NCBI GenBank assembly: GCA_027491235.1
Contig: JAIXWO010000029.1
Span: 1-64,000 of the forward strand
DNA length: 64,000 nt
Direction: 5' to 3'
DNA from: Sphingomonadales bacterium
GTDB lineage: Bacteria > Pseudomonadota > Alphaproteobacteria > Sphingomonadales > Sphingomonadaceae
Shown: one piece after another, positions 1 to 64,000 of the stretch
How the letters are laid out: every line of letters starts with the position of its first letter
Position numbering within the stretch: the first letter of the stretch is position 1
Notes under the pieces: generated by a model
Database searches by the model: none
What the model was told of the DNA's origin: nothing
Seen by the model: the letters and a program-made list of their open reading frames with translations, nothing else
Position numbers and translations under genes: made by a program

Positions 1-1176
1 AACACTTCTGCCGCCTTGGTCACGACCAACGCTGTGTTCAACGGCATGTTCTCGGGCGATGACCTGAACGTTGCGACCTCGACCGGTGTGTTTGCAGACA
101 GCCATGTGGCACAGGGTCTTGTGGTCAGCATCAGCGGCCTGACGCTGGCTGGCAGGGACATTGGCAACTATACGCTGGCCTCTTCAACGGCGAGCGCGCA
201 GGCAAACATTACGCCCGCACCGCTGATGGTGGCTGCCTTGGCCCAGACCAAGGTTTATGACGGCAACACGACCGTGACGAGCTCGGCCCTAGGCACTGGC
301 TACATCGTGAGCGGTCTGATTGGCAGCGAGAGCCTCAGCAGTGTGACGCTGGCTTATGCGAGCAAAGACGTCAGCCGGTTGAATGGTGTTGTCCAGAGCA
401 ACAAGACGATCGCGGTGAGTGCCGCGGTTGCGACCTCGGGCACCCGATTGACCGACTATGCGATCACTTACGTCAACGATACGGCGAGCACGATCACGCC
501 GAAGACAGTCGCGCTTTCCGCCAGCAAGATGTTTGACGACACCAACAATTTGAATGGTTTTGTCAGCGTTTCGACCGGCGTGTCAGGAGAGGTGCTCGGC
601 TATGCTGGAGCCTTGGCCTTCTCGTCGCGGATGGAGTTTATTGGGAACTATATCAGTCAGATCCAGTTGATTGACAGTGCAACTGCATTGGCCGTCAACT
701 ATCAGATCCCGGCGCTGAATGCAGAAAACGCGCCAGTGATGATTGCCATGGCCACCCCCATGACGGTGGTCAATCCGGACACCTACCAGATGCTTTCCGT
801 GTCCAACCCGACACCGGCCATGGCGACGAGTGTCACTGGGACAGTTGTTGTGGAAGGGATCGGCGTCGCCATTCCGTCGTCACCCATTGTCACGACTCCT
901 GCCACCAATTCCGCTCCGGCAGCCATGATGGCGGTAGACCGTGCCTTCGTCATTCCAATTGAGAAGGCCACTCTTTTGAATGTGAATGCCGGAACGAAAA
1001 TCACATTGGCTGACGGCAGCACCCTGCCTGCGTGGATCTACTATGACGCTGCTCAAGCTGCTTTGGTGGGTGAAGCACCCGAAAACGTCACCTCGCTCGC
1101 CATCAAGGTCACCGCTGTCGACAATGATGGCAATTCGGTTTCGACCGAGTTTGTCCTTCAATTCGAAGCAAAATAA
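1..1176 (+). CDS. C-terminal part of a YDG/MBG-repeat surface protein (partial)
   Basis: The reading frame is open from base 1, so the N-terminus lies outside the window. The visible ~390 residues include a KVYDGNTT motif, typical of YDG domains, which occur with MBG repeats in large exported adhesins that often begin with a haemagglutination-activity domain. A degenerate second copy (SKMFDDTNN) follows about 100 residues later. The last ~60 residues (LADGSTLPAWIYYD to FVLQF) resemble a putative Ig/cadherin-like fold that ends bacterial surface proteins. No autotransporter beta-barrel or LPXTG-type anchor is visible at the C-terminus, so two-partner secretion or type I export is more likely than classical autotransport. 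IalB and SapC family genes follow on the same strand. Family call is from motif recognition; function as an adhesin is inferred. Confidence 0.7.
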   Translation, partial: NTSAALVTTNAVFNGMFSGDDLNVATSTGVFADSHVAQGLVVSISGLTLAGRDIGNYTLASSTASAQANITPAPLMVAALAQTKVYDGNTTVTSSALGTGYIVSGLIGSESLSSVTLAYASKDVSRLNGVVQSNKTIAVSAAVATSGTRLTDYAITYVNDTASTITPKTVALSASKMFDDTNNLNGFVSVSTGVSGEVLGYAGALAFSSRMEFIGNYISQIQLIDSATALAVNYQIPALNAENAPVMIAMATPMTVVNPDTYQMLSVSNPTPAMATSVTGTVVVEGIGVAIPSSPIVTTPATNSAPAAMMAVDRAFVIPIEKATLLNVNAGTKITLADGSTLPAWIYYDAAQAALVGEAPENVTSLAIKVTAVDNDGNSVSTEFVLQFEAK

Positions 1177-1191
1177 GAAAGGAACCTCACA

Positions 1192-1776
1192 ATGCATAAA
1201 CACGTTCTGAATGTCTTCGCGGCTGTTGCTGTTTCCGCCGGCCTGTTCGCTGCGCCTGCGATCTCTGCTAAGACCGCCAAGGCCGCCAAGCCTTCAGCAG
1301 CGACTGCCGCACCGGCACAGCCAGCCGCTGCGGCGTCCCCGGCTGCCCCCATTGAATGGGTGCTCAGCAAGACGTTCGATAAATGGGGCTTCATCTGCAA
1401 CAAGATGAACGCCAAAGATTGTCGAGCTGTGCAGACACAGAATTACGACAATGCCGAGACGAAGGGGCGACTTCTTCAGGCGATGGTCGGGGTTGAGCAG
1501 GGGCGAACATTCCTGACGCTCACTCTGCCTTTTGGCGTTGATTTGCGTGGCGGCGTTGTTGCGCGCATCGATGAAAATGAAGAAGTGAAGTCGGTGTTCG
1601 TCACATGCCTTCCAGATGGCTGTCAGTCCATTCTCGAGCTTGATGCAAAGCTGCTTGCCCAATTTGACACTGGCAAGATCATGAAAGTTGGGTTCCGCCC
1701 CTGGGGTGGAGAAAACACACTGGTCGTCGACGTGCCGCTTGATGGTGCCAAAGCCGCGATCGCTGCGCTGAAATAG
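1192..1776 (+). CDS. Invasion-associated locus B (IalB) family secreted protein
   Basis: This 194-residue protein begins with a signal peptide (hydrophobic VFAAVAVSAGLFAAPAISA), then a low-complexity Ala/Pro/Lys linker to about residue 48. The remaining ~145 residues match the IalB fold family: W-x-L-S-K-x-F-D-x-W near the start, a Cys pair around CNKMNAKDC, LPFGVDLRGGV, and a second Cys pair in VTCLPDGCQ. IalB proteins are periplasmic or envelope proteins of unknown biochemical role, named from Bartonella erythrocyte invasion. The start follows an AAGGAA ribosome site and lies 15 bases after the stop of the upstream surface-protein gene, which suggests co-transcription. In a free-living sphingomonad the name should not be read as a virulence function. 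Confidence 0.85.
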   Translation: MHKHVLNVFAAVAVSAGLFAAPAISAKTAKAAKPSAATAAPAQPAAAASPAAPIEWVLSKTFDKWGFICNKMNAKDCRAVQTQNYDNAETKGRLLQAMVGVEQGRTFLTLTLPFGVDLRGGVVARIDENEEVKSVFVTCLPDGCQSILELDAKLLAQFDTGKIMKVGFRPWGGENTLVVDVPLDGAKAAIAALK

Positions 1777-1793
1777 TCAGACGAAAAGCTGCC

Positions 1794-1811
1794 CGAAAGC
1801 GGCGGCTTTCG
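1794..1811. repeat. Short hairpin after the IalB gene
   Basis: A perfect 7-bp inverted repeat (CGAAAGC / GCTTTCG) with a GGCG loop lies 17 bases after the IalB stop. No T-tract follows, so it is a weak terminator candidate or an mRNA 3'-end stabiliser before sapC. Confidence 0.35.
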
Positions 1812-1900
1812 ACGAAAGAAAATACGTCCGAACTTAAATGCTTTCCGGGCTCATTGCCCGCCGAGGCAGTCACATTCTTTATATTTTTAGGAGCATACAC

Positions 1901-2665
1901 ATGGCTAGCGCACCACAGAATAACTTCCCTTTGTTTTTCAAAGACCTCGTTCCATTGTCGTCTATCGACCACGCGACTTGGAAGACACGTCCGATTGAGA
2001 GCGCGCCTTGGCTTGCCGCGCAGCACGCCGTGCCGGTAACCGTTGATGAATTCACCAGTGCCCAGCGCTTCTTCCCGATCATTTTTTCGTCTGGGCCGAA
2101 CCCGGTGCCGCTTGCGCTTATGGGTCTAAACGAAGGCGTGAATGTCTTCATGGGCGAAGACGGTAAGTTTTCCGAGCAAGCCTACATCCCGGCCTATGTT
2201 CGCCGCTATCCCTTCATGCTTGCCAAGTTGACCCCGGACAGTGCGGACCTATCGGTTTGCTTTGATCCGACGGCAGGCGCGATCGGCGAATTCGAAGATG
2301 GTGATGCGTTGTTTGAAGATGGTCAGCAGACCGAAGCCACAAAGCGAATCCTGGGCTTTTGTGAACAGTTTGAGCAGGCCGGCCAGCGGACGGAAGCCTT
2401 CATCAAGGAACTCATCGAGAATGACCTTCTGATGGAAGGCGAAATGACGATCCAGCCGGAAGGCGACAAGGCGCCCTTCATCTATCGTGGCTTCCAGATG
2501 GTGAATGAAGAGAAATTGCGGGATTTGCGCGGTGACAAGCTGCGCAAGATGAATAGCTCTGGGCTGCTCGTCTTGGTTCACGCGCATCTTATGTCACTGT
2601 CTTTGCTGCGTGAGCTTTTTGGCCGTCAATCGGCACAAGGGAAGGTGCCTGTCGCAGCGGCCTGA
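1901..2665 (+). CDS. SapC family protein
   Basis: This is a 254-residue soluble protein. I chose the ATG at 1901 because an AGGAG ribosome site sits 7 bases upstream; an upstream in-frame ATG at 1838 has no such site. SapC family features are AQRFFPIIFSSG near residue 50, PLALMGLNEG-NVF, YIPAYVRRYPF around residue 90, and the C-terminal LR-LRGDKLRKMN-SGLL region. The family is named after an S-layer-associated protein of Campylobacter. In alphaproteobacteria its members often sit near TonB receptors or flavin-dependent halogenase-like genes and have no established reaction. Cellular role unknown. It probably belongs with the two envelope-protein genes upstream. Confidence 0.85.
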   Translation: MASAPQNNFPLFFKDLVPLSSIDHATWKTRPIESAPWLAAQHAVPVTVDEFTSAQRFFPIIFSSGPNPVPLALMGLNEGVNVFMGEDGKFSEQAYIPAYVRRYPFMLAKLTPDSADLSVCFDPTAGAIGEFEDGDALFEDGQQTEATKRILGFCEQFEQAGQRTEAFIKELIENDLLMEGEMTIQPEGDKAPFIYRGFQMVNEEKLRDLRGDKLRKMNSSGLLVLVHAHLMSLSLLRELFGRQSAQGKVPVAAA

Positions 2666-2674
2666 ATTCCTTAA

Positions 2675-2715
2675 GTGGCAGCGCCCCGCGGCTGTTCGCC
2701 GTCGCGCGCTGCCAC
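2675..2715. repeat. Inverted repeat between convergent genes
   Basis: Perfect 10-bp arms (GTGGCAGCGC at 2675-2684 and GCGCTGCCAC at 2706-2715) enclose a 21-base loop between the ends of sapC and the convergent flavoprotein gene. The position suits a bidirectional transcription end, but neither side has a T-tract. Confidence 0.4.
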
Positions 2716-2740
2716 GCTTGGCCTATGGGCCATTAGGTTG

Positions 2741-4369
2741 TCAGCCCTTTTGAACGTCCAGCGTGAGCGCCAGTGCCTCGGCGACTTTGATGCCATCGAC
2801 AGCGGCGGAGAGAATGCCGCCTGCATAGCCTGCGCCTTCGCCGGCAGGGTAAAGCCCTGACGTATTGATGCTCTGGCAATTCTCCCCGCGCCGAATGCGG
2901 ATCGGGGAGGATGTCCGAGATTCAACGCCCGTCAGGACCACGTCGGGATGATCGTAGCCGGGCATTTTCCGGCCAAAGACGGGCAGGGCCTCGCGAATGG
3001 CCTGTGTCACAAAATCCGGCAGGCAGGTGGACAGGTCGGACGGGTGAACGCCCGGCTGATAAGAGGGCGTGATCGAACCGAGAGCCGTGGAGGGGCGACC
3101 TGCCACAAAGTCCTCAAGCCGTTGGCCCGGGGCTTGGTAGCTGGACCCGCCTGCGAGAAAGGCCTGCGTTTCCCAGTGTCGCTGCAGTTCCACGCCTGCC
3201 AAGGGGCCGCCGGGGAAATCTCGTTCCGGGGAGATGTCGACGACGAGGCCGGAATTGGCGTTGAACTCGGCACGCGAATACTGGCTCATGCCGTTGGTGA
3301 CGACACGCCCTTCCTCTGAGGCGGCGGCGACCACGCGCCCGCCCGGGCACATGCAAAAGCTATAGACCGAGCGGCCGTTGCTGGCCGTGTGGGACAGGCT
3401 GTAAGCGGCGGGGCCGAGAATCTTATTGCCCGCATCCGCGCCATAGCGTGCGCGATCAATCAAGCTTTGGGGATGTTCAATCCGGACACCAATGGCGAAG
3501 GGTTTGGCCTCCACATGCACGCCGCGTTCGTGCAGCTTGTAGAAGGTGTCCCGCGCGCTGTGGCCAACCGCCATGATAACGTGCCGGCCTTCGAGATAGC
3601 TGCCGTCGGACAAATGCAGACCGCGCATCGTGCGGTTGCCTGAAGCATCCGTCGCGATGTCGAAATCCTCGACGCGCGTTTGGAATCGATATTCGCCGCC
3701 CAGTTTTTCGATGGTCTCGCGAATGCTCATCACCATAGAGACGAGGCGGAAGGTACCGATATGCGGGTGCGCCTCGGTCAGGATTTCTTCAGGTGCGCCT
3801 GCCTTCACGAACTCGACCAGCACCTTGCGGCCAAGGTGACGTGGGTCCTTGATCCGGCTGTAGAGTTTGCCATCGGAAAAGGTGCCAGCACCGCCCTCGC
3901 CAAATTGGGCATTGGACTCCGGTTTCAGAACGCCCTTGCGCCACAGGCCCCATGTGTCCTTGGTCCGCTCCCGAACCGCTGTGCCGCGCTCGATGATGAT
4001 GGGGCGAAAGCCCATCTGGGCGAGGACCAAGGCTGCCAGCAGCCCGCAGGGGCCTGCACCGATAACGACGGGACGTGGGCCGGAATAACCAGCCGGGGCT
4101 TGCGTGACGAACTTGTAGCTGATGTCGGGCGTCGGGCGGATGTGCGGATCATCGGCGAGGCGCGACGCGACCGCGGCCTCATCCACCAGCGACACATCAA
4201 TGGTATAGACCAGCTTGATCGCGCCCTTCTTGCGCGCGTCATTGCCACGCCGGAACATGGTCCAACTCAGCACCTCTGCCTCTGTCACGCCGAGCCGATC
4301 ATAGATGGCGGCGGGAAGCTCTTCCGGTGCGTGGTGGAGCGGCAGTTTCAGTTCATTGATGCGCAGCAT
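2741..4369 (-). CDS. FAD-dependent dehydrogenase (COG2509-type flavoprotein)
   Basis: This 542-residue protein has an N-terminal ~90-residue appendage (MLRINELKLPL..., then the basic stretch FRRGNDARKKG). A Rossmann FAD-binding motif follows (VVIGAGPCGLLAALVLAQMG, around residue 101). Family-typical blocks are SNAQFGEGGAGTFSDGKLYS, VMAVGHSARDTF and, near the C-terminus, TSGLYPAGEGAGYAGGI. These define the large NAD(P)/FAD-dependent 'uncharacterised dehydrogenase' family found widely in bacteria. Substrate unknown. The gene stands alone on the minus strand, convergent with sapC and divergent from the DUF4349 lipoprotein. Confidence 0.85.
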   Translation of the reverse strand: MLRINELKLPLHHAPEELPAAIYDRLGVTEAEVLSWTMFRRGNDARKKGAIKLVYTIDVSLVDEAAVASRLADDPHIRPTPDISYKFVTQAPAGYSGPRPVVIGAGPCGLLAALVLAQMGFRPIIIERGTAVRERTKDTWGLWRKGVLKPESNAQFGEGGAGTFSDGKLYSRIKDPRHLGRKVLVEFVKAGAPEEILTEAHPHIGTFRLVSMVMSIRETIEKLGGEYRFQTRVEDFDIATDASGNRTMRGLHLSDGSYLEGRHVIMAVGHSARDTFYKLHERGVHVEAKPFAIGVRIEHPQSLIDRARYGADAGNKILGPAAYSLSHTASNGRSVYSFCMCPGGRVVAAASEEGRVVTNGMSQYSRAEFNANSGLVVDISPERDFPGGPLAGVELQRHWETQAFLAGGSSYQAPGQRLEDFVAGRPSTALGSITPSYQPGVHPSDLSTCLPDFVTQAIREALPVFGRKMPGYDHPDVVLTGVESRTSSPIRIRRGENCQSINTSGLYPAGEGAGYAGGILSAAVDGIKVAEALALTLDVQKG

Positions 4370-4530
4370 GGTGTGGCCTTAGTCGCGTTGGGCCTTGATC
4401 GCCAAGAGTTTCCGAATGAGGACGAGTCGGGGAGGTGATTATCATTTTCTCAAAGACACTTAGATAATTCTACTTTGTCTATGTAATTAGTAGAGTAATC
4501 TCTTGGTGCGACCAAATATGGGAGGATGTG

Positions 4531-5376
4531 ATGAAGCAAATACTTCTTGTTGTTTCTCTTGCCTTGGTTCTCGTTGGATGTGGTCGGAAAGAAGAGAGCG
4601 CAGACGCTGCGTCTGAAGCAGCGACAGCAGCAAGCGGGGATGTCGGCACGCCTGCCATCAACGCCAGCGCTGCGCCCGGTGTGGCTTTTGACTATGATTA
4701 CGCGTTTAGTCTTCCGGAGAAGAAAATTGCTCGTGTGCAGGAAATCCACGCTGATCAGTGTGCAAAGCTAGGCATTGCCAAGTGCCGGATTTCTGGACTT
4801 AACTTCATCAAAGAGCGAAATGGCACGACCGAAGGGTCGCTAACCGTCAAACTTGATCCAGGTATCGCACTTGCCTTTGCCCGCGAGGCATCCGCCGTGG
4901 TCGAAAAAGAAGGTGGAAAGCTTGAAACGAGCCGTGTTTCGGGTGAGGACGTAGGTAGTAGTGTTACCAACCTGAAGCGGAACGCCGGGGCCATCAATAC
5001 GGATCTCGAGCGGGTGTCTGCGCAGTTGAAGTCTAAAGATCTTTCGGACAGAGCCAAATCGGAGTTGGTCGCTCGCGAGGCAGCTTTGCGTGACGAACTC
5101 CGCGCATTGGCCGGTGAACGCAATGAAAAGCAGGACCTGCTTGCAAGCGCCCCGATGACATTCCGCTATGAGGTCGGAGAAACTGTGCTCGGTTTTGATC
5201 GTCAATCCACTATCGGCAGTGGCCTGCTTACGGGCAAGGAATCGATCTCGATGATGTTGGCGTTTGTTGCGCTCATCATCGGTGGGCTGGGTCCATGGCT
5301 GCTTTTGGCGTTCGGAGTCTACTGGCTCTGGAAGCGATATGGCCCGAAGAGGGTATCGAATACCGACACGGTTTGA
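4531..5376 (+). CDS. DUF4349 domain lipoprotein
   Basis: The start at 4531 follows a GGAGG ribosome site by 5 bases. The first residues form a lipoprotein signal with lipobox LVGC, so the mature protein would begin at Cys18. A long central region (about residues 80-200) carries the DUF4349 pattern, including heptad-like stretches around residues 135-190 likely to form a coiled coil (LERVSAQLKSKDLSDRAKSE). A single strong transmembrane helix lies near residues 240-268 (MMLAFVALIIGGLGPWLLLA), followed by a short basic tail. The family has no known enzymatic role. The upstream 160 bases are AT-rich and probably hold the promoter. Confidence 0.8.
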   Translation: MKQILLVVSLALVLVGCGRKEESADAASEAATAASGDVGTPAINASAAPGVAFDYDYAFSLPEKKIARVQEIHADQCAKLGIAKCRISGLNFIKERNGTTEGSLTVKLDPGIALAFAREASAVVEKEGGKLETSRVSGEDVGSSVTNLKRNAGAINTDLERVSAQLKSKDLSDRAKSELVAREAALRDELRALAGERNEKQDLLASAPMTFRYEVGETVLGFDRQSTIGSGLLTGKESISMMLAFVALIIGGLGPWLLLAFGVYWLWKRYGPKRVSNTDTV

Positions 5377-5380
5377 TCGA

Positions 5381-6154
5381 CTAGAGCCTCAGCATCGCAT
5401 CCCGCCGCGCGAGCGCGATGAGGGTCAGTCCGGCGGCCTTGGCCCGTTCCGCCGCGAGGGAGGTCGCTGTCGAGATCGTCACCAGCATGGGGCAGCCGGC
5501 AATGACCGTCTTTTCCACCAGTTCGTAGCTGCAGCGCGACGACAGGAGGATGAACCCCGTCGTAGGAGACGTGCCTGAGGTGGCCAGCGCGCCGATCAGC
5601 TTGTCGAGCGCACAGTGACGGCCAACGTCTTCGCGGACACAAAGGATTTCGCCATCGGGCCCGCAAAACGCCGCCGCGTGCGCACCGCCTGTGGCTTTGC
5701 TGAGGGGCTGGTGGTCATATAGCGCGTCCAGGGCCGCAAAGATGGCGGCGGGCGCGACGTCTATCGGTGCTTCGATCGGGGGCAGGGGGCGGGCGACCTG
5801 TTCCAGATTTTCCAGCCCGCACAATCCGCAACTGCTTTCCGATACGCGCACGCGAACCCGTTCCAGCATCGGTTCCATGCGGTCCTGCTCGATGGTGATG
5901 CGCAGGACGATGCCTTGCGGGGTTTCATGGGCATGGATGGCCTGCACTTCACCTGCGGTCGCGACGATGCGTTCTGACAGGGAAAAGCCGACAGCGAAGT
6001 CTTCGAGATCAACCGGTGTCGCCATCATCACAGCATAGCCGATGCCATTATACTCAACAGCAATGGGCATTTCGACGGGCAGGGTGCGGGCGGCAGGCGC
6101 GGTGTCGGTCGGGGTGATCCGATCAACCGGGATGCTGACGCTGCTGTCGGTCAC
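5381..6154 (-). CDS. fdhD: Formate dehydrogenase accessory sulfurtransferase FdhD
   Basis: FdhD carries sulfur from the cysteine desulfurase to the bis-molybdopterin guanine dinucleotide cofactor, a step needed for active formate dehydrogenase. The 257-residue protein has the family CxxC (C109-G-L-C112, in SSCGLCGLEN), the LEDFAVGFSLSE block, and GREDVGRHCALDK-like sequence (VREDVGRHCALDK), followed by LLSSRCSYELVEKT. It is the last gene of the formate dehydrogenase operon and overlaps fdsD by 4 bases. Gene order here is G-B-A-D then fdhD, whereas well-known fds operons place fdhD (fdsC) before fdsD. Confidence 0.95.
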   Translation of the reverse strand: MTDSSVSIPVDRITPTDTAPAARTLPVEMPIAVEYNGIGYAVMMATPVDLEDFAVGFSLSERIVATAGEVQAIHAHETPQGIVLRITIEQDRMEPMLERVRVRVSESSCGLCGLENLEQVARPLPPIEAPIDVAPAAIFAALDALYDHQPLSKATGGAHAAAFCGPDGEILCVREDVGRHCALDKLIGALATSGTSPTTGFILLSSRCSYELVEKTVIAGCPMLVTISTATSLAAERAKAAGLTLIALARRDAMLRL

Positions 6155-6357
6155 GCGCTCGCTTTGAGGGCGTCGATAGCCTTTGCCGCGTCAGGGGACA
6201 GGCCGGTGCCATCATGTGCAAAAATGATCTGCTTCATGCGTGGATCCCAGAAGAGCCTGATGTGCTCTGCCATTGCGCCGACAGGGTCGGCCTCATGCTT
6301 CAGGTTCATCGCGATCTGGTTGGCCATCCGCACAAGATTGTCGAGCGTGCTGCTCAT
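6151..6357 (-). CDS. fdsD: Formate dehydrogenase subunit delta
   Basis: This 68-residue protein (MSSTLDNLVRMANQIAMNL...) matches the small delta subunit of NAD-dependent FdsABG-type formate dehydrogenases. Delta has no cofactor; it is thought to help assembly or stability of the alpha subunit. Recognisable features are LVRMANQIA near the start and the IRLFWDPRMKQ motif. It overlaps fdsA and fdhD by 4 bases on either side, so translation is probably coupled. Confidence 0.9.
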   Translation of the reverse strand: MSSTLDNLVRMANQIAMNLKHEADPVGAMAEHIRLFWDPRMKQIIFAHDGTGLSPDAAKAIDALKASA

Positions 6358-9197
6358 TCAGCGGCCTCAGCAGTTTCAATGCGACGGGCATTGCGCGCGT
6401 GCTGATCATAGCCTTCCTGCCAGTCGGTCGGGCCGTTGGACGAGCTGATCTGGACTGCCGTCACCTTATATTCGGGGCAATTTGTGGCCCAGTCCGAATA
6501 GTCGGTTGTCACTACATTCGCTTGTGTCATCGGGTGGTGGAAGGTCGTGTAGACAACGCCCGGCGCCACGCGTTCCGTTACCGTCGCGCGCAGCGTTGTT
6601 TCGCCTGCGCGGCTGGCCAGCTTGACCCAGTCACCCGATTTGATGCCGCGGTTCTCGGCGTCCGTCGGATGGATTTCGAGAAGATCCTCCTCATGCCATA
6701 CGACGTTGTTGGTGCGGCGTGTTTGCGCGCCGACATTATAGTGGCTCAGGATGCGGCCGGTGGTGAGCAGCAGTGGGAAGCGCGGCCCTGTCTTTTCATC
6801 TGTGGGGACATAGTCGGTTACAACGAATTTGCCCTTACCGCGCACGAACCCGTCAATATGCATGATCGGTGATCCGTTGGGCGCAGCTTCGTTGACTGGC
6901 CATTGCAGCGAGCCTTCTTCATCGAGCTTATCAAAGCTCACGCCGCTGAAGCTCGGGGTCAAACGCGCGACTTCGTCCATGATTTCAGACGGGTGGGTGT
7001 AGTTCCAATCAAGACCAAGCGCGCGGGCGAGTTCCTGCGTGACTTCCCAGTCTTCCAACCCGTTCAGCGGCGACATCACTTTGCGGACCATCTGGATGCG
7101 GCGTTCCGCGTTGGTGAAGGTCCCGTTCTTTTCCAAGAAGGTCGAACCCGGCAGGAAGATATGCGCGTAATTGGCGGTTTCGTTGAGGAATAGGTCATGC
7201 ACGATGACGCATTCCATCGCCGCCAAGCCAGCGGCCACGTGCTGCGTGTTGGGGTCTGACTGCAGAATGTCTTCGCCCTGAACGTAGAGGGCCTTGAACA
7301 CGCCGTCGGTCGCCGCATCCAGCATATTGGGGATGCGCAGGCCGGGTTCGGGATCAAGTGCCACGCCCCATTCTTCTTCAAACTCACGGCGCGTTGCCAC
7401 GTCTGAGATGTGCCGATAGCCGGGCAGTTCGTGCGGGAAGCTGCCCATGTCGCAGGCGCCTTGCACGTTGTTCTGTCCGCGCAACGGGTTCACGCCCACT
7501 CCACGGTGACCGATATTGCCGGTTGCCATGGCGAGGTTTGCAATCGCCATAACGGTGGAGGAGCCTTGCGAATGCTCGGTCACGCCAAGGCCGTAATAGA
7601 TCGCGCCATTGCCGCCGGTCGCATAAAGGCGCGCGGCTGCACGCAGGTCTGCGGCTGGCACTTGCGTGACAGGTTCCAGCGTCTCCGGGCTGTTGCGCTC
7701 CAGCGAAACAAAGTCGGCCCAATCCTTGAATTCAGACCAATCACAGCGCTCGCGGACAAAGGCTTCATCAACGAGGCCTTCCGTCACGATGGTGTGCGCC
7801 ATGGCAGTCAGCACGGCGACATTGGTGCCCGGACGAAGTGCCAGATGGTGCTGCGCTTCGATGTGGGGCGAACGCACAAGATCGGTCCGGCGCGGATCGA
7901 TGACGATCAGCTTTGCGCCTGCCCGAAGGCGGCGCTTCATGCGGCTGGCAAAGACCGGGTGACCGTCCGTCGGGTTAGCGCCGATGACGAGGATGACGTC
8001 GCTATCCTCAACACTGTCAAAGTCCTGCGTGCCTGCCGATGTGCCAAAGGTCGTCTTCAGGCCATAGCCAGTGGGCGAGTGGCAGACGCGGGCGCAGGTA
8101 TCGACATTGTTGTTGCCAAAGCCTGCACGGATCAGTTTTTGGACGAGGAAGGTTTCTTCGTTTGTGCAGCGGCTTGAGGTGATGCCTCCAAGCGCCTGCT
8201 TGCCGTACTTGGCGGAGATCCGCTTCAGCTCCGATGCGGCGTAGGCAAATGCCTCTTCCCATTCCACTTCGCGCCAAGGGTCGCTGGCGGCAGCGCGGAT
8301 CATGGGCTTGAGGATACGATCCTGATGCTGGGCATAGCCCCAGGCAAAGCGGCCCTTGACGCAGCTATGGCCGCGATTGGCCTTGCCGTCTTTCCAGGGC
8401 ACCATGCGGACAAGCTGCTCGCCCCGCATTTCGGCGCGGAAGGTGCAGCCAACGCCGCAATAGGCACAGGTGGTGACAACAGCACACTCTGGCGTGCCAA
8501 TCTCCACAACACTCTTTTCAACCAGCGTCGCGGTGGGGCAGGCTTGGACGCACGCGCCACAAGACACGCATTCCGAACCGAGGAAGTTGTCGGACGAAAG
8601 GCCCGCAGAAATCTTCGAGTCAAAACCGCGACCTTGCACGGTGAGGGCCAGCGTGCCCTGTACTTCGTCACACGCGCGCACGCAGCGCGAACAGGCGATG
8701 CACTTGGAAGGGTCAAAGTCGAAATAGGGGTTGGAATGATCCTTGGTCTGGCCAAGATGGGTTGCGTCGGCGGCATAGCGCACGTCGCGCAGGCCCACAT
8801 TGCCCGCCTGATCCTGAAGCTCACAATCGCCATTGGCGGCGCAGGTGAGGCAATCAAGCGGGTGATCGGAGATGTAGAGCTCCATCACGCCCTTGCGCAG
8901 CTTGGCGAGATGCGGTGTCTGGGTGTGGACGACCATGCCGGGTTCCACCGGTGTCGTGCAGCTGGCAGGCGTCCCGCGCCGACCTTCGATTTCGACGAGG
9001 CACAGACGGCAGGAACCAAAAGAGGCGAGGCTGTCCGTCGCGCAAAGCTTGGGGATGGCCGTGCCCTGTTCAGAAGCGGCGCGCATCACCGACGTTCCGG
9101 CGGGGACAGTTGTCTCGCGTCCGTCGATCGTGAGGGTTACCTGATCTTCCGACCGGGAGGCCGGAGTCCCGAAATCAGTCTGCGGTTGATAGGTCAT
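6354..9197 (-). CDS. fdsA: NAD-dependent formate dehydrogenase, molybdenum alpha subunit
   Basis: The catalytic subunit oxidises formate to CO2. The start at 9197 overlaps the fdsB stop as ATGA, giving 947 residues; an open extension to 9410 runs inside fdsB. The N-terminal domain binds a [2Fe-2S] cluster (C52, C63, C66, C80). Next come HxxxC-type iron-sulfur ligands (DHPLDCLTC) and two [4Fe-4S] cassettes (CIACSRCVRAC, CVSCGACVQAC). The molybdenum domain opens with CAYCGVGC and carries the catalytic Cys372 in ARVCHSPTG, so this is a cysteine rather than selenocysteine enzyme. The C-terminal molybdopterin dinucleotide-binding domain includes TGRILSHYNVGAQTRR. All expected elements are present. 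Confidence 0.97.
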   Translation of the reverse strand: MTYQPQTDFGTPASRSEDQVTLTIDGRETTVPAGTSVMRAASEQGTAIPKLCATDSLASFGSCRLCLVEIEGRRGTPASCTTPVEPGMVVHTQTPHLAKLRKGVMELYISDHPLDCLTCAANGDCELQDQAGNVGLRDVRYAADATHLGQTKDHSNPYFDFDPSKCIACSRCVRACDEVQGTLALTVQGRGFDSKISAGLSSDNFLGSECVSCGACVQACPTATLVEKSVVEIGTPECAVVTTCAYCGVGCTFRAEMRGEQLVRMVPWKDGKANRGHSCVKGRFAWGYAQHQDRILKPMIRAAASDPWREVEWEEAFAYAASELKRISAKYGKQALGGITSSRCTNEETFLVQKLIRAGFGNNNVDTCARVCHSPTGYGLKTTFGTSAGTQDFDSVEDSDVILVIGANPTDGHPVFASRMKRRLRAGAKLIVIDPRRTDLVRSPHIEAQHHLALRPGTNVAVLTAMAHTIVTEGLVDEAFVRERCDWSEFKDWADFVSLERNSPETLEPVTQVPAADLRAAARLYATGGNGAIYYGLGVTEHSQGSSTVMAIANLAMATGNIGHRGVGVNPLRGQNNVQGACDMGSFPHELPGYRHISDVATRREFEEEWGVALDPEPGLRIPNMLDAATDGVFKALYVQGEDILQSDPNTQHVAAGLAAMECVIVHDLFLNETANYAHIFLPGSTFLEKNGTFTNAERRIQMVRKVMSPLNGLEDWEVTQELARALGLDWNYTHPSEIMDEVARLTPSFSGVSFDKLDEEGSLQWPVNEAAPNGSPIMHIDGFVRGKGKFVVTDYVPTDEKTGPRFPLLLTTGRILSHYNVGAQTRRTNNVVWHEEDLLEIHPTDAENRGIKSGDWVKLASRAGETTLRATVTERVAPGVVYTTFHHPMTQANVVTTDYSDWATNCPEYKVTAVQISSSNGPTDWQEGYDQHARNARRIETAEAAE

Positions 9198-10657
9198 GCC
9201 TTGTTCCTTACCACAAAATCTTCGCGGAAGTGAGTGATTGCTGACAACACCGGATAAGGGGTGAAGCCGCCGAGCGCGCACAGCGATCCGAACTTCATCG
9301 TGTCGCACAGGTCTTCGATGAGGGCGAGGTTGGCGTCCACATTTTCCCCGGCCAGAACGCGGTCGAGCGTTTCGGTGCCGCGCGTTGAACCAAGGCGGCA
9401 CGGGGTGCATTTTCCACAGCTTTCGGCTGCACAGAATTCCATCGCGAAACGCGCTTGGCTTGCCATGTCGACGGTTTCGTCGAACACAACAAGGCCGCCA
9501 TGGCCGATCAATCCGTCAACGCCGGTAAAGGCCTCATAGTCGAACGGCGTGTCGAACTGGCTGGGCGGGTGATAGGCGCCCAAAGGTCCGCCAACCTGCA
9601 CGCAGCGCACCTGGCGGCCGCTTCCCGATCCACCGCCAATGTCGTTCACCAGTTCGCCAAGCGTGATGCCGAAGGCCGTTTCAAACAGACCGCCATATTT
9701 CACATTGCCTGCAATCTGGATTGGCATCGTCCCGCGGGATCGGCCCATGCCATAAGCGGCGTAAGCCTCTGCACCATTGGCCAAGACCCATGGCACCGTC
9801 GCGAGCGTGAGCACATTGTTGACGACGGTCGGTTTGCCGAACAGTCCTTCAAGGGCGGGCAGGGGCGGCTTTGCCCGCACTTCGCCGCGCTTGCCTTCAA
9901 GCGAGTTGAGGAGCGACGTTTCCTCGCCGCAGACATAGGCGCCAGCACCAACGCGAATTTCCACGTCAAACGGTGCAATGAGATGCGCACAGGCTTTGAC
10001 GGCCGCCTCCATCTTAGCGATGGCGTGCGGATATTCCGAGCGGATGTAGACATAGCCCTTGGATGCGCCGACGGCGTGGCCGGCAATGGCCATGCCTTCG
10101 ATCAGCACATAGGGGTCACCCTCCATGACCATGCGATCGGCAAAGGTACCGCTATCGCCCTCATCCGCATTGCAGACGATGTACTTCTGAGGGGATTGCG
10201 CCCCGGCGACCGTGCGCCACTTGATGCCTGCTGGGAAACCAGCGCCGCCGCGTCCGCGCAGGCCAGAGGTGATGAGCGCTTCGATGCTGGCCGAGGGGCC
10301 GATTTCGCGTGCCTTGGCAAGGCCTTGCCAGCCGCCGGTCGCGTAATAATCGTCCAGATCAAGTGGGCGGGTTTTGCCGGCGCGCGCAAAGGTCAGGCGC
10401 TGCTGTCGGGCAATGAAGGGGTGCGCGGCAATTGGGCCGATGCACAACGTATCTGCGCCGCCAGCTAGAATGTCTGCGACATCGGCTGGCGTCACCGGAC
10501 CAAAACCGATGCCGTTGATTTCAACCAGCGGCTCCAGCCAGTGCATACCCCAAGAGGAGACGCGCTCCACGTCGGACCCGGCATCTGTGAAAGCCTTGGC
10601 AACAGCATCTGCGCCGCAAGCGATGGCCAGCGCGTCGTCGGAAATACGAACCTTCAT
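9194..10657 (-). CDS. fdsB: NAD-dependent formate dehydrogenase, flavin beta subunit
   Basis: The beta subunit is a NuoF-like diaphorase that passes electrons from the alpha subunit to NAD+ through FMN and a [4Fe-4S] cluster. In 487 residues it shows an N-terminal thioredoxin-like region, the GLRGRGGAGFPAGIKW NADH-binding motif, CNADEGDSGTFADR for FMN, YVCGEETSLLNSLEG, and the cluster ligands ESCGKCTPCRLG. Coupled by 4-base overlaps to fdsG upstream and fdsA downstream. Together with fdsG and fdsA it forms the soluble cytoplasmic complex. Confidence 0.97.
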   Translation of the reverse strand: MKVRISDDALAIACGADAVAKAFTDAGSDVERVSSWGMHWLEPLVEINGIGFGPVTPADVADILAGGADTLCIGPIAAHPFIARQQRLTFARAGKTRPLDLDDYYATGGWQGLAKAREIGPSASIEALITSGLRGRGGAGFPAGIKWRTVAGAQSPQKYIVCNADEGDSGTFADRMVMEGDPYVLIEGMAIAGHAVGASKGYVYIRSEYPHAIAKMEAAVKACAHLIAPFDVEIRVGAGAYVCGEETSLLNSLEGKRGEVRAKPPLPALEGLFGKPTVVNNVLTLATVPWVLANGAEAYAAYGMGRSRGTMPIQIAGNVKYGGLFETAFGITLGELVNDIGGGSGSGRQVRCVQVGGPLGAYHPPSQFDTPFDYEAFTGVDGLIGHGGLVVFDETVDMASQARFAMEFCAAESCGKCTPCRLGSTRGTETLDRVLAGENVDANLALIEDLCDTMKFGSLCALGGFTPYPVLSAITHFREDFVVRNKA

Positions 10658-11061
10658 AGGGATTTAACCAGCATTTCCAGCTTCGCCGAGTCAAGCCGGG
10701 CGTAGACACCTGTGCCGACCATTGCGGCAGGGCCAACCGAGCAAAGGCCCAGACAATAGACGGTTTCGACTTTGACGGCGGGGTTTGGCGTCATGGCGGA
10801 CACCAAAGCCTCGACACCGCGCGCCTGACAGGCTTCTGCCCGACACAGTTTGATAACCGGGCGTGGCTCGGGCGTGGACCGGTAGTCGTGATAGAAACTG
10901 ACCACGCCATGCACTTCTGCACGCGTCAGGTTCAGATCCGACGCAATGGTGCGAATGGCGTCCTCGCTGACATGGCCGAACTCCGCCTGCACATCGTGCA
11001 GGATGGGGAGCAGCGGCCCCTCACGCCCCTTATGGCGGGCAAGAATGTCAGCGAGGCTCAT
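10654..11061 (-). CDS. fdsG: NAD-dependent formate dehydrogenase gamma subunit
   Basis: This 135-residue NuoE-like subunit holds a thioredoxin-fold [2Fe-2S] cluster. The ligands appear as CRAEACQARG and CLGLCSVGPA, the usual C-x4-C and C-x3-C pattern, and EVHGVVSFYHDY is a family block. It is the first structural gene of the formate dehydrogenase group and starts five bases after the upstream VOC gene, so it probably shares transcripts with the class III alcohol dehydrogenase further upstream. Confidence 0.95.
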   Translation of the reverse strand: MSLADILARHKGREGPLLPILHDVQAEFGHVSEDAIRTIASDLNLTRAEVHGVVSFYHDYRSTPEPRPVIKLCRAEACQARGVEALVSAMTPNPAVKVETVYCLGLCSVGPAAMVGTGVYARLDSAKLEMLVKSL

Positions 11062-11066
11062 GTGGA

Positions 11067-11447
11067 TCAGGCTTCCGGTGCTGCGAAGGCGCAGATCTTG
11101 TTACCCACCGGATCACGGAGATAAGCGCCATAGGGGTTGCCGGGCGCGCCTGCGCGGTGGCCGGGGGCGCCTTCATCGGTACCGCCATTGGCGATGCCGC
11201 TTGCATGGAACGCATCGACGGCAGCCTTGTCAGGCGCCTGAAAGCCGAGGGTGCCGCCGTTGGAATGGGTGGCAGGTGCGCCATCAGCCGGCGTCATCAC
11301 CAGCAACTTGCCGGTCGGGGTTGCATAGACGCAGGTGCGGTCATTGACCTGGCCGATGCTGGCGACGCCAAGCGCGCCGAGGGCTGCGTCATAAAACTTC
11401 TTTGAGGTCTCAAGGTCTTGAGCAGAAACGCAGATATGCGTGAACAT
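11067..11447 (-). CDS. VOC family protein (glyoxalase-like), copy 2
   Basis: A 126-residue single-module vicinal oxygen chelate protein (MFTHICVSAQDLETSKKFYD...). The N-terminal H-x-C-V/x-x-x-D-L-xx-S-xx-FYD pattern and the terminal YLRDPVGNKICAF are characteristic. It is closely related to the next gene upstream (11507-11884), indicating tandem duplication. VOC proteins bind a divalent metal and act in isomerase, dioxygenase or thiol-adduct chemistry. The placement between a glutathione-dependent formaldehyde dehydrogenase and formate dehydrogenase suggests a role with glutathione adducts, but that is inference. Confidence 0.85.
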   Translation of the reverse strand: MFTHICVSAQDLETSKKFYDAALGALGVASIGQVNDRTCVYATPTGKLLVMTPADGAPATHSNGGTLGFQAPDKAAVDAFHASGIANGGTDEGAPGHRAGAPGNPYGAYLRDPVGNKICAFAAPEA

Positions 11448-11506
11448 CTAATAGGTCCAATCGGTCCGGGGGAGGGAGACAGGGGGCACAAGGCCCCCTG
11501 CCGAAA

Positions 11507-11884
11507 CTACATGCGCTTCAGGGCGCAGATTTTGTTGCCTGAAGGATCGCGCAGATAGGCGAGATACATCTTGCCCATTTCGCTTTCCCGGATCCCGGGG
11601 GGATCTTCACAGGTCGTGCCGCCATTGGCGACGCCTGCAGCGTGCCAAGCGTCACCCTGTTCAGGCGAGGCGACGTTGAAGCCGATCGTGCCGCCATTTG
11701 CGCCGCAAGCGGGTTCGCCGTTGATCGGCGTGCTGATGGCGAAAATGCCGGTGTCGGTCATGTAGAAGACACGACCTTTGTCGTCCTGATGGCCGGGGCC
11801 GATGCCGAGGGCACCGAGGGCTGCGTCATAGAACTTCTTTGACGCTGCGAGATCGGTCGCGCCAAGCATGATGTGACTGAACAT
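11507..11884 (-). CDS. VOC family protein (glyoxalase-like), copy 1
   Basis: A 125-residue VOC protein sharing with its downstream neighbour the blocks KKFYDAALGALG, a central GGTIGFN/GGTLGFQ segment and the terminal YLRDPSGNKICA. The two copies differ in the middle, so they probably have diverged substrates. A GGAGAGAAG-like ribosome site precedes the ATG. It lies 31 bases after the class III alcohol dehydrogenase gene on the same strand; many proteobacteria have a VOC gene in this position. Confidence 0.85.
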   Translation of the reverse strand: MFSHIMLGATDLAASKKFYDAALGALGIGPGHQDDKGRVFYMTDTGIFAISTPINGEPACGANGGTIGFNVASPEQGDAWHAAGVANGGTTCEDPPGIRESEMGKMYLAYLRDPSGNKICALKRM

Positions 11885-11915
11885 TGCTTCTCTCCTTTTG
11901 ATTTGATTCGCGGGC

Positions 11916-13028
11916 TTAGAATACCACGACAGAGCGGATCGACTTACCTGCGTGCATCAGATCAAACGCCGTGTTGATCTCCTCCAGGCCCATGACGTGG
12001 GTGATCATGGGATCAATCTCGATCTTACCCTGCATGTACATGTCGACGATCTTCGGAACGTCGGTGCGGCCCTTCGCGCCGCCAAAGGCAGTGCCACGCC
12101 AGTTGCGGCCGGTGACCAGCTGGAACGGACGGGTGGCGATTTCCTTGCCCGCTTCGGCCACACCGATGATGATCGAGGTGCCCCAGCCGCGATGGCAAGC
12201 TTCGAGAGCGGTGCGCATCACTTCGGTGTTGCCGGTCGCGTCAAAGGTATAATCAGCGCCGCCGTCGGTCATCGCGACGATCTTGGCGACGACGTCTTCG
12301 CGGCTCATGCCCTTAGAGTTAAGGAACTCGGTCATGCCGAACTTGCGGCCCCATTCCTCACGGTCTGGGTTGATGTCCACGCCGATGATCTTGTTGGCAC
12401 CGGCAAGACGCGCGCCCTGAATGACGTTGAGGCCAATGCCACCCAGACCGAAGATGACGACGTTGTCGCCAACCTGCACCTTGGCGGTGTTGATGACGGC
12501 GCCAACGCCTGTCGTCACGCCGCAGCCAATGTAGCAGCTCGACTGGAACGGCGCGTCCTGACGGATCTTGGCAAGTGCGATTTCCGGCAGAACGGTGAAG
12601 TTCGAAAAGGTCGAGCAGCCCATATAATGGAAAACCGTCTGGCCCTTATAGCTGAAGCGGCTCGTGCCATCGGGCATCACGCCCTTACCCTGTGTCGCAC
12701 GGATGGCAGTGCACAGGTTCGTCTTGCCCGACAAGCACGACTTACACTGGCGGCATTCCGGCGTGTAGAGCGGGATAACGTGATCGCCGGGGGTCACAGA
12801 CGTCACACCAGCGCCGACTTCGCGCACGATGCCCGCACCTTCATGACCAAGCACGCTAGGGAAGATGCCTTCGCTGTCGAATCCGTCGAGCGTGTAGGCG
12901 TCTGTATGGCAGATGCCCGTCGCCATGATTTCAACGAGGACTTCACCGGCCTTCGGGCCTTCCAAATCAAGCTCGACAATCTCAAGCGGCTTCTTGGCTT
13001 CAAATGCGACAGCGGCACGTGTCTTCAC
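11916..13028 (-). CDS. frmA: S-(hydroxymethyl)glutathione dehydrogenase / class III alcohol dehydrogenase
   Basis: This enzyme oxidises S-hydroxymethylglutathione, the spontaneous adduct of formaldehyde and glutathione, to S-formylglutathione with NAD+; it can also reduce S-nitrosoglutathione. The 370-residue protein starts at a GTG behind AGAGGAGAG. Catalytic zinc ligands are in the CHTDAYT and GHEGAGIV motifs; the structural zinc site is [15 protein letters not shown]. The Rossmann motif is [10 protein letters not shown]. The TAFGGAKGR block is typical of class III. No S-formylglutathione hydrolase (esterase D type) lies beside it, although two unrelated alpha/beta hydrolases follow upstream. 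Confidence 0.95.
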
Positions 13029-13159
13029 GTTCGACTCTCCTCTAACGGGTCTAAAAAATGCTCCCTAGCCGCGCAAAAGCGGGCCGTCCAACACCCTTCT
13101 CATTTATGTATGCGGCACTTACAAAAACGCATCGCGGCGTCAACGGGGCGCGTCTGAGG

Positions 13160-14095
13160 TTATTTCGCGTTACGGCCCAAAAAGCTGAGATGCGCACCAG
13201 CAAACGCCTTAGGGTCTTCGATCATCGGAACATGCCCCAGATGGTCAAAAACTATAGCTTGGCTGCCTTTGATGCGTGCTTCCAGCACGTCGACCGCGCT
13301 CACGTCGATCAGCCGGTCATGCTTGCCCCAGATGATAAGCGTTGGGCACTTCACTTCGTGCAAGCGGTCGTTGACCGGGTTTTCGAGCGAGTCCTGCGCG
13401 ATTGCCAAGAAGATCTTGTCGAGGAGGGCTTCCCGTCCCTTTGCTTCATTGAACATGACCTTCTTGAACTGGCCGGGGATCGGCCGGGGCTTATGCGCCA
13501 CGAAGGCCATGAGTTGATCAATGTCGGCCGGCTTGCGCACGACCAGCGGGTTCTGGCCCTCGGTCACAAGCTTCTGCAATTCACTCTCATTGGCGCCGGT
13601 CACGCCCGCATTGTTCACCAAGGTCAGCGTGGTGAGCCGATGTCCATGGTCAAGCGCGGCTTGGAGCGCGATGAAGCCACCCATGCTGTTACCCGCGATG
13701 TGACACTTTTCGATGCCCATTGCGTCCAGAAACTGGATCAGGCGGGTCGTCTGTGCCGCAATTGAATAGTCCCTCTCCGCGGAAACGTCGCTCTCGCCAA
13801 AGCCGGGCAGGTCAGGTGAGATCATCCGGTATTTGTCGGTAAAGTGGTGGGCTGCGAACGACCAACTGTCCTTGTCCGCGCCGAAGCCGTGCACAAAGAC
13901 GATGACCTCTCCGTCGGCCGGGCCGCCTTCCAGATAGGGCCATGCTGCGCCTTCCACCCGCACGCTTTTTTGCACGAGCTTGCCTTTGCGGCGCAGAGCC
14001 TTTTGAAACTGGCGGTAAAGGATGGCGGGTGACACCACGTAAAGCAGCACGGGGACGGCAACGAAAACCGCGGCGAAGGCGAGAATATAGTTCAT
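13160..14095 (-). CDS. Membrane-anchored alpha/beta hydrolase
   Basis: This 311-residue protein has one N-terminal hydrophobic helix (residues ~4-28) and then an alpha/beta hydrolase fold. Oxyanion-hole motif is VHGFGADKDSW. The nucleophile elbow is GNSMGGF (Ser). The acid is likely in IIWGKHD and the histidine in HLGHVPM, so the triad looks complete. The family includes lipases and meta-cleavage product hydrolases. Five bases separate it from the hydrolase upstream, so the two are probably co-transcribed. Substrate is not predictable from sequence. It is not an S-formylglutathione hydrolase by its motifs. Confidence 0.8.
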   Translation of the reverse strand: MNYILAFAAVFVAVPVLLYVVSPAILYRQFQKALRRKGKLVQKSVRVEGAAWPYLEGGPADGEVIVFVHGFGADKDSWSFAAHHFTDKYRMISPDLPGFGESDVSAERDYSIAAQTTRLIQFLDAMGIEKCHIAGNSMGGFIALQAALDHGHRLTTLTLVNNAGVTGANESELQKLVTEGQNPLVVRKPADIDQLMAFVAHKPRPIPGQFKKVMFNEAKGREALLDKIFLAIAQDSLENPVNDRLHEVKCPTLIIWGKHDRLIDVSAVDVLEARIKGSQAIVFDHLGHVPMIEDPKAFAGAHLSFLGRNAK

Positions 14096-14099
14096 AATA

Positions 14100-14996
14100 T
14101 CAGATAGTTCCGTCTGTTTGTTGCGTAAGGCGTTGAGCTGTCCATCCCATCACCAGATCCAAGACTTCATTGCGTTCGGGTTCATTGAAGACCTCATGAT
14201 AGAGGCCCGGCAAATCTTGGAATGTCTTGTCGGTTGAAGCCAGCTTGCCGAACATCTCCCGCGCGCCGGCGGGCGAAGCAAGACTGTCTTCGCTGCCATG
14301 GACGATGAGCAAGGGCAGGGTGATGCTCTGCGCATTGTCCTGCACCATAGACATGGCATCGAGCATCTCGGCGGCCAGTCGCGCGCTCATCTTGCCTGTA
14401 TGGACCAGCGGGTCGGCCAGATAGGCTGCGACGACGGCCGGGTCCCGGCTGACACCGCCGGAGTCCAGTTGCAAAATCCCTGTTTGCGGCGCGAGGCGCG
14501 ACAGCAACCGGCCGATGATCCGTGTTGCGGCGGAAGGCGGCACGGCTGGTTTGACCGCTGGGCCCGACAGAACAGCGCCAACATAATCCTGCTGATGGTC
14601 CAGCAAATGGGCGGTCGCGATGAGGCCGCCCATGCTGTGGCCAACCAAGATGCGCGGAAGGCCGGGAAGGGTATCCTTCACAAAGGTCAGCAGCGCCTCG
14701 AGGCCATCTTGGAAAACCGAAAAGTTCGGAACAAACCCGCGGATGCCGTCGGATCGGCCATGGCCCCAGTGATCTATCGCGAACACAGCAATCTGGTCCC
14801 TGCCAAAACGATCGGCGACATGATCATAGCGCCCGAGGTGCTCTGCATAGCCGTGCGCGAGGAGGACAACAGCGCGCGGCGCATCTGGCATCCAGCTTTG
14901 GTAAAACAGCTTGTCCCCGGCGGCGCGTGACCCGGCGGGCAATGTTAATGTGCCGGACGAAATGTTCACGGTGTTTTCTCCCCCAGCAGCCTGCAT
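14100..14996 (-). CDS. Alpha/beta hydrolase, monoacylglycerol lipase-like
   Basis: This 298-residue soluble protein belongs to the serine aminopeptidase S33/hydrolase-4 (monoacylglycerol lipase) group. The sequence shows LLAHGYAEHLGRYDH, then DHWGHGRSDG, the nucleophile GHSMGG, the acid in IVHGSEDSL and the histidine in YHEVFNEPER. All are diagnostic of lysophospholipase/monoacylglycerol lipase proteins. The true start may be a GTG nine codons into the frame (VNISSGTL). It lies directly upstream of the membrane-anchored hydrolase on the same strand. Confidence 0.8.
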   Translation of the reverse strand: MQAAGGENTVNISSGTLTLPAGSRAAGDKLFYQSWMPDAPRAVVLLAHGYAEHLGRYDHVADRFGRDQIAVFAIDHWGHGRSDGIRGFVPNFSVFQDGLEALLTFVKDTLPGLPRILVGHSMGGLIATAHLLDHQQDYVGAVLSGPAVKPAVPPSAATRIIGRLLSRLAPQTGILQLDSGGVSRDPAVVAAYLADPLVHTGKMSARLAAEMLDAMSMVQDNAQSITLPLLIVHGSEDSLASPAGAREMFGKLASTDKTFQDLPGLYHEVFNEPERNEVLDLVMGWTAQRLTQQTDGTI

Positions 14997-15043
14997 TCAG
15001 GTCTGCGATGCCGACTATGCATGGTCAGGCGGCCTGTGTCGAT

Positions 15044-15946
15044 TCATGGCCGGTTCGCATAGCTCTCCGCCAGGGCAAGGATCGACTTGGCTTGCTTGAA
15101 ATGCGGGATGTCGATCATCTTGCCGTCCAGCCCGATGGTGCCTGCACCCGGGTTTGCGGCAAATGCGTCCACGATGCGGCGGGCATGCGTGATCTCATCC
15201 GGTGTCGGCAAGTAGCCTTCGTTGATGATGGGCACTTGTGCAGGGTGGATGGCCAAGCGACCACTGAACCCTTCACTGCGCGATGCGCGGGAGGAGGCGC
15301 GAAGGCCGTCTTCATCGCGGAAGTCCGCATGGAGTGTGTCGATGGCCTGCACACCAGCTGAATGTGCTGCCAGCAAAGTTAGGGATCGAGCCATCCGGTA
15401 GGTGAAGGACCATTCCCCGGTCGCGTCTCGGTTTGTGCTCGCGGCCACGGCTGTTGCGAGATCTTCAGCCCCCCAGGTCATCCCAGCGAGGCGGGTAAGA
15501 CTGGCGCTTGCAAAGTCCCCGAGATGGAATGGCGCCACCGCCGTCTCAGTTGCGACGGGCACAATGCGTGTCTGCCCTGCGGCAAGGCCGTGCTGCGCCT
15601 CAAACGCATCGACATAGTGAGACAGGGTCCGCACGCAGTCTGGCGTATTTGTCTTCGGCTGCATGATGCCGTCTGGCTGCATCCCGATGATCGCCTTCAG
15701 ATCGGCAAGTGTATCGGCGCTGTCGAGCGGATTGATACGGACCCACAATTGCGACGTGCGTGCGCTGGTTGGGCGGTCTGCCAGAAAGGCAGCCACAAGG
15801 TCGCGGGCGGCGGGCTTCCGGTCGGCGGCGACCGAATCTTCCAGATCAAGGATCAGCGCGTCGGCACCGCAGCCGTCCGCTTTGGCGAGCTTCTTCTCAC
15901 TGTCACCGGGAATGAACAGCCAGGACCTTGGAGGGGCTTTGTGCAT
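15044..15946 (-). CDS. HpcH/HpaI-family CoA ester lyase (citrate lyase beta / malyl-CoA lyase type)
   Basis: This 300-residue protein carries the family start RSWLFIPGDSEKKL, the metal-binding and substrate region ADALILDLEDSVA, LWVRINPLDS, and the C-terminal GFSGRLAIHPAQVPIIN. These enzymes cleave or form C-C bonds in beta-hydroxyacyl-CoA esters such as malyl-CoA, methylmalyl-CoA or citramalyl-CoA, using Mg2+. Which of these is used here cannot be told. It is divergent from the aldehyde dehydrogenase at 16138 and 48 bases upstream of the lipase-like gene. Confidence 0.85.
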   Translation of the reverse strand: MHKAPPRSWLFIPGDSEKKLAKADGCGADALILDLEDSVAADRKPAARDLVAAFLADRPTSARTSQLWVRINPLDSADTLADLKAIIGMQPDGIMQPKTNTPDCVRTLSHYVDAFEAQHGLAAGQTRIVPVATETAVAPFHLGDFASASLTRLAGMTWGAEDLATAVAASTNRDATGEWSFTYRMARSLTLLAAHSAGVQAIDTLHADFRDEDGLRASSRASRSEGFSGRLAIHPAQVPIINEGYLPTPDEITHARRIVDAFAANPGAGTIGLDGKMIDIPHFKQAKSILALAESYANRP

Positions 15947-16104
15947 CAGATCGCCTCTTGCGCTTCACGTTTCAAACGCTGTCTAAACGCCTGCCACGAA
16001 AAGCCAACTGCCTGTCGTGCTGCCTGACCTGCCGGATCGTTGAAACAGAGCCGCTGTAAGAAATTCGAACGACTTGGTGGCAATCCCTTGACCATCAATC
16101 AGAA

Positions 16105-16121
16105 TGTTATATTCTATAACA
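16105..16121. promoter_or_regulatory. 17-bp palindrome upstream of aldehyde dehydrogenase (candidate operator)
   Basis: TGTTATA-TTC-TATAACA is a perfect inverted repeat with 7-bp arms and a 3-base spacer. It ends 16 bases before the ATG at 16138 and abuts the TAGGAG ribosome site. The position would block transcription or initiation. The shape suits a dimeric MarR-, TetR- or GntR-type repressor. No regulator gene adjoins it. Confidence 0.6.
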
Positions 16122-16137
16122 AAATAGGAGATCTGCC

Positions 16138-17535
16138 ATGAAGTTTGAGCGTATCAATCCCATCACCGGTGCCGTTGCCTCCAGCGCACAGGCCATGCAG
16201 GCCTCGGACATTCCCGCTATTGCCGAAAAGGCGGCAGCAGCCTTCCCGATTTGGGCGGCCACTGGCCCAAATGCCCGCAGAGCGATCCTGATGAAAGCCG
16301 CAGCTGCACTTGAGTCAAAAGCTGACGCCTTTGTGGAAGCGATGATGGCCGAAATCGGAGCGACCAAGGGCTGGGCGCTCTTCAACCTTGGCCTCGCTGT
16401 TTCCATTGTGCGCGAAGCTGCTGCCCTGACCACACAAATTTCAGGCGAAGTCATTCCATCGGATAAGCCTGGCTGCCTCTCTATGGCGCTGCGCGAACCG
16501 GTGGGCGTCATCTTGGGTATCGCGCCCTGGAATGCGCCGATCATTCTCGGCGTGCGCTCCATTGCAGTGCCCTTGGCGTGCGGCAACGCCGTCATCCTCA
16601 AGGCGAGCGAGAACTGCCCGCGCACGCATGAGATCATTGTCGAGGCCTTTGCAGAAGCGGGCTTCCCTGAAGGTGTCGTCAATGTTGTCACCAATGCGCC
16701 AGCGGATGCGGCTGAGGTGGTGGGCGCGCTCATCGACGCCCCTGCCGTTAAGCGGATCAACTTCACAGGATCCACTGCCGTTGGCCGGATCATCGCCAAG
16801 CGGGCGGCACAGCATCTCAAGCCCTGCCTGTTGGAACTGGGCGGCAAGGCGCCGTTGATCGTGCTGGAGGATGCCGATCTGGATGAGGCTGTGAAGGCGG
16901 CCGCCTTTGGCGCCTTCATGAATCAGGGCCAGATCTGCATGTCGACCGAGCGGATTATCGTCGTTGAAGCTGTGGCTGACGCCTTTGCTGCCAAGTTTGC
17001 CGCCAAGGCCAAGAGCCTCGCCACCGGTGATCCGCGTGAGGGGACGACCCCGCTCGGCGCTGTCGTTGACCGCAAGACGGTGGATCACGTCAACAGCCTC
17101 ATCAACGATGCGACAGCAAAGGGCGCGACGGTCCTTTCGGGTGGAACAGCAGATTCGGTGCTCATGCCTGCGACGGTCGTAGACGGTGTGACTTCGGCCA
17201 TGAACCTCTACCGTGATGAGAGCTTCGGCCCCATCGTTGCGATGATCCGCGCCAAGGATGAAGCTGACGCGATCCGCCTCGCCAATGACAGCGACTATGG
17301 CCTGTCTGCGTCCGTCTTCACCAAGGACACAGCGCGTGGCCTCGGCGTCGCGCGTCAGATCAAATCCGGCATCTGCCATGTGAACGGGCCGACGGTGCAC
17401 GATGAGGCGCAGATGCCCTTCGGTGGTGTCGGTGCGTCAGGCTATGGCCGCTTCGGCGGAAAAGCGGGGATCGACAGCTTCACAGAGCTGCGTTGGATCA
17501 CCATCGAAACCCAGCCGGGACATTTCCCGATCTAG
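16138..17535 (+). CDS. NAD(P)-dependent aldehyde dehydrogenase, vanillin/salicylaldehyde dehydrogenase-like
   Basis: A 465-residue aldehyde dehydrogenase. It shows the NAD-binding APWNAP motif with the oxyanion Asn, the FTGSTAVGR turn, the general-base Glu in LELGGKAP, and the catalytic Cys in NQGQICMST. The C-terminal QMPFGGVGASGYGRFGG is typical. The overall pattern (short N-terminus, NLGLAVSIVREAA region, HDEAQMPFGG) resembles aromatic aldehyde dehydrogenases such as vanillin and salicylaldehyde dehydrogenases. That would fit the vanillate-type oxygenase elsewhere in this window, but substrate assignment is inference. Expression is likely controlled at the palindrome 16105-16121. Confidence 0.85.
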   Translation: MKFERINPITGAVASSAQAMQASDIPAIAEKAAAAFPIWAATGPNARRAILMKAAAALESKADAFVEAMMAEIGATKGWALFNLGLAVSIVREAAALTTQISGEVIPSDKPGCLSMALREPVGVILGIAPWNAPIILGVRSIAVPLACGNAVILKASENCPRTHEIIVEAFAEAGFPEGVVNVVTNAPADAAEVVGALIDAPAVKRINFTGSTAVGRIIAKRAAQHLKPCLLELGGKAPLIVLEDADLDEAVKAAAFGAFMNQGQICMSTERIIVVEAVADAFAAKFAAKAKSLATGDPREGTTPLGAVVDRKTVDHVNSLINDATAKGATVLSGGTADSVLMPATVVDGVTSAMNLYRDESFGPIVAMIRAKDEADAIRLANDSDYGLSASVFTKDTARGLGVARQIKSGICHVNGPTVHDEAQMPFGGVGASGYGRFGGKAGIDSFTELRWITIETQPGHFPI

Positions 17536-17544
17536 TTTTGGCAA

Positions 17545-17573
17545 TGCCCCTCAGGCTGCGGTACTGAGGGGCA
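17545..17573. terminator. Hairpin at the convergent ends of the aldehyde dehydrogenase and folD
   Basis: Perfect 10-bp arms (TGCCCCTCAG at 17545-17554, CTGAGGGGCA at 17564-17573) with a 9-base loop overlap the folD stop region and sit 9 bases after the aldehyde dehydrogenase stop. There is no clear T-tract on either side, so termination is plausible rather than certain. Confidence 0.4.
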
Positions 17574-18441
17574 AGTCGATTTGCGGCGCAAGCCCTGCGA
17601 CGCGTTCTGCTGACTTGATCGTGTTTTCCAGAAGCATCGTCACCGTCATCGGGCCGACCCCGCCGGGGACAGGCGTGATGGCCGACGCGCGCCAGCGGAC
17701 GCCTTCAAAATCCACGTCACCCGTTATGCTGCCATCGGGCATGCGGTTGATGCCGACGTCGATCACGACCGCACCGGTCTTCACCATCTGCGGCAGGATG
17801 AGGTTGGGGACGCCCGCTGCCACCACCAGAATGTCGGCAAGGATTGTGTACTGGGCAAGGTCGCGCGTCTTGGCGTGGCAGATGGAGACGGTCGCATCCC
17901 GGGCCATGAGCATCAGCGCCATGGGTTTGCCAACGATGTTGCTGGCCCCAACGACGACGACATTCTGCCCTTCAATCGGGATGTTCTCGCTCTCGAGCAG
18001 TTTGACCACGCCATAGGGTGTGCAGGGCGAAAAGACGGTGTTGCCGGTGACGAGCCCGCCGACATTGTAGAGATGGAAGCCGTCGACATCCTTATCGACC
18101 GCAATGGTTTCCAGCACCTTCGCCATGTCGATATGCGCGGGCAGGGGAAGCTGGACGAGGATGCCGTGGACATTCTCGTCGGCGTTCAGCTCTTCGATGC
18201 GGCTGAGCAGTGCTTCATTGGTAATGTCAGCCGGATAGCGGTCCGTGAAGGAACGGATGCCGACGTTTTCGCATGCCTTGATCTTCTTGCCGACATAAAC
18301 GGCAGAGGCCGCATCATCACCAACAAGGATGACAGCAAGGCCGGGGGTGACGTCATGCTGGGCCAGCGTCCGCACCCGGGCTGCGCAGTCCTTGCGGATT
18401 TCGGCTGCGAGTTTCTTCCCGTCGATCAGCTTGGCTGACAT
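17551..18441 (-). CDS. folD: Bifunctional methylenetetrahydrofolate dehydrogenase / methenyltetrahydrofolate cyclohydrolase
   Basis: FolD interconverts 5,10-methylene-, 5,10-methenyl- and 10-formyl-tetrahydrofolate using NADP+. The start at 18441 (MSAKLIDGKKLAAEIRKD) gives 296 residues, the normal family length; the open frame extending to 18561 is not supported. Signatures are VGDDAASAVYVGKKIKAC with the catalytic Lys, GILVQLPLPAHI, the cofactor loop VVVGASNIVGKPM and the C-terminal PVPGGVGPMTVTML. It may connect the C1 oxidation genes at 5-13 kb to folate metabolism. Confidence 0.95.
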   Translation of the reverse strand: MSAKLIDGKKLAAEIRKDCAARVRTLAQHDVTPGLAVILVGDDAASAVYVGKKIKACENVGIRSFTDRYPADITNEALLSRIEELNADENVHGILVQLPLPAHIDMAKVLETIAVDKDVDGFHLYNVGGLVTGNTVFSPCTPYGVVKLLESENIPIEGQNVVVVGASNIVGKPMALMLMARDATVSICHAKTRDLAQYTILADILVVAAGVPNLILPQMVKTGAVVIDVGINRMPDGSITGDVDFEGVRWRASAITPVPGGVGPMTVTMLLENTIKSAERVAGLAPQIDLPLSTAA

Positions 18442-18508
18442 GCGTTGCGTTCCTTCAAGTGTGATTTTTGTATGCGTTACATACAAAGTGCGATTCCGGC
18501 AAGGGGCG

Positions 18509-20041
18509 TTAATGTGCCCCGCCGGCACCGGCCATGAAATTGCCCTTCGGCCGGGGTGCAAGCCAAGGAAGCCAGGCGGCGATGAAAAGGATCACGGCCC
18601 CAATCCAGAAGACGTGGTTCACGCCTAATGTCGCGGCCTGCGCATCAACCAGCCGTTCCATCACACTCAGCGCTTGGCCTTCTGAAAAGCCTGAGGCCTG
18701 AAGTTGGGTCATGACGGATTGCGCGCCGTTCAGATTGCCCACCATCTGATCGCGGCTGACGCGTGAGGCCTCATCCCACCAAGAAGCGGCAAGCGCTGTC
18801 CCAACGGCGCCGCTGACGGTGCGCATGAAGCTGATGAGACCTGCAGCAGATGCCGTGTCTTTGGCAGGGACGGCGGACATCGCAAACGACATCAACCCGA
18901 TGAAGAAGAAAGGCATGCCGAAGCCCTGCAGCAATTGCGGCAGGGCAAATGTCCAGAAATCACCTTCAGTCGACCAGCCCGTCCGCATGAGGGAGACGCC
19001 AACCAGCCAGAGCATGCCAAGCGTAATACAGAGCCGGACATCGAACTTATCCATCAGCTTGCCAACAATTGGCGCCATGAAAACCGCAAAGATACCGACG
19101 AGCGCCATGGCGTGACCAGATTCGCTGGCTGTGTATCCGATGACGGATTGGAGCCAGAGCGGGACGAGCACAATCATCGAAAACAGGCCGCCAAAGCCCA
19201 ATGAAACAGCGATGGTGCCGACCCAGAGTGTTCGATGTCGAAAGACGCGTAGATCCACGATCGGGTGTGGGTCCGTCAGTTCCCAGATCACAAAGGCAAC
19301 CAGCCCGACCGCGGCGATAATCGCAAGCGCCACAATGCCTGTTGAGGCGAACCAATCATGTTCACGGCCAACGTCGAGCATCAGCTGGAAACACCCAACC
19401 CATATGACCAGCAGGACCAGACCAACAATGTCGATCCGCTCGCGCTTCGTTGGCGTCTCAAATGGCGCGATCAACCGGTGCACGAGGAACAGGCACATGG
19501 CGACGATCGGCAGGTTGATGTAAAAAATCCAGGGCCAGGACCAATTGTCGGAAATGTACCCCCCGATCAGCGGGCCGAAGATAGGCGCGCAGATGGTCGT
19601 CATTCCCCAAAGCGCCATGGCCTGTGACATCTTTTCCGGCGGATAGATGCGCATCAACAATGTCTGCGTGAGTGGCATCAAAGGGCCACCGGACAGGCCT
19701 TGAAAGATGCGGAAAAGCACCAGAAGTTCGATGCTCCGCGCAAGGCCACACAGGACCGAGAAAAGCGCAAAGCCGCTCAAAGAGAACATGAGCGTTCTGT
19801 AGGTGCCAAAGCGCGATGACAGCCAGCCGGTTAGCGGAACGGTAATGGCTTCCGCCACGGCATAAGAGGTGATGGTCCAGGTGCCCTGTGAGGGAGAAAT
19901 CGCAAGCCCCCCGGCAATGTGCGGCACCGAAACATTGGTGATGGTGGTATCGAGAATGACAATGAAGTTGGCGAGCGCGAGCACAATGGCCGCGACGATG
20001 AGGCGGCCACCGGTCAACGGTTCGGGCTGAGCCACGGCCAT
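18509..20041 (-). CDS. DHA2-family (EmrB/QacA type) MFS efflux transporter
   Basis: This 510-residue inner-membrane protein has the 14-helix DHA2 layout. It shows LDTTITNVSVPHIAGGL in helix 1, the motif-C region RIFQGLSGGPLMPL, and GPLIGGYISDNWSWPWIFYINLP typical of EmrB. It is the drug:proton antiporter of a tripartite system with the adaptor (one-base overlap) and the outer-membrane lipoprotein upstream. The TetR gene at 22697 is the probable repressor. Confidence 0.92.
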   Translation of the reverse strand: MAVAQPEPLTGGRLIVAAIVLALANFIVILDTTITNVSVPHIAGGLAISPSQGTWTITSYAVAEAITVPLTGWLSSRFGTYRTLMFSLSGFALFSVLCGLARSIELLVLFRIFQGLSGGPLMPLTQTLLMRIYPPEKMSQAMALWGMTTICAPIFGPLIGGYISDNWSWPWIFYINLPIVAMCLFLVHRLIAPFETPTKRERIDIVGLVLLVIWVGCFQLMLDVGREHDWFASTGIVALAIIAAVGLVAFVIWELTDPHPIVDLRVFRHRTLWVGTIAVSLGFGGLFSMIVLVPLWLQSVIGYTASESGHAMALVGIFAVFMAPIVGKLMDKFDVRLCITLGMLWLVGVSLMRTGWSTEGDFWTFALPQLLQGFGMPFFFIGLMSFAMSAVPAKDTASAAGLISFMRTVSGAVGTALAASWWDEASRVSRDQMVGNLNGAQSVMTQLQASGFSEGQALSVMERLVDAQAATLGVNHVFWIGAVILFIAAWLPWLAPRPKGNFMAGAGGAH

Positions 20042-21183
20042 TAGTCGCGTGTGTCGATCACCGCGTCCATCGTCAGGCCGACGCGCAGCGGATGAGCCTC
20101 AACTTCCTTGGGATCAAGCAAGATGCGAACGGGAAGACGCTGTACCACCTTCACCCAATTGCCCGTCGCGTTCTGGGCGGGGATGAGGGAGAAGGCCGCT
20201 CCGGTGCCGCCGGCAAAGCCCTTGACGCGGCCATGAAAGATGACATCGCTGCCATAAAAATCGGACCTCAGCTCCACGGGTTGGCCGGGGCGCACATTCT
20301 TCAATTGGCTTTCCTTGAAGTTGGCGTCCACAAACACAGCGTCGGTGGGGACAAGGGACATCATCGGCGTGCCTGCAGCAACGCGCTGACCGATCTGGAC
20401 CTGTCGGTTGGTCACAACGCCGCTGATTGGCGCGCGGATGATGGTGCGCTCAAGGTTGAGGCGCGCTTGGGCAAGGCGGGCTCGGGCGGCTGCAACATCG
20501 GGTGCAGTGAGTTCACTAACGCCGCGTGTCAGGGCCTCATTGGAGGCCAGATCCCCCACTGCAGATGCCCGCGTGGCTTCGGCTGCGGCGACGCCGGCTT
20601 GCGCCTGATCAAGTGCTGCCCGCGCCTGTTGGTAAGTGGTGCGCACCGACGTCAATTCTTCGGCAGAGACGGCGCCTGAGGCGACGAGACCATCCCGCCG
20701 GTTGAGGGCGGCGCGAGCCTTTTCAAAATCAGCCTGCGCCACTGTGAGGCGCGCGCGTGCCGCCATGGCGTCGGCGGCGCGTGCAGCAAGTCGCGCATCC
20801 AGCGAGGTGCCGGTGGCTTTGGTCTGGCGGAACTGCTGTTGCGCCTGTTGCAGCATGGCTTCTGCATTGGCGAGGTCAACGCGGACATCCGCATCGTCTA
20901 GGATGACAAGGATGTCGCCCTTATTGACCATCTGCGTGCCGCCAACGCGCACGTCCTTGACCGGACCGGAGATGAGCGGCGTGACAACCGCTGTATCGGC
21001 GCCGACATAGGCATTGTCTGTGCTGACGCGGCCTGCCTGCGTGACGAAGTACCAAATGCCCCAAATGCCCGCGAGGGCAAGCAGAGCTAGGGCGAAGAGG
21101 CGCAGAAGCTTCTTCCGCTTGTCCATCAGCTGCCCGTCGGTTGGTGGTGTGTCGTCTGATGCGGCGATGAGAGAGTCGGTCAT
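20041..21183 (-). CDS. HlyD/EmrA-family membrane fusion protein
   Basis: A 380-residue periplasmic adaptor. It has a cytoplasmic N-terminus, one transmembrane helix around residues 28-48, the VSTDNAYVGADTAVVTPLISG motif region of EmrA proteins, a long alpha-helical hairpin (residues ~90-215, Ala/Gln-rich) and a C-terminal beta-barrel with APISGVVTNRQVQIGQRV. It links the DHA2 transporter to the outer-membrane protein. Overlaps with both neighbours indicate a single operon. Confidence 0.92.
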   Translation of the reverse strand: MTDSLIAASDDTPPTDGQLMDKRKKLLRLFALALLALAGIWGIWYFVTQAGRVSTDNAYVGADTAVVTPLISGPVKDVRVGGTQMVNKGDILVILDDADVRVDLANAEAMLQQAQQQFRQTKATGTSLDARLAARAADAMAARARLTVAQADFEKARAALNRRDGLVASGAVSAEELTSVRTTYQQARAALDQAQAGVAAAEATRASAVGDLASNEALTRGVSELTAPDVAAARARLAQARLNLERTIIRAPISGVVTNRQVQIGQRVAAGTPMMSLVPTDAVFVDANFKESQLKNVRPGQPVELRSDFYGSDVIFHGRVKGFAGGTGAAFSLIPAQNATGNWVKVVQRLPVRILLDPKEVEAHPLRVGLTMDAVIDTRD

Positions 21184-22628
21184 GTGCCGGCCTTGTCTTT
21201 GGAAAGTGAGGCGTTGAAGCCGCCACCCAGAGCGCGGGTGAGGGCGATGTCGAGGAGGTGCGCGCGTGCGTCCAGATCAGCAGATGCGCGCCGCGCGGCG
21301 AGAGCCGCATCATCGGCCGCAAGCGCCTGAAGCAGGTTGGCGATGCCCTTTTGATAACGCAGCCGCGCAAGCGAAGCCGCATGTTCTGCCGTGCTGGCAG
21401 CCTCATTGGTCGACGATCGGCGCGTGTCCAGAGCACGGCGGGAATCAAGCGCATCGGCGACTTCACGGAATGCGTTGATGAGCGTTGCATCATAGCGGGC
21501 CACCGCTTCGGAATATGAGGCATCCGCCGCCCGATAGCGGCCTGCAAGGAGACCTCCGTCGAACAGAGGCAAGCTGATGGCCGGTCCGAAATTGGCCATG
21601 GAAGAGCCGCTGTCGAACAGGTTGGACAGGCCGAGCGACTGCAATCCGGCAACTGCCGACAGGTTGATGTTGGGATAAAAGTCGCGTTTGGTGACTTTGA
21701 CGCGCTTGGCCGCGGCTTCCGTGCGCAGGCGGGCTGCAACGATATCCGGTCGGCGACCCAGCAGGTCGAGCGCAAGGTTCGCTGGCGCACCGGAGGTCAA
21801 ACTGCTTTGGAATGAGGGCCGGGGAAGCTGGTCCCCGCGATCCGGTCCTGCGCCGACCAAGGCGGCGATACGGTTGCGGCTCAAATCCAAAGCTTCGTCG
21901 AGCGCAGCCAACTCAGCGCGCGCAGCGGCGTGACGGGATCGGGCGAGGTCCAAATCTGATTGGTTGTCGATTCCGGCGTTTACGCGCGCTGCCGTGAGCG
22001 TATCAGTGTCCCGGCGGACCTGAACAGCCGTTGCGGCAATGTCCCGGTTCGCCCAAAGTTGGCTGAATTCGACCCAGGCCGTGGCAATGCTGGTGCTCAG
22101 AAGGAGGCGGGCCTGCTGCGCATCGACGCGGGCAGCCGCAGCATCACTCTGCGCAGCAGCAAGGGCCGCACGGTTGCGGCCCCAAAGGTCAAGGTTGAAG
22201 CCGAGGGCTGCGCTCAGCTTGCCGGTACCGACGATGCCCTTGGGCACGAACTGGGCAGGAATACCCATATTGTAGCTTTGCTTTGCGCCGCCGCCTGCAC
22301 CTTCGACGGAAAGCGAGGGGGTGAGCGCGCCACCGGCTTGTTCTGCCATGGCATCTGCCGCGCGGATGCGGGCGGCGGCAAGTGCGGTGTCGGGCGAGGC
22401 GCGCAGGCCTTCTTCGATGAGGGCATTGAGCGCCTCATCGCCAAAACTTGTCCACCATGCATCTTCTGGAAAGGTCGCTTGTGACGGCTCGAACGCTTTG
22501 CTCGTGCCCAGTGCCGCTGGCTGAACAGGCGCGGCCGGCGCGTCGACATGCGGCAGCGTGGCACAGGCGGCAAGCGCCGATGCAAGTGAAATGGCGAGGC
22601 CAGAACGGAGGGTGCGACTGTACTGCAT
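21180..22628 (-). CDS. NodT-family outer-membrane efflux lipoprotein
   Basis: This 482-residue TolC-like protein has a lipoprotein signal (ISLASALAACATLP, lipobox around Cys22) and the EAWWTSFGD-type motif near residue 55 (DAWWTSFGDEALN). Two repeats of the outer-membrane efflux domain follow, with GRNRAALAAAQSDAAAARVD and LGRRPDIVAARLRTEAA. It is the first gene of the efflux operon, with the ATG lying inside a candidate operator (22617-22636). Confidence 0.92.
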   Translation of the reverse strand: MQYSRTLRSGLAISLASALAACATLPHVDAPAAPVQPAALGTSKAFEPSQATFPEDAWWTSFGDEALNALIEEGLRASPDTALAAARIRAADAMAEQAGGALTPSLSVEGAGGGAKQSYNMGIPAQFVPKGIVGTGKLSAALGFNLDLWGRNRAALAAAQSDAAAARVDAQQARLLLSTSIATAWVEFSQLWANRDIAATAVQVRRDTDTLTAARVNAGIDNQSDLDLARSRHAAARAELAALDEALDLSRNRIAALVGAGPDRGDQLPRPSFQSSLTSGAPANLALDLLGRRPDIVAARLRTEAAAKRVKVTKRDFYPNINLSAVAGLQSLGLSNLFDSGSSMANFGPAISLPLFDGGLLAGRYRAADASYSEAVARYDATLINAFREVADALDSRRALDTRRSSTNEAASTAEHAASLARLRYQKGIANLLQALAADDAALAARRASADLDARAHLLDIALTRALGGGFNASLSKDKAGT

Positions 22629-22693
22629 GGTACGGTCGCCAATTGGTATGATCGGGCAGACTTGTCAAGAGGAATGATACTGAATAGTACAGT
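22617..22693. promoter_or_regulatory. Divergent efflux/TetR control region with repeated ACTG motifs
   Basis: Two related dyads flank the 68-base intergenic region. One is ACTGTAC-N6-GTACGGT (22617-22636), with one mismatch, spanning the outer-membrane gene start. The other is ACTGAATAGTACAGT (22679-22693), immediately before the TetR start at 22697. The half-site ACTGTAC/GTACAGT occurs in both. These are the likely binding sites for the adjacent TetR. Confidence 0.5.
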
Positions 22694-22696
22694 TTT

Positions 22697-23323
22697 ATGA
22701 CTCGTGCTGTGCCAAGCCGGAAGGACCTTAAGCGACAGGCCATTGTGACTGTCGCGCGCAATGCGTTTTTGCGTGACGGCTATGGCGGGACAGCGATGTC
22801 GTCGATCGCGGCAGAGGTTGGCGGCTCTAAGACAACGCTCTGGTCATATTTCCCCAGCAAGCAGGACCTTTTCGCGGCAGTCATTGATGATATGGTGGAC
22901 CGATATGGAGAGGCCTTGCGCGTTCCACTTCCGCCTGAGGGAGACCCCGCCGAGACGATGCGGTCGCTCGGCCAGTCCTTGATGAAGACATTGATGCGTC
23001 CTCAGATCATCGCGCTGCACCGCATGATCACAGGTGAGGCGGGACGCTTTCCCGAACTTGGTGGCGTCTTGTTTGAACGCGGTCCCGCGCGGGGGCATGC
23101 GCGGGTTTCCTCCTGGCTCGCACATCTCATGCAACGTGGTTTGCTAAGAACTGCAGACCCATTGATTGCTGCCAAGCAGTTTGTGGCGCTGTGTCAGGCC
23201 GGCCAATTTCAAAAATATCTGATCGGTGCGCTCAATCGAGTGGACAAGGCGGAATTGGACGCGGAGGTTGAAGCGGCGGTCGATACCTTCCTCCGTGCTT
23301 ATGCGCCCGAGTCAGCTGTCTAA
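22697..23323 (+). CDS. TetR/AcrR family regulator of the efflux operon
   Basis: A 208-residue repressor. The N-terminal helix-turn-helix covers residues ~15-60 (ARNAFLRDGYGGTAMSSIA... TTLWSYFPSKQDLFAAV). The C-terminal ligand domain resembles the AefR/TetR_C group, with LMKTLMRPQIIALHRMITGEAGRFPELG as the recognisable stretch in parts. It is divergent from the three-gene efflux operon and overlaps by 12 bases with the convergent LysR-type gene. Derepression by an efflux substrate is the expected mode. Confidence 0.9.
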   Translation: MTRAVPSRKDLKRQAIVTVARNAFLRDGYGGTAMSSIAAEVGGSKTTLWSYFPSKQDLFAAVIDDMVDRYGEALRVPLPPEGDPAETMRSLGQSLMKTLMRPQIIALHRMITGEAGRFPELGGVLFERGPARGHARVSSWLAHLMQRGLLRTADPLIAAKQFVALCQAGQFQKYLIGALNRVDKAELDAEVEAAVDTFLRAYAPESAV

Positions 23324-24229
23324 CGGCGCCCCCAAAATGCGGCGGGCCTGTTCCACCACCAGGTCGGCAATCAGTCTGTAATTGTCCGCAAAGGCCGCCC
23401 CGTCGCGCCAGACAGCGGCAATGGACCGTGCGGCGGCCCAGCCTTCGGGTTTCAGTCGCGTCACCATGTTCTCTCCGCCGACTTCCGATCTGAGATACAG
23501 TTCAGGCAGGATCGCAAAGCCGAGACCTGAACCGCACATTTGGCGCAGGCTATCAAGGCTGGTGCCTTCATAATCCTCAAGCAGTTCAGCCCCCAGATCG
23601 GTGCAGATGTCGCGGAACTGGCGGTGGGTGTGGTGCCGCCGGTCCATGCTGAGAATGCCGATGCCCCGTAGATCTTCTTTTTCCACCCGCTTGGCTTGGG
23701 CGAGGGGATGATCGGGCGGGGCGACAATGTGCAGCGGCTCTCGAAAGAGGGGTTCAATGTGCAAGCCGCTGCCGGTGACGGGCAGGGGGGAGAGCAGCAT
23801 GTCGAGATCTCCATTCGCCAGATCGCGTGCCTGCTCAATTGGAATACCTTCACGAATGTAGAGGCGCAAATCGGGAAAGCGCCGATGCAGTTGGGCGATG
23901 ATCTCCGGCATTAGATACGGCCCAAGGGTCGGTGTGATCCCGAAGCGGATTGTGCCGGCAATGGCCTGACGCGCGCGTCGAGCAAGGTCTTCTATGTCCT
24001 TGACACCAATGAGTAATTTTCTTGCGCGGGCCACCACTTCACGCCCAATTGGGGTGAGCTGCACAGGCGTTTCATTGCGCTCAACAAGTTGGGCCCCGAG
24101 CTTCGCTTCGAGGGTGCGAAGCTGCTGACTGAGCGTGGGTTGTGAGATGTGAACGGCGTCTGCGGCCCGCCGGAAGTTTCCGTGTTCCGAAAGGGCAACC
24201 AGATATTCAAATTGGCGAAGCATAGACAT
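23312..24229 (-). CDS. OxyR-like LysR-family regulator lacking the peroxidatic cysteine
   Basis: A 305-residue LysR-type protein with a winged helix (residues ~1-60; FRRAADAVHISQPTLSQQ) and an OxyR-type effector domain (GTIRFGITPTLGPYLMP). Anchoring the alignment to the TSL-x-x-LR-x-M block of E. coli OxyR puts Cys209 opposite the resolving Cys208. His200 then falls opposite peroxidatic Cys199 (RRHHTHRQFRDIC). So the protein should not sense peroxide by the standard disulfide. It is divergent from the TerC-type gene, and an OxyR-like dyad lies immediately upstream. Automatic annotation would probably call it a hydrogen-peroxide-inducible activator. Confidence 0.88.
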   Translation of the reverse strand: MSMLRQFEYLVALSEHGNFRRAADAVHISQPTLSQQLRTLEAKLGAQLVERNETPVQLTPIGREVVARARKLLIGVKDIEDLARRARQAIAGTIRFGITPTLGPYLMPEIIAQLHRRFPDLRLYIREGIPIEQARDLANGDLDMLLSPLPVTGSGLHIEPLFREPLHIVAPPDHPLAQAKRVEKEDLRGIGILSMDRRHHTHRQFRDICTDLGAELLEDYEGTSLDSLRQMCGSGLGFAILPELYLRSEVGGENMVTRLKPEGWAAARSIAAVWRDGAAFADNYRLIADLVVEQARRILGAPLDS

Positions 24230-24246
24230 GATAGAGGATATCTATC
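24230..24246. promoter_or_regulatory. OxyR-type half-site GATAG-N7-CTATC
   Basis: GATAG, seven bases, CTATC forms a perfect dyad directly upstream of the LysR-type start at 24229 and 78 bases before the TerC-type start. It fits the ATAG-N7-CTAT half of the OxyR consensus and the T-N11-A LysR rule. A further CTAT follows seven bases later (24253-24256), where the consensus would have ATAG. This is probably the autoregulatory site. Confidence 0.55.
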
Positions 24247-24323
24247 AAAACTCTATGCCAATTGCAATTTGATCAATCAATCGCCGGTAACGATATGCGA
24301 CCTACGTTTTGCCGGAGATTTTA

Positions 24324-25307
24324 ATGTTCGAATTTTTCACCTCCATGTTCCTCGGAACGCCAGTCTGGTTCTGGCTGGCCTTTATCGGGCTGGTCGTGGC
24401 CTTGACGGCGTTTGACCTTGGTCTCCTGCATAAGGAAGACCGGGAGATGGGGATTTCGGAATCCCTGAAGCTTTCGGCTTTTTATATCACCATCGCTCTT
24501 GCCTTTGGGGTTTGGGTCTGGATCGAAAAAGGTGCAGACCTGGGCATGAAATATTATACCGGCTTCTTCATTGAGAAGGCGCTGTCGATCGACAACATCT
24601 TCGTGATCAGCCTGATCTTTGCCTTCTTCGCGATCCCGGCCAAGTTCCAGTATCGTGCGCTGCTTTGGGGTATCATTGGCGTCATTGTGCTGCGCGGTCT
24701 GATGATTGCGGCAGGGGCTGCGCTGGTGAGTGAGGCCTATTGGGTCCTCTACATCTTTGCCGCCTTCCTCATCGCGACGGGCGTCAAAATGTTCTTTTCG
24801 AACGATCATGCGCCGGATCTTTCAAAGAACCCCGCGATCCGCTGGATTTCCACGCACATGCGGGTGACGAAGGAGCTGCATGAACAGCGCTTCTTTGTAA
24901 AAGTGCCGGACGAGAAAACCGGGGCGATGGTGCGCGCGGCAACGCCGTTGTTCCTCGCGCTCGTGGTGATCAACCTCGCGGACCTTGTCTTTGCTATTGA
25001 CTCGGTGCCCGCCATTTTCGCGATCACGACCGATACGTTCGTGGTCTACACATCCAACATCATGGCGATCCTTGGCCTGCGTGCGCTCTACTTCGCGCTC
25101 TCAGCGATGATCGACCGGTTCCACTATCTCAAATTCGCCCTTGCCGCCGTACTGGTGTTCATCGGCTCCAAGATCTTCGTGTCCGATTTTCTGCTGGATG
25201 GGGCGAAGTTTCCGCCCGTGGCCAGCCTGGCCGTTACGTTCGGCCTGATCGGCGCGGGGATAGGATGGTCGCTCTGGAAAACCCGGACCGCCTCCACCCA
25301 CGACTGA
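24324..25307 (+). CDS. TerC/Alx-family integral membrane protein
   Basis: A 327-residue protein with about nine transmembrane helices. I chose the ATG at 24324, six bases after GGAG; an upstream TTG at 24309 is in frame. TerC signatures are EKALSIDNIFVISLIFAFF and the second repeat NLADLVFAIDSVPAIFAIT, with conserved acidic residues in membrane helices, then TSNIMAILGLRALYFAL. Members export Mn2+ or are linked to tellurite resistance and membrane-protein metalation. Regulation by the divergent OxyR-like protein is plausible from the shared 94-base intergenic region. Confidence 0.92.
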   Translation: MFEFFTSMFLGTPVWFWLAFIGLVVALTAFDLGLLHKEDREMGISESLKLSAFYITIALAFGVWVWIEKGADLGMKYYTGFFIEKALSIDNIFVISLIFAFFAIPAKFQYRALLWGIIGVIVLRGLMIAAGAALVSEAYWVLYIFAAFLIATGVKMFFSNDHAPDLSKNPAIRWISTHMRVTKELHEQRFFVKVPDEKTGAMVRAATPLFLALVVINLADLVFAIDSVPAIFAITTDTFVVYTSNIMAILGLRALYFALSAMIDRFHYLKFALAAVLVFIGSKIFVSDFLLDGAKFPPVASLAVTFGLIGAGIGWSLWKTRTASTHD

Positions 25308-25344
25308 AACCCTGATTAATCAATCAAAAGAAGGAGAAGTCATT

Positions 25345-25824
25345 ATGCGTAAGTATCTCTATCTGCCGGTTCTCGCTGGTATGGCCATGGTTGCGGCGCA
25401 ACCGGCAATGGCACGCGGCAAAGCGGTTTGCATGAAGCCGACGACGGCGCAATTGGACGCCCAGTTCAACAAGTTCAACAACGCCTGGGCGACGAAGAAC
25501 CCGGACACTGTGACGGCGCTGTTTGCTGATGATGCCGTGCTTCTGGCAACTGTCGCCAACAAGCCACGCACCGACCATGCGGGTATCCGCGACTATTTCG
25601 TCAGCTTCCTGAAGAACAGCCCGGTTGGCACGATCAACAGCTCGACGATCAAGACGGGCTGCAACTGGGCTCTGCGCGCCGGGACCTGGACCGTGGTTCT
25701 CACCAATCCTGAAACGGGCGCCAAAACCGACGTAAAGGCGCGCTACAGCTTCCTGTACGAATATGAAAAGGGCCAGTGGAAGATCGAGCATCTGCATTCG
25801 TCAGCAATGCCAGAAAAGATCTGA
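25345..25824 (+). CDS. Exported SnoaL/NTF2-like protein (SgcJ/EcaC type)
   Basis: A 159-residue protein with a signal peptide ending near AQPAMARG (residues ~1-25), then an NTF2-like cone fold of the DUF4440/SgcJ/EcaC group. Visible features are FNNAWATKNPDTVTALFADD-type sequence, HAGIRDYFVSFLK and the terminal YEKGQWKIEHLHSS. Such proteins are small periplasmic or secreted ligand-binding or enzyme-like domains with no fixed reaction. An AAGGAG ribosome site precedes the start. It lies 37 bases after the TerC-type gene on the same strand. Confidence 0.8.
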   Translation: MRKYLYLPVLAGMAMVAAQPAMARGKAVCMKPTTAQLDAQFNKFNNAWATKNPDTVTALFADDAVLLATVANKPRTDHAGIRDYFVSFLKNSPVGTINSSTIKTGCNWALRAGTWTVVLTNPETGAKTDVKARYSFLYEYEKGQWKIEHLHSSAMPEKI

Positions 25825-25830
25825 ACCCAA

Positions 25831-25867
25831 GGTGCCGGCCATACCTCCCCTTTATCTGGCCGGCACC
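25831..25867 (+). terminator. Strong hairpin after the NTF2-like gene
   Basis: Perfect 11-bp GC-rich arms (GGTGCCGGCCA and TGGCCGGCACC) enclose a 15-base loop, 6 bases after the stop at 25824. There is no U-tract, but the stem strength and position suggest transcript ending or 3' protection before ompW. Confidence 0.5.
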
Positions 25868-25915
25868 GCCCATTCTTCGTGCGCAAAGTACAGGATTGAA
25901 GAAAGAGGATAAGAT

Positions 25916-26593
25916 ATGAAGAACCTTCCCATCAAGTTTGCCCTCGCGTCGCTTCTGGCTGCAACGGCATCGGTCGCATCGGCAGAGCCTGTAGAGGGCA
26001 AGTTCCAGGTGAAGCTTTTCGGGACGGCGGTTCTGCCGGACGGTAAGATCACAAATGTCCGGACAGATCGCATCGGCCTTCCCGCCAGAGCGCAGACGCA
26101 GGCCAGCAACAGCTTTGTCCCGACGATAGCGGCAGAATATTTTCTGAGCCCCAATCTCTCGATTGAAACGATCTGCTGTGTTACGCCGCACGATGTAAAC
26201 GGCGCGGGCAGCCTGTCTGGTGCAAAGCTGGTCAACAACGCGATCATCCTTCCGGCGACGGTCACGGTGAAATACCATCTGGCCAACGGTTCAGCGATTA
26301 AGCCTTATGTCGGTGCAGGCCCGACGCGCTTCTTCATCTTCAGCGAAGGTGTTGGCGCAACGGCGAGGACGCTCGGTGCCAACGCCGTCAATCTTAAGGA
26401 TGATTTCGGCTTTGTCTTGCAGGCCGGTACGGACATTAAGCTCAATGATCGCGGTCTGGGTCTGAGCATCGATGCAAAGCGTTACTTCGTCGACACAACT
26501 GCTGTATTCCGTGCGGGAACGACGACGGTTCTTGAAACGCGCCATAAACTCGATCCGTGGGTGTTGAGCGCAGGTCTCGCTTACCGCTTCTAA
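25916..26593 (+). CDS. OmpW family outer-membrane protein
   Basis: A 225-residue protein with signal peptide (cleavage near ASVASAEP) and an OmpW-type 8-strand beta-barrel. It shows GKFQVKLFGTAVLPDG at the start, FVPTIAAEYFLSPNLSIETICC, LPATVTVKYHL, YVGAGPTRFFIF, and a terminal aromatic residue (AYRF). OmpW barrels form narrow hydrophobic channels in the outer membrane. Preceded by GAAAGAGGAT ribosome-site sequence. Probably co-expressed with the DUF2490 protein 21 bases downstream. Confidence 0.9.
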   Translation: MKNLPIKFALASLLAATASVASAEPVEGKFQVKLFGTAVLPDGKITNVRTDRIGLPARAQTQASNSFVPTIAAEYFLSPNLSIETICCVTPHDVNGAGSLSGAKLVNNAIILPATVTVKYHLANGSAIKPYVGAGPTRFFIFSEGVGATARTLGANAVNLKDDFGFVLQAGTDIKLNDRGLGLSIDAKRYFVDTTAVFRAGTTTVLETRHKLDPWVLSAGLAYRF

Positions 26594-26614
26594 TCGAACT
26601 GAAAGGTACCTCTT

Positions 26615-27283
26615 ATGATCCGCTACACGCCGCTGGTTGCACTCGCTATTCTGGCTGCTGCACCACTCCATGCTGCGGAAGAGGATACCCATTTATGGGG
26701 CGCAGTGATTGTGAATGTTGATGTCAGCAAGGACGTTGTCATAACCATGGAAGGCGTTGCACGCCTGACAGACGACGCCTCGCGGCTTGGGCAGTCAATC
26801 CTGCGCCCCAGCATTGGATACCGGCTGGGAAAGAACACGATTGCCAGTCTGGGCTACGGTTATATTGCCACAGACCCGGTCGGGCCGGCCAGTTCGGACG
26901 AACACCGCATCTGGCAGCAATTGTCCTTCAGGGTTGCCGGAAATGGAAGTGGCCTGACGGTCACAGGCCGAACCCGGCTTGAGCAGCGATGGTTTGAAGG
27001 GCGGGACGACATGGGCTGGCGGTTGCGGCAGCAATTGCGGGCAACGGCTCCGCTCTCTGGCAAAACGCGCGCTGTTGTGTGGAGCGAAGCCTTTCTCTCG
27101 CTGGATGATACCAGCTGGGGGCAACGCAGCGGGCTTGACCGGTGGCGCAATTCGGTCGGACTGTCGGTGCCCGTGACCAAAACCGTCACTATTGAGCCGG
27201 GTTACATCAACCAATGGGTCAGCTCGCGTGGTCTCGACCGCGTTCACCATATCGCGAACGTCTCGCTGTCTGCGCGTTTCTAA
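26615..27283 (+). CDS. DUF2490 outer-membrane-like protein
   Basis: A 222-residue protein with signal peptide (LVALAILAAAPLHAAEE). DUF2490 features are THLWGAVIVNV near the mature N-terminus, SIGYRLGKNTIASLGYGYI, RIWQQLSF, RTRLEQRWF, LRQQLRATAPL, EPGYINQW and a terminal barrel strand ending in ARF. The alternating hydrophobic pattern and C-terminal Phe indicate an outer-membrane beta-barrel. Function unknown. Confidence 0.85.
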   Translation: MIRYTPLVALAILAAAPLHAAEEDTHLWGAVIVNVDVSKDVVITMEGVARLTDDASRLGQSILRPSIGYRLGKNTIASLGYGYIATDPVGPASSDEHRIWQQLSFRVAGNGSGLTVTGRTRLEQRWFEGRDDMGWRLRQQLRATAPLSGKTRAVVWSEAFLSLDDTSWGQRSGLDRWRNSVGLSVPVTKTVTIEPGYINQWVSSRGLDRVHHIANVSLSARF

Positions 27284-27316
27284 AGACTCAAAGCAACAAG
27301 GTGGGGGAATTGAAGC

Positions 27317-28288
27317 GTGGCCATTGACGTCGGGATCAGCGCGCTCCTGTCGCCCATGATCCTTTTCTTCATCCTCGGCGGATTTGCCGGGCTCGTACGG
27401 TCGGACCTCAATGTTCCCGACGCCATGGGCAAGGCGATGTCGATTTATCTGATGGCCGCTATCGGCCTGAAAGGCGGCATTAGCGTCGCAGAAGCGGGTG
27501 TTTCAGCACAGTTCGCTGTCGCCCTTTTGGCCGGGGTCGGCTTGAGCCTGCTCCTGCCCGTGCCCGCCTACGCCATGTTGCAACGTGCAGGCGGTCTTGA
27601 CCGGACAAACGCCGCAGCGATTGCCGCCCATTATGGATCGGTGAGCGTTGTCACCTTTGTCACGGGTTCCGAAATCCTCAACGCGCTCTCGATGCCCCCG
27701 GCAGGCTATATGGTCGCGGTCATGGCGGCGATGGAGACGCCTGCCATCATCGTTGGCCTTCTTTTGGCCAGAAGCACGCTCGCCGCCGGGCCGTCCATGC
27801 CAAAATCGGCCATGTGGCACGAAAGCCTTTTGAACGGCTCTGTGGTGCTTCTGCTTGGAAGTTTCGCCATCGGCCTGGCTGTAGGCAAGGAAGGTGCGGC
27901 ACCGGTTCTTCCCGTCTTTGATGCCGGGTTTCGGGGCATCTTGTGCCTGTTCCTCCTCGATATGGGTTTGATTGCGGCACGACGCTTGCGAGAGACGCGA
28001 AATCTGACTTGGCGGCTCATCGCCCTTGGCATTGCACTGCCGGTTCTGCAGGGCGTGATCGGTGTCTCGCTCGGGACGGTCATCGGACTTGATGTGCCGA
28101 CGGCAGCCGTTCTCGGCATTCTTGCGGCCAGCGCCTCTTATATTGCTGTACCCGCCGTTATGCGCATGTCCCTTCCACAGGCAGACCCCGGCCTTTCACT
28201 GGGCATGGCCCTCGCTGTGACCTTTCCGTTCAATGTGACCTTTGGTATCCCCCTCTACATCGCATTGGCCACAAGGATTGGCGCATGA
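27317..28288 (+). CDS. sbtA: Sodium-dependent bicarbonate transporter, SbtA family
   Basis: SbtA-family permeases take up bicarbonate with Na+; the best-known members belong to cyanobacterial CO2-concentrating mechanisms. This 323-residue protein has about ten transmembrane helices. Family blocks are LLSPMILFFILGGFAGL, IYLMAAIGLKGGI, NAAAIAAHYGSVSVVTF, VAVMAAMETPAIIVGLLLA, SASYIAVPAVMRMS and FPFNVTFGIPLY. The start is a GTG behind a G-rich ribosome site. It overlaps the downstream PII-like gene by 4 bases, matching the cyanobacterial sbtA-sbtB arrangement. In this organism the purpose may be bicarbonate supply for carboxylases, since no carbon-fixation gene is visible. Confidence 0.9.
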   Translation: MAIDVGISALLSPMILFFILGGFAGLVRSDLNVPDAMGKAMSIYLMAAIGLKGGISVAEAGVSAQFAVALLAGVGLSLLLPVPAYAMLQRAGGLDRTNAAAIAAHYGSVSVVTFVTGSEILNALSMPPAGYMVAVMAAMETPAIIVGLLLARSTLAAGPSMPKSAMWHESLLNGSVVLLLGSFAIGLAVGKEGAAPVLPVFDAGFRGILCLFLLDMGLIAARRLRETRNLTWRLIALGIALPVLQGVIGVSLGTVIGLDVPTAAVLGILAASASYIAVPAVMRMSLPQADPGLSLGMALAVTFPFNVTFGIPLYIALATRIGA

Positions 28289-28599
28289 GTTTGAATGTGG
28301 TCCAACGCCGCAGGATCGAGGTTCTGGTTGACCGCCCTTTGGCGCCGCTCCTTGCCGAACTTGCGCGCGGTTCAGGCATCACAAGCTACAGCCTATTGCC
28401 GGTGCTTGGCGGGGCCGGTCACAATGGCGCTTGGACGGATGAGGAGATTAGCGGCGCGCAGGCCAAGCTGATCTTTCTCACCGTAGCATCGGAGGAAAAG
28501 ACCAACCATTTGGTCGATCAACTGACGCCCCTGCTGGACAGTCACGGTCTTGTCCTGTTCATCAGCTCAGTGGACGTGATCCGGGGCCAACGATTCTGA
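28285..28599 (+). CDS. PII-like (SbtB-type) signalling protein
   Basis: A 104-residue protein with the alternating beta-alpha-beta pattern of PII-like proteins. The segments are RRIEVLVDRPLAPLLAELARG, ITSYSLLPVLGGAGHNG, AQAKLIFLTVASEEKTNHLVDQLTPLL and a terminal strand VLFISSVDVI. It lacks the uridylylated T-loop tyrosine region of canonical GlnB and the C-terminal Cys loop of cyanobacterial SbtB. It shares its start with the stop of sbtA. In cyanobacteria SbtB binds cAMP and other adenine nucleotides and gates SbtA. Similar control here is inferred, and the class III cyclase next door makes it attractive. Confidence 0.8.
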   Translation: MSLNVVQRRRIEVLVDRPLAPLLAELARGSGITSYSLLPVLGGAGHNGAWTDEEISGAQAKLIFLTVASEEKTNHLVDQLTPLLDSHGLVLFISSVDVIRGQRF

Positions 28600-28613
28600 T
28601 GAACGGCTCGGCG

Positions 28614-30314
28614 TCATTTGGACGTCATTGACCAAACGCCCGACCAATCCTTCGGCGCGACTTGCCGAAACTGCGCGATCCGGGTGAGCAGGGTCTTGGT
28701 AGGCCCGTCATTGGGCATAAGTTCGAGGGCGGCCTGCAACGCTTTTTCGGCAGCGTTCCATTCTGCAACCCGGTAATGGTCTAGACCTTCCTCATAGAGG
28801 TCAAAGGCGCGGCGGCGGTCTGGAGCCACTTCACCCGCGAGGGCAACGAGTTCGTAGATGCGCAACGGTTCTAGCCTGCCAACGACCTGGACATCGTCGA
28901 TTTGCCGTGTTTCGAATGCCTTTCCGGCACAACTGAAGGTCTCATGGTCAATAAGCAGGCGGGTGCCATAGACTTTATTGACTGCTTCCAGCCGCGAAGC
29001 CTGATTTACCGTATCGCCCATCACGGTAAAGCTGCGCGCTGTCTCCGATCCGACGCTGCCGACAACGACTTCACCGGTGGAAAGCCCAACACGAAAATCG
29101 ATCAGCGGAACATCACGGCGCAATCCGATGATGTCTGGGACCCGCAGACGAAACGCTTCCAGCCTTGAAAACTGGTCTAGCGCCGCACGACAAGCTAGTT
29201 CTGCCTGTCGGGTGGCGTCGACAAATGGCGGAACCCAAAAGGCCATGACAGCATCGCCGATATACTTATCGATGATCCCTGAGTGTTCTCGGATCGGCTC
29301 CGACATTTCTGAGAAATAGGCATTGACGAGATCAACGACTGTGCTCGGTGCCAATCGTTCAGAGATGGATGAGAATCCGACGATATCCGAGAAAAAGAGC
29401 GTCGCAACCTGCTTCTCTCCGGACGAGGCGTGGGTGCCACCGCCAATCAGGTCAGCCACAATTCTGGGGTCCACATACTGACCGAAGGTTTCCTTGATCC
29501 TGTCCTTTTCACGCAAATCCAAGATCATCGCGTTGAATGCGTTCGTCACATCCCCGATTTCGTCCCGTGACGTAACCGGCACATGCGCTTCTTCCAATCG
29601 ACCGGCCCCGACGGCCCGTGCGCCTGCCTGCAATCGGATGATTGGTCGTGTTAGCCCGCGGGAGACGATCCAGGCGAGCATCAACCCCACAAGTGCAGCT
29701 GACCCGATCATCAATATGTTGGCCCGCATCGCTGTTTTCTGATTGTCCGCAACAAGTTCCGCGCCCTTTTCCACAAAGGTGTCAATCTCTTTGGAGATGG
29801 CATTTGCCTGTCGAAAAACATCGTCAGCTTGCGCTTTCGTTTTCCCCATCTGAATGGCGTCAGCCTCCAGTGGACAAGCCAGGAGAGTCATCTGAGAAAG
29901 CCGGTTCTCCTGAAACTCAAGCTCTGCAAGCATCGGTTCAAGTCTTGCGAGCGCCAGCTTGTTGCGTTCCATCACTGCAATTTCCGAACCGATAGCCCGG
30001 TATCGCTTTGCCGAGGCAAGAAGCGTGGCAGCGGCTTTCTGTTGAGCCCTTGCCTTGCTGAAGCATTTTCGCACCGCAGCCTCGTCCGGCGTCGTCAGAA
30101 GATAATCGGCGGTCACGGTCTGGGCCTGCACAACCGATTTCAATTCTCCAAGCGTCACGGAGAGGGGAAACAGGGATGCTTCAAGCGTTCGAAGCTGCCT
30201 GTTAACCTGCTCCTTAGAGCGTGCAGACCAAATGGCTGCTGCGAGCATCATGATCAGGAGGCCTAGAGAAACTCCAAAAATCTTGAAGCTGATTGATCGG
30301 AACATGCTTGCCAT
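28614..30314 (-). CDS. HAMP-containing class IIIb adenylate cyclase
   Basis: A 566-residue membrane cyclase. Transmembrane helix 1 spans ~residues 8-29, an alpha-helical periplasmic sensor ~30-195, helix 2 ~199-218, HAMP ~219-272, the cyclase domain ~300-455 and a TPR-like C-terminus (~500-550). The metal aspartates are D310 (FFSDIVGFS) and D354 (YIGDAVMAFW). Purine recognition uses K350 and T430 (FTVMGDTVN); transition-state residues are N437 and R441. Lys plus Thr marks subclass IIIb, whose studied members are adenylate cyclases stimulated by bicarbonate/CO2. It converges on the sbtA/PII-like pair with 14 bases between stops. A second start (Met4) is possible. Confidence 0.9.
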   Translation of the reverse strand: MASMFRSISFKIFGVSLGLLIMMLAAAIWSARSKEQVNRQLRTLEASLFPLSVTLGELKSVVQAQTVTADYLLTTPDEAAVRKCFSKARAQQKAAATLLASAKRYRAIGSEIAVMERNKLALARLEPMLAELEFQENRLSQMTLLACPLEADAIQMGKTKAQADDVFRQANAISKEIDTFVEKGAELVADNQKTAMRANILMIGSAALVGLMLAWIVSRGLTRPIIRLQAGARAVGAGRLEEAHVPVTSRDEIGDVTNAFNAMILDLREKDRIKETFGQYVDPRIVADLIGGGTHASSGEKQVATLFFSDIVGFSSISERLAPSTVVDLVNAYFSEMSEPIREHSGIIDKYIGDAVMAFWVPPFVDATRQAELACRAALDQFSRLEAFRLRVPDIIGLRRDVPLIDFRVGLSTGEVVVGSVGSETARSFTVMGDTVNQASRLEAVNKVYGTRLLIDHETFSCAGKAFETRQIDDVQVVGRLEPLRIYELVALAGEVAPDRRRAFDLYEEGLDHYRVAEWNAAEKALQAALELMPNDGPTKTLLTRIAQFRQVAPKDWSGVWSMTSK

Positions 30315-30439
30315 GCATCGCTTATGTAGATTCTAATTTTTTACGGCAAGTATTTCAAAAATTGTGATAATTTTCTCGCTTGAGGCGGGGTGGATATGAA
30401 TCGCTGGCTCTTTGAAATTCAAAAGGTGTACCGCCTGGC

Positions 30440-31804
30440 TCAGGCAATTCGTGCGCCCTGCCGCAGCAGTTCCGATTGCACTTTTCCGATATCCACCTCG
30501 GCAAACCCGCGATCAGTTTTCACCCCAACCGCCGCTGCCACGCCCGCGCCTTGGCCGGCCACCGCACAGCACATCATGTTGCGGACGGCCGCATGGCTAA
30601 CCTTGTCGCCGCCGATCACGCGGCCAGTGACGATCAGGTTCTTGATACCCTTGGGGAGCATCGACCGGTACGGCACATGGAAATAGCGGCCGGTGGTCGG
30701 CAGGATCAGATAGCCATAGCCATCGATGAATTCCGGGAAGATGCCGACGCTGTCGTCAAACCGGCCCTCTTGCATCACGTCATCGGCCGTCATGTTATAG
30801 ATCGCATCAATCTTGCGCGTATCGCGAATGCCTAGGGTCATGCCGAAGTTGCGCAGCTTGGCATCCTCGCAGCCGGGCATGAAGGCCTGAAGCGCCGCAA
30901 TGGCGTGCATCGCCTGCTTGCGGCCTGCCATTTCGCCATGGGTCAGCGCATCGGGATCGGTGCCGTCGAGATAGAGGTGGCACATGTTGAGGTAGGTGAG
31001 GTCGCCCTGATCGGAGACGGTGCCCCAGGTGCCGGCCATGGTCTTGACGCTGTCGGGGATCAGGCCTGCCTCCAGCGCCTTCTGGAACGGTTTGCGCAGG
31101 AAGGGGGAAAACATTTCATCCTCCTTGCCGCTGGTGATCACTTCCCATTCGCCGCCAACCGCCCAGTCGCCATAGGTCTGCGGGTCGGCTTTGACCGCGT
31201 CGATGAAGCGGCCCTTGTTGACCCCGCACATGGAGAACATGACGGAGACGGACATCATCTCATCCACCGGATGCATGTGCGTGGGCGCGCCTGCACGGTG
31301 GGCGATGTCAGCGTCCCCCGTCGCGTCAATCACCCGCTTGGCGAGGATGGCTTCGCGGCCTGCTTTGCTCTCAACGATCACGCCGCAGATCGTGTCCCCC
31401 TCCATAATCGGCGCGACGAACATGCGGTGGAGCATCGGGATGACGCCCGCTTCCTCAACCAGCGTGTCGGCGACGAACTTGAACCCCTCGGCATCAAGGC
31501 TGTGACTGATGGACTGCGGTTCCGGCATCGCCGCACCCATGGCCTTGGCGCGCTCTTCAAATTCCCGACCAATGCCTTCGCTGTCGATGGTGGCGGGGTG
31601 GCGGTACCAGGCAAAGCCTTCCACGCCGACCTGCGTGATGTTGCCGCCAAAGCAGCCATAGCGTTCCAGCAGGGTCGTCTCGACACCCGCCCGTGCCGAG
31701 GCCAAAGCCGCCGCAAGGCCGCCCGGTCCTGAACCGACCACGAGAACATCGGTCTCGCGGATCACGTCGATCTGGCGGGCGGGTTCGGTGATGGTGGCGG
31801 TCAT
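30440..31804 (-). CDS. FAD-dependent oxidoreductase of the bet operon
   Basis: The start at 31804 overlaps the betA stop as ATGA, giving 454 residues (an open extension to 32050 lies inside betA). The N-terminus has a classic FAD-binding motif, [21 protein letters not shown], then [20 protein letters not shown]. Other blocks are [34 protein letters not shown], and the C-terminal [20 protein letters not shown]. The family is the FAD-dependent oxidoreductase (FAD_oxidored) group without a fixed substrate. Its presence in a choline oxidation operon is not standard. It might act on a betaine-related or other quaternary amine, but nothing in the sequence settles that. Confidence 0.82.
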
Positions 31805-33468
31805 CGCTGGTGCGTTTCCCAATCGGGTGCCACGTGGAATGGCGCATTGGAGGGGGCGAGCATGGGCTTCCCGAGAATGTGATCCGCGCCCTTCTCTCCG
31901 ATCATGATTGTTGGTGCATTCAGATTGCCAGTCGTAATGGTCGGCATCACGCCGCTGTCGATCACGCGCAGGCCCTGAGCGCCGATGACCCGGAGTTCTG
32001 GATCGACCACAGCCATGGGATCGTGCGGGCTCCCCATCTTGCAGGTGCAACTGGGATGGAGGGCACTTTCGACATGCTCTGCAATGAAGGCGTCGATCTG
32101 ATCGTCCGTGACGCAGTCTGCACCGGGCTGAATCTCGCGTCCACGAAATGGGGCGAAGGCTGGCTGCTGAAAAATTTCACGCGTCAGGCGCACACAGGCG
32201 CGCATTTCTGCCCAATCGTCAGGATGGCTCATATAGTTGAATAGGATTTTGGGCTTTTCATGCGGGTCGGCGCTGCGGAGCGTAACTGTGCCACGACTTT
32301 TGGAGCGCATGGGGCCGACATGGGCCTGAAAGCCATGTTCGGTGGCCAGCGACGACCCATCGTAATTGATCGCCATTGGGAAGAAGTGATATTGAATGTC
32401 TGGATATTTGATCCCGGCGCGGCTGCGGATGAAGCCGCAGCTTTCAAACTGGTTTGATGCGCCGACGCCTTTCCGCCCGAACAGCCACTGCGCGCCCACC
32501 ATCGCTTTGCCGAGCAGATTGGCCTTGCCGTAAAGCGTTATCGGTTGGGTGCAGGCCATCTGAAAGTAGAATTCCAGATGATCTTGCAGGTTTGCCCCCA
32601 CGCCCGGTCGGTCAGCGCGCACTTCAATCCCGAGCTTCTTCAACTCGTCTGCAGGCCCGATGCCGGACAGCTTGAGAAGCTGAACCGAGTTGATTGGTCC
32701 GCCTGACAGGATGACCTCGCGTGCGGCACGCAGCTGGTGCAGCTTGCCTGCCTGTTCATATTCAATGCCAACAGCGCGTGTGCCCTCAAACAGGATCCGC
32801 GTTGCGAGTGCCTGTTCAATGACCTGCAGGTTGGGCCGCTTGCGTGCCTCATAGAGATAGGCCTTGGCGGCGGAACAGCGCGTGCCGTTCCGCACGGTCA
32901 TGTCCATCCGGCCAAAGCCTTCTTGGGCATAACCATTATAGTCTTCGGTCAGGCCATAGCCTGCCTGTTGTGCCGCTTCGAGCCAGGCGTGATGCAGCGG
33001 ATTGTCGAGCGGACCATAGCTGGTCGACAGCGGACCATCGCCGCCCCGATATTCGTTGCCGCCCTCGGCCCTGCCTTCGGCGCGTTTGAAATAGGGGAGT
33101 ACATCGGCATAGCCCCAGCCAGCTGCGCCTTCCTCTTCCTTCCAGCGTTCGAAATCGAGCGCATTGCCGCGCACATAGACGAGGCCGTTAATGGACGAGG
33201 AGCCGCCCAGACCCTTGCCGCGTGGGCAGTTCAGGCGGCGGCCGTTGAGATGCGGCTCCGGCTCGCTTTCATAGCCCCAGTTCCAGCGCTTTGTGTTCAT
33301 TGGATAGGCGAGCGCGGCGGGCATCTGGATAAAGATCGACCGGTCACTGCCGCCAAATTCCAGCAATACCACCTTGTGCTTGCCATCCGCGCTCAGCCGG
33401 TCGGCCAGCACGCATCCCGCCGATCCTGCGCCGACGATGATGTAATCGGCAGCCTCAATAGGGGGCAT
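31801..33468 (-). CDS. betA: Choline dehydrogenase, GMC oxidoreductase
   Basis: BetA oxidises choline to betaine aldehyde with FAD. The start at 33468 ([18 protein letters not shown]) follows GGAGAAG and overlaps the upstream gene by 14 bases; 555 residues. GMC signatures are the dinucleotide motif [38 protein letters not shown], and [20 protein letters not shown]. The C-terminal active-site region has [13 protein letters not shown] with the catalytic His and [15 protein letters not shown]. Close resemblance to E. coli BetA ([24 protein letters not shown]) makes the choline call stronger than a generic GMC call. The cytoplasmic face of the membrane is the expected location. Confidence 0.92.
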
Positions 33469-35452
33469 CGATCTTCTCCATCGCGACATAGACGCTCTTC
33501 AACTGGGTATAGTGCTCTATCGCCGCACGCCCGTTTTCGCGGCCAAGGCCGGATTGCTTATTGCCGCCAAAAGGCATCTCAATTGGCGTGATATTGTAGG
33601 TGTTGATCCAGCAGGTGCCGGCCTCTAGCGCCGCGATCACGCGGTGGGCGCGGGTCAGGTTATTGGTAAAAATGCCGGCGGCCAGACCGAAGCTGGTGTT
33701 GTTGGCGCGCGCGACCACCTCCGCCTCATCTTCAAAGTCGAGTACGGCCATGACGGGGCCGAAAATCTCTTCGCGGACAATGGCCATGTCGTCGGTGCAA
33801 TGGGTGAAGATGGTGGGTTCGACGAAGGATCCCTTTGCCAGATCGCCGGCCGTCACGCGCTTGCCGCCGGTCAGCAACGTCGCTCCTTGCTGCTGGCCCA
33901 GGGCGATATAGCCCAGCACCTTTTCCATATGCGCCGGGGAGATGAGTGCACCCATCTGCGTCGCGGGGTTGAGCGGATCGCCGATCACCATCGCTTCGGT
34001 ACGGGCCTTCAGCTTGGCGAGGAAGGCATCGCGAAGGGATGTGTGCACGAAGACGCGCGTGCCATTGGTGCACACTTCGCCTGCGGAATAGAAATTCGCG
34101 AGCAGAGCACCCGAAACCGCTTCGTCGAGATCGGCATCCTCGAACACGATGAGTGCTGATTTGCCGCCCAATTCAAAGGTCACATACTTAAGCGTGCCTG
34201 CCGCATCGACCATCACCTTCTTCCCCGTGCCGACTTCCCCTGTCAGCGACACCTTGGCGATGTCCGGATGAAGGCTGAGCATGCGACCCGTATCGGCCTT
34301 GCCCTGCACGACCTGAAACAGCCCGTCAGGCAGACCCGCATCGCGATAGGCCTTTTCCAGCTCAATCGCAGTCAGCGGAGTCAGTTCGGCGGGCTTGAAG
34401 ATCATCGCGTTGCCGCAGGCCAGCGCAGGGGCGGATTTCCAGCAGGCAATCTGGATGGGATAGTTCCAGGCGCCAATGCCCGCGACGATGCCCAAAGGCT
34501 CCCGCCTCGAATAGCCAAAGGCGCCGCTGCCGAGATCATGATGTTCGCCGGCGATGGTGCGGGCGAGGCCGGCATAATATTCGATGCAGTCCGCGCCGGA
34601 CAGGACGTCTACGGCAATTGTTTCCTGAATAGGCTTGCCGGTGTCCTGCGCCTCGAGCCGGGCGATCGCCTCATTGCGCTCAACCAAAAGGGCGGCCGCA
34701 CGGTGGAGGATGCGCCCTCGTTCCACTCCCGGGGTTTTCGCCCAGAGCTTTTGCGCCTCGGCCGCGCGGGCGACAGCCTTGTTGACCTCTGCCTGTCCAT
34801 CGATCTGGATTGTCGCGAGCACTTGCCCTGTTGCCGGATTGATTGTGTCAAAGCTTGTGGCGGCGGGGGAGGGCGGAGCGCCCTTCAGATTGCGGGCGAT
34901 GAAATCAAAGATCAGATCGCGTGCCAGACCATTTTGCAGCGCTGATCCCCCGTTCATCGCCGCGCGAAGCCAAACGCCATCGACCATCGCGGCGATCGTG
35001 TCTGCCATTGGCTGCACGTCGCTGGCGTCGACCAATTGGCGCAGATCAAACTTCAGATTGGACAGCATCCGTTGCTGATGCGCGCGTTGGACCCGCGCCA
35101 GTTGGGGCACATGCAGTGCCTCTCCCCAGAAGGATAACCAAACACGCGCCGTTTCTTCAGCATAGTCGTTATGGCCAAGGTGGGCGTCCACCAAGGCCTC
35201 AATGCGCGCACGTGGACCAGCGGCGAGCCGAAGTCTCGCTGTGGCGTAAGTGTTTAACTGCCGCGCCACGGATCGGAAGGCCGCTTCGAGCAAGGCGTCC
35301 TTGTTGCCAAAATAGTGGACGATCAGCGCCGCTGAGACATCTGCCCGCTGGGAGACCTTGTTGAACGTAAATTCAACAATGCCATCCTCAGCCAATGTGG
35401 AGACGGCGGCATCGATGAGATGTTGGCGGCGGGATGCGGATAAGTCAGTCAT
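33455..35452 (-). CDS. betI-betB: BetI repressor fused to betaine aldehyde dehydrogenase BetB
   Basis: One uninterrupted 665-codon frame encodes two complete proteins. Residues ~1-192 are a BetI-type TetR repressor: helix-turn-helix at ~28-52 ([20 protein letters not shown]), then [26 protein letters not shown] and [12 protein letters not shown], all as in BetI. A short linker, GAPPSPAAT (~191-199), leads directly into BetB at [17 protein letters not shown]. BetB has Asn330 (GAWNYP), Glu427 (FELGGK) and catalytic Cys461 ([11 protein letters not shown]), and ends normally. Only the first ~20 residues of a free-standing BetB are missing. No Met or strong internal start sits at the junction (bases ~34850-34880). 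The enzyme makes glycine betaine; the fused domain probably represses the operon. Confidence 0.93.
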
Positions 35453-35470
35453 AAAGGCCCTTTATCTGGA

Positions 35471-35488
35471 ATTGAACGAGGCTTCAAT
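35471..35488. promoter_or_regulatory. Palindrome upstream of the betI-betB fusion (candidate BetI operator)
   Basis: ATTGAA-CGAGGC-TTCAAT has perfect 6-bp arms and lies 19 bases upstream of the fusion start at 35452. Its outer bases are similar to BetI operators as I remember them from gammaproteobacteria. The location suits autorepression by the fused BetI domain. Confidence 0.5.
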
Positions 35489-35541
35489 CGGCGACGAGAA
35501 GGGCGGGGAGGCCTCACGTTTTGCCGCGTCACGCGCTGGCG

Positions 35542-36135
35542 TCAATCAAACGCTTGACGACAAACGTGTTCGAGATGGGCTGCTATCAAGGCCTCACGAT
35601 CTACCCATGGAAATTCAGGGCGACTGAGGAGGAGGGCGACAAGGCCGTGCATGCTCGCCCAAGTGGACTGGGCCAACGCTGCTGTTGTCAGGTCGTCGAT
35701 GTTTCGCACGGATTTGAACAGGTCATGGAGGATGGCAAAGCAGCGCATACCGCTTTCATGAATGGCCTGCTGATCCGAGGGATGGGCTGTTGTCTTCTCG
35801 AGCATGAAGGCAATCCGATAGGCCGCGCTTTGCTCAAGGCCAAACGCCACATATTCTTGCCCCATAGAGTGCAGGCGCTGATGCGGCGTCCCGGTTGATG
35901 ACGCCGCTGCTGCCATTCGCGCACTGAGCTGTTCGAAAGCCCGTTCACTCAATTTGATGGCAATGTCGTCCCGGCTATTGAAATGCGCATAAAGGGAGGG
36001 CTGGCGGATCCCGACCGCTCTCGCAATGTCGCGCGTAGAGACGTTCTGGACGCCGTGTTCAAGAAACAGGCGCATGGCCTCATCTAAGATCTGCTCGCGC
36101 CGGTCTTCGGCTCTGGAGGTCGGTGCCACGGTCAC
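35542..36135 (-). CDS. TetR/AcrR family regulator of the RND efflux pair
   Basis: A 197-residue repressor starting at GTG behind a GGAGGG site. Its helix-turn-helix is at ~15-60 (RLFLEHGVQNVSTRDIARAV, then RQPSLYAHFNSRDDIA), and the C-terminal domain has the TetR_C/WHG-like pattern LAQSTWASMHGLVALLL. It is divergent from the adaptor/transporter pair, with two dyads in the shared region. The bet operon begins 90 bases downstream of its stop but has its own regulator. Confidence 0.9.
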   Translation of the reverse strand: MTVAPTSRAEDRREQILDEAMRLFLEHGVQNVSTRDIARAVGIRQPSLYAHFNSRDDIAIKLSERAFEQLSARMAAAASSTGTPHQRLHSMGQEYVAFGLEQSAAYRIAFMLEKTTAHPSDQQAIHESGMRCFAILHDLFKSVRNIDDLTTAALAQSTWASMHGLVALLLSRPEFPWVDREALIAAHLEHVCRQAFD

Positions 36136-36153
36136 ATTGCTTCATCCCTCCGC

Positions 36154-36186
36154 TTGACAAGGCGTGTCAACCTATCAATGATAGGT
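36154..36186. promoter_or_regulatory. Promoter and tandem operators between tetR and the RND genes
   Basis: Two adjoining 17-bp dyads occur here. TTGACA-AGGCG-TGTCAA spans 36154-36170. ACCTATC-AAT-GATAGGT, perfect 7-bp arms, spans 36170-36186. Reading rightward, TTGACA can serve as the -35 element, and AATGAT, 17 bases on, as the -10, so a repressor on the second dyad would cover the -10. The region lies 22 bases upstream of the adaptor start. Confidence 0.6.
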
Positions 36187-36207
36187 AGCGAAAGGCCACT
36201 TAAATTG

Positions 36208-37260
36208 ATGTTCCGCCGAGCTGCTCTGTCCGCCTTGCTTTTCAGCAGCTTAGTGCTCGTTGGGTGCGGCGGCGCTTCTGATGCGCCGCCCGCCGCTCAA
36301 GCGGTGCCGACCGTTCGCGTTGCCCTTGTCGCGGCGACCGCGTCTGCACAGGAAATTCAGGCAATTGGCACGGCCATGTGGCGGCAGGAAACGCCGCTTG
36401 GATTTACATCTGACGGGCAGATTGCCCGCATATTGGTCAATGAGGGTGATATCGTTCGCCGCGGGCAGCTTCTGGCAACATTAGACACAACGCCAATCGT
36501 GGCTGAACTCTCAGTCGCCCAAGCCGAAGCGCGTCGGTCTCAGTCTGAACTGAAGCGCTTGGACCATCTTTATCGTAATGGGTGGGTGACGAAGCAACGA
36601 CTTGAAGCCGCACAAGCCTCAGCCCAAGTATCAGCCGCTCAGGTGCAGGCGCGCGGCTTTGCCGTTCAGACAGCACAGGTGATTGCCCCGAGCAGCGGCG
36701 TCGTGCTGGCGCGCTTGGCCGAGCCCACGCAAGTTATCGCCAAGGGGTCGCCCGTGCTTGTCATTGGGGAGACAGACGGCGGCTATGTGATCCGGGTTCC
36801 GGTCAATGACCGTGTCGCTGCCTCTTTGACGATGGGAGAGCCTGCGCTTGTGCGGTTCGAGGCTCTGGGAGCAACGCCGCTCCAAGGTCGCATTGTAGAG
36901 ATTGGCGGCCGCGCGCGGCAGACGACCGGTACATTTGATGTTGAAATCTCACTGCCCAACGCACCCGGTCTGCGCTCCGGCATGATCGGGACTGCGATCT
37001 TAGCGATCGCGCCGCGAGGTGCGGCGCCCAGCATCACCTTACCCGCCATTGCCATTCTCTCTCCTCGGGCAGGGGAAGGATTGGTCTATGTGGTGGATGC
37101 GAGCGGCACGGCGCGTCTGCGTCAGGTGACACTCGGCAACACAAAGGATGCGGGCGTTGAGGTGCTTTCCGGCGTGAAAGCGGGTGAACGCATTGTGCTG
37201 TCCGGGTTCGATAAGATCCGCAATGGCGCGCGCGTCAATGCTGTGATGCGTACCCCGTGA
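36208..37260 (+). CDS. RND efflux periplasmic adaptor lipoprotein
   Basis: A 350-residue membrane fusion protein. I place the start at 36208 because the frame upstream runs through the operator, and from 36208 the protein begins with a lipoprotein signal (lipobox LVGC, Cys18). It has a lipoyl half (QEIQAIGTAMWRQETPLGF), a short helical hairpin (VAQAEARRSQSELKRLDHLY), the second lipoyl half (VIAPSSGVVLARLAE), a beta-barrel, and the C-terminal membrane-proximal domain ending VKAGERIVLSGFDKIRNG. The stop overlaps the GTG start of the transporter. Confidence 0.9.
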   Translation: MFRRAALSALLFSSLVLVGCGGASDAPPAAQAVPTVRVALVAATASAQEIQAIGTAMWRQETPLGFTSDGQIARILVNEGDIVRRGQLLATLDTTPIVAELSVAQAEARRSQSELKRLDHLYRNGWVTKQRLEAAQASAQVSAAQVQARGFAVQTAQVIAPSSGVVLARLAEPTQVIAKGSPVLVIGETDGGYVIRVPVNDRVAASLTMGEPALVRFEALGATPLQGRIVEIGGRARQTTGTFDVEISLPNAPGLRSGMIGTAILAIAPRGAAPSITLPAIAILSPRAGEGLVYVVDASGTARLRQVTLGNTKDAGVEVLSGVKAGERIVLSGFDKIRNGARVNAVMRTP

Positions 37261-40200
37261 ACCTCATCGCATTTGCCGTAAAGCGCTGGCAGCTTACGGC
37301 CGTCATCTTTCTGCTGTTCGCAGCCTTGGGCATTCAGTCGTTTCTAACGATTCCGCGATCAGCCGACCCGCATTTTCCAGTCCCGACGATTGTGACCGTC
37401 GTCTCTCTTCCGGGTGCGGATGCAGCTGAAGTCGAAGAGACCGTGGCCAAGCCGATTGAAGAAGCCGTTCAAGGCATCGACCGGATCAAGGAGATTCGTT
37501 CCACCAGCAACAGCGGTGTGGCTGTCATCTCGACAGAATTTGACTATGGAACCAACGCAGATCAGGCGCTGGACCGGGTTGTGCGGGACGTGAACGCCAT
37601 TCGCGGCCAGTTGCCCTCCGGGATAGGCCGTATCGAATTCCGACGCGTGCGGACGACGGAAGCTGCGGTGATCCAGCTCGCTTTGGTGAGCGATAATGCC
37701 TCTTGGCGGCGCATGGACAAGTACGCGCAGGATGTTCGCGACAGGTTAAATGTCGTGCCCGGTGTCCGGGCGACGACAATCTTTGGCTTGGCTAAACCCG
37801 AACTTCGCGTTGCGATTGACGCGGGCCGTCTGTCAGAGGCCGGCATTCCCGCGACCGCCGTGGCCAATGGCATAGCCGCAGGTGGAGCAACGATTGCGGC
37901 GGGCGCCATTAATGCGGGAGACCGTCGGTTTAATGTGGATGCAGGGGGGGCTTACCGCTCACTGGACGCCGTAAGAGGCTCGATCATTAAGGGGGAGCCA
38001 GGTCGTTTCGTTACGGTGGGGGACGTCGCCAAGGTCGAGTGGGCCGAAGCCGAGCAGCTTCATTACACGCGCTATAATGGCCAAAGAGCCATTTTCATTT
38101 CGGTCAAGCAGAAGGACGCGGTCAGTGCACCGGACCTGCGCAAGCGGCTGGCCGCTGTGGTGGAGTCGCTGAATACGTCGCTCCCCCCTGATATGAAGCT
38201 TGCCACAGCCTTTGATCAGACGCTGGATATCAAGCGGCGCCTCAACCAGTTGGCCACTGATTTTGCCATTGCGCTTGCCTTGGTTTTGATCACGCTCATT
38301 CCTTTGGGCTGGCGTGCTTCCATGGTGGTGATGGTGTCGATCCCCTTATCGCTTGCCATGGGTATCTTTGCGCTTGCCCAGCTTGGTTATACCCTCAATC
38401 AGATCAGCATTGCAGGGTTCATTATCTCCCTTGGTCTTCTGGTGGATGATTCCATCGTCGTGACGGAGAACATTGAGCGCCACATGCGGGGCGGGGAGAC
38501 GCCGACGGACGCTGCGATCACTGGCACCAAGGAGATCAGTCTCGCGGTTCTTGGTTCAACCGGCGTGTTGCTGTTTGCTTTCTTGCCGTTGGCCTTTCTT
38601 CCGGAAACTTCGGGTGATTTCGTCCGGGTATTGCCGGTCGCGGTGCTCGTTACGGTCGCCAGTTCATTAATCGTCTCACTGACGATCATTCCCTTTGTGG
38701 CCAGCCGCCTTTTGAAGAATAATCATGGTCCAGAGGGCAACAAGGTTCTGCAGTCGATTAACGGTGCCATTCATCGCTTCTATCAACCGATCCTGCACTG
38801 GGGACTGCAGAACCCAAAGTTGACCGTTTGGGGGTCACTTTCAATTTGCGTGGCGACGCTGGGCACCTTGCCATTGATTGGGACCAGTCTTTTCCCCGCC
38901 TCTGACTCGCCCTATTTTATGGTTCGGGTGGAAGCGCCTGAAGGCAGCGGCATGGCGGCCACAGACCGCGCCGTTCGCGATGTTTCACAAATCGTCTCCA
39001 CTTTCCCGGGCATCACCGGGCGGATGGACAATGTCGGGCGCGGCAATCCGCAGATTTACTACAATAATATCCCCCGCGAAGATGACACCCGCTATGGTGA
39101 AGTGTTCGTCACCATCGACAAATGGTCGCCAACGGATAGTCCGCGCCAACTGGACGAGTTGAGGCGCAAGCTGAACGCCTATCCGGATGCGAAGGTGACG
39201 GTTGTGCAGTTTGAAAACGGCCCGCCAGTTGAAGCGCCGGTTGCCATCCGTTTGAGAGGCGCGGATATACCGTCTTTGCGGGAAGCTGCGCGTCAGGTTG
39301 CATCGATCATGCAGACGACGCCTGGCCTACGGGATGTCGACAATCCGCTGGCGATCGACCGGGTCGACCTCGACATCGGCTTTGACCCCGCATCGGCGAG
39401 CCTGCTTGGTGTGACGCCGGGCGATATTCGCCGGTCGGTCCGCATTGCGCTCGCTGGCGAGAGGGCGAGCAGCTTTCGTGATCCAGAAGGGGATACCTAT
39501 CCCGTGGTCGTGCGATTGCCGATGGCCAAGGAGCAACCCATTTCAGCGCTCCAGTCCATCTATGTGTCGACGCAGGCGGGCGGAAGCGTTCCTTTAACTG
39601 AAGTGGCAACGCCGCGGTTGAAATCGGTTCCGAGCCAGATCAACCGGTACCAGCTGGAGCGGACGGTGACAGTGAAGGCCTATAATGATCGTGGCTCTCT
39701 GGCTTCAAAGTTGAACAAGGACGTCATTGCAAAGCTTGAAAGGACGAAGCTGCCCGCCGGCATCACTTGGCAGGTGGGCGGCGCCGCGGAAGTCGCGGCC
39801 CGCAATACCGCAGGTCTCGGCGGCGTCATCCTGTTTGCCCTGTTCGGTATTTTCGCTGTGCTCGTGGCGGAGTTCGGGCGCTTTCGCGAGGTCGCTGTGG
39901 TGGCGGGCGTCATCCCCCTCGGTCTGTTTGGAGGGATCGTCGCGCTCATCGTCACGGGCAACTCAGTGTCCTTCCTCGCGATCATCGGATTTGTCGCATT
40001 GATCGGTATCGAGATCAAAAACTCCATCCTGCTCGTCGATTTCACGACGCGCTTGCGTGAAGAAGGCATGGGATTGATTGAGGCGATTGAACGGGCAGGT
40101 GAAATCCGCTTCTTGCCGGTCCTTCTGACATCTGTGACCGCGATCGGTGGCCTCTTGCCCCTCGCGCTATCGGGTGCTCCGCTTTACGCGCCGCTTGCAT

Positions 40201-40307
40201 GGGTGATCATCGGCGGGCTGATCTCCTCAACCTTGCTCAGCCGCATTGTGACGCCGGTCATGTACTTGCTGATTGTGCGCCGTCATGCGGGAGAGGCGAC
40301 AGCTTAA
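37257..40307 (+). CDS. RND-family efflux permease (AcrB/MdtC-like)
   Basis: A 1016-residue inner-membrane proton antiporter with the standard 12 helices and two large periplasmic loops. Visible features are VKRWQLTAVIFLLFAALG in helix 1 and PTIVTVVSLPGADAAEVEE. In the central helices ISIAGFIISLGLLVDDSIVV carries the paired Asp residues for proton relay (DD). The second-half block is FVALIGIEIKNSILLVDF. The GTG start overlaps the adaptor stop. No outer-membrane channel gene is attached, so it presumably uses another TolC-like protein. The divergent TetR is the likely controller; substrates are unknown. Confidence 0.93.
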   Translation: MNLIAFAVKRWQLTAVIFLLFAALGIQSFLTIPRSADPHFPVPTIVTVVSLPGADAAEVEETVAKPIEEAVQGIDRIKEIRSTSNSGVAVISTEFDYGTNADQALDRVVRDVNAIRGQLPSGIGRIEFRRVRTTEAAVIQLALVSDNASWRRMDKYAQDVRDRLNVVPGVRATTIFGLAKPELRVAIDAGRLSEAGIPATAVANGIAAGGATIAAGAINAGDRRFNVDAGGAYRSLDAVRGSIIKGEPGRFVTVGDVAKVEWAEAEQLHYTRYNGQRAIFISVKQKDAVSAPDLRKRLAAVVESLNTSLPPDMKLATAFDQTLDIKRRLNQLATDFAIALALVLITLIPLGWRASMVVMVSIPLSLAMGIFALAQLGYTLNQISIAGFIISLGLLVDDSIVVTENIERHMRGGETPTDAAITGTKEISLAVLGSTGVLLFAFLPLAFLPETSGDFVRVLPVAVLVTVASSLIVSLTIIPFVASRLLKNNHGPEGNKVLQSINGAIHRFYQPILHWGLQNPKLTVWGSLSICVATLGTLPLIGTSLFPASDSPYFMVRVEAPEGSGMAATDRAVRDVSQIVSTFPGITGRMDNVGRGNPQIYYNNIPREDDTRYGEVFVTIDKWSPTDSPRQLDELRRKLNAYPDAKVTVVQFENGPPVEAPVAIRLRGADIPSLREAARQVASIMQTTPGLRDVDNPLAIDRVDLDIGFDPASASLLGVTPGDIRRSVRIALAGERASSFRDPEGDTYPVVVRLPMAKEQPISALQSIYVSTQAGGSVPLTEVATPRLKSVPSQINRYQLERTVTVKAYNDRGSLASKLNKDVIAKLERTKLPAGITWQVGGAAEVAARNTAGLGGVILFALFGIFAVLVAEFGRFREVAVVAGVIPLGLFGGIVALIVTGNSVSFLAIIGFVALIGIEIKNSILLVDFTTRLREEGMGLIEAIERAGEIRFLPVLLTSVTAIGGLLPLALSGAPLYAPLAWVIIGGLISSTLLSRIVTPVMYLLIVRRHAGEATA

Positions 40308-40339
40308 ACGCCTATCCGAAAGGCGCTTCGGTCAGGTTT

Positions 40340-41341
40340 TCAGGGCACCTCACGCCATTGCCCTTCGGCAACCGCATAAAATCTTACAAAAGCCGGGTTC
40401 TCGACGCGGCCATCCGGCAGATGGAGCCGCGACGAAAGCCCAATTCCAGTCACCTCCACGCGGGAGAGCTTTAGCGGCGCTCCCAACTGAACGGTTTCAG
40501 AAAACCCACCGCGGACCAGCCAGGCTCCGCCATCCGGCGCAGTGGCATAGATCCGGGCACTTCCGTCAGGCTCCACTGCAAGGGCCGCACTTTCATCAAC
40601 GCCCAACCCAAAGAGTGCCGGTGCTCCCGTGGGCCGCATCGTTTCCGACTTCGCTAAGAACGCAAATAATCGCCCAAGCCGATTGCGTTCCTTGAAATGC
40701 GTATCGGTTATGACACCTTTAAGCAGGGGGAAGTGGACGAAATCTGTCTCGATGGTGTTCGCAGGGCCGAGTGGGTCCGCCAAGGCTTCTGCGCTGGTGA
40801 TGCTGCCATCATCCATCGCGCCGTAAAGATATTCGCCCTGCATCGCGAGACCGGCGCTTGTTCCGGCAAGGGGCTTGCCTGCAGCCACATGCGCATCAAG
40901 CGCTTCCGCGACTGGCGTTCCTTTCCAAAACCGGACGTAACGGGCCTGATCTCCGCCGGAAATGAAGATGCCATCTGCGCGCCTCAATCTTGCGAGCATT
41001 TTTGGATTATAGGCTGCCTTGCGGTCGGAAAAGACGAATGTTTCCGCCGAAGCGATGCCGCCAATGTCCTTGTAGAGTTCATCGGCGATGCTGGTGGATT
41101 GCGAAGCGCGCAGAATGACGATGTGCCCGTGCCCCGCCTTTTCAATGAACCATTTGAGCGCGTCCACATTACGATCCCCTCCACCCATCAGGAGGAGGCC
41201 GCCCGAGACAGGCGCAGGTGTTGGTTTGGAGACATCGCCGATTAGGTAATGGCGATAGCCCCGGGCGACAGCGGCCTGTGACGTCAATGCCATCAAAAGA
41301 AGGGCGGCAAGAAGTGACGCTGTCCAACGCATTTTGATCAT
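40340..41341 (-). CDS. Exported peptidase of family S51, cyanophycinase-like
   Basis: The start at 41341 follows GGAG by 6 bases and gives 333 residues with a clear signal peptide (LLAALLLMALTSQAAVARG). The S51 core shows GGLLLMGGGDRNVDALKWF, FISGGDQARYVRFWKGTP and the nucleophile Ser in LAGTSAGLAMQGE. The HFKERNRLGRL block is a cyanophycinase hallmark, and GLGVDESAALAV follows. Cyanophycinases cut the Asp-Arg polymer cyanophycin into dipeptides, and related members cut other isoaspartyl or aspartyl peptides. Export suggests an extracytoplasmic peptide substrate. It is divergent from a TonB receptor, suggesting hydrolysis coupled to uptake. Confidence 0.85.
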   Translation of the reverse strand: MIKMRWTASLLAALLLMALTSQAAVARGYRHYLIGDVSKPTPAPVSGGLLLMGGGDRNVDALKWFIEKAGHGHIVILRASQSTSIADELYKDIGGIASAETFVFSDRKAAYNPKMLARLRRADGIFISGGDQARYVRFWKGTPVAEALDAHVAAGKPLAGTSAGLAMQGEYLYGAMDDGSITSAEALADPLGPANTIETDFVHFPLLKGVITDTHFKERNRLGRLFAFLAKSETMRPTGAPALFGLGVDESAALAVEPDGSARIYATAPDGGAWLVRGGFSETVQLGAPLKLSRVEVTGIGLSSRLHLPDGRVENPAFVRFYAVAEGQWREVP

Positions 41342-41383
41342 CCTGCACTCCGGCAGAGGAAAAGAGGCGTCAATATAACACAG

Positions 41384-41402
41384 TTGTCGAATTATTTGAC
41401 AA
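41384..41402. promoter_or_regulatory. 19-bp near-palindrome between S51 peptidase and TonB receptor
   Basis: TTGTCGAAT-T-ATTTGACAA has 9-bp arms with one mismatch. It lies 42 bases upstream of the peptidase start and 125 bases upstream of the receptor start. The form resembles GntR/FadR-type operators. No regulator gene adjoins it. Confidence 0.45.
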
Positions 41403-41527
41403 GATGATTGCATTCGACCTCAATCTACCAATAGAAATGCATCCATCGGATAGGAGTTTGGCGCCTGGAACGGCTCTGCTGCATGTGCAGCAGGCGAATG
41501 TTTGTTATGCAAAGGAAGGACCATCCA

Positions 41528-44314
41528 ATGACAGCAGCAACACAACCCAGGCTGAAATTTCTTTTAAGTTGCGGGTACTTGGCTCTTTCTCTTCCAGCGC
41601 ATGCACAAACGGCCGCATCTGACGGAACAGAGCCTCCCGCCGAGATCATCGTGACGGGCTCCCGCATTCCGACCATCAAGGATCAGGGGCCTTCACCCGT
41701 AACATCTGTGGATGCGGATACAATTCGGGCAAATGGCTATACCAGCGTTCCGGAATTACTGGCGTCGCTAACGCAGAACAGCGGCGAAACGCAGAGCCCG
41801 CAATCAGGTAGCAGTGCAGACTTTACGCCGGGTGCCCAACAAGTCGACTTGCGCGGTTTGGGTCCAAATCACACGCTCGTACTGGTCAATGGCCGCCGCA
41901 TCGCCGACTTTCCTCTCCCTTATATCGGACGAAGCAACTTCACGGATATTTCGAACATTCCGGTCAGCCTTATTGAAAAGGTTGAGATTCTGACTGGAGC
42001 TGCTTCGGCCATCTATGGGTCGGACGCGATTGCCGGGGTCGTCAATTTCCGCATGAAGGATAAGCTTGACGGCCTCACGCTGGACTACCGACATGGCCGC
42101 ACAGAACATGGTGGAGGGACATCGAACCGCTTTACCGCAACCGGTGGGTTTTCAGCCGGGCGACTGAATTTTGCCGGCGGCATCGAATATCTCGATCAGC
42201 GTCCTTTATGGGCTTATGACCGTGCGGTGCAGGACAGCACAGACGACAACCCTGTCAGCACCATCGCCCGCCGGACCTTCCTTCGGTACAGCATCGAAAA
42301 CGATACCTACATTGATCCAGGCGCTGCGACCTGTGCGTCTCTGTCCAACCTCAACCGCGGTTCCACCATCTACGCCTCACGCCCCCGCTATGGGGATTTT
42401 GACGTTGATCTCGATGATTATGGACCCGGCTATTATTGCGGCAGTAAGCGGTCCATCGGCTACGGAACGATCATTTCTGGTCGCAAAGGCTTCAACAGTT
42501 TTGGTAACTTCACTTACGAGCTGTCTGACACGGCCAAGCTGTTTACGGAGTTCCAGTTCGGGATCAGCAAAGTTCGCCTGATGTATGACGTGACCAGCTG
42601 GGCGTTTGAAAGCTCTTCCAGCAGCTCGGACAACAGCTTCTACAACGCCTTTGACGACACCATTGATGATTGGTCGCGTCAGTTTTCGCCTGAAGAAACG
42701 GGCGGCTTCGAAATGCAGCGTAGCAAGCAAACGACGATGAGCATCACGCCGGGTGTTCGTGGTTCGTTTGGTAACAGTTGGAACTATGAAGCGTCTCTCA
42801 ACTACAGCCGTTACAAGTCGGTCGTGCGTTGGCCGCAGATCGTCAACAGCAAGGCGATTGCCTTTTATCTTGGACCGCAGCTTGGGGTCGATGATGACAG
42901 CGGCTACCCGATATTCAACGCAAATCCCGCGCGTCTATATACGGCTTTGACCGAGGCTCAGTATGACAGCATCTCAGCGGATACTGTTTACAATCCGGTC
43001 AGTTGGACAAGCAACTTGCAGGCGACGCTAAGCAATGGTGAGTTGTTCCAACTGCCTGCCGGGCCGGTAGGATTTGCAGCCGTCGCCGAATATGGGAAGC
43101 AGGGATATGATCTGCGCCCAGACCCGCTGGCGCTGACAGATTATTACTATAGCTGGAAAGACAGCGACGGTTCCGGAAAGCGCAGCCACGCGGCAATTGG
43201 CGGGGAAGTTCGCGTGCCTGTTCTCAGTTTCCTGACGCTGAACGGCGCCGGGCGATACGATACCTTCGGGTTCGCCGGACGAGACGTAGGCAAATTCACT
43301 TACAACGGCGGGGTTGAACTGCGCCCGACCAACAGCCTGTTGGTTCGCGCAGCCTATGGCACCGGCTTCCGCGCACCTGACCTGCACTATGTGTTCACCG
43401 GCCCCGGCAATGTTCAAAGCAGCGTCGACGACTACTTCCTTTGTCGGACGGAAGAGCCCGATGAAGACATTGGAGATTGCAGCTATTCCGGCAGCGGCGT
43501 TGTCGTCAGCCGGTCAGGGAACCGCAATCTGAGGCCCGAGACGGGCCGGACCCTGACCGCTGGGGCCGTGTTCTCGCCGTCGCCGCGGTTCATGCTCTCG
43601 GTTGATTATTTCCGGGTCACGTTGGACAATCAGGTGGATGATCTCAGCATCGATACACTCGTGCGGGACGAGGCCGATTGCCGCATCGGACAGACCGAGA
43701 ATGGGGCGACCGTCAATATCAATTCGCCCACCTGTCAGGATGCCATTGCGCGCATCAGCCGGTTCGCCTCAGGCGGCCTTGCGGGTCAGATTTCGGCGAT
43801 CGCTGTCAATCCGATCAACATCGCCCGCGAAAAGACAAGCGGCATCGATTTTGCGTTCCGAGGCAGCCTACCGACAGGCATCGGCACCTTCACTTTGTCG
43901 CTTGGCCATAGCCATGTGCTGGACCACAGCTTCCAACAATATCCGGGTGATCCCATCATCAACAAGCTGGCGTTCGACAGCGGCTATTACCTGCCGCGCG
44001 ACAAATCTACCGGCAGCATAAGCTGGGAAGATAAGGGTCTTCAGTTGACCCTTTCCGGAACACGCCTAGGCAAGCTCCCGAACTTTGACGAGGATGCTTT
44101 TGGCAAGGCCAGCTACCTTTTCAATTCAACGCTGCAATATGATTTTACCGATCATCTGCGTGGATCGCTGACGATCCGGAACTTGCTTGACACGATGCCG
44201 GTCAAGGACCCGACCTGGTCCAGCTATCCCTATTACAATGCCAGCTGGTATGACAGCGTCGGACGCAGCTTCTTCCTGCAACTCACCTATAAACTGGGAG
44301 GTGAGAAGCTGTAA
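41528..44314 (+). CDS. TonB-dependent receptor next to the S51 peptidase
   Basis: The ATG at 41528 is seven bases after AAGGAAGGA; 928 residues. It has a signal peptide (LALSLPAHAQ), a TonB-box-like EIIVTGSRIP, a plug domain with QQVDLRGLGPNHTLVLVNGRR and VEILTGAASAIYGSDAIAGVVNF, and a 22-strand barrel ending in aromatic LQLTYKL. Several Cys pairs in the extracellular part (e.g. CRTEEPDEDIGDC) suggest disulfide-stapled loops. This 'GSRIP' receptor class is abundant in sphingomonads and often associated with peptides. Co-function with the divergent peptidase is inferred. Confidence 0.92.
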   Translation: MTAATQPRLKFLLSCGYLALSLPAHAQTAASDGTEPPAEIIVTGSRIPTIKDQGPSPVTSVDADTIRANGYTSVPELLASLTQNSGETQSPQSGSSADFTPGAQQVDLRGLGPNHTLVLVNGRRIADFPLPYIGRSNFTDISNIPVSLIEKVEILTGAASAIYGSDAIAGVVNFRMKDKLDGLTLDYRHGRTEHGGGTSNRFTATGGFSAGRLNFAGGIEYLDQRPLWAYDRAVQDSTDDNPVSTIARRTFLRYSIENDTYIDPGAATCASLSNLNRGSTIYASRPRYGDFDVDLDDYGPGYYCGSKRSIGYGTIISGRKGFNSFGNFTYELSDTAKLFTEFQFGISKVRLMYDVTSWAFESSSSSSDNSFYNAFDDTIDDWSRQFSPEETGGFEMQRSKQTTMSITPGVRGSFGNSWNYEASLNYSRYKSVVRWPQIVNSKAIAFYLGPQLGVDDDSGYPIFNANPARLYTALTEAQYDSISADTVYNPVSWTSNLQATLSNGELFQLPAGPVGFAAVAEYGKQGYDLRPDPLALTDYYYSWKDSDGSGKRSHAAIGGEVRVPVLSFLTLNGAGRYDTFGFAGRDVGKFTYNGGVELRPTNSLLVRAAYGTGFRAPDLHYVFTGPGNVQSSVDDYFLCRTEEPDEDIGDCSYSGSGVVVSRSGNRNLRPETGRTLTAGAVFSPSPRFMLSVDYFRVTLDNQVDDLSIDTLVRDEADCRIGQTENGATVNINSPTCQDAIARISRFASGGLAGQISAIAVNPINIAREKTSGIDFAFRGSLPTGIGTFTLSLGHSHVLDHSFQQYPGDPIINKLAFDSGYYLPRDKSTGSISWEDKGLQLTLSGTRLGKLPNFDEDAFGKASYLFNSTLQYDFTDHLRGSLTIRNLLDTMPVKDPTWSSYPYYNASWYDSVGRSFFLQLTYKLGGEKL

Positions 44315-44341
44315 TGTTGAGCGCCAGCTGAGTAAGCGGAA

Positions 44342-44658
44342 TTAGAGAAGATCGAGACCGGCAGCCAGAGCCTGTTCAACATCCGCATTCGCAGAGGGGA
44401 GGGCACCCCGCATATTGACGAAGCCGTGGATCATGCCCTCCGCCTCAATGTGGATCACCCGCGCGCCCTGCGTTTCTGCCAAGCGGGCATAAGCCAAGCC
44501 CTGATCGCGTTGTGGATCAAGGTCGCGACCCAGCGTGCCGCGTATTCAGTATCGTCGGCAAAAGCAGGGAAGGGATGTTCTGGGGCCAGCCGGTAAATCG
44601 ACGGCAAGAACGGGCAAAACCGTTCGATCTGCAAGTGTCGCTTAGCCGCCTGATGCAC
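44342..44658 (-). pseudogene. Remnant of an HSL-family alpha/beta hydrolase (esterase)
   Basis: On the minus strand one frame reads PSIYRLAPEHPFPAFADD, then EYAARWVAT, and breaks. The next frame continues LDPQRDQGLAYARLAETQG, ARVIHIEAEGMIHGF and VNMRGALPSAN, stopping at 44342. These are the middle and C-terminal landmarks of hormone-sensitive-lipase-type esterases, including the catalytic Asp and His. The roughly 100 residues that normally lie between, with the GDSAGG nucleophile, are gone, and so is the N-terminal HGGG part. The gene therefore has an internal deletion and a frame shift and cannot encode an active enzyme. Confidence 0.75.
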
Positions 44659-45045
44659 TCATCGTCGGCGCCTTGCGGACGGCACTCCTTGCAGGCCAGA
44701 GCGTTGTATGGGGAGCATGGCGGGAGGCGTCGGCGGTTCTGCTCAAAATGCTCGAGGAGAGGGAGTTTGCTATATCAAATGATAAGTGTTTCTAATAATT
44801 TTGATTAGAGCGGTCATTTTGAATGAGAAGTTTGCGATGCTCAGGATTTGCCAATTTTTGCCAGAAAAATCGCAACTTATTGGCCAGTGTTCAGCAATTC
44901 TTGAACGAATTAGAGGTCCGTTTCGGCCAGTGCGACGATCTTGCGCGGTCTCCTAATATGTTTAATCATCGTTCTTGAATGGGATGAAAAAGCGATTTCA
45001 ACGGCAAAAAAAGGCCGTGTGTCGCGTCACAAGGGGATTATCAAT
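44659..45045. other. Intergenic region between esterase remnant and second TonB receptor
   Basis: About 390 bases with no recognisable gene. The left part (44659-44760) may be decayed coding sequence of the esterase. The right part is more AT-rich and should hold the promoter of the TonB receptor at 45046. GGCCAGTG occurs twice (starting at 44882 and 44925), with no further symmetry. No hairpin or RNA gene is evident. Confidence 0.5.
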
Positions 45046-47487
45046 ATGAACACGTCCTTCCACCTCTCTAAGGTCGCGCTGCTTCTGCGATCAGGCACGG
45101 CTCTCACCGTCGCACTGGCAGCGGCACAGGTTTCTGCTGCCGAAACGACGCCCACGCCTGCCGCAGACGAGGTGGATCGTACCGAAATCGTCGTGACCGC
45201 CCAAAAGCGGGAACAGAAGCTTCAAGATGTTGGCATCGCGATTTCGGTTTTGAGCAAGGATGACCTTGAGAACCGCAACATCTCGAATGCGACAGACGTC
45301 GTTTCCGCGATCCCCAACCTAAAATACAACGCATATTCCTCGTCGCAGGTCGTGTTCAACATGCGCGGCGTTTCGCAGAATGATTATGGCGATCAGCAGG
45401 AACCGCCGGTTGCCGTTTATCAGGATGATTCCTACGCCAGCTCCATCACGACAGCGAGTTTCCCGATTTTTGATCTGGCGCGCGTGGAAGCTTTGCGCGG
45501 ACCGCAGGGGACGCTGTTCGGGCGGAATGCGACCGGTGGGGCCGTGCAGTTCATTTCCAGCCAGCCAACCGACGTTCTGGATGGCTATGTCCGCCTGACC
45601 TACGGCCGGTTTAATCAGACGCAGGTTGAAGGTGCCATTTCCGGTCCGTTGAGCGACACGTTGAGCGCGCGCATTTCGGGCATTTATGATCGTGATGACG
45701 GATATATTGAAAACATCACACCCGGCGAGAAGGATCGCGGGGCGAACAATCACTGGGCGCTGCGGGGAATTTTGGATTATGAGCCCAGCTCCGCTTTCAA
45801 AGCCAAGCTCACTTTGCGTTATTCGCAAGCAGACAAAGAACGTCAGGCGGGTGTCTATAACTATGCGCCGACCTGCCCAAATGCGCAGTTCCAAGGCGAG
45901 TTTCTGGCGCCGACCGCAACATGTTCCTACTGGGGCGTGACGGGGACGGCCGGTCCGGGTTACTTCAATCCTGATATCGCAGCCTCACAAGGCGGCAGCC
46001 CTTGGAAGACGGCGGGCACCGGTGATGCCTATGTTGATCGTAAGCTCTTTGGCAGCACGTTGCGCATCGATGCCGAAGTCGGTGGCTTCGACGTGACTTC
46101 GATCACCGACTATCAGCACGTCAACAAATTCTACATCGAAAGCGGCAATGGCCCGCCCGAAATCCCTTATGTTGAAAACGTCACGCCGCCCGCGACCGCG
46201 CCATGCCCAGCGCCAAATACGGCGTTGACCTGCTACGCATCGGGCACGGTGTTCTTCCAGGATGCCAATGTGAACCAATATTCGCAGGAACTGCGTCTGT
46301 CCAAAACCACAGACCGGAATTTCCTGACGGTTGGCGCCTTTGGCATGGTCATCGATGGGAAGTACAAGGCCAAATATGCCACGCCTTTCGCGGGCTATGA
46401 TCCCAGCGTGAGTTTTACGCAGAAGACAGAGTCTTTCGCGGTCTTTGCGCAGAACGAGTATAAGCTCAACGATCAGGTCAAGCTGATCGGCGGCCTGCGC
46501 TATTGGCGGGATCACAAGGTTGGTGACTACACCGCTGTTCACGTTCTGCCGCTTTATGCGCTTTCGCTGCGCTTTGGTCCCAATGGCGTTTCCTATACGG
46601 ACCTGACGGGAACCAACACACCGGGCTCATGGACCTTTGGCTCCGGCACATCTGGCGTCACCATCACGCCGGACGCAGCCTCGCCGAGTTTCAGCGGCGT
46701 TACGGCGCGGGCGCAGATTGACTATAAGCCAAGCGATAATGTTTTGGCCTATATCAGCTACAATCGTGGCTCAAAGTCCGGCGGCTTCACCTTCTCAACG
46801 GGCACGCCGTTCCCGTCACAGCTGGTCGATACGCTCAACAATCTGCCCTACCAGCCCGAGACTTTGAATGCCTATGAAGTAGGCCTGAAGTCGACATTGG
46901 CGCCGGGGACGACGCTCAATCTTGCGGCATTCTATTATGATTATCGGAACTATCAGGCGTTCGTCCAAGTCGGGTTTACGCAGGTTGTCCGCAATCTTCC
47001 CGCCAAGGTTCAAGGGATTGAGGCGGACTTCACAACTCGTCCTGCCCCCGGCCTGACCCTGCAGCTGTCGGGCGCTCTCCAGGACAGCAAGGTGAAGAAC
47101 GTGCTGTTGCCGGATGGTGTTTCTGTTGTGACGCATGATCTGCCGCAGGCCTCCAAATTGTCCGGCAGTGCCTTGGCGCGGTATGAGTTTGCGTTGGCAG
47201 GCGGCACGGCTTCTGTGCAGGCCGATGCGATCTTCCAGAGCAAGATGTGCTTCACGGTAATGTGCGCACCGGTGGAACGGGAAGGCGGTTACGGCGTTGC
47301 AAATAGCCGCATCGGCTTCACCACGGCGAATGAGAAGGTCGATGTGTCCTTGACCGTGAGCAATATCTTCAACCGTGCGTATCGCGTCTATGCGTTCGAT
47401 GGATCGCTTTATTGGGGTGACACGCTGGGCGTTTATGCCAAGCCCCGCACCTGGGCTCTCACCCTTCGCTATAACTTCGGCAAATGA
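45046..47487 (+). CDS. TonB-dependent receptor, second copy
   Basis: An 813-residue receptor starting at 45046, nine bases after AAGGGG. Signal peptide ends near AAQVSAAET. It has the TonB-box-like EIVVTAQKREQKLQDVGIAI sequence, a plug with FNMRGVSQNDYGDQQEPPVA and EALRGPQGTLFGRNATGGAVQF, and a barrel ending RTWALTLRYNFGK. This 'VTAQKREQ' class differs from the receptor at 41528, so the two are not recent duplicates. Such receptors often import small organic molecules or siderophore-like compounds. A strong terminator follows. Confidence 0.92.
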   Translation: MNTSFHLSKVALLLRSGTALTVALAAAQVSAAETTPTPAADEVDRTEIVVTAQKREQKLQDVGIAISVLSKDDLENRNISNATDVVSAIPNLKYNAYSSSQVVFNMRGVSQNDYGDQQEPPVAVYQDDSYASSITTASFPIFDLARVEALRGPQGTLFGRNATGGAVQFISSQPTDVLDGYVRLTYGRFNQTQVEGAISGPLSDTLSARISGIYDRDDGYIENITPGEKDRGANNHWALRGILDYEPSSAFKAKLTLRYSQADKERQAGVYNYAPTCPNAQFQGEFLAPTATCSYWGVTGTAGPGYFNPDIAASQGGSPWKTAGTGDAYVDRKLFGSTLRIDAEVGGFDVTSITDYQHVNKFYIESGNGPPEIPYVENVTPPATAPCPAPNTALTCYASGTVFFQDANVNQYSQELRLSKTTDRNFLTVGAFGMVIDGKYKAKYATPFAGYDPSVSFTQKTESFAVFAQNEYKLNDQVKLIGGLRYWRDHKVGDYTAVHVLPLYALSLRFGPNGVSYTDLTGTNTPGSWTFGSGTSGVTITPDAASPSFSGVTARAQIDYKPSDNVLAYISYNRGSKSGGFTFSTGTPFPSQLVDTLNNLPYQPETLNAYEVGLKSTLAPGTTLNLAAFYYDYRNYQAFVQVGFTQVVRNLPAKVQGIEADFTTRPAPGLTLQLSGALQDSKVKNVLLPDGVSVVTHDLPQASKLSGSALARYEFALAGGTASVQADAIFQSKMCFTVMCAPVEREGGYGVANSRIGFTTANEKVDVSLTVSNIFNRAYRVYAFDGSLYWGDTLGVYAKPRTWALTLRYNFGK

Positions 47488-47512
47488 GGCGCTGAAAGCT
47501 GAGCATTCATAG

Positions 47513-47553
47513 GGCCGACCTCTGATCTGTTGTCAGGGGTCGGCCTTCGGTTT
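47513..47553 (+). terminator. Rho-independent terminator after the TonB receptor
   Basis: A 14-bp stem with a 5-base loop: GGCCGACC (47513-47520) pairs with GGTCGGCC (47538-47545), the inner bases also pairing with two G-T wobbles, followed by TTCGGTTTTC. It starts 25 bases after the receptor stop and separates the receptor from the permease transcript. Confidence 0.8.
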
Positions 47554-47571
47554 TCAGGGGGAGACGGTCGG

Positions 47572-49191
47572 GTGGTGAGCACGACAGCGATATCGGACAC
47601 GGCGACGACGATTGGTCCAATGCAGTTGCACCGCCAGCTGGATTGGAAGGACGCTTTTTGGGCGTCGAGCGGAGTGCCAGCCGGCGTTCTGTTGACCATG
47701 GGCGGCATCGCCACGATGATCGGCCAGCCAAGCTGGGTGATCTGGATCGGCTCCATCCTGATGGGGTTCACCCAGTCCTTCGTTTATGCAGAGATTGCCG
47801 GGCTTTATCCGAATAAATCGGGCGGCGCTTCGGTTTATGGGGCTGCGGGATGGTTGCCTTATGGCAAGTTCATCGCGCCAATATCAGTCTGGTGCAATTG
47901 GCTCGCTTGGTCCCCTGTGTTGGCGCTTGGGACAAGTCTTGGTGCTGGCTACGTCATGGCCAGCCTGTTCCCTGCCGACGCGGCGATCCGGCAGTGGCAG
48001 CTTGATCTCCTTCCGCTCGACTTTATCCGGGAAGGACTTCATCTCCGGATCAATCTCGTCTCGATCATTGCGACAGGGTTTCTGCTGCTGACGTTCGCCC
48101 TTCAGCACCACGGGGCTGCACGCGCGGCGCAGTTTCAGAGAATTCTTGGCATTGCCTGCATGCTGCCGCTGCTGCTTGTCGGTATCGTTCCGCTGATCAC
48201 CGGCGATCTTCCGACCCAAAATCTGTTCCCGCTTCTGCCTATTGCCCGGGATGCTGCGGGGAATATCGGTTTTGGCGTATGGGATGCGGCGGGGCTGACG
48301 CTTTTGGCCGGTGCGATGTTCGGGGCGGGTTGGTCAACCTATGGGTTTGAAACCGCGGTCTGCTACACGCGCGAATTCCGCGATCCTGCAAAGGATACTG
48401 CCCGCGCGCTGTTTGCCTCGGGTCTTTTGTGCATGGCCATTTTCACACTCGTGCCACTTGTTTTCCAGGCGTCGCTGGGGCTGGAAGGCATGCTTGATCC
48501 GAGCATTTATGATGGATCGGGTGTGGCCAATGCGCTGGCCAAGATATTGGGCGGAGGGGCTGTTATCGGCAACTTGCTCATTGTCATGCTGGTGCTCGCG
48601 CTGTTGCTAATCGTGATGACCTCCATGATGGGATCGTCACGGACGCTCTATCAGGCCTCTGTCGATGGCTGGTTTCCCCGTTACCTCTCCCGCGTCAATT
48701 CACACGGCGCGCCGACAGCGGCCATGTGGACAGATTTGGTCTTCAACTTGGTGCTGTTGCTCGCCTCGGATTATTTCGCGGTGCTGATGATTTCCAACGT
48801 TTGCTATTTCGTGTTTAACTTCCTCAACCTTCAGTCCGGATGGATCCACCGGATTGACCGGAGCGACTGGAACCGTCCGTACCGCTGCCCAACCTGGCTG
48901 CTGGCGACCGGTGCCGTCTTTGGCTTTGTAAACATGGTCTGGATGGGTGCCGGGGCTGATGTGTGGGGAGAAGGCACGCTGCGCAACGGTCTGCTGGCGG
49001 TCTTGCTTATTATTCCGGTCTTCGCTTACCGTCACTATGTTCAGGACAAGGGGCAGTTTCCGATATCGGATGGAGATGGGGAGGGGGGCGTTGCGCAGCA
49101 GGCTGTGCAACCGAAAGCAGGGATGTTGCCCTATCTCGCGCTGATTGCGGCGGCGGCTACGGTTGGGCTCAGCGCTTATTTTGCGGCTTAG
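47572..49191 (+). CDS. APC-superfamily amino acid/amine permease
   Basis: About 539 residues from the GTG at 47572, chosen for the GGGGGAGA ribosome site 7 bases upstream; a TTG at 47530 is in frame but inside the terminator. The protein has about 12-13 hydrophobic helices, with the APC-typical unwound helix 1 region (SSGVPAGVLLTMGGIATMIG), helix 2 (YAEIAGLYPNKSGGASVYGA) and helix 6 region (GAGWSTYGFETAVCYTREFRDPAKDT). Substrate cannot be inferred; a peptide breakdown product from the S51/TonB locus is one possibility. Its end overlaps the convergent methyltransferase-fold gene by 4 bases. Confidence 0.85.
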   Translation: MVSTTAISDTATTIGPMQLHRQLDWKDAFWASSGVPAGVLLTMGGIATMIGQPSWVIWIGSILMGFTQSFVYAEIAGLYPNKSGGASVYGAAGWLPYGKFIAPISVWCNWLAWSPVLALGTSLGAGYVMASLFPADAAIRQWQLDLLPLDFIREGLHLRINLVSIIATGFLLLTFALQHHGAARAAQFQRILGIACMLPLLLVGIVPLITGDLPTQNLFPLLPIARDAAGNIGFGVWDAAGLTLLAGAMFGAGWSTYGFETAVCYTREFRDPAKDTARALFASGLLCMAIFTLVPLVFQASLGLEGMLDPSIYDGSGVANALAKILGGGAVIGNLLIVMLVLALLLIVMTSMMGSSRTLYQASVDGWFPRYLSRVNSHGAPTAAMWTDLVFNLVLLLASDYFAVLMISNVCYFVFNFLNLQSGWIHRIDRSDWNRPYRCPTWLLATGAVFGFVNMVWMGAGADVWGEGTLRNGLLAVLLIIPVFAYRHYVQDKGQFPISDGDGEGGVAQQAVQPKAGMLPYLALIAAAATVGLSAYFAA

Positions 49192-49862
49192 CCGCGCTTC
49201 GTCGCGAACCAGATGACGTGCCGTGGCCCTTTGCCATTGCTACGTGCGCGGACGGCGATTTCCTCAACGCTGAAGCCCGCCGCCGAGAGCCGCTTGGCGA
49301 ATGCCTTGTCCGGTGCGGCTGACCACACGGCCAGAATGCCTCCGGGCTTGAGCGCCGCTTTTGCAGCTGCGAGGCCCTTCATAGAATAGAGTCGATCATT
49401 GCCGTTGCGGGTCAGACCATCCGGCCCATTGTCGACGTCGAGCAAGATCGCATCATAGGTGGCGACAGCCTCTGCGATCACGGCGACAACATCTCCCTCG
49501 ATGAGCCGCACGCGGGGATCGTCCAAGCAGCCTGCCGCGAGGTCGACCATAGGCCCACGCGCCCATTGGATGATTTCAGGCACGAGCTCAGCAACTGTAA
49601 CCTGCGCATCTGCGCCAAGAGCGGCAAGGGCGGAGCGTAACGTAAAGCCCATGCCATAACCGCCGATCAACATGTGTGGCGCAGGCCGTTGTTCTAGCTG
49701 GGCGCAGCTCATCACTGCGAGCGCCTCTTCAGACCCGCTCATCCGGCTGCTCATCAGCTCGTTGCGATCCAGCAGGATCATGAAGTCGCGCCCACGCCGG
49801 AAAAGTCGAAGCTCCTGGCCCCCGGGCACTTGTGCCGTGCCGATTAATTCCATTGGGGTCAT
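49188..49862 (-). CDS. Spermidine synthase-like SAM-fold protein
   Basis: A 224-residue protein with the nucleotide-binding motif LIGGYGMGFTLRSALAAL, the acidic residue ending the second strand (VAELVPEIIQWA), VRLIEGDVV and the spermidine-synthase-like DAILLDVDNGPDGLT. It lacks the N-terminal beta-sheet of full spermidine synthases, so it may be a related methyltransferase-like protein rather than a polyamine enzyme. Single gene, convergent with the permease. Confidence 0.75.
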   Translation of the reverse strand: MTPMELIGTAQVPGGQELRLFRRGRDFMILLDRNELMSSRMSGSEEALAVMSCAQLEQRPAPHMLIGGYGMGFTLRSALAALGADAQVTVAELVPEIIQWARGPMVDLAAGCLDDPRVRLIEGDVVAVIAEAVATYDAILLDVDNGPDGLTRNGNDRLYSMKGLAAAKAALKPGGILAVWSAAPDKAFAKRLSAAGFSVEEIAVRARSNGKGPRHVIWFATKRG

Positions 49863-50064
49863 AGTTGGTTACTCCACCGCGATCAGGACTTCATGGTCCC
49901 CTTGGGGGACAGTCGGTTTTGCGGCAATCGGAAACCGTGGGCCTTAGCCCGAAATCTTGCGGTTCATTCGAATAGTTCTTTTTTGCAAATCCAAGAGCTT
50001 AAAATCGATTGGCGTCGCGCTCTGTCGTGATAGAGGGGCGCGGAACACAGAGGAAGAGTCCCAA

Positions 50065-50727
50065 ATGCATATTGCCGAAGCCGTCGCCACCCGCCGTTCC
50101 ATCCGCGCCTTTCTTGATAAGCCGGTACCCGCTGAAACGCTTCGCCGCGTTCTGGATCAGGCGCGCATGACGCCGTCGGGCTGCAATTTCCAGCCATGGG
50201 AAGCCACCGTTCTCGCAGGTGCCCCGTTAAAGGCGTTGCAGGAAAAGCTTCTGGCGAGCGCGCCGGACAATCCCATGGAGTATGATTTTTCGGCACCGGG
50301 CCAGGTTGAGAAATACCAGTCCCGCCTGCGCGCGGTTGGCGCAAGCATGTATGCCGCCATGGGCATTGCGCGTGATGATGCCGAACAGCGGGACAATTTT
50401 GCCCGCGCCAACATGGTGTCCTTCGGCGCACCGGTTCTGCTGCTTTGCCACTTCCCCAAATTCATGAAGGAAGCCCAGTGGTCTGACGTTGGCATGTGGC
50501 TGCAGACGATCATGCTGCTGCTGCGCGGCGAAGGCCTCGACAGCTGCCCGCAGGAGTATATGGGCATGTACGGTCGCACCATTAAGGCCCATCTGGGTCT
50601 TTCCGACGACACGCTGTTGTTCTGCGGCATCGCCATTGGATGGCGTGACGCGGACGCCCCGGCCAATAACTTTGAGCGGGAGCGGGTCGCACTGGAAGAT
50701 CACATCACCTTCCTTGGGGTCGACTGA
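50065..50727 (+). CDS. Nitroreductase family protein
   Basis: A 220-residue FMN-dependent oxidoreductase starting at 50065 behind AGGAAGAG. It has the family start MHIAEAVATRRSIRAFLDKP, RMTPSGCNFQPWE for FMN binding, VGMWLQTIMLLLRGEGLDSCPQ-type sequence and the C-terminal LLFCGIAIGWRD. These enzymes reduce nitro groups, quinones or other acceptors with NAD(P)H. It precedes the molybdenum hydroxylase operon on the same strand, with about 100 bases between it and xdhC. Confidence 0.9.
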   Translation: MHIAEAVATRRSIRAFLDKPVPAETLRRVLDQARMTPSGCNFQPWEATVLAGAPLKALQEKLLASAPDNPMEYDFSAPGQVEKYQSRLRAVGASMYAAMGIARDDAEQRDNFARANMVSFGAPVLLLCHFPKFMKEAQWSDVGMWLQTIMLLLRGEGLDSCPQEYMGMYGRTIKAHLGLSDDTLLFCGIAIGWRDADAPANNFERERVALEDHITFLGVD

Positions 50728-50824
50728 TCGTTCAGCCGAGCCGGTCTGGAGAGGCCCGGCCTTGCGAGCGGCAAGGCCGTCCGTTACTCAATCTTCCTCG
50801 TCATATGCGATAGACTGGGCCCCT

Positions 50825-51811
50825 TTGGACAAGCGTGAAATCTTTGCATTTCTGGTGGACCGCTTGGCCAGCGGCAGGCGTGTGGCGCTGGTGTCTTTGG
50901 TCGACGCCTTCGGCTCGTCCATGCGGGATCCCGGCGCGCATATGGCTGTTGACGAAGACGGGGCCTTTGTCGGGTCTCTCTCGGGCGGCTGCATTGAGCG
51001 CGCGGTGATCGCAGAGGCGGGTGACGCCATTGCTGAAGGTGCGCCGCGCGTCACACGCTTTGGGCAAGGGTCCCGCTATATCGACATCCGCTTGCCTTGC
51101 GGCGGTGGGTTAGATCTTCATTTTCAGCCGCTCACCGAAGATCGTCTTCCCCGTCAGGCGTTGGACGCGATCAATAGCCGCCAGCCCTTTGCGTTAGAGT
51201 TGCGGACAGAGGCGCAGCCGCCCAGCTTCATCCCCAATTGGCATCCGACAGGCTGGGACGCTGCGAATGGCATCGCCACAATTGGGCATTGGCCGAACCC
51301 GCGTGTGCTAATTGTTGGGCACGGCGCGGTGGTTGCCAAGCTTGCAGAACAAGCGCGCGCCTGGGGCGCTGAGATCGCCATCATCACGCCGGACAAGGTC
51401 CTTGCGGATGCGCTGAGACAAGATGGGTTCGACCCGGTTATCATTGGCGCGCCGACAGAGACGCACGCGCTGATCAGCGATGCTTGGACGGCAGTCGTCT
51501 TTCTGTTCCATGACCATGATTGGGAGCCGGCGCTCATCGCTTATGCTCTGGAACAACCACATTTCTTTATCGGCGCCATGGGCAGCAAGCGCGCCCACGC
51601 CGCCCGTTGTGAGGCGCTTCGAACGCGCGGTGTGTCCCAAGCGGCGATTGCCGGGATATCCGCCCCCATCGGTGTGTTTCATTCGGTGCGCGATCCGGCA
51701 ACTTTAGCTATATCGGTGCTCGCCGAAGTGGCAGACCGATTCCGTAATCAAGGCGCTTTTGCAGCGCAGTTACCCGCACTAAGAAAAACCAATATCCGGC
51801 AGATAGGATGA
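50825..51811 (+). CDS. xdhC: XdhC/CoxI family molybdenum-cofactor maturation protein
   Basis: XdhC proteins bind molybdenum cofactor and promote its sulfuration and insertion into xanthine-dehydrogenase-type enzymes. The N-terminal part shows [20 protein letters not shown] and [15 protein letters not shown]; the C-terminal Rossmann part has [16 protein letters not shown] and [16 protein letters not shown]. The start is uncertain: a TTG at 50825 (328 residues) places the N-terminus where the family begins, and I see no ATG or good ribosome site in frame. Next gene starts 4 bases after the stop. Confidence 0.85.
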
Positions 51812-51815
51812 CGCG

Positions 51816-52280
51816 ATGATCCAGACGACAGTAAACGGCAAACCGCAAAAGCTTGATGTGGACGCGTCGACGCCCATCCTCTGGGTCTTGCGCGAACAGC
51901 TCGGTATGACCGGCACTAAGTTTGGCTGTGGGGTCGCCCAGTGCGGCGCGTGCACCGCGCATCTCGATGGGCAGCCGATCCGGTCCTGCTCGACACCGAT
52001 TTCCGAAGCGGATGGTCGCCAGATCACAACAATTGAAGGTCTCGCCGGGCCAGAGGGCGCGCTGCACCCATTGCAGCAGGCATGGATTGACGCGCAGGTG
52101 CCGCAATGCGGCTATTGCCAGTCGGGCCAGTTGATGAGTGCCGCCGCCCTCTTGCGGGATACGCCGAAGCCCAGCGATGAACAGATTGACGCGGCGATGT
52201 CAGGCAACATCTGCCGCTGCGGAACCTATGAACGGATCCGCAAGGCCATCAAGGCTGCGGCCTCTGGAACGGAGCGCTAA
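51816..52280 (+). CDS. [2Fe-2S] subunit of an isoquinoline 1-oxidoreductase-type molybdenum hydroxylase
   Basis: A 154-residue electron-transfer subunit with both expected clusters. The plant-type ferredoxin site is [15 protein letters not shown] with a further Cys in RSCSTP. The C-terminal helical site is CGYCQSGQ and CRCGTY. This two-cluster small subunit pairs with the large molybdenum subunit encoded 3 bases downstream. No separate FAD subunit gene is present, which is typical of IorAB-type enzymes that pass electrons to a cytochrome or other acceptor. Confidence 0.93.
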
Positions 52281-52283
52281 GCG

Positions 52284-54497
52284 ATGAACAAGTGGTCAAG
52301 ACGCGGCTTTATCGGCGCAGGTGTGCTCACGGGTGGAGCTTTGGTCGTTGGCGTCGCGATACGCCCTGGAAATGCCGTCGATAAATTGCGCGGATCAGTC
52401 GCAGGCGGTGAGGGCGAACAGCTGGTCAACGCTTGGGTGAAGATTGACCGGGACAACACCGTCACGGCGATCGTCCCGCATTGTGAAATGGGGCAGGGCG
52501 CTCACACAACCCTCGCGCAAATGCTTGCCGATGAGCTTGATGCCGATTGGGCCAAAGTCTCGGTCATGCAGGCTCCGGCGGATGGCAATTACGTTGTTCC
52601 CGATGCCGCGCGGGATTTTGTCGCCGCATGGTCGCTCGATGCTCCCAAATGGCTCGAGCCGACGTACAACGGATTGTTCACACAAATCTCCAAATTGGGC
52701 GATGTGCTGGTGACCGGCGGAAGCTCGTCGGTGCGGACAACCGGGCAGCATACGATGCGGCTTGCAGGTGCGGCCGCCCGCCAAATGCTGGTGGCCGCCG
52801 CTGCCGCGCGCTGGAATGTGCCGGCAAGTGAGATTGTGGCTGAGAATTCAACTCTCGTGCACAAAGCGTCAAACAAGCGGGGCACTTATGGCGAATTTGC
52901 GGAGGCAGCCTCTCAAGAGTCCATGCCGCAAACGCCGCCGCTCAAGGATGTGTCGCAATACAAGCTGATGGGCAAAGGCCTGCAAAGGTTGGATATTCCA
53001 GCCAAGGTCAATGGCGAGGCGCTGTTCGGCATTGACGCACAGGTTCCCGGACAGAAGCTGCAATATGTTGCGGTGAAGGCGCCACCAGTGCCGGGGGCAA
53101 AGGTGGAAGCTATCAACTCAGCCACGGCCAAAACCATGCCGGGCGTCCGTGAGATTCTCAACATGGGCGATTTCGTCGCCGTTGTGGCCGACGGCTATTG
53201 GCAAGCCCAGATGGCCCTCAACATGGTCGAGCCGCGCTATTCGCGCACGGAAGGCGACGGACTTGACAGTGCAAAGCTCTCGGCCCGGTTCGCAAAGGCG
53301 CTGGATGATGCCGGGGATACAGGCGGCACATCACTGGCCGCGGAGGGCGATGCGCCCGGTGCCTTTGCTGGCGCCGCCAAAAAACTGGAGGCGGAGTATA
53401 AGGTTCCCTTCGTGGCGCATGCCGCGATGGAACCGATCAACTGCACAGCCTGGGTGCATGACGGCAAATGCGAGATTTGGACGAGCACTCAGGTTCCTCT
53501 GATGGCACGATCTGCCGTCGCCAAGGCGCTGGAGATCAGCAACGACGATGTCACGGTGAACCAGCTGTACTTGGGCGGTGCCTTCGGTCGGCGGCTGGAA
53601 TCTGACTATCCGGTGCAGGCGGCACGGGTTGCAAAGGCAACAGGCTATCCGATCAAGATGATCTGGTCGCGCGAAGAAGATACGCGGCAGGACTTTTACC
53701 GCCCGGCAGATACCAGCCGGTTCTGGGGTGGATTGGATGGTAGCGGGAAGCCGGTGAGCTGGAACAATGCATTCACTCAGCTCAATGGTCCGGACGGATC
53801 ATGGGATGTTTCGCATTACGATGTGCCCAACCGCTCCATTCGCCATGCGCCAGCTGACATGCATTTGCGTTTCGGGAGCTTGCGTTCGGTGGATCACAGC
53901 CAGCAGGGCTTTTTCGTTGAAAGCTTTGTCGATGAATTGGCGCATTCAGCGGGGCAGGACCCCTTTGAATATCGTCGCGCACTTTTGAGCAAATCCCCTC
54001 GGCACAAGGCGGTGCTTGAAAAGGTCGCGCAGATGTCGGGCTGGGGCACGCCCCTGCCGGAAGGCACGGGACGAGGCATCGCGCTTGTAAAGTCCTTCGG
54101 TACTATTGTGGCGGAAGTCGCGGAAGTGATGCTGCAAGACGGCAAACCTCGGGTGACCAAGGTTTGGTGCTGTGCCGATGCCGGCTATGTCATGAACCCC
54201 GATGGGTTTGCAGCGCAAATGGAAGGCGGCATCATCTACGGCCTGACCACTGCCCTTTATAGCGGCATCACGCTGAAGGATGGCGGCGTCGAGCAGAGCA
54301 ATTTCCATGATTACCGGATGGTCCGTATGGAGGAAGCGCCTACGGTCATGGTCGATGTCATCAATGGCGACAGCAAGGTGTTGGGGGGCGCCGGGGAACC
54401 GAGCCTGCCACCGCTTGCACCGGCTGTTACCAATGCGATTTTCGCAGCGACTGGCAAACGCATCCGCGAGCTACCGATAGCGAAACACTTTACATAA
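52284..54497 (+). CDS. Tat-exported molybdopterin-binding subunit, IorB/aldehyde oxidase type
   Basis: A 737-residue subunit. The N-terminus has a twin-arginine signal ([19 protein letters not shown]), so the enzyme probably acts in the periplasm. Mo-cofactor and substrate motifs include [49 protein letters not shown] and the catalytic Glu region [15 protein letters not shown]. IorB-type enzymes hydroxylate N-heterocycles or oxidise aldehydes using water as oxygen source. The true substrate is not readable. It lies with its small subunit, XdhC and a MobA-like transferase in one operon. Confidence 0.92.
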
Positions 54498-54570
54498 ATA
54501 TCAAATGATTGTGTCTGGTTTCTATCATCGTCTCTAACGTCGTTGCCATGGCCATTCTTGGGGCTTCAGG

Positions 54571-55155
54571 ATGAGCGGACTTGCCGTCGCGATATTGGCG
54601 GCGGGCCGCTCTGCGCGGTTTGGAACGGAGGACAAGCTTGCCGCTCTGTTCCGCGGCAAACCGTTGGGGCTGCACACTGCCGAAGCTCTGACGGGCCTCG
54701 ACTTTGGGCACCGCTGGGTGATTGCGCGAACGGCAGACCATTTCTGCGTGCCTGGCTGGACATCGGCGGGGTTTGAAACGGTCGTTAACGCTGATGCGGC
54801 ACAGGGTATGGGGTCTTCGCTGCGCTGTGCGGCAGAGCGCGCCAAAGAGGCTGGAGCCGAGGGCCTGATGGTCTGTCTGGCCGACATGCCCTTGGTGCCC
54901 CCTGCGCATTTTTCGGCTCTCAAGCGGGTGTGGAGCGAACGTGGGGGGCTAGTAGCCTCGCAAGATGGCGCGCTCGTCTCACCCCCTGCGATATTCTCGC
55001 GTGAACAGTTCGGGGCGCTTTTGGACTTGACCGGCGATCAGGGTGCCAAGCCGCTGTTGAAGAACGCTTTCCGTGTCACCAGCCCGCCGGGCGCGCTGGT
55101 GGATGTAGACGACACGGAAGCTATGCGGCGCTTATCCAGCCAGTTCAGTTTCTAA
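54571..55155 (+). CDS. MobA/MocA-type molybdenum-cofactor nucleotidyltransferase
   Basis: A 194-residue nucleotidyltransferase with LAVAILAAGRSARFGTEDKL, the glycine-rich nucleotide-binding loop. It then shows MGSSLRCAAERAKEAGAEGL and VCLADMPLVPPAHFSAL, as in MocA. MocA adds CMP to molybdopterin to form the cofactor used by xanthine-dehydrogenase-type enzymes; MobA adds GMP. The genome context with an IorAB-like enzyme favours MocA. It starts 73 bases after the Mo subunit and converges on the SDR gene. Confidence 0.85.
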   Translation: MSGLAVAILAAGRSARFGTEDKLAALFRGKPLGLHTAEALTGLDFGHRWVIARTADHFCVPGWTSAGFETVVNADAAQGMGSSLRCAAERAKEAGAEGLMVCLADMPLVPPAHFSALKRVWSERGGLVASQDGALVSPPAIFSREQFGALLDLTGDQGAKPLLKNAFRVTSPPGALVDVDDTEAMRRLSSQFSF

Positions 55156-55167
55156 AGGACGGCGCTT

Positions 55168-55923
55168 TCACTGAGCAACGACGCCGCCATCGACGCTGAG
55201 CAGCACGCCGACCATGTAACTGGCAGCATCCGAGGCGAGGAAAAGGGCCGTTGCTGCCACTTCTTCCGCTGACGCGATCCGGTCAATCGGGGCCAGTGCG
55301 CTCATCGCTGCGCGGTCTTCTGGCGTGGAGATCGCGCCGGCCAGCATCGCTGTATCTACAAAGCCCGGGCAGATGGCATTGACCCTGATCCCATGGGCGA
55401 TCAGATCAAGTGCTGCTGCCTTTGTAAGGCCGCCCACACCATGTTTTGAAGCGACATAGGCAGCCATGCCGGGCGCTGCCACAAGGCTGGCGACCGATGC
55501 TGTGTTGATGATGGCCGTTCCGGCCGATGCCTTGAGCGCAGGAACCTCGGCCTTCATGCTGTAAAAGACGCCGTCCAAATTTGTCGCGATCAGAGTGTTC
55601 CAATTTTCGACGCTGAAATCTTCGAAAGAGCCACCAATTGCGGACGGTATCCCTGCATTATTGAAGGCAATATGGAGCCCGCCATAGGTCTCAACGGCAA
55701 AAGTGACCATCGCTTCGCAAGCGGCAAAATCGCTAACGTCTACCTCAACACTGGCAGCGGTGCCGCCATCACGACGAATGGCTTGCGCGCCCTCTTCGGC
55801 AAGGGATGTATTCCGGTCCGCGAGCACGACTTTCGCGCCTTCACGCGCGAAGGCTTTGGCGGCGGCGAGCCCTATGCCGCTTGCCGCTCCTGTGACGAGC
55901 ACGACTTTGTCTTGAAAACGCAT
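55168..55923 (-). CDS. Short-chain dehydrogenase/reductase
   Basis: A classical 251-residue SDR. Cofactor motif VTGAASGIGLAAAKAFA is near the start. D/N region is AFNNAGIP. Catalytic Ser is in NTASVASLVAAPGM and the Tyr-Lys pair in YVASKHGV. The C-terminus has ICPGFVDTAML and YMVGVLLSVDGG. The acidic residue in VLADRNTS suggests NAD+ rather than NADP+. It is the last gene of the phenolic operon and its ATG shares a base with the stop of the 23-codon frame upstream. Oxidation of an alcohol intermediate is likely. Confidence 0.9.
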   Translation of the reverse strand: MRFQDKVVLVTGAASGIGLAAAKAFAREGAKVVLADRNTSLAEEGAQAIRRDGGTAASVEVDVSDFAACEAMVTFAVETYGGLHIAFNNAGIPSAIGGSFEDFSVENWNTLIATNLDGVFYSMKAEVPALKASAGTAIINTASVASLVAAPGMAAYVASKHGVGGLTKAAALDLIAHGIRVNAICPGFVDTAMLAGAISTPEDRAAMSALAPIDRIASAEEVAATALFLASDAASYMVGVLLSVDGGVVAQ

Positions 55924-55994
55924 CAGATCAGGACCTCAAGCCAGTCGATGGTCCGTGGTCTTGCGATAAAACCGTTCATTGCAGCATCGTCCAT
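55923..55994 (-). CDS. 23-codon ORF coupled to the SDR gene
   Basis: A short frame (MDDAAMNGFI, ARPRTIDWLEV, then LI) begins six bases after a strong ribosome site (GGAGAGG) and ends in TGATG overlapping the SDR start. The SDR itself has only a weak site, so translation of this peptide may drive SDR translation. I recognise no family. It may be a small protein, a coupling leader or chance. Confidence 0.4.
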   Translation of the reverse strand: MDDAAMNGFIARPRTIDWLEVLI

Positions 55995-56034
55995 CGGTTT
56001 CCTCTCCCCATATCAGTTTCAGACTGGTCGGGGG

Positions 56035-57066
56035 CTAAAGCGTCTCGTCGCGCGAGAGACGTTCGACCAACCGGTTAAATTGCGTCACGCCGACATCCGC
56101 ACTGGTCGGCATAATGCGCACCTCTGGACTTTGGTCGATCACCAGCTGCTGTGCTTCAATCATGACCTTGTCCTCGCCGAATGCCTGATCTGCGATCCCC
56201 ATCAGCATGTCGCGGAGCGCTTCGTCACCATGGTCCTTGTGCGGACCCCAACTGAAGAAATAGCGGGATGTCTTGTCGGTCAGCGCTGTCACGGCTTGGC
56301 TGGTGAAAGTGACTCCGGTCTTTGGCATGTCTGGAGGAGGCGCTTTGCCATTCAGCTTTTCAGCTGTTCCCGCGGGATAGCTCGCACTGGGCATTAAGAG
56401 AATGCCCGGCACGTGATATTCGTAAAATGACCACACATCGACCGGCGCGTCTGGACCGCCCCGGCGTATACCTGATTGTGCCGTGACCCAACGTTCAAAA
56501 CGGACGGCACGGTCAAGCACCGTGACTTTGGGCCGCGTCCGCGCCCAGTTTTCATTCGCACCGAAACTCGCGGGGTGGACATAAGAAAGGTGGCTGAAAT
56601 CGCAGAGATTGTCGTGGATCAGGCGGGCCTCCGCCGCATAGTCCAACTGCCCACGCCCTAGTATCCAGTCGGGATCATCAAAGCCAACCGCCTGCGGAAT
56701 GAGGGCCGGGTCTGCCAATGCAGGATCACCCAGCCAGACCCAGATCCAGCTGTGCCGGTCGACAACCGGATAGGCGCGGACACTGGCCCCGGCAGGGATC
56801 GGGTCCTGCCCCGGAATTTCTGCAACGCTGCCATCACGGTTGAACAGCAGGCCGTGGTACATGCATCGCAGCTGTTCTCCCTCACAACGCCCAAGCGACA
56901 GGGGGGCGAGCCTGTGAACGCAGCGGTCGGCGAGCGCGGTCACATCGCCATTGGCATTGCGCCAAATGACAATCCGGTCATTAGCTATTGTGATCGCAAA
57001 GGGCACGTCAGGCTCAATATCCATTGACCATGCGGCCACATGCCAAGCGTTGCGAACGTGGATCAT
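56035..57066 (-). CDS. Rieske oxygenase, vanillate O-demethylase oxygenase (VanA)-like
   Basis: A 343-residue terminal oxygenase. The Rieske [2Fe-2S] site is CVHRLAPLSLGRC followed by CMYHG. The mononuclear iron site is LIHDNLCDFSHLSYVH with two His and Asn/Asp ligands. Sequence pattern and length match VanA-type single-component-alpha oxygenases, which demethylate methoxyaromatic acids and release formaldehyde. The usual reductase partner VanB is not in this window. Its stop is far from the SDR, but the frame start overlaps the cytochrome gene by 4 bases. Confidence 0.88.
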   Translation of the reverse strand: MIHVRNAWHVAAWSMDIEPDVPFAITIANDRIVIWRNANGDVTALADRCVHRLAPLSLGRCEGEQLRCMYHGLLFNRDGSVAEIPGQDPIPAGASVRAYPVVDRHSWIWVWLGDPALADPALIPQAVGFDDPDWILGRGQLDYAAEARLIHDNLCDFSHLSYVHPASFGANENWARTRPKVTVLDRAVRFERWVTAQSGIRRGGPDAPVDVWSFYEYHVPGILLMPSASYPAGTAEKLNGKAPPPDMPKTGVTFTSQAVTALTDKTSRYFFSWGPHKDHGDEALRDMLMGIADQAFGEDKVMIEAQQLVIDQSPEVRIMPTSADVGVTQFNRLVERLSRDETL

Positions 57067-57443
57067 TTTGCAGAGCCTTTTGTGAGATAGCTTGTAATCT
57101 CTGCCAGTTGCGCGTCGCTCACCTCACCGCGTGATATGCGGGGCATGTTGCCGATGCCTTGGCGCGCTGCAGCCGTAATGAGATCGGCTGTCAGATCCGT
57201 CCGCGCCTCTAGCATTGCGAGCTTCGGGTCCATCCGGCGCGCGAGAATGACGGTGCCCATCCCCATCTGACGATGGCACATCCCACATTTTTCGACGAAC
57301 AATGCCTCCGGGGGGGATTTGGATGACCGGTCTTGCATGGCACTGCGAAAGGCGTTCTCAATCTTGGTGCCATCGGCTTTGGCTGCCGGTTTGTCAGAAC
57401 ATCCGGCGAGCGCGAATATCGCGGCGAGAACAGCGCGCTTCAT
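57063..57443 (-). CDS. Small c-type cytochrome, lipoprotein
   Basis: A 126-residue protein starting at 57443 behind GGGAGAA. It has a lipoprotein signal (LAAIFALAGC), one haem site (KCGMCHRQMG) and a distal Met (MPRISRGEVS). The start overlaps the upstream flavoprotein stop as ATGA. In p-cresol methylhydroxylase-like systems a small cytochrome accepts electrons from the flavoprotein; this arrangement fits that role. Probably anchored in the periplasm. Confidence 0.88.
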   Translation of the reverse strand: MKRAVLAAIFALAGCSDKPAAKADGTKIENAFRSAMQDRSSKSPPEALFVEKCGMCHRQMGMGTVILARRMDPKLAMLEARTDLTADLITAAARQGIGNMPRISRGEVSDAQLAEITSYLTKGSAK

Positions 57444-58969
57444 GACCGTTCTCCCCGCAGCGCCTTGGGCCATATCCCGCTCTTGCCTGGTGCGATGATG
57501 CCATTGGGGTCGAGCGCATCTTTCACGCGCTCATTCAGACGGCGCAGAGCGTGGTCATTAAAGCCATAGCTGTCCGCAACCAGGTCCATATACTCGATGT
57601 GTGTGCGATACTCGCCATAGTTATGCGCAGAAGCATCGGCGACCAGTGCGCGGAACATTGCGTCGACACGCCCCATCATGTCGGGATTGTCCTTGTCATA
57701 CAGGATCTGGTTGACGTTGGTCAGGCTGCGATCACCCATTGCAAAGCTGGCGTGATAATCCATCCCGAATTTTGAATAGAGGTCATAGGTCCGCTTGAAC
57801 TGGTCCATCGCCAGATCGCCTTTTGGCGGGAGGACGGGCGAATATCCAATATGCCCGCCGCGTCCGCCGTGCCAATTGGCGTTGGCGAGGGGGAAGCTGA
57901 CGGGAACCCCGGTGACCGGAGAGCCTTCCGGCGGATCACCTCTGGTCCATTTGGCAGGCTTCTTTGAAAGGATGGGCTTCTTGTCGAAGGCCTTTTCCAA
58001 CACCCGCAAAGAGGCATCCGTAATTTCAGTCGGCCCATAAAAGCGCACCTGTACGCTCCACCAGCCGATTTTGAACTTCTCGCGGATCGCGGTGACCACC
58101 TTGTCGTTGAGCGGTCCTTTGTCCTTGGTCCATTGCTGGCGCGTTGTCATCACAGCAGCGGAACGTAACCAATTGCCAATGGAGGGTGACTGCTGGATGA
58201 CGCCTTCGCGGCGCAAGGGCATGATCGTGTCAATCGCCCAGCCAAGGTCTTCGGGCTTGTCGAATTCAAAATCGAGGCCTTGCACGGACTCTGGCTCGGG
58301 CATCAGCCACAGGCCAAGTTTAGTGACAATCCCGAAATTTGATTGGCAGAACATAGTGTCCCAGCTTGGCCCGAAGCCGGGCTTATACAACTGCCAGCTA
58401 GGGTTGCCTTCCATTGCGCCCATGCCAGTGCGGACGAGATCACCATCAGGCAGCACCACTTCTAGGCCACAAATGCGCGCTGCGTGATCGCCATAGCTGG
58501 TATAGCCGACGCCGCGATCCAGCGCATTGCCCGCAACCGAACCCCAGCTATTCCCCGGCACTGACAGCCACAGTGGTATTTTACGTGCTTGCAGATAATC
58601 ATAGAGATCGAAGAAGCTGACGCCCGGTTCCACCAGTACCGTGCCATTTTCGGCATCTACCTCAATCTTCTTCATCCGGCTCAGATCAAGCACCACCGCG
58701 CCCTTCGTCACCGGCGCCGCACCGCCATATCCGAAATTCTTGCCGCGGCTGATCGGCCAGAGCGGAACCTTATACTGGTTGGCGATGCGCACGACCGCGC
58801 GGACTTCTTCTGCAGTGGCCGGCGCAATCGCAGCAGCAGGTTGATGCTTGCTTTCGTCGGCCGCAAAATGATCTGAGTACGTGATGCGGTCTTCATTGCT
58901 GGTCATCACCCAGTCTTGGCCAATGGCCGCAGCAAAGGCCCGGAAGGCGGCTGGATTGAAACTGGTCAT
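57440..58969 (-). CDS. 4-cresol dehydrogenase / vanillyl-alcohol oxidase family flavoprotein
   Basis: A 509-residue FAD enzyme of the VAO/PCMH family. The FAD domain has PISRGKNFGYGGAAPVTKGAV, VLVEPGVSFFDLYDYL and PGNSWGSVAGNALDRGVGYTSYGDH, and the substrate cap covers the middle. Family members oxidise para-alkyl phenols such as 4-cresol, eugenol or vanillyl alcohol. Coupling to the small cytochrome by a 4-base overlap favours a dehydrogenase/hydroxylase over an oxidase. A signal peptide is not evident in the flavoprotein. Substrate remains open. Confidence 0.9.
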   Translation of the reverse strand: MTSFNPAAFRAFAAAIGQDWVMTSNEDRITYSDHFAADESKHQPAAAIAPATAEEVRAVVRIANQYKVPLWPISRGKNFGYGGAAPVTKGAVVLDLSRMKKIEVDAENGTVLVEPGVSFFDLYDYLQARKIPLWLSVPGNSWGSVAGNALDRGVGYTSYGDHAARICGLEVVLPDGDLVRTGMGAMEGNPSWQLYKPGFGPSWDTMFCQSNFGIVTKLGLWLMPEPESVQGLDFEFDKPEDLGWAIDTIMPLRREGVIQQSPSIGNWLRSAAVMTTRQQWTKDKGPLNDKVVTAIREKFKIGWWSVQVRFYGPTEITDASLRVLEKAFDKKPILSKKPAKWTRGDPPEGSPVTGVPVSFPLANANWHGGRGGHIGYSPVLPPKGDLAMDQFKRTYDLYSKFGMDYHASFAMGDRSLTNVNQILYDKDNPDMMGRVDAMFRALVADASAHNYGEYRTHIEYMDLVADSYGFNDHALRRLNERVKDALDPNGIIAPGKSGIWPKALRGERS

Positions 58970-60141
58970 GCTTGGCTCTCCCGAATGCGCACCACACCCC
59001 AGGCAATGGGGAGCATCGCCGCAATCATCAATGCACAGACATAGTAAGGCAGGTCTGCGCTTATCCCGAACAACAGGCCAAAGAGCGGCGGGGCAACGAT
59101 CCGTGACAAGGCATTGGACGCCATGCTCAGGCCCATCACGCTCCCTTGCCGGTCAGGCGGGGTTGTGCGCGAAACGAGGGCGCCTGCATTGGGGAAGGTC
59201 AGGCTATGGCCTCCCATCATCAGGGCCATCAGCACGACCGATGCAATTGGCAGGCGCAGGATCGGCTGCAAGGCGATGGCCAAGATCAGGAGACACAGCC
59301 CGCCGACGATCACCCGCGCCTCACCATAGCGCTTTACCAACGGCCCAATGAAGAGCGTCTGTACCAGCAATCCGGTGCCGCCGACTGCGAGGAAAGTCAG
59401 CCCAACCTCGTGCGCGCTCCAGTTGAAATTTGCCTGCGTCCACAGACCGAAAATAGCCTCCATCGAGCCGAAGGCCGCGATGCCACAAAAGGCGATCAGG
59501 AACAGGCGTTTGAGCAACGGCTGAGACCTGACAAAGGCAAATGCTTCGCCATAGCTGGGGGCAGGGCGGACGCCTGATCCGCCGGCCCGCGTTTCGGGCA
59601 GGGCCAGCGCGGCCCAAAGCGAGGCGGCAGCGGCAAGGGCGGCGGCGGCAAAGATGGGGGCACGGAAGCCTTCGAGCCCTGCTTCCGGGGACGCAAGCAA
59701 GCCGCCGATGGCTGGGCCGAGCGCAAAGCCGAGGTTAAACGCCGCGCCGAAATAGCCCATATTCTTGGCACGGCTTTCAGGGGGCGTGATGTCTGCAATC
59801 ACGCTTTGGCAGACTCCAAGGGTTCCACCGAAAAAGCCACTGACGATGCGGATCAATATCGCCGCCATCAGCCCGGGGGCAAAGGCAAAGGCGACATAGC
59901 TAAGCGCTGCGCCCGCCGTTGTCATGATCAGGACGGAGCGCCTGCCTATTGCATCCGAACGTCGGCCCCAGAAGATCTCGCCGCCGATATTGCCAAGCGA
60001 ATAGGCTGCAAACAGACAGGCGATCGCGAAAGAGGACGCCCCGAATTCCGTCCCGTAAAAGGGCAGCAAAGGCAGAATGAGGCTGAAGCCTGCGATGTTG
60101 AGGAAGACTGTGACCAGCAGGAGGGGGAGGGGGGATTTCAT
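58966..60141 (-). CDS. MFS transporter, DHA1/TetA-like
   Basis: A 391-residue, 12-helix major facilitator. Helix 1 has the SLILPLLPFYG pattern, motif A is GRRSDAIGRRSVL and motif C is LGFALGPAIGGLLASP. The protein resembles tetracycline-class exporters, but its place between a lactonase and a phenol-oxidising flavoprotein suggests transport of an aromatic compound or metabolite. It overlaps both neighbours by 4 bases. Confidence 0.88.
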   Translation of the reverse strand: MKSPLPLLLVTVFLNIAGFSLILPLLPFYGTEFGASSFAIACLFAAYSLGNIGGEIFWGRRSDAIGRRSVLIMTTAGAALSYVAFAFAPGLMAAILIRIVSGFFGGTLGVCQSVIADITPPESRAKNMGYFGAAFNLGFALGPAIGGLLASPEAGLEGFRAPIFAAAALAAAASLWAALALPETRAGGSGVRPAPSYGEAFAFVRSQPLLKRLFLIAFCGIAAFGSMEAIFGLWTQANFNWSAHEVGLTFLAVGGTGLLVQTLFIGPLVKRYGEARVIVGGLCLLILAIALQPILRLPIASVVLMALMMGGHSLTFPNAGALVSRTTPPDRQGSVMGLSMASNALSRIVAPPLFGLLFGISADLPYYVCALMIAAMLPIAWGVVRIRESQA

Positions 60142-61007
60142 CCGCCGAACCGTGGCTCGGCCAAGCCGGTCACGCCCAGCCCATCGATGACATAGGTTGA
60201 TCCGTCGAGCGGGTCAGCCTCGCGGCCCATGAAGGCCGGGCTAAGTGTCGGCACGAACAGCTGGTCGAGCGCCGGGCCACCGAACATCAAACTGCCCGGC
60301 AGTTTCAGCGGGAATTCGACAATCCGATCGATACTTCCATCTGGGCGGAAGCGGACCAGCTTGGCACCTTCGCAGATGGCGCTCCAGATATGCCCTTCGG
60401 CATCGACCGTGGCGCCATCGGGTATCCCACCCAAATCCTCGGTGCTGGCAAAAGGCCGACGGTTCGCGACCGTGCCTGTCTCAATGTCGTAGTCATAGGC
60501 ATAGATGATCTTGCGGATGCTGTCGGCGTGATAAAAGGTCGCATCGTCTGGCGACCAGCAGGGGCCGTTGGCTAGAAAGATGTCATCGTCAATTACACGC
60601 AACTGTGTTGACCCGGGCTCGAGCACATAGAGCTTCCCCCGCGCTTCCTTCATGCCACGGTCCGAAGAGCCGACAATGAAGCGCCCGCGCCTGTCCACTT
60701 TGCCATCTGCGAGTTGAACCTGATCGTTCAAATCCGGGCTGGACGCGAGCATGGTGCAGGTGCCCGTCTCAAAATCGAGCGTGTGGACACCGTTGGCCAG
60801 TGCGACGATGGCGCCACCGCCCGCACGGATGGCCATTGATCCGATGATATCCGGCACATCCCAGCTGCGGGTCTCGCCGCTTGCCGGATGGAAACGCAAG
60901 ACCTTCTTGCCAAGGATATCGATGAAATAGAGCGCCTGATCCGCGATGTCCCAAACCGGGCCTTCGCCCACCATGCAGAGCGGCGTATTGATTTTCGAGA
61001 TGTTCAA
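60138..61007 (-). CDS. SMP-30/gluconolactonase/LRE family hydrolase
   Basis: A six-bladed beta-propeller hydrolase of 289 residues. I chose the TTG at 61007 because GGAGAGG lies just upstream; the longer frame to 61106 would run through the operator at 61043-61055. Signatures are GEGPVWDIADQALYFIDI with the metal-binding Glu, GKVDRRGRFIVGSSD, NGPCWSPDDATFYHADS and GGIPDGATVDAEGHIWSA. The family binds Ca2+ or Zn2+ and opens lactones. First gene of the operon, divergent from the TetR gene. Confidence 0.88.
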   Translation of the reverse strand: MNISKINTPLCMVGEGPVWDIADQALYFIDILGKKVLRFHPASGETRSWDVPDIIGSMAIRAGGGAIVALANGVHTLDFETGTCTMLASSPDLNDQVQLADGKVDRRGRFIVGSSDRGMKEARGKLYVLEPGSTQLRVIDDDIFLANGPCWSPDDATFYHADSIRKIIYAYDYDIETGTVANRRPFASTEDLGGIPDGATVDAEGHIWSAICEGAKLVRFRPDGSIDRIVEFPLKLPGSLMFGGPALDQLFVPTLSPAFMGREADPLDGSTYVIDGLGVTGLAEPRFGG

Positions 61008-61042
61008 AACGCCTCTCCTCAGGGCTTCATCATCTTGTTTAT

Positions 61043-61055
61043 TTATCATTGATAA
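61043..61055. promoter_or_regulatory. 13-bp palindrome between the lactonase operon and tetR
   Basis: TTATCA-T-TGATAA is a perfect dyad in the 86-base divergent region, 36 bases upstream of the lactonase start and 38 upstream of the TetR start. It is the likely binding site for the adjacent TetR. Its core ATCA-W-TGAT also occurs in the dyad at 36170-36186. Confidence 0.6.
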
Positions 61056-61093
61056 TTTAGAGTCAGACACAGAGTCAAGGGAGAGGCACGCAG

Positions 61094-61690
61094 GTGGATC
61101 CAACACAAAATCGCGCGGTCGGCAGGCCCAGAAAGCAGGATGCCTTTCTGGACCCGGCCGTCATCGTGGAGGCCGCGTGGCTGCTCGTTGAAGAGGGTGG
61201 CGTTGACGCCCTGACCAGCCGGACGCTCGCTGCCAAGTTAGGCGTCAAAAGCCCGGCGCTTTATTGGCATGTCCCCAGCATGACGGCCCTTCACAGCCTG
61301 ATGGTCGAAAGAATGCTCTTCGAAAGCATCCGAAATCCAGAGGATGACGAAACTTGGCAGGATTGGCTCCTAGACGTTGGCCGAACACAACGCCGCAACT
61401 TTCTGTCACATCGGGACAGTGGACGGATCATTGCGGTCGCCCCACCGACCGATGTGATTAGAAATCAGGTCATGCCCATGCTGGTGGCGCCCCTCGTTTC
61501 TGCGGGAGCATCGACCGAAGATGCGGTTGCTGCGGCAGGCACCTTCGCCAGCTTTATTTTGGGCTGGGTGATCTATGAACAAAGCGCCGAGGCCAGCAGC
61601 TACATCGCGTCGATGGTCGATATGACGATCGCGTTTGAGTTTGGTTTGGGCGCGCTTGTCGATGGGTTGGCGCAGCGATTGTCGCGCTGA
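61094..61690 (+). CDS. TetR family regulator of the phenolic operon
   Basis: A 198-residue repressor starting at GTG behind GGGAGAGG. The helix-turn-helix covers ~residues 20-65 (EGGVDALTSRTLAAKLGV, then SPALYWHVPSMTALH). The C-terminal domain follows the TetR_C pattern, ending in FEFGLGALVDGLAQRL. The recognition helix SPALYWHV is typical of true TetR-class repressors. It is divergent from the six-gene catabolic operon. A phenolic pathway substrate or intermediate is the expected inducer. Confidence 0.9.
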   Translation: MDPTQNRAVGRPRKQDAFLDPAVIVEAAWLLVEEGGVDALTSRTLAAKLGVKSPALYWHVPSMTALHSLMVERMLFESIRNPEDDETWQDWLLDVGRTQRRNFLSHRDSGRIIAVAPPTDVIRNQVMPMLVAPLVSAGASTEDAVAAAGTFASFILGWVIYEQSAEASSYIASMVDMTIAFEFGLGALVDGLAQRLSR

Positions 61691-61712
61691 CATGAGCGCT
61701 GAGTTCTTTCAA

Positions 61713-63131
61713 TTAGGCGGGAAGTGCGAGCTCGAATGTGACGGTTCTGCCGTTGCCATTGTAACAGCTAAGGGAGCCGCGATGTAGTTTTGCCACTTCT
61801 TTAGTGATGTACAGGCCAAGTCCATAACCGTCGTACTTTTTGTCAACACCGCGGCGGGCCTGATTGAAGATATCCGGGCCTAGCATCGCCGAACCTTCGA
61901 TTTCATTTGTTACGCTAATCACCAGCGTCAATTGTTCGTCGTCGACATCGACATTCAAAAATTTCTTTGAGTGGCGGGGGGAGTATTTAACCGCATTTTC
62001 AAGTAAATTACGAATACCCAACCTCAAAATGATGGGATCGGCTTCTGCAAACATGACTGGCTGTGCGAAAAGTTTCACAAAGTGTTGCGTTTCTATTGGG
62101 TCTAAGTCGAGCAGCGCAAGTTCCACGACACAGCATATATCTGTCATTTCCAAATTCTGCACTCTGCCTTTTGTGATAAGCGTCGCGCCTAAAATTGAAT
62201 TGGATATAGAGAGAATGATTGAATTCAACGTTGAAACTGTGCTGCCTATCGTACTTTGAACATAGGCAGGCGTTTCGCTTCCGGAACTGATTTTGTTGCT
62301 TAGAGCCTGTAACGCGGCTTGCGCCGAATTCATTGGCTGGCGCACTTCATGTGTTAGCATTTTTAGAAGGTGGTAGCGCTCATCCGCAAGTGCCGCACTT
62401 TCCTGCTCCCTCATCTTGGATTGAATACTTCCCTCGCGAATACGAAGGGACCGACGCAATTCAAAGACATTTTCGCGTACATTTCGTGCAAATATCATAC
62501 CAAGGAAGCAAATATGTGCCAAAAATACAAGTATAGATTGAAGAATTATCTGAACTGGCTCGCGCCCCTCAGGAAGAACAAATGTTTTTATAGAACCTAT
62601 CGGATAGGATATAGATAGGATATAAAGTAATGGAAAAGTAGTAAAACAGTAAATTAATACCATGTAATTTTTAGAATAAAGTCCAACCCATACTCGATTT
62701 CGCATCAAAAAGATTGCAGCAGAAATTGAAATAAGTACACTCGACAAGGAGGATATAAAAAGCAGATATTCTGACTTGCCAATAAAAATTGCCGTCGTGG
62801 CTAGTATCATTCCAAATAAGAGAAGGATCGTAGGTAACTTGTTGCGGTTATTAAACAATATCCCGTTGGAAAAGCTATATGATTTGAACGATGCGGCCAG
62901 TAATATCATTGCGCCACCGACGATTTTGGCACTTGTGCGCTCTGTTTCGAAGTTGGATAATGTGAGAAGGCTGCCGACAAGGGCGACAGCATTAGCAAGC
63001 AGCCAGATATAAACCGCCCGCGTTCTTATTTGGATGACGATGAGGCAAAGCGAGAAGATCAGAAGCTCGCCAATGAAGAGGTATTGCACCATCGACGTAA
63101 TGCTTATGAACCCGTCATTCGTGGGCATCAT
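61713..63131 (-). CDS. Membrane sensor histidine kinase with degenerate G1 box
   Basis: A 472-residue kinase. The first ~220 residues form about seven or eight transmembrane helices with very little outside the membrane. A short helical linker follows, then the H-box (LTHEVRQPMNSAQA), the N-box (RNLLENAVKYSPR) and the G2 region (YDGYGLGLYITKE). The usual D-x-G-x-G box is absent; the equivalent is SVTNEIEGSAMLGPDIF, as in kinases of the 'SN....PD...F' type. It overlaps the response regulator by 4 bases. The sensor half is AT-rich (16 G+C in 60 bases at 62581-62640), unlike its neighbours. Confidence 0.85.
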   Translation of the reverse strand: MMPTNDGFISITSMVQYLFIGELLIFSLCLIVIQIRTRAVYIWLLANAVALVGSLLTLSNFETERTSAKIVGGAMILLAASFKSYSFSNGILFNNRNKLPTILLLFGMILATTAIFIGKSEYLLFISSLSSVLISISAAIFLMRNRVWVGLYSKNYMVLIYCFTTFPLLYILSISYPIGSIKTFVLPEGREPVQIILQSILVFLAHICFLGMIFARNVRENVFELRRSLRIREGSIQSKMREQESAALADERYHLLKMLTHEVRQPMNSAQAALQALSNKISSGSETPAYVQSTIGSTVSTLNSIILSISNSILGATLITKGRVQNLEMTDICCVVELALLDLDPIETQHFVKLFAQPVMFAEADPIILRLGIRNLLENAVKYSPRHSKKFLNVDVDDEQLTLVISVTNEIEGSAMLGPDIFNQARRGVDKKYDGYGLGLYITKEVAKLHRGSLSCYNGNGRTVTFELALPA

Positions 63132-63835
63132 GAGCCCTCATCTTTACCTAAAACATCAACGCTTTCACTTAATTGGTAGCCAACACCATGCACGGTTCGG
63201 AATGGCGAGGGACAGCCAGCTTCTCGTTCAATCTTTCGACGCAGCCGGAAAAACGTGGCGTCTAAGTTGCGATACTCCGCGCTGCCGGTGATACCCGATG
63301 CCAGCGCTAAATCTGCGCGACTTACTGAAATCTGAGGATCTTCGGATAGTTTTCTGATCAATCTGCCTTCCATTGGGGTCAATGAAATCTTGAGCCCAGT
63401 GGGCGAGACCAAATCCGAAAAATTTTGGGTGATCTTCCACGTCTCTGTCCGGGCGCGAGGTTCGCGAAAACGCCGCCAGATTGAGGAGACGGCGTGCGTC
63501 ACCTGGTCGAACCTCACGGGTTTGTTGACGAACATGTCTGCGCCTGCAGCCAATGCCGAATTAAAGGCATCAGCGCCCAGCCGCCCGCTGACGACAAGAA
63601 TGCCGCCGGTATTGCGGCCGCGGATCAGTGCGGTCAAATCGGTCCCGTCAATCCCAGGTAATCCGAGATCAATGATGAAAAAGTCATAGCTTCCAATGCT
63701 ATCGGATTGCATCAATTCTTCCGCGGAATTGAAAACGGCACATGCGCTCTCACGGAGCCTGAGATATTCGGCCAAAAATTCGGCAAAGTCCGCATCGTCA
63801 TCAACGATGCAAATGTTGGACGGAAATGGCTCCAT
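63128..63835 (-). CDS. OmpR/PhoB family response regulator
   Basis: A 235-residue regulator. The receiver domain has the acidic pocket VDDDADF, phosphoacceptor Asp in FIIDLGLPGIDG, switch residue in VVSGR and the conserved Lys in NKPVRF. The C-terminal winged helix shows LTPMEGRLIRKL, FFRLRRKIERE and TVHGVGYQL. It is upstream of, and overlaps, the kinase, so the pair forms one operon. Confidence 0.92.
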   Translation of the reverse strand: MEPFPSNICIVDDDADFAEFLAEYLRLRESACAVFNSAEELMQSDSIGSYDFFIIDLGLPGIDGTDLTALIRGRNTGGILVVSGRLGADAFNSALAAGADMFVNKPVRFDQVTHAVSSIWRRFREPRARTETWKITQNFSDLVSPTGLKISLTPMEGRLIRKLSEDPQISVSRADLALASGITGSAEYRNLDATFFRLRRKIEREAGCPSPFRTVHGVGYQLSESVDVLGKDEGS

Positions 63836-63885
63836 GTCTCGACCCCTTTCGTGAAGTGGAGGATCAAGCGACCCGCCACCGAATT

Positions 63886-63913
63886 AAAAAACCGCCAGCA
63901 TCATGGCGCTGGC
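63886..63913 (-). terminator. Intrinsic terminator on the minus strand
   Basis: Read on the minus strand, GCCAGC and GCTGGC form a 6-bp stem with an 8-base loop, followed by GG and a run of six T. It would end a leftward gene whose body lies beyond the right edge. I cannot identify that gene: three frames stop or run on without a recognisable end. Confidence 0.55.
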
Positions 63914-64000
63914 ATGAGCGGTAACGCAAGGCTTGGGGCGGAAGTTTCCGTTGAACAGCCATCCACTTAAAGAGGCAATGTCCCTCTGCCTGCGCAAGGC

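Follow-up and report, generated by a model that had tools for sequence, protein, structure and literature searches.

BetI, described in Escherichia coli, Acinetobacter, and Ruegeria, is a choline-responsive TetR repressor of betIBA. According to the accessible part of one article (PMC7876524), E. coli BetI represses betIBA and also regulates betT, while the accessible part of another (PMC12442346) gives a footprinted site of Ruegeria BetI1 as ATTGACGCGTCAAT, which covers the −35 box, with choline as the effector. PutA, the trigger enzyme of proline utilization, is a metabolic enzyme with a DNA-binding function that represses its own gene, as stated in the available portion of PMC8249747. Also, the engineered Q1 chimera, made from a DNA-binding domain and shikimate kinase, kept its kinase activity and repressed a promoter, according to the available text of PMC3602430.

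The initial annotation of the locus studied here, made from the sequence alone, knew of no described protein that joins BetI to BetB. Our literature search, which covered titles and the openings of abstracts with few subscription journals and no bioRxiv preprints, likewise turned up no described BetI-BetB or TetR-ALDH fusion and no characterized homolog of the architecture. No such fusion was found in the accessible parts of PMC7824335, PMC12442346, PMC3602430, PMC7876524, and PMC8249747.

The fused gene and its distribution

Within the 64-kb window (the whole stretch of DNA that was analyzed), the betI-betB frame runs from an ATG at 35452 to a stop at 33455 with no internal stops. An uninterrupted frame joining TetR/BetI to BetB, a nine-residue Pro/Ala linker, and intact catalytic residues had all been proposed at the outset, and all three hold: the 665-residue product has both Pfam halves complete, the linker lies between them, and Asn330, Glu427, and Cys461 are invariant in all 87 distinct fused proteins (source gene included). 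The parts are as follows.

33455–35452, minus strand: fused betI-betB gene, 665 codons, an open frame with full-length in-frame relatives
35279–35419, minus strand: TetR_N helix-turn-helix (HTH), residues 12 to 58 (Pfam PF00440)
34886–35215, minus strand: TetR_C_6, the BetI-type C-terminal domain, residues 80 to 189 (Pfam PF13977; BetI NF001978)
34859–34885, minus strand: nine-residue linker KGAPPSPAA, residues 190 to 198, between the Pfam domains and without an ATG, GTG, or TTG codon; model confidence is low at 192 to 195
33491–34858, minus strand: betaine-aldehyde dehydrogenase domain (Aldedh), residues 199 to 654 (Pfam and NF009725)
34463–34465, 34172–34174, and 34070–34072, minus strand: BetB catalytic residues Asn330, Glu427, and Cys461, respectively
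31801–33489, minus strand: betA choline dehydrogenase, the next gene on the same strand, which shares up to 35 nt with the fused gene

Each half was compared with curated family profiles. The BetB half scored 767.6 bits against the betaine-aldehyde dehydrogenase model NF009725 (cutoff, 593), has the catalytic Asn, Glu, and Cys of BetB, and fell narrowly below the cutoff of TIGR01804 (BADH; 655.5 versus 668.6). The BetI half scored 172 bits against NF001978, above the cutoff of 118, and 183.1 bits against the stricter BetI model TIGR03384, below its cutoff of 201.3; the source gene also has the bet context and a BetI-type operator sequence. Only TetR_N, TetR_C_6, and Aldedh were found in Pfam; PutA, by contrast, pairs its own DNA-binding domain with a proline dehydrogenase domain. 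The NF009725 alignment covers profile positions 21 to 488, and because the first ~20 positions of free BetB are absent, we regard the BetB half as trimmed at the junction.

The neighboring betA adjoins the fused gene in 84 of the 85 other fused loci for which sufficient flanking sequence was available, and its true start in the window may lie inside the listed frame. betA is followed immediately, in the same orientation, by an FAD-dependent oxidoreductase gene (PF12831; 30440–32050), whose listed start overlaps betA and whose true start is probably further inside. Just upstream of the fused gene lies another TetR gene (35542–36135, minus strand), which adjoins an apparent RND efflux pair (36154–40307, plus strand; by eye).

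The search recovered at least 87 distinct in-frame fusions, from Alphaproteobacteria and from metagenome-assembled genomes labeled Gammaproteobacteria (48 labeled Alphaproteobacteria, 18 labeled Gammaproteobacteria, and 21 without a class label). The alphaproteobacterial fusions come from Sphingomonadaceae, Xanthobacteraceae, Caulobacteraceae, Acetobacteraceae, Acidocellaceae, and others. All 18 gammaproteobacterial fusions are from metagenome-assembled genomes, so they may reflect transfer or mis-binning. A further fusion, not among the 87, is present on a finished Komagataeibacter saccharivorans plasmid as a single coding sequence (WP_243705386.1; 2079 nt, 692 aa) with the plain annotation betB. 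Because the frame is intact in many genomes and on this finished plasmid, the fusion is real and not a sequencing or assembly artifact, and the hidden stop or frameshift that the initial annotation had flagged at the junction is ruled out. Dozens of genomes have the fusion, and one database entry bears it under the name betB.

The fusion is a minority form of BetI/BetB. It occurs in 6 of 149 genomes of a family sample, the source genome included; in 3 of the 46 genomes with BetI in a class sample of 385 (G000, G499, and G500); and in 5 of the 108 with BetI in a phylum sample of 398 (G000, G050, G500, G604, and G780). For the class and phylum samples, which overlap and both include the source genome (G000), BetI presence meant a match to the BetI model at an E value of ≤1e-35; BetB, at an E value of ≤1e-180, was present in 30 of the 385 class-sample genomes, with 3 fused. 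A contig scan with the full fusion found BetI and BetB in one frame in 80 of 80 cases (the best 80 of 564 relatives), a figure strongly biased toward fusions because relatives were ranked by their match to the full fusion. Three genomes (G175, G309, and G573) have frames long enough for both halves that on checking were not fusions, and an Indioceanicola plasmid match that seemed fused was left out of the count, as no clean joined frame was found in it. Matches of the BetB DNA to E. coli genomes (5132 of 5426, with 80% covered in 4) were not used.

Operator-like sites

Two palindromes at the start of the gene are candidate operators.

35471–35488, no strand: O1, ATTGAA-N6-TTCAAT, located 18 nt upstream of the start codon; the only exact 18-bp match in the source genome
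35361–35376, no strand: O2, TTGAA-N6-TTCAA, within codons 26 to 31; 111 bp from O1, center to center

The core of O1 recurs widely. In a scan from −220 to +40 of each fused gene (n = 86), TTGA-N8-TCAA was found upstream of 62 genes; 200 shuffles gave 0.40 on average and at most 3, a control that overstates independence because the fused regions are related. Other arm spacings from 0 to 16 occurred in no more than 7 of the 86 regions. Among 18 close relatives, the ATTGAA and TTCAAT arms are mostly kept while the six central bases vary, with exceptions that include L048 and L051. The same N8 site precedes 51 of 74 separate betI genes; a nested N4 palindrome, however, is present in 43 of those 74 regions versus 5 of the 86 fused regions. 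The exact N8 site is missing in 24 of the 86 fused genes, half of which (12) belong to an Ancylobacter-Bosea-Methylobrevis group; a version with a single mismatch is present in 19 of the 24, a figure that carries no shuffle baseline. The idea that the left arm of O1 serves as a −35 box fits in close relatives but was dropped, because only 15 of the 62 sites match the geometry and promoter prediction gave no sigma-70-like promoter near O1.

A wider regulon in the source genome was considered and rejected. TTGAA-N6-TTCAA occurs at eight places in the genome versus one for a control pattern; two of the eight are at the fused gene, and the other six, as far as examined, fall inside open frames. 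The six one-mismatch versions of O1, two of which were viewed with their genes, include none, by coordinates, at the BCCT transporter gene on contig C8 or at the gene pair at C16:659015. This transporter gene (L127; C8:114081–115538), the only BCCT gene found in the genome, is away from the bet genes, has no operator, and adjoins apparent sarcosine oxidase subunit genes (by eye). The second locus contains another BetI-like TetR gene (L120; C16:659015–659563; 114 bits), divergent from an apparent Rieske oxygenase gene (by eye), and this pair perhaps serves the next step of betaine breakdown.

O2 is far more restricted. It is exact in 12 of the 87 distinct fusions, and 2 more carry it with a single mismatch, all of them close relatives; most other fusions have a GFVGTTLAQI-like peptide and no O2, and the peptide before the HTH in the close relatives differs from theirs exactly where O2 lies. 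The codon analysis used 12 subclade sequences, without L046 and L050. Of the 493 conserved residues, 49 are encoded by a single codon in all 12. Among the 35 conserved valines, V26 alone has an invariant codon; the codons of E27 and T29 are also fixed, that of F30 is fixed in 11 of 12, and neighboring codons wobble. Out of 258 sets of codons with the same spacing, the one made up of codons 26, 27, 29, and 30 ranks first for codon fixation, the shape having been chosen after the site was seen. This pattern looks like selection on DNA within a reading frame.

Four proteins (L012, from G127, and the Novosphingobium-type L051 to L053) are nested among O2-bearing sequences on the BetB tree and lack O2, with six to eight mismatches. 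They share 88 to 89% of the BetB half with the source protein and only 46 to 51% of the BetI half, which may have been replaced or may be fast evolving.

Evolution of the fusion and constraint on its halves

On trees of both halves, the fused rows fall into one group; the trees are quick and midpoint rooted and contain several long branches. A BetB tree with 140 rows, 137 of them different and 87 fused, required 3 changes of the fused label versus a shuffled mean of 42.8, with the fused rows in one group (SH-aLRT, 98) that had two separate BetB proteins inside. An added sample gave a tree of 147 rows, of which 86 were fused (the shortened copy L050, counted among the 87, was excluded), that required 5 changes versus 46.8 shuffled and placed four separate BetB proteins (G025, G040, G483, and G274) within the fused group (support, 92); a clean single clade was thereby rejected. 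The BetI tree (159 rows) needed 3 changes versus 52.7 shuffled, and G411 and G471, in which no intact BetB is joined, fell inside the fused group, G471 on a long branch. Forcing the fused rows into one clade costs 66.4 log units, with a borderline AU P value of 0.0508. Given the separate BetB proteins inside the group and this AU value, one fusion followed by losses is the likeliest history, favored but not proved, and several fusion events may have occurred. The fusion looks mostly like one old group.

The exceptions are in keeping with secondary loss. No BetI gene was seen beside the four separate BetB genes at their loci, and the N8 site is absent from all four, as would be expected had the repressor half been lost. 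The N termini of two of them, G025 (MTHFTSINP) and G040 (MAATFESINP), begin almost at the trimmed end, while that of G274 is longer. In G411 (L195:2246–3739), a gene upstream of betA has BetI in frame with a shortened ALDH part. The latter covers Aldedh profile positions 26 to 195 only, and inspection by eye shows no GAWNYP motif in it; this is possibly a dead enzyme domain with a kept repressor, or a decaying gene. Its genus-mate G879 has a fusion with a frameshift in the enzyme, which may be an assembly error, as further ALDH genes in that genome are also broken.

Substitution patterns point to purifying selection on both halves. In comparisons with relatives, dN/dS for the BetB half was 0.020 to 0.080 in 11 of 11; for the BetI half, it was 0.008 to 0.19 in the 9 of 11 that were computable, rough values because dS exceeded 1.5 in 7 of the 9; and for the HTH, it was 0.013 to 0.20 in the 7 of 11 that were computable. 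Moreover, L43, H46, and F48 of the HTH region do not vary in an alignment of 44 fused proteins. The linker is 11 to 42 residues long across the 87 fusions, most commonly 11 aligned residues, as in the source subclade.

An AlphaFold monomer model built from 44 sequences (pLDDT, 80.2; pTM, 0.66) predicts the helices of TetR, a joint of low confidence, and an ALDH portion. Stretches 302 to 317 and 612 to 655 are also of low confidence and lie in regions that form part of the ALDH oligomer interface. The best matches in a fold search were BADHs at high root mean square deviation (about 11 for the top rows), because part of the model is of low confidence, and none of the 50 matches listed spanned both halves.

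A probable repressor and enzyme in one polypeptide

We consider it likely that a single polypeptide controls its own bet operon as a choline-responsive repressor and also acts as the second enzyme of choline oxidation. DNA binding, catalysis, and oligomerization of the fused protein are inferred, as is choline as its effector, by analogy with BetI in other bacteria. Without choline, the BetI half would bind the palindrome at 35471–35488 as a dimer, and in the source subclade it would probably also bind the intragenic palindrome at 35361–35376, shutting off both the fused gene and betA. Binding of choline to the BetI half would then relieve repression, either by DNA release, as with BetI of Acinetobacter baylyi, or while the protein stays on DNA, as reported for E. 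coli BetI, and the same protein would convert betaine aldehyde to glycine betaine. With one repressor made for every enzyme, the loop would be self-limiting; this 1:1 synthesis from one real fused frame bears out the initial suggestion that repressor level is tied to enzyme level. A further step, in which the dehydrogenase oligomer links two TetR dimers on O1 and O2 and enzyme assembly sets the level of repression, we regard as doubtful. That an ALDH oligomer might hold two repressor dimers and bridge the two sites is suggested only, and simple in-phase looping is not implied, because the 110 to 111 bp between them correspond to about 10.5 helical turns. The initial annotation had likewise raised the possibility that enzyme tetramerization gathers four DNA-binding domains, a speculative idea for which the intragenic O2 offers a handle; its suggestion that betaine aldehyde is sensed gained no support from the analysis.

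Other readings assign the halves different roles. If the protein were a true trigger enzyme, the ALDH half itself would sense substrate, product, or NAD(H) and so alter DNA binding, much as PutA responds to proline. The short linker of the source subclade speaks for this, and PutA, an enzyme with its own DNA-binding domain, is a precedent (PMC8249747, available portion), but the BetI half retains its whole C-terminal domain, and the spread of linkers from 11 to 42 residues argues against conserved rigid coupling; we think such sensing unlikely. Alternatively, the BetI half might be a passenger on a protein that acts only as an enzyme, with regulation lost or handled by another factor. It does evolve faster than BetB, a further BetI-like TetR gene exists at C16:659015, and 24 of the 86 fused genes are without the exact site. 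However, operator-like sites at the other 62, the low dN/dS of the HTH in the seven computable comparisons, its invariant residues, and the lack of any site at the four BetB genes without BetI all argue against a passenger, which makes this reading quite improbable.

The fusion might also exist on paper only, with internal initiation or cleavage yielding separate BetI and BetB. A methionine is present in the linker of 28 of the 87 fused proteins, in several Xanthobacteraceae just before the apparent old BetB N terminus. The source linker, though, has no start codon, and the BetB N terminus is trimmed. An internal start giving BetB alone, a concern raised at the outset, was rejected for the source gene: codons 151 to 232 include only ATG 156 and ATG 166, within BetI, and GTG 211, within BetB, all inside a domain. 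We rate the production of separate proteins as very improbable. The best reading is thus still a bifunctional, self-repressing enzyme, PutA-like in its logic but with a TetR-type half, that probably does chemistry and regulates itself; the trigger-enzyme-like character first proposed for it gains support from the operator-like sites and from the apparent purifying selection on both halves.

The family offers natural comparisons between fused and separate forms, genomes whose locus shows the BetB half only (G025, G040, G483, and G274), and one with a shortened enzyme (G411). It is, therefore, a system for asking what the joining of repressor and enzyme buys and whether an enzyme oligomer organizes operators. 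Also, a plain betB annotation can hide a repressor half.

Compared with known systems, the fusion resembles BetI in sequence by the NF001978 model and likewise occurs in a bet gene context, with operator-like TTGA/TCAA arms 8 apart. It differs from BetI in being joined to BetB, in scoring below the strict TIGR03384 cutoff, in having operator-like sites that mostly lack the nested N4 palindrome seen at separate betI genes, and in a source genome with one exact site and none at a transporter. Against BetB (PDB 3r31, 6wsa, and 2wme), it is 54 to 57% identical in the fold search and keeps the catalytic residues, whereas a repressor replaces the first ~20 residues. BzdR and Q1, like the betI-betB fusion, join a repressor to an enzyme domain, but with an XRE rather than a TetR DNA-binding part; moreover, Q1 was engineered, whereas this fusion is natural and its enzyme belongs to the regulated pathway itself. 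To our knowledge, few repressors are naturally fused to an enzyme of the operon that they control, and PutA is the usual example. The betI-betB product, as predicted, likewise pairs a metabolic enzyme with a DNA-binding part, but PutA has another DNA-binding fold, ribbon-helix-helix, and another first enzyme. The second enzyme of PutA is of the ALDH family, and we know of no separate TetR-type ligand-binding domain in PutA. The trigger-enzyme class that PutA represents is already known (PMC8249747).
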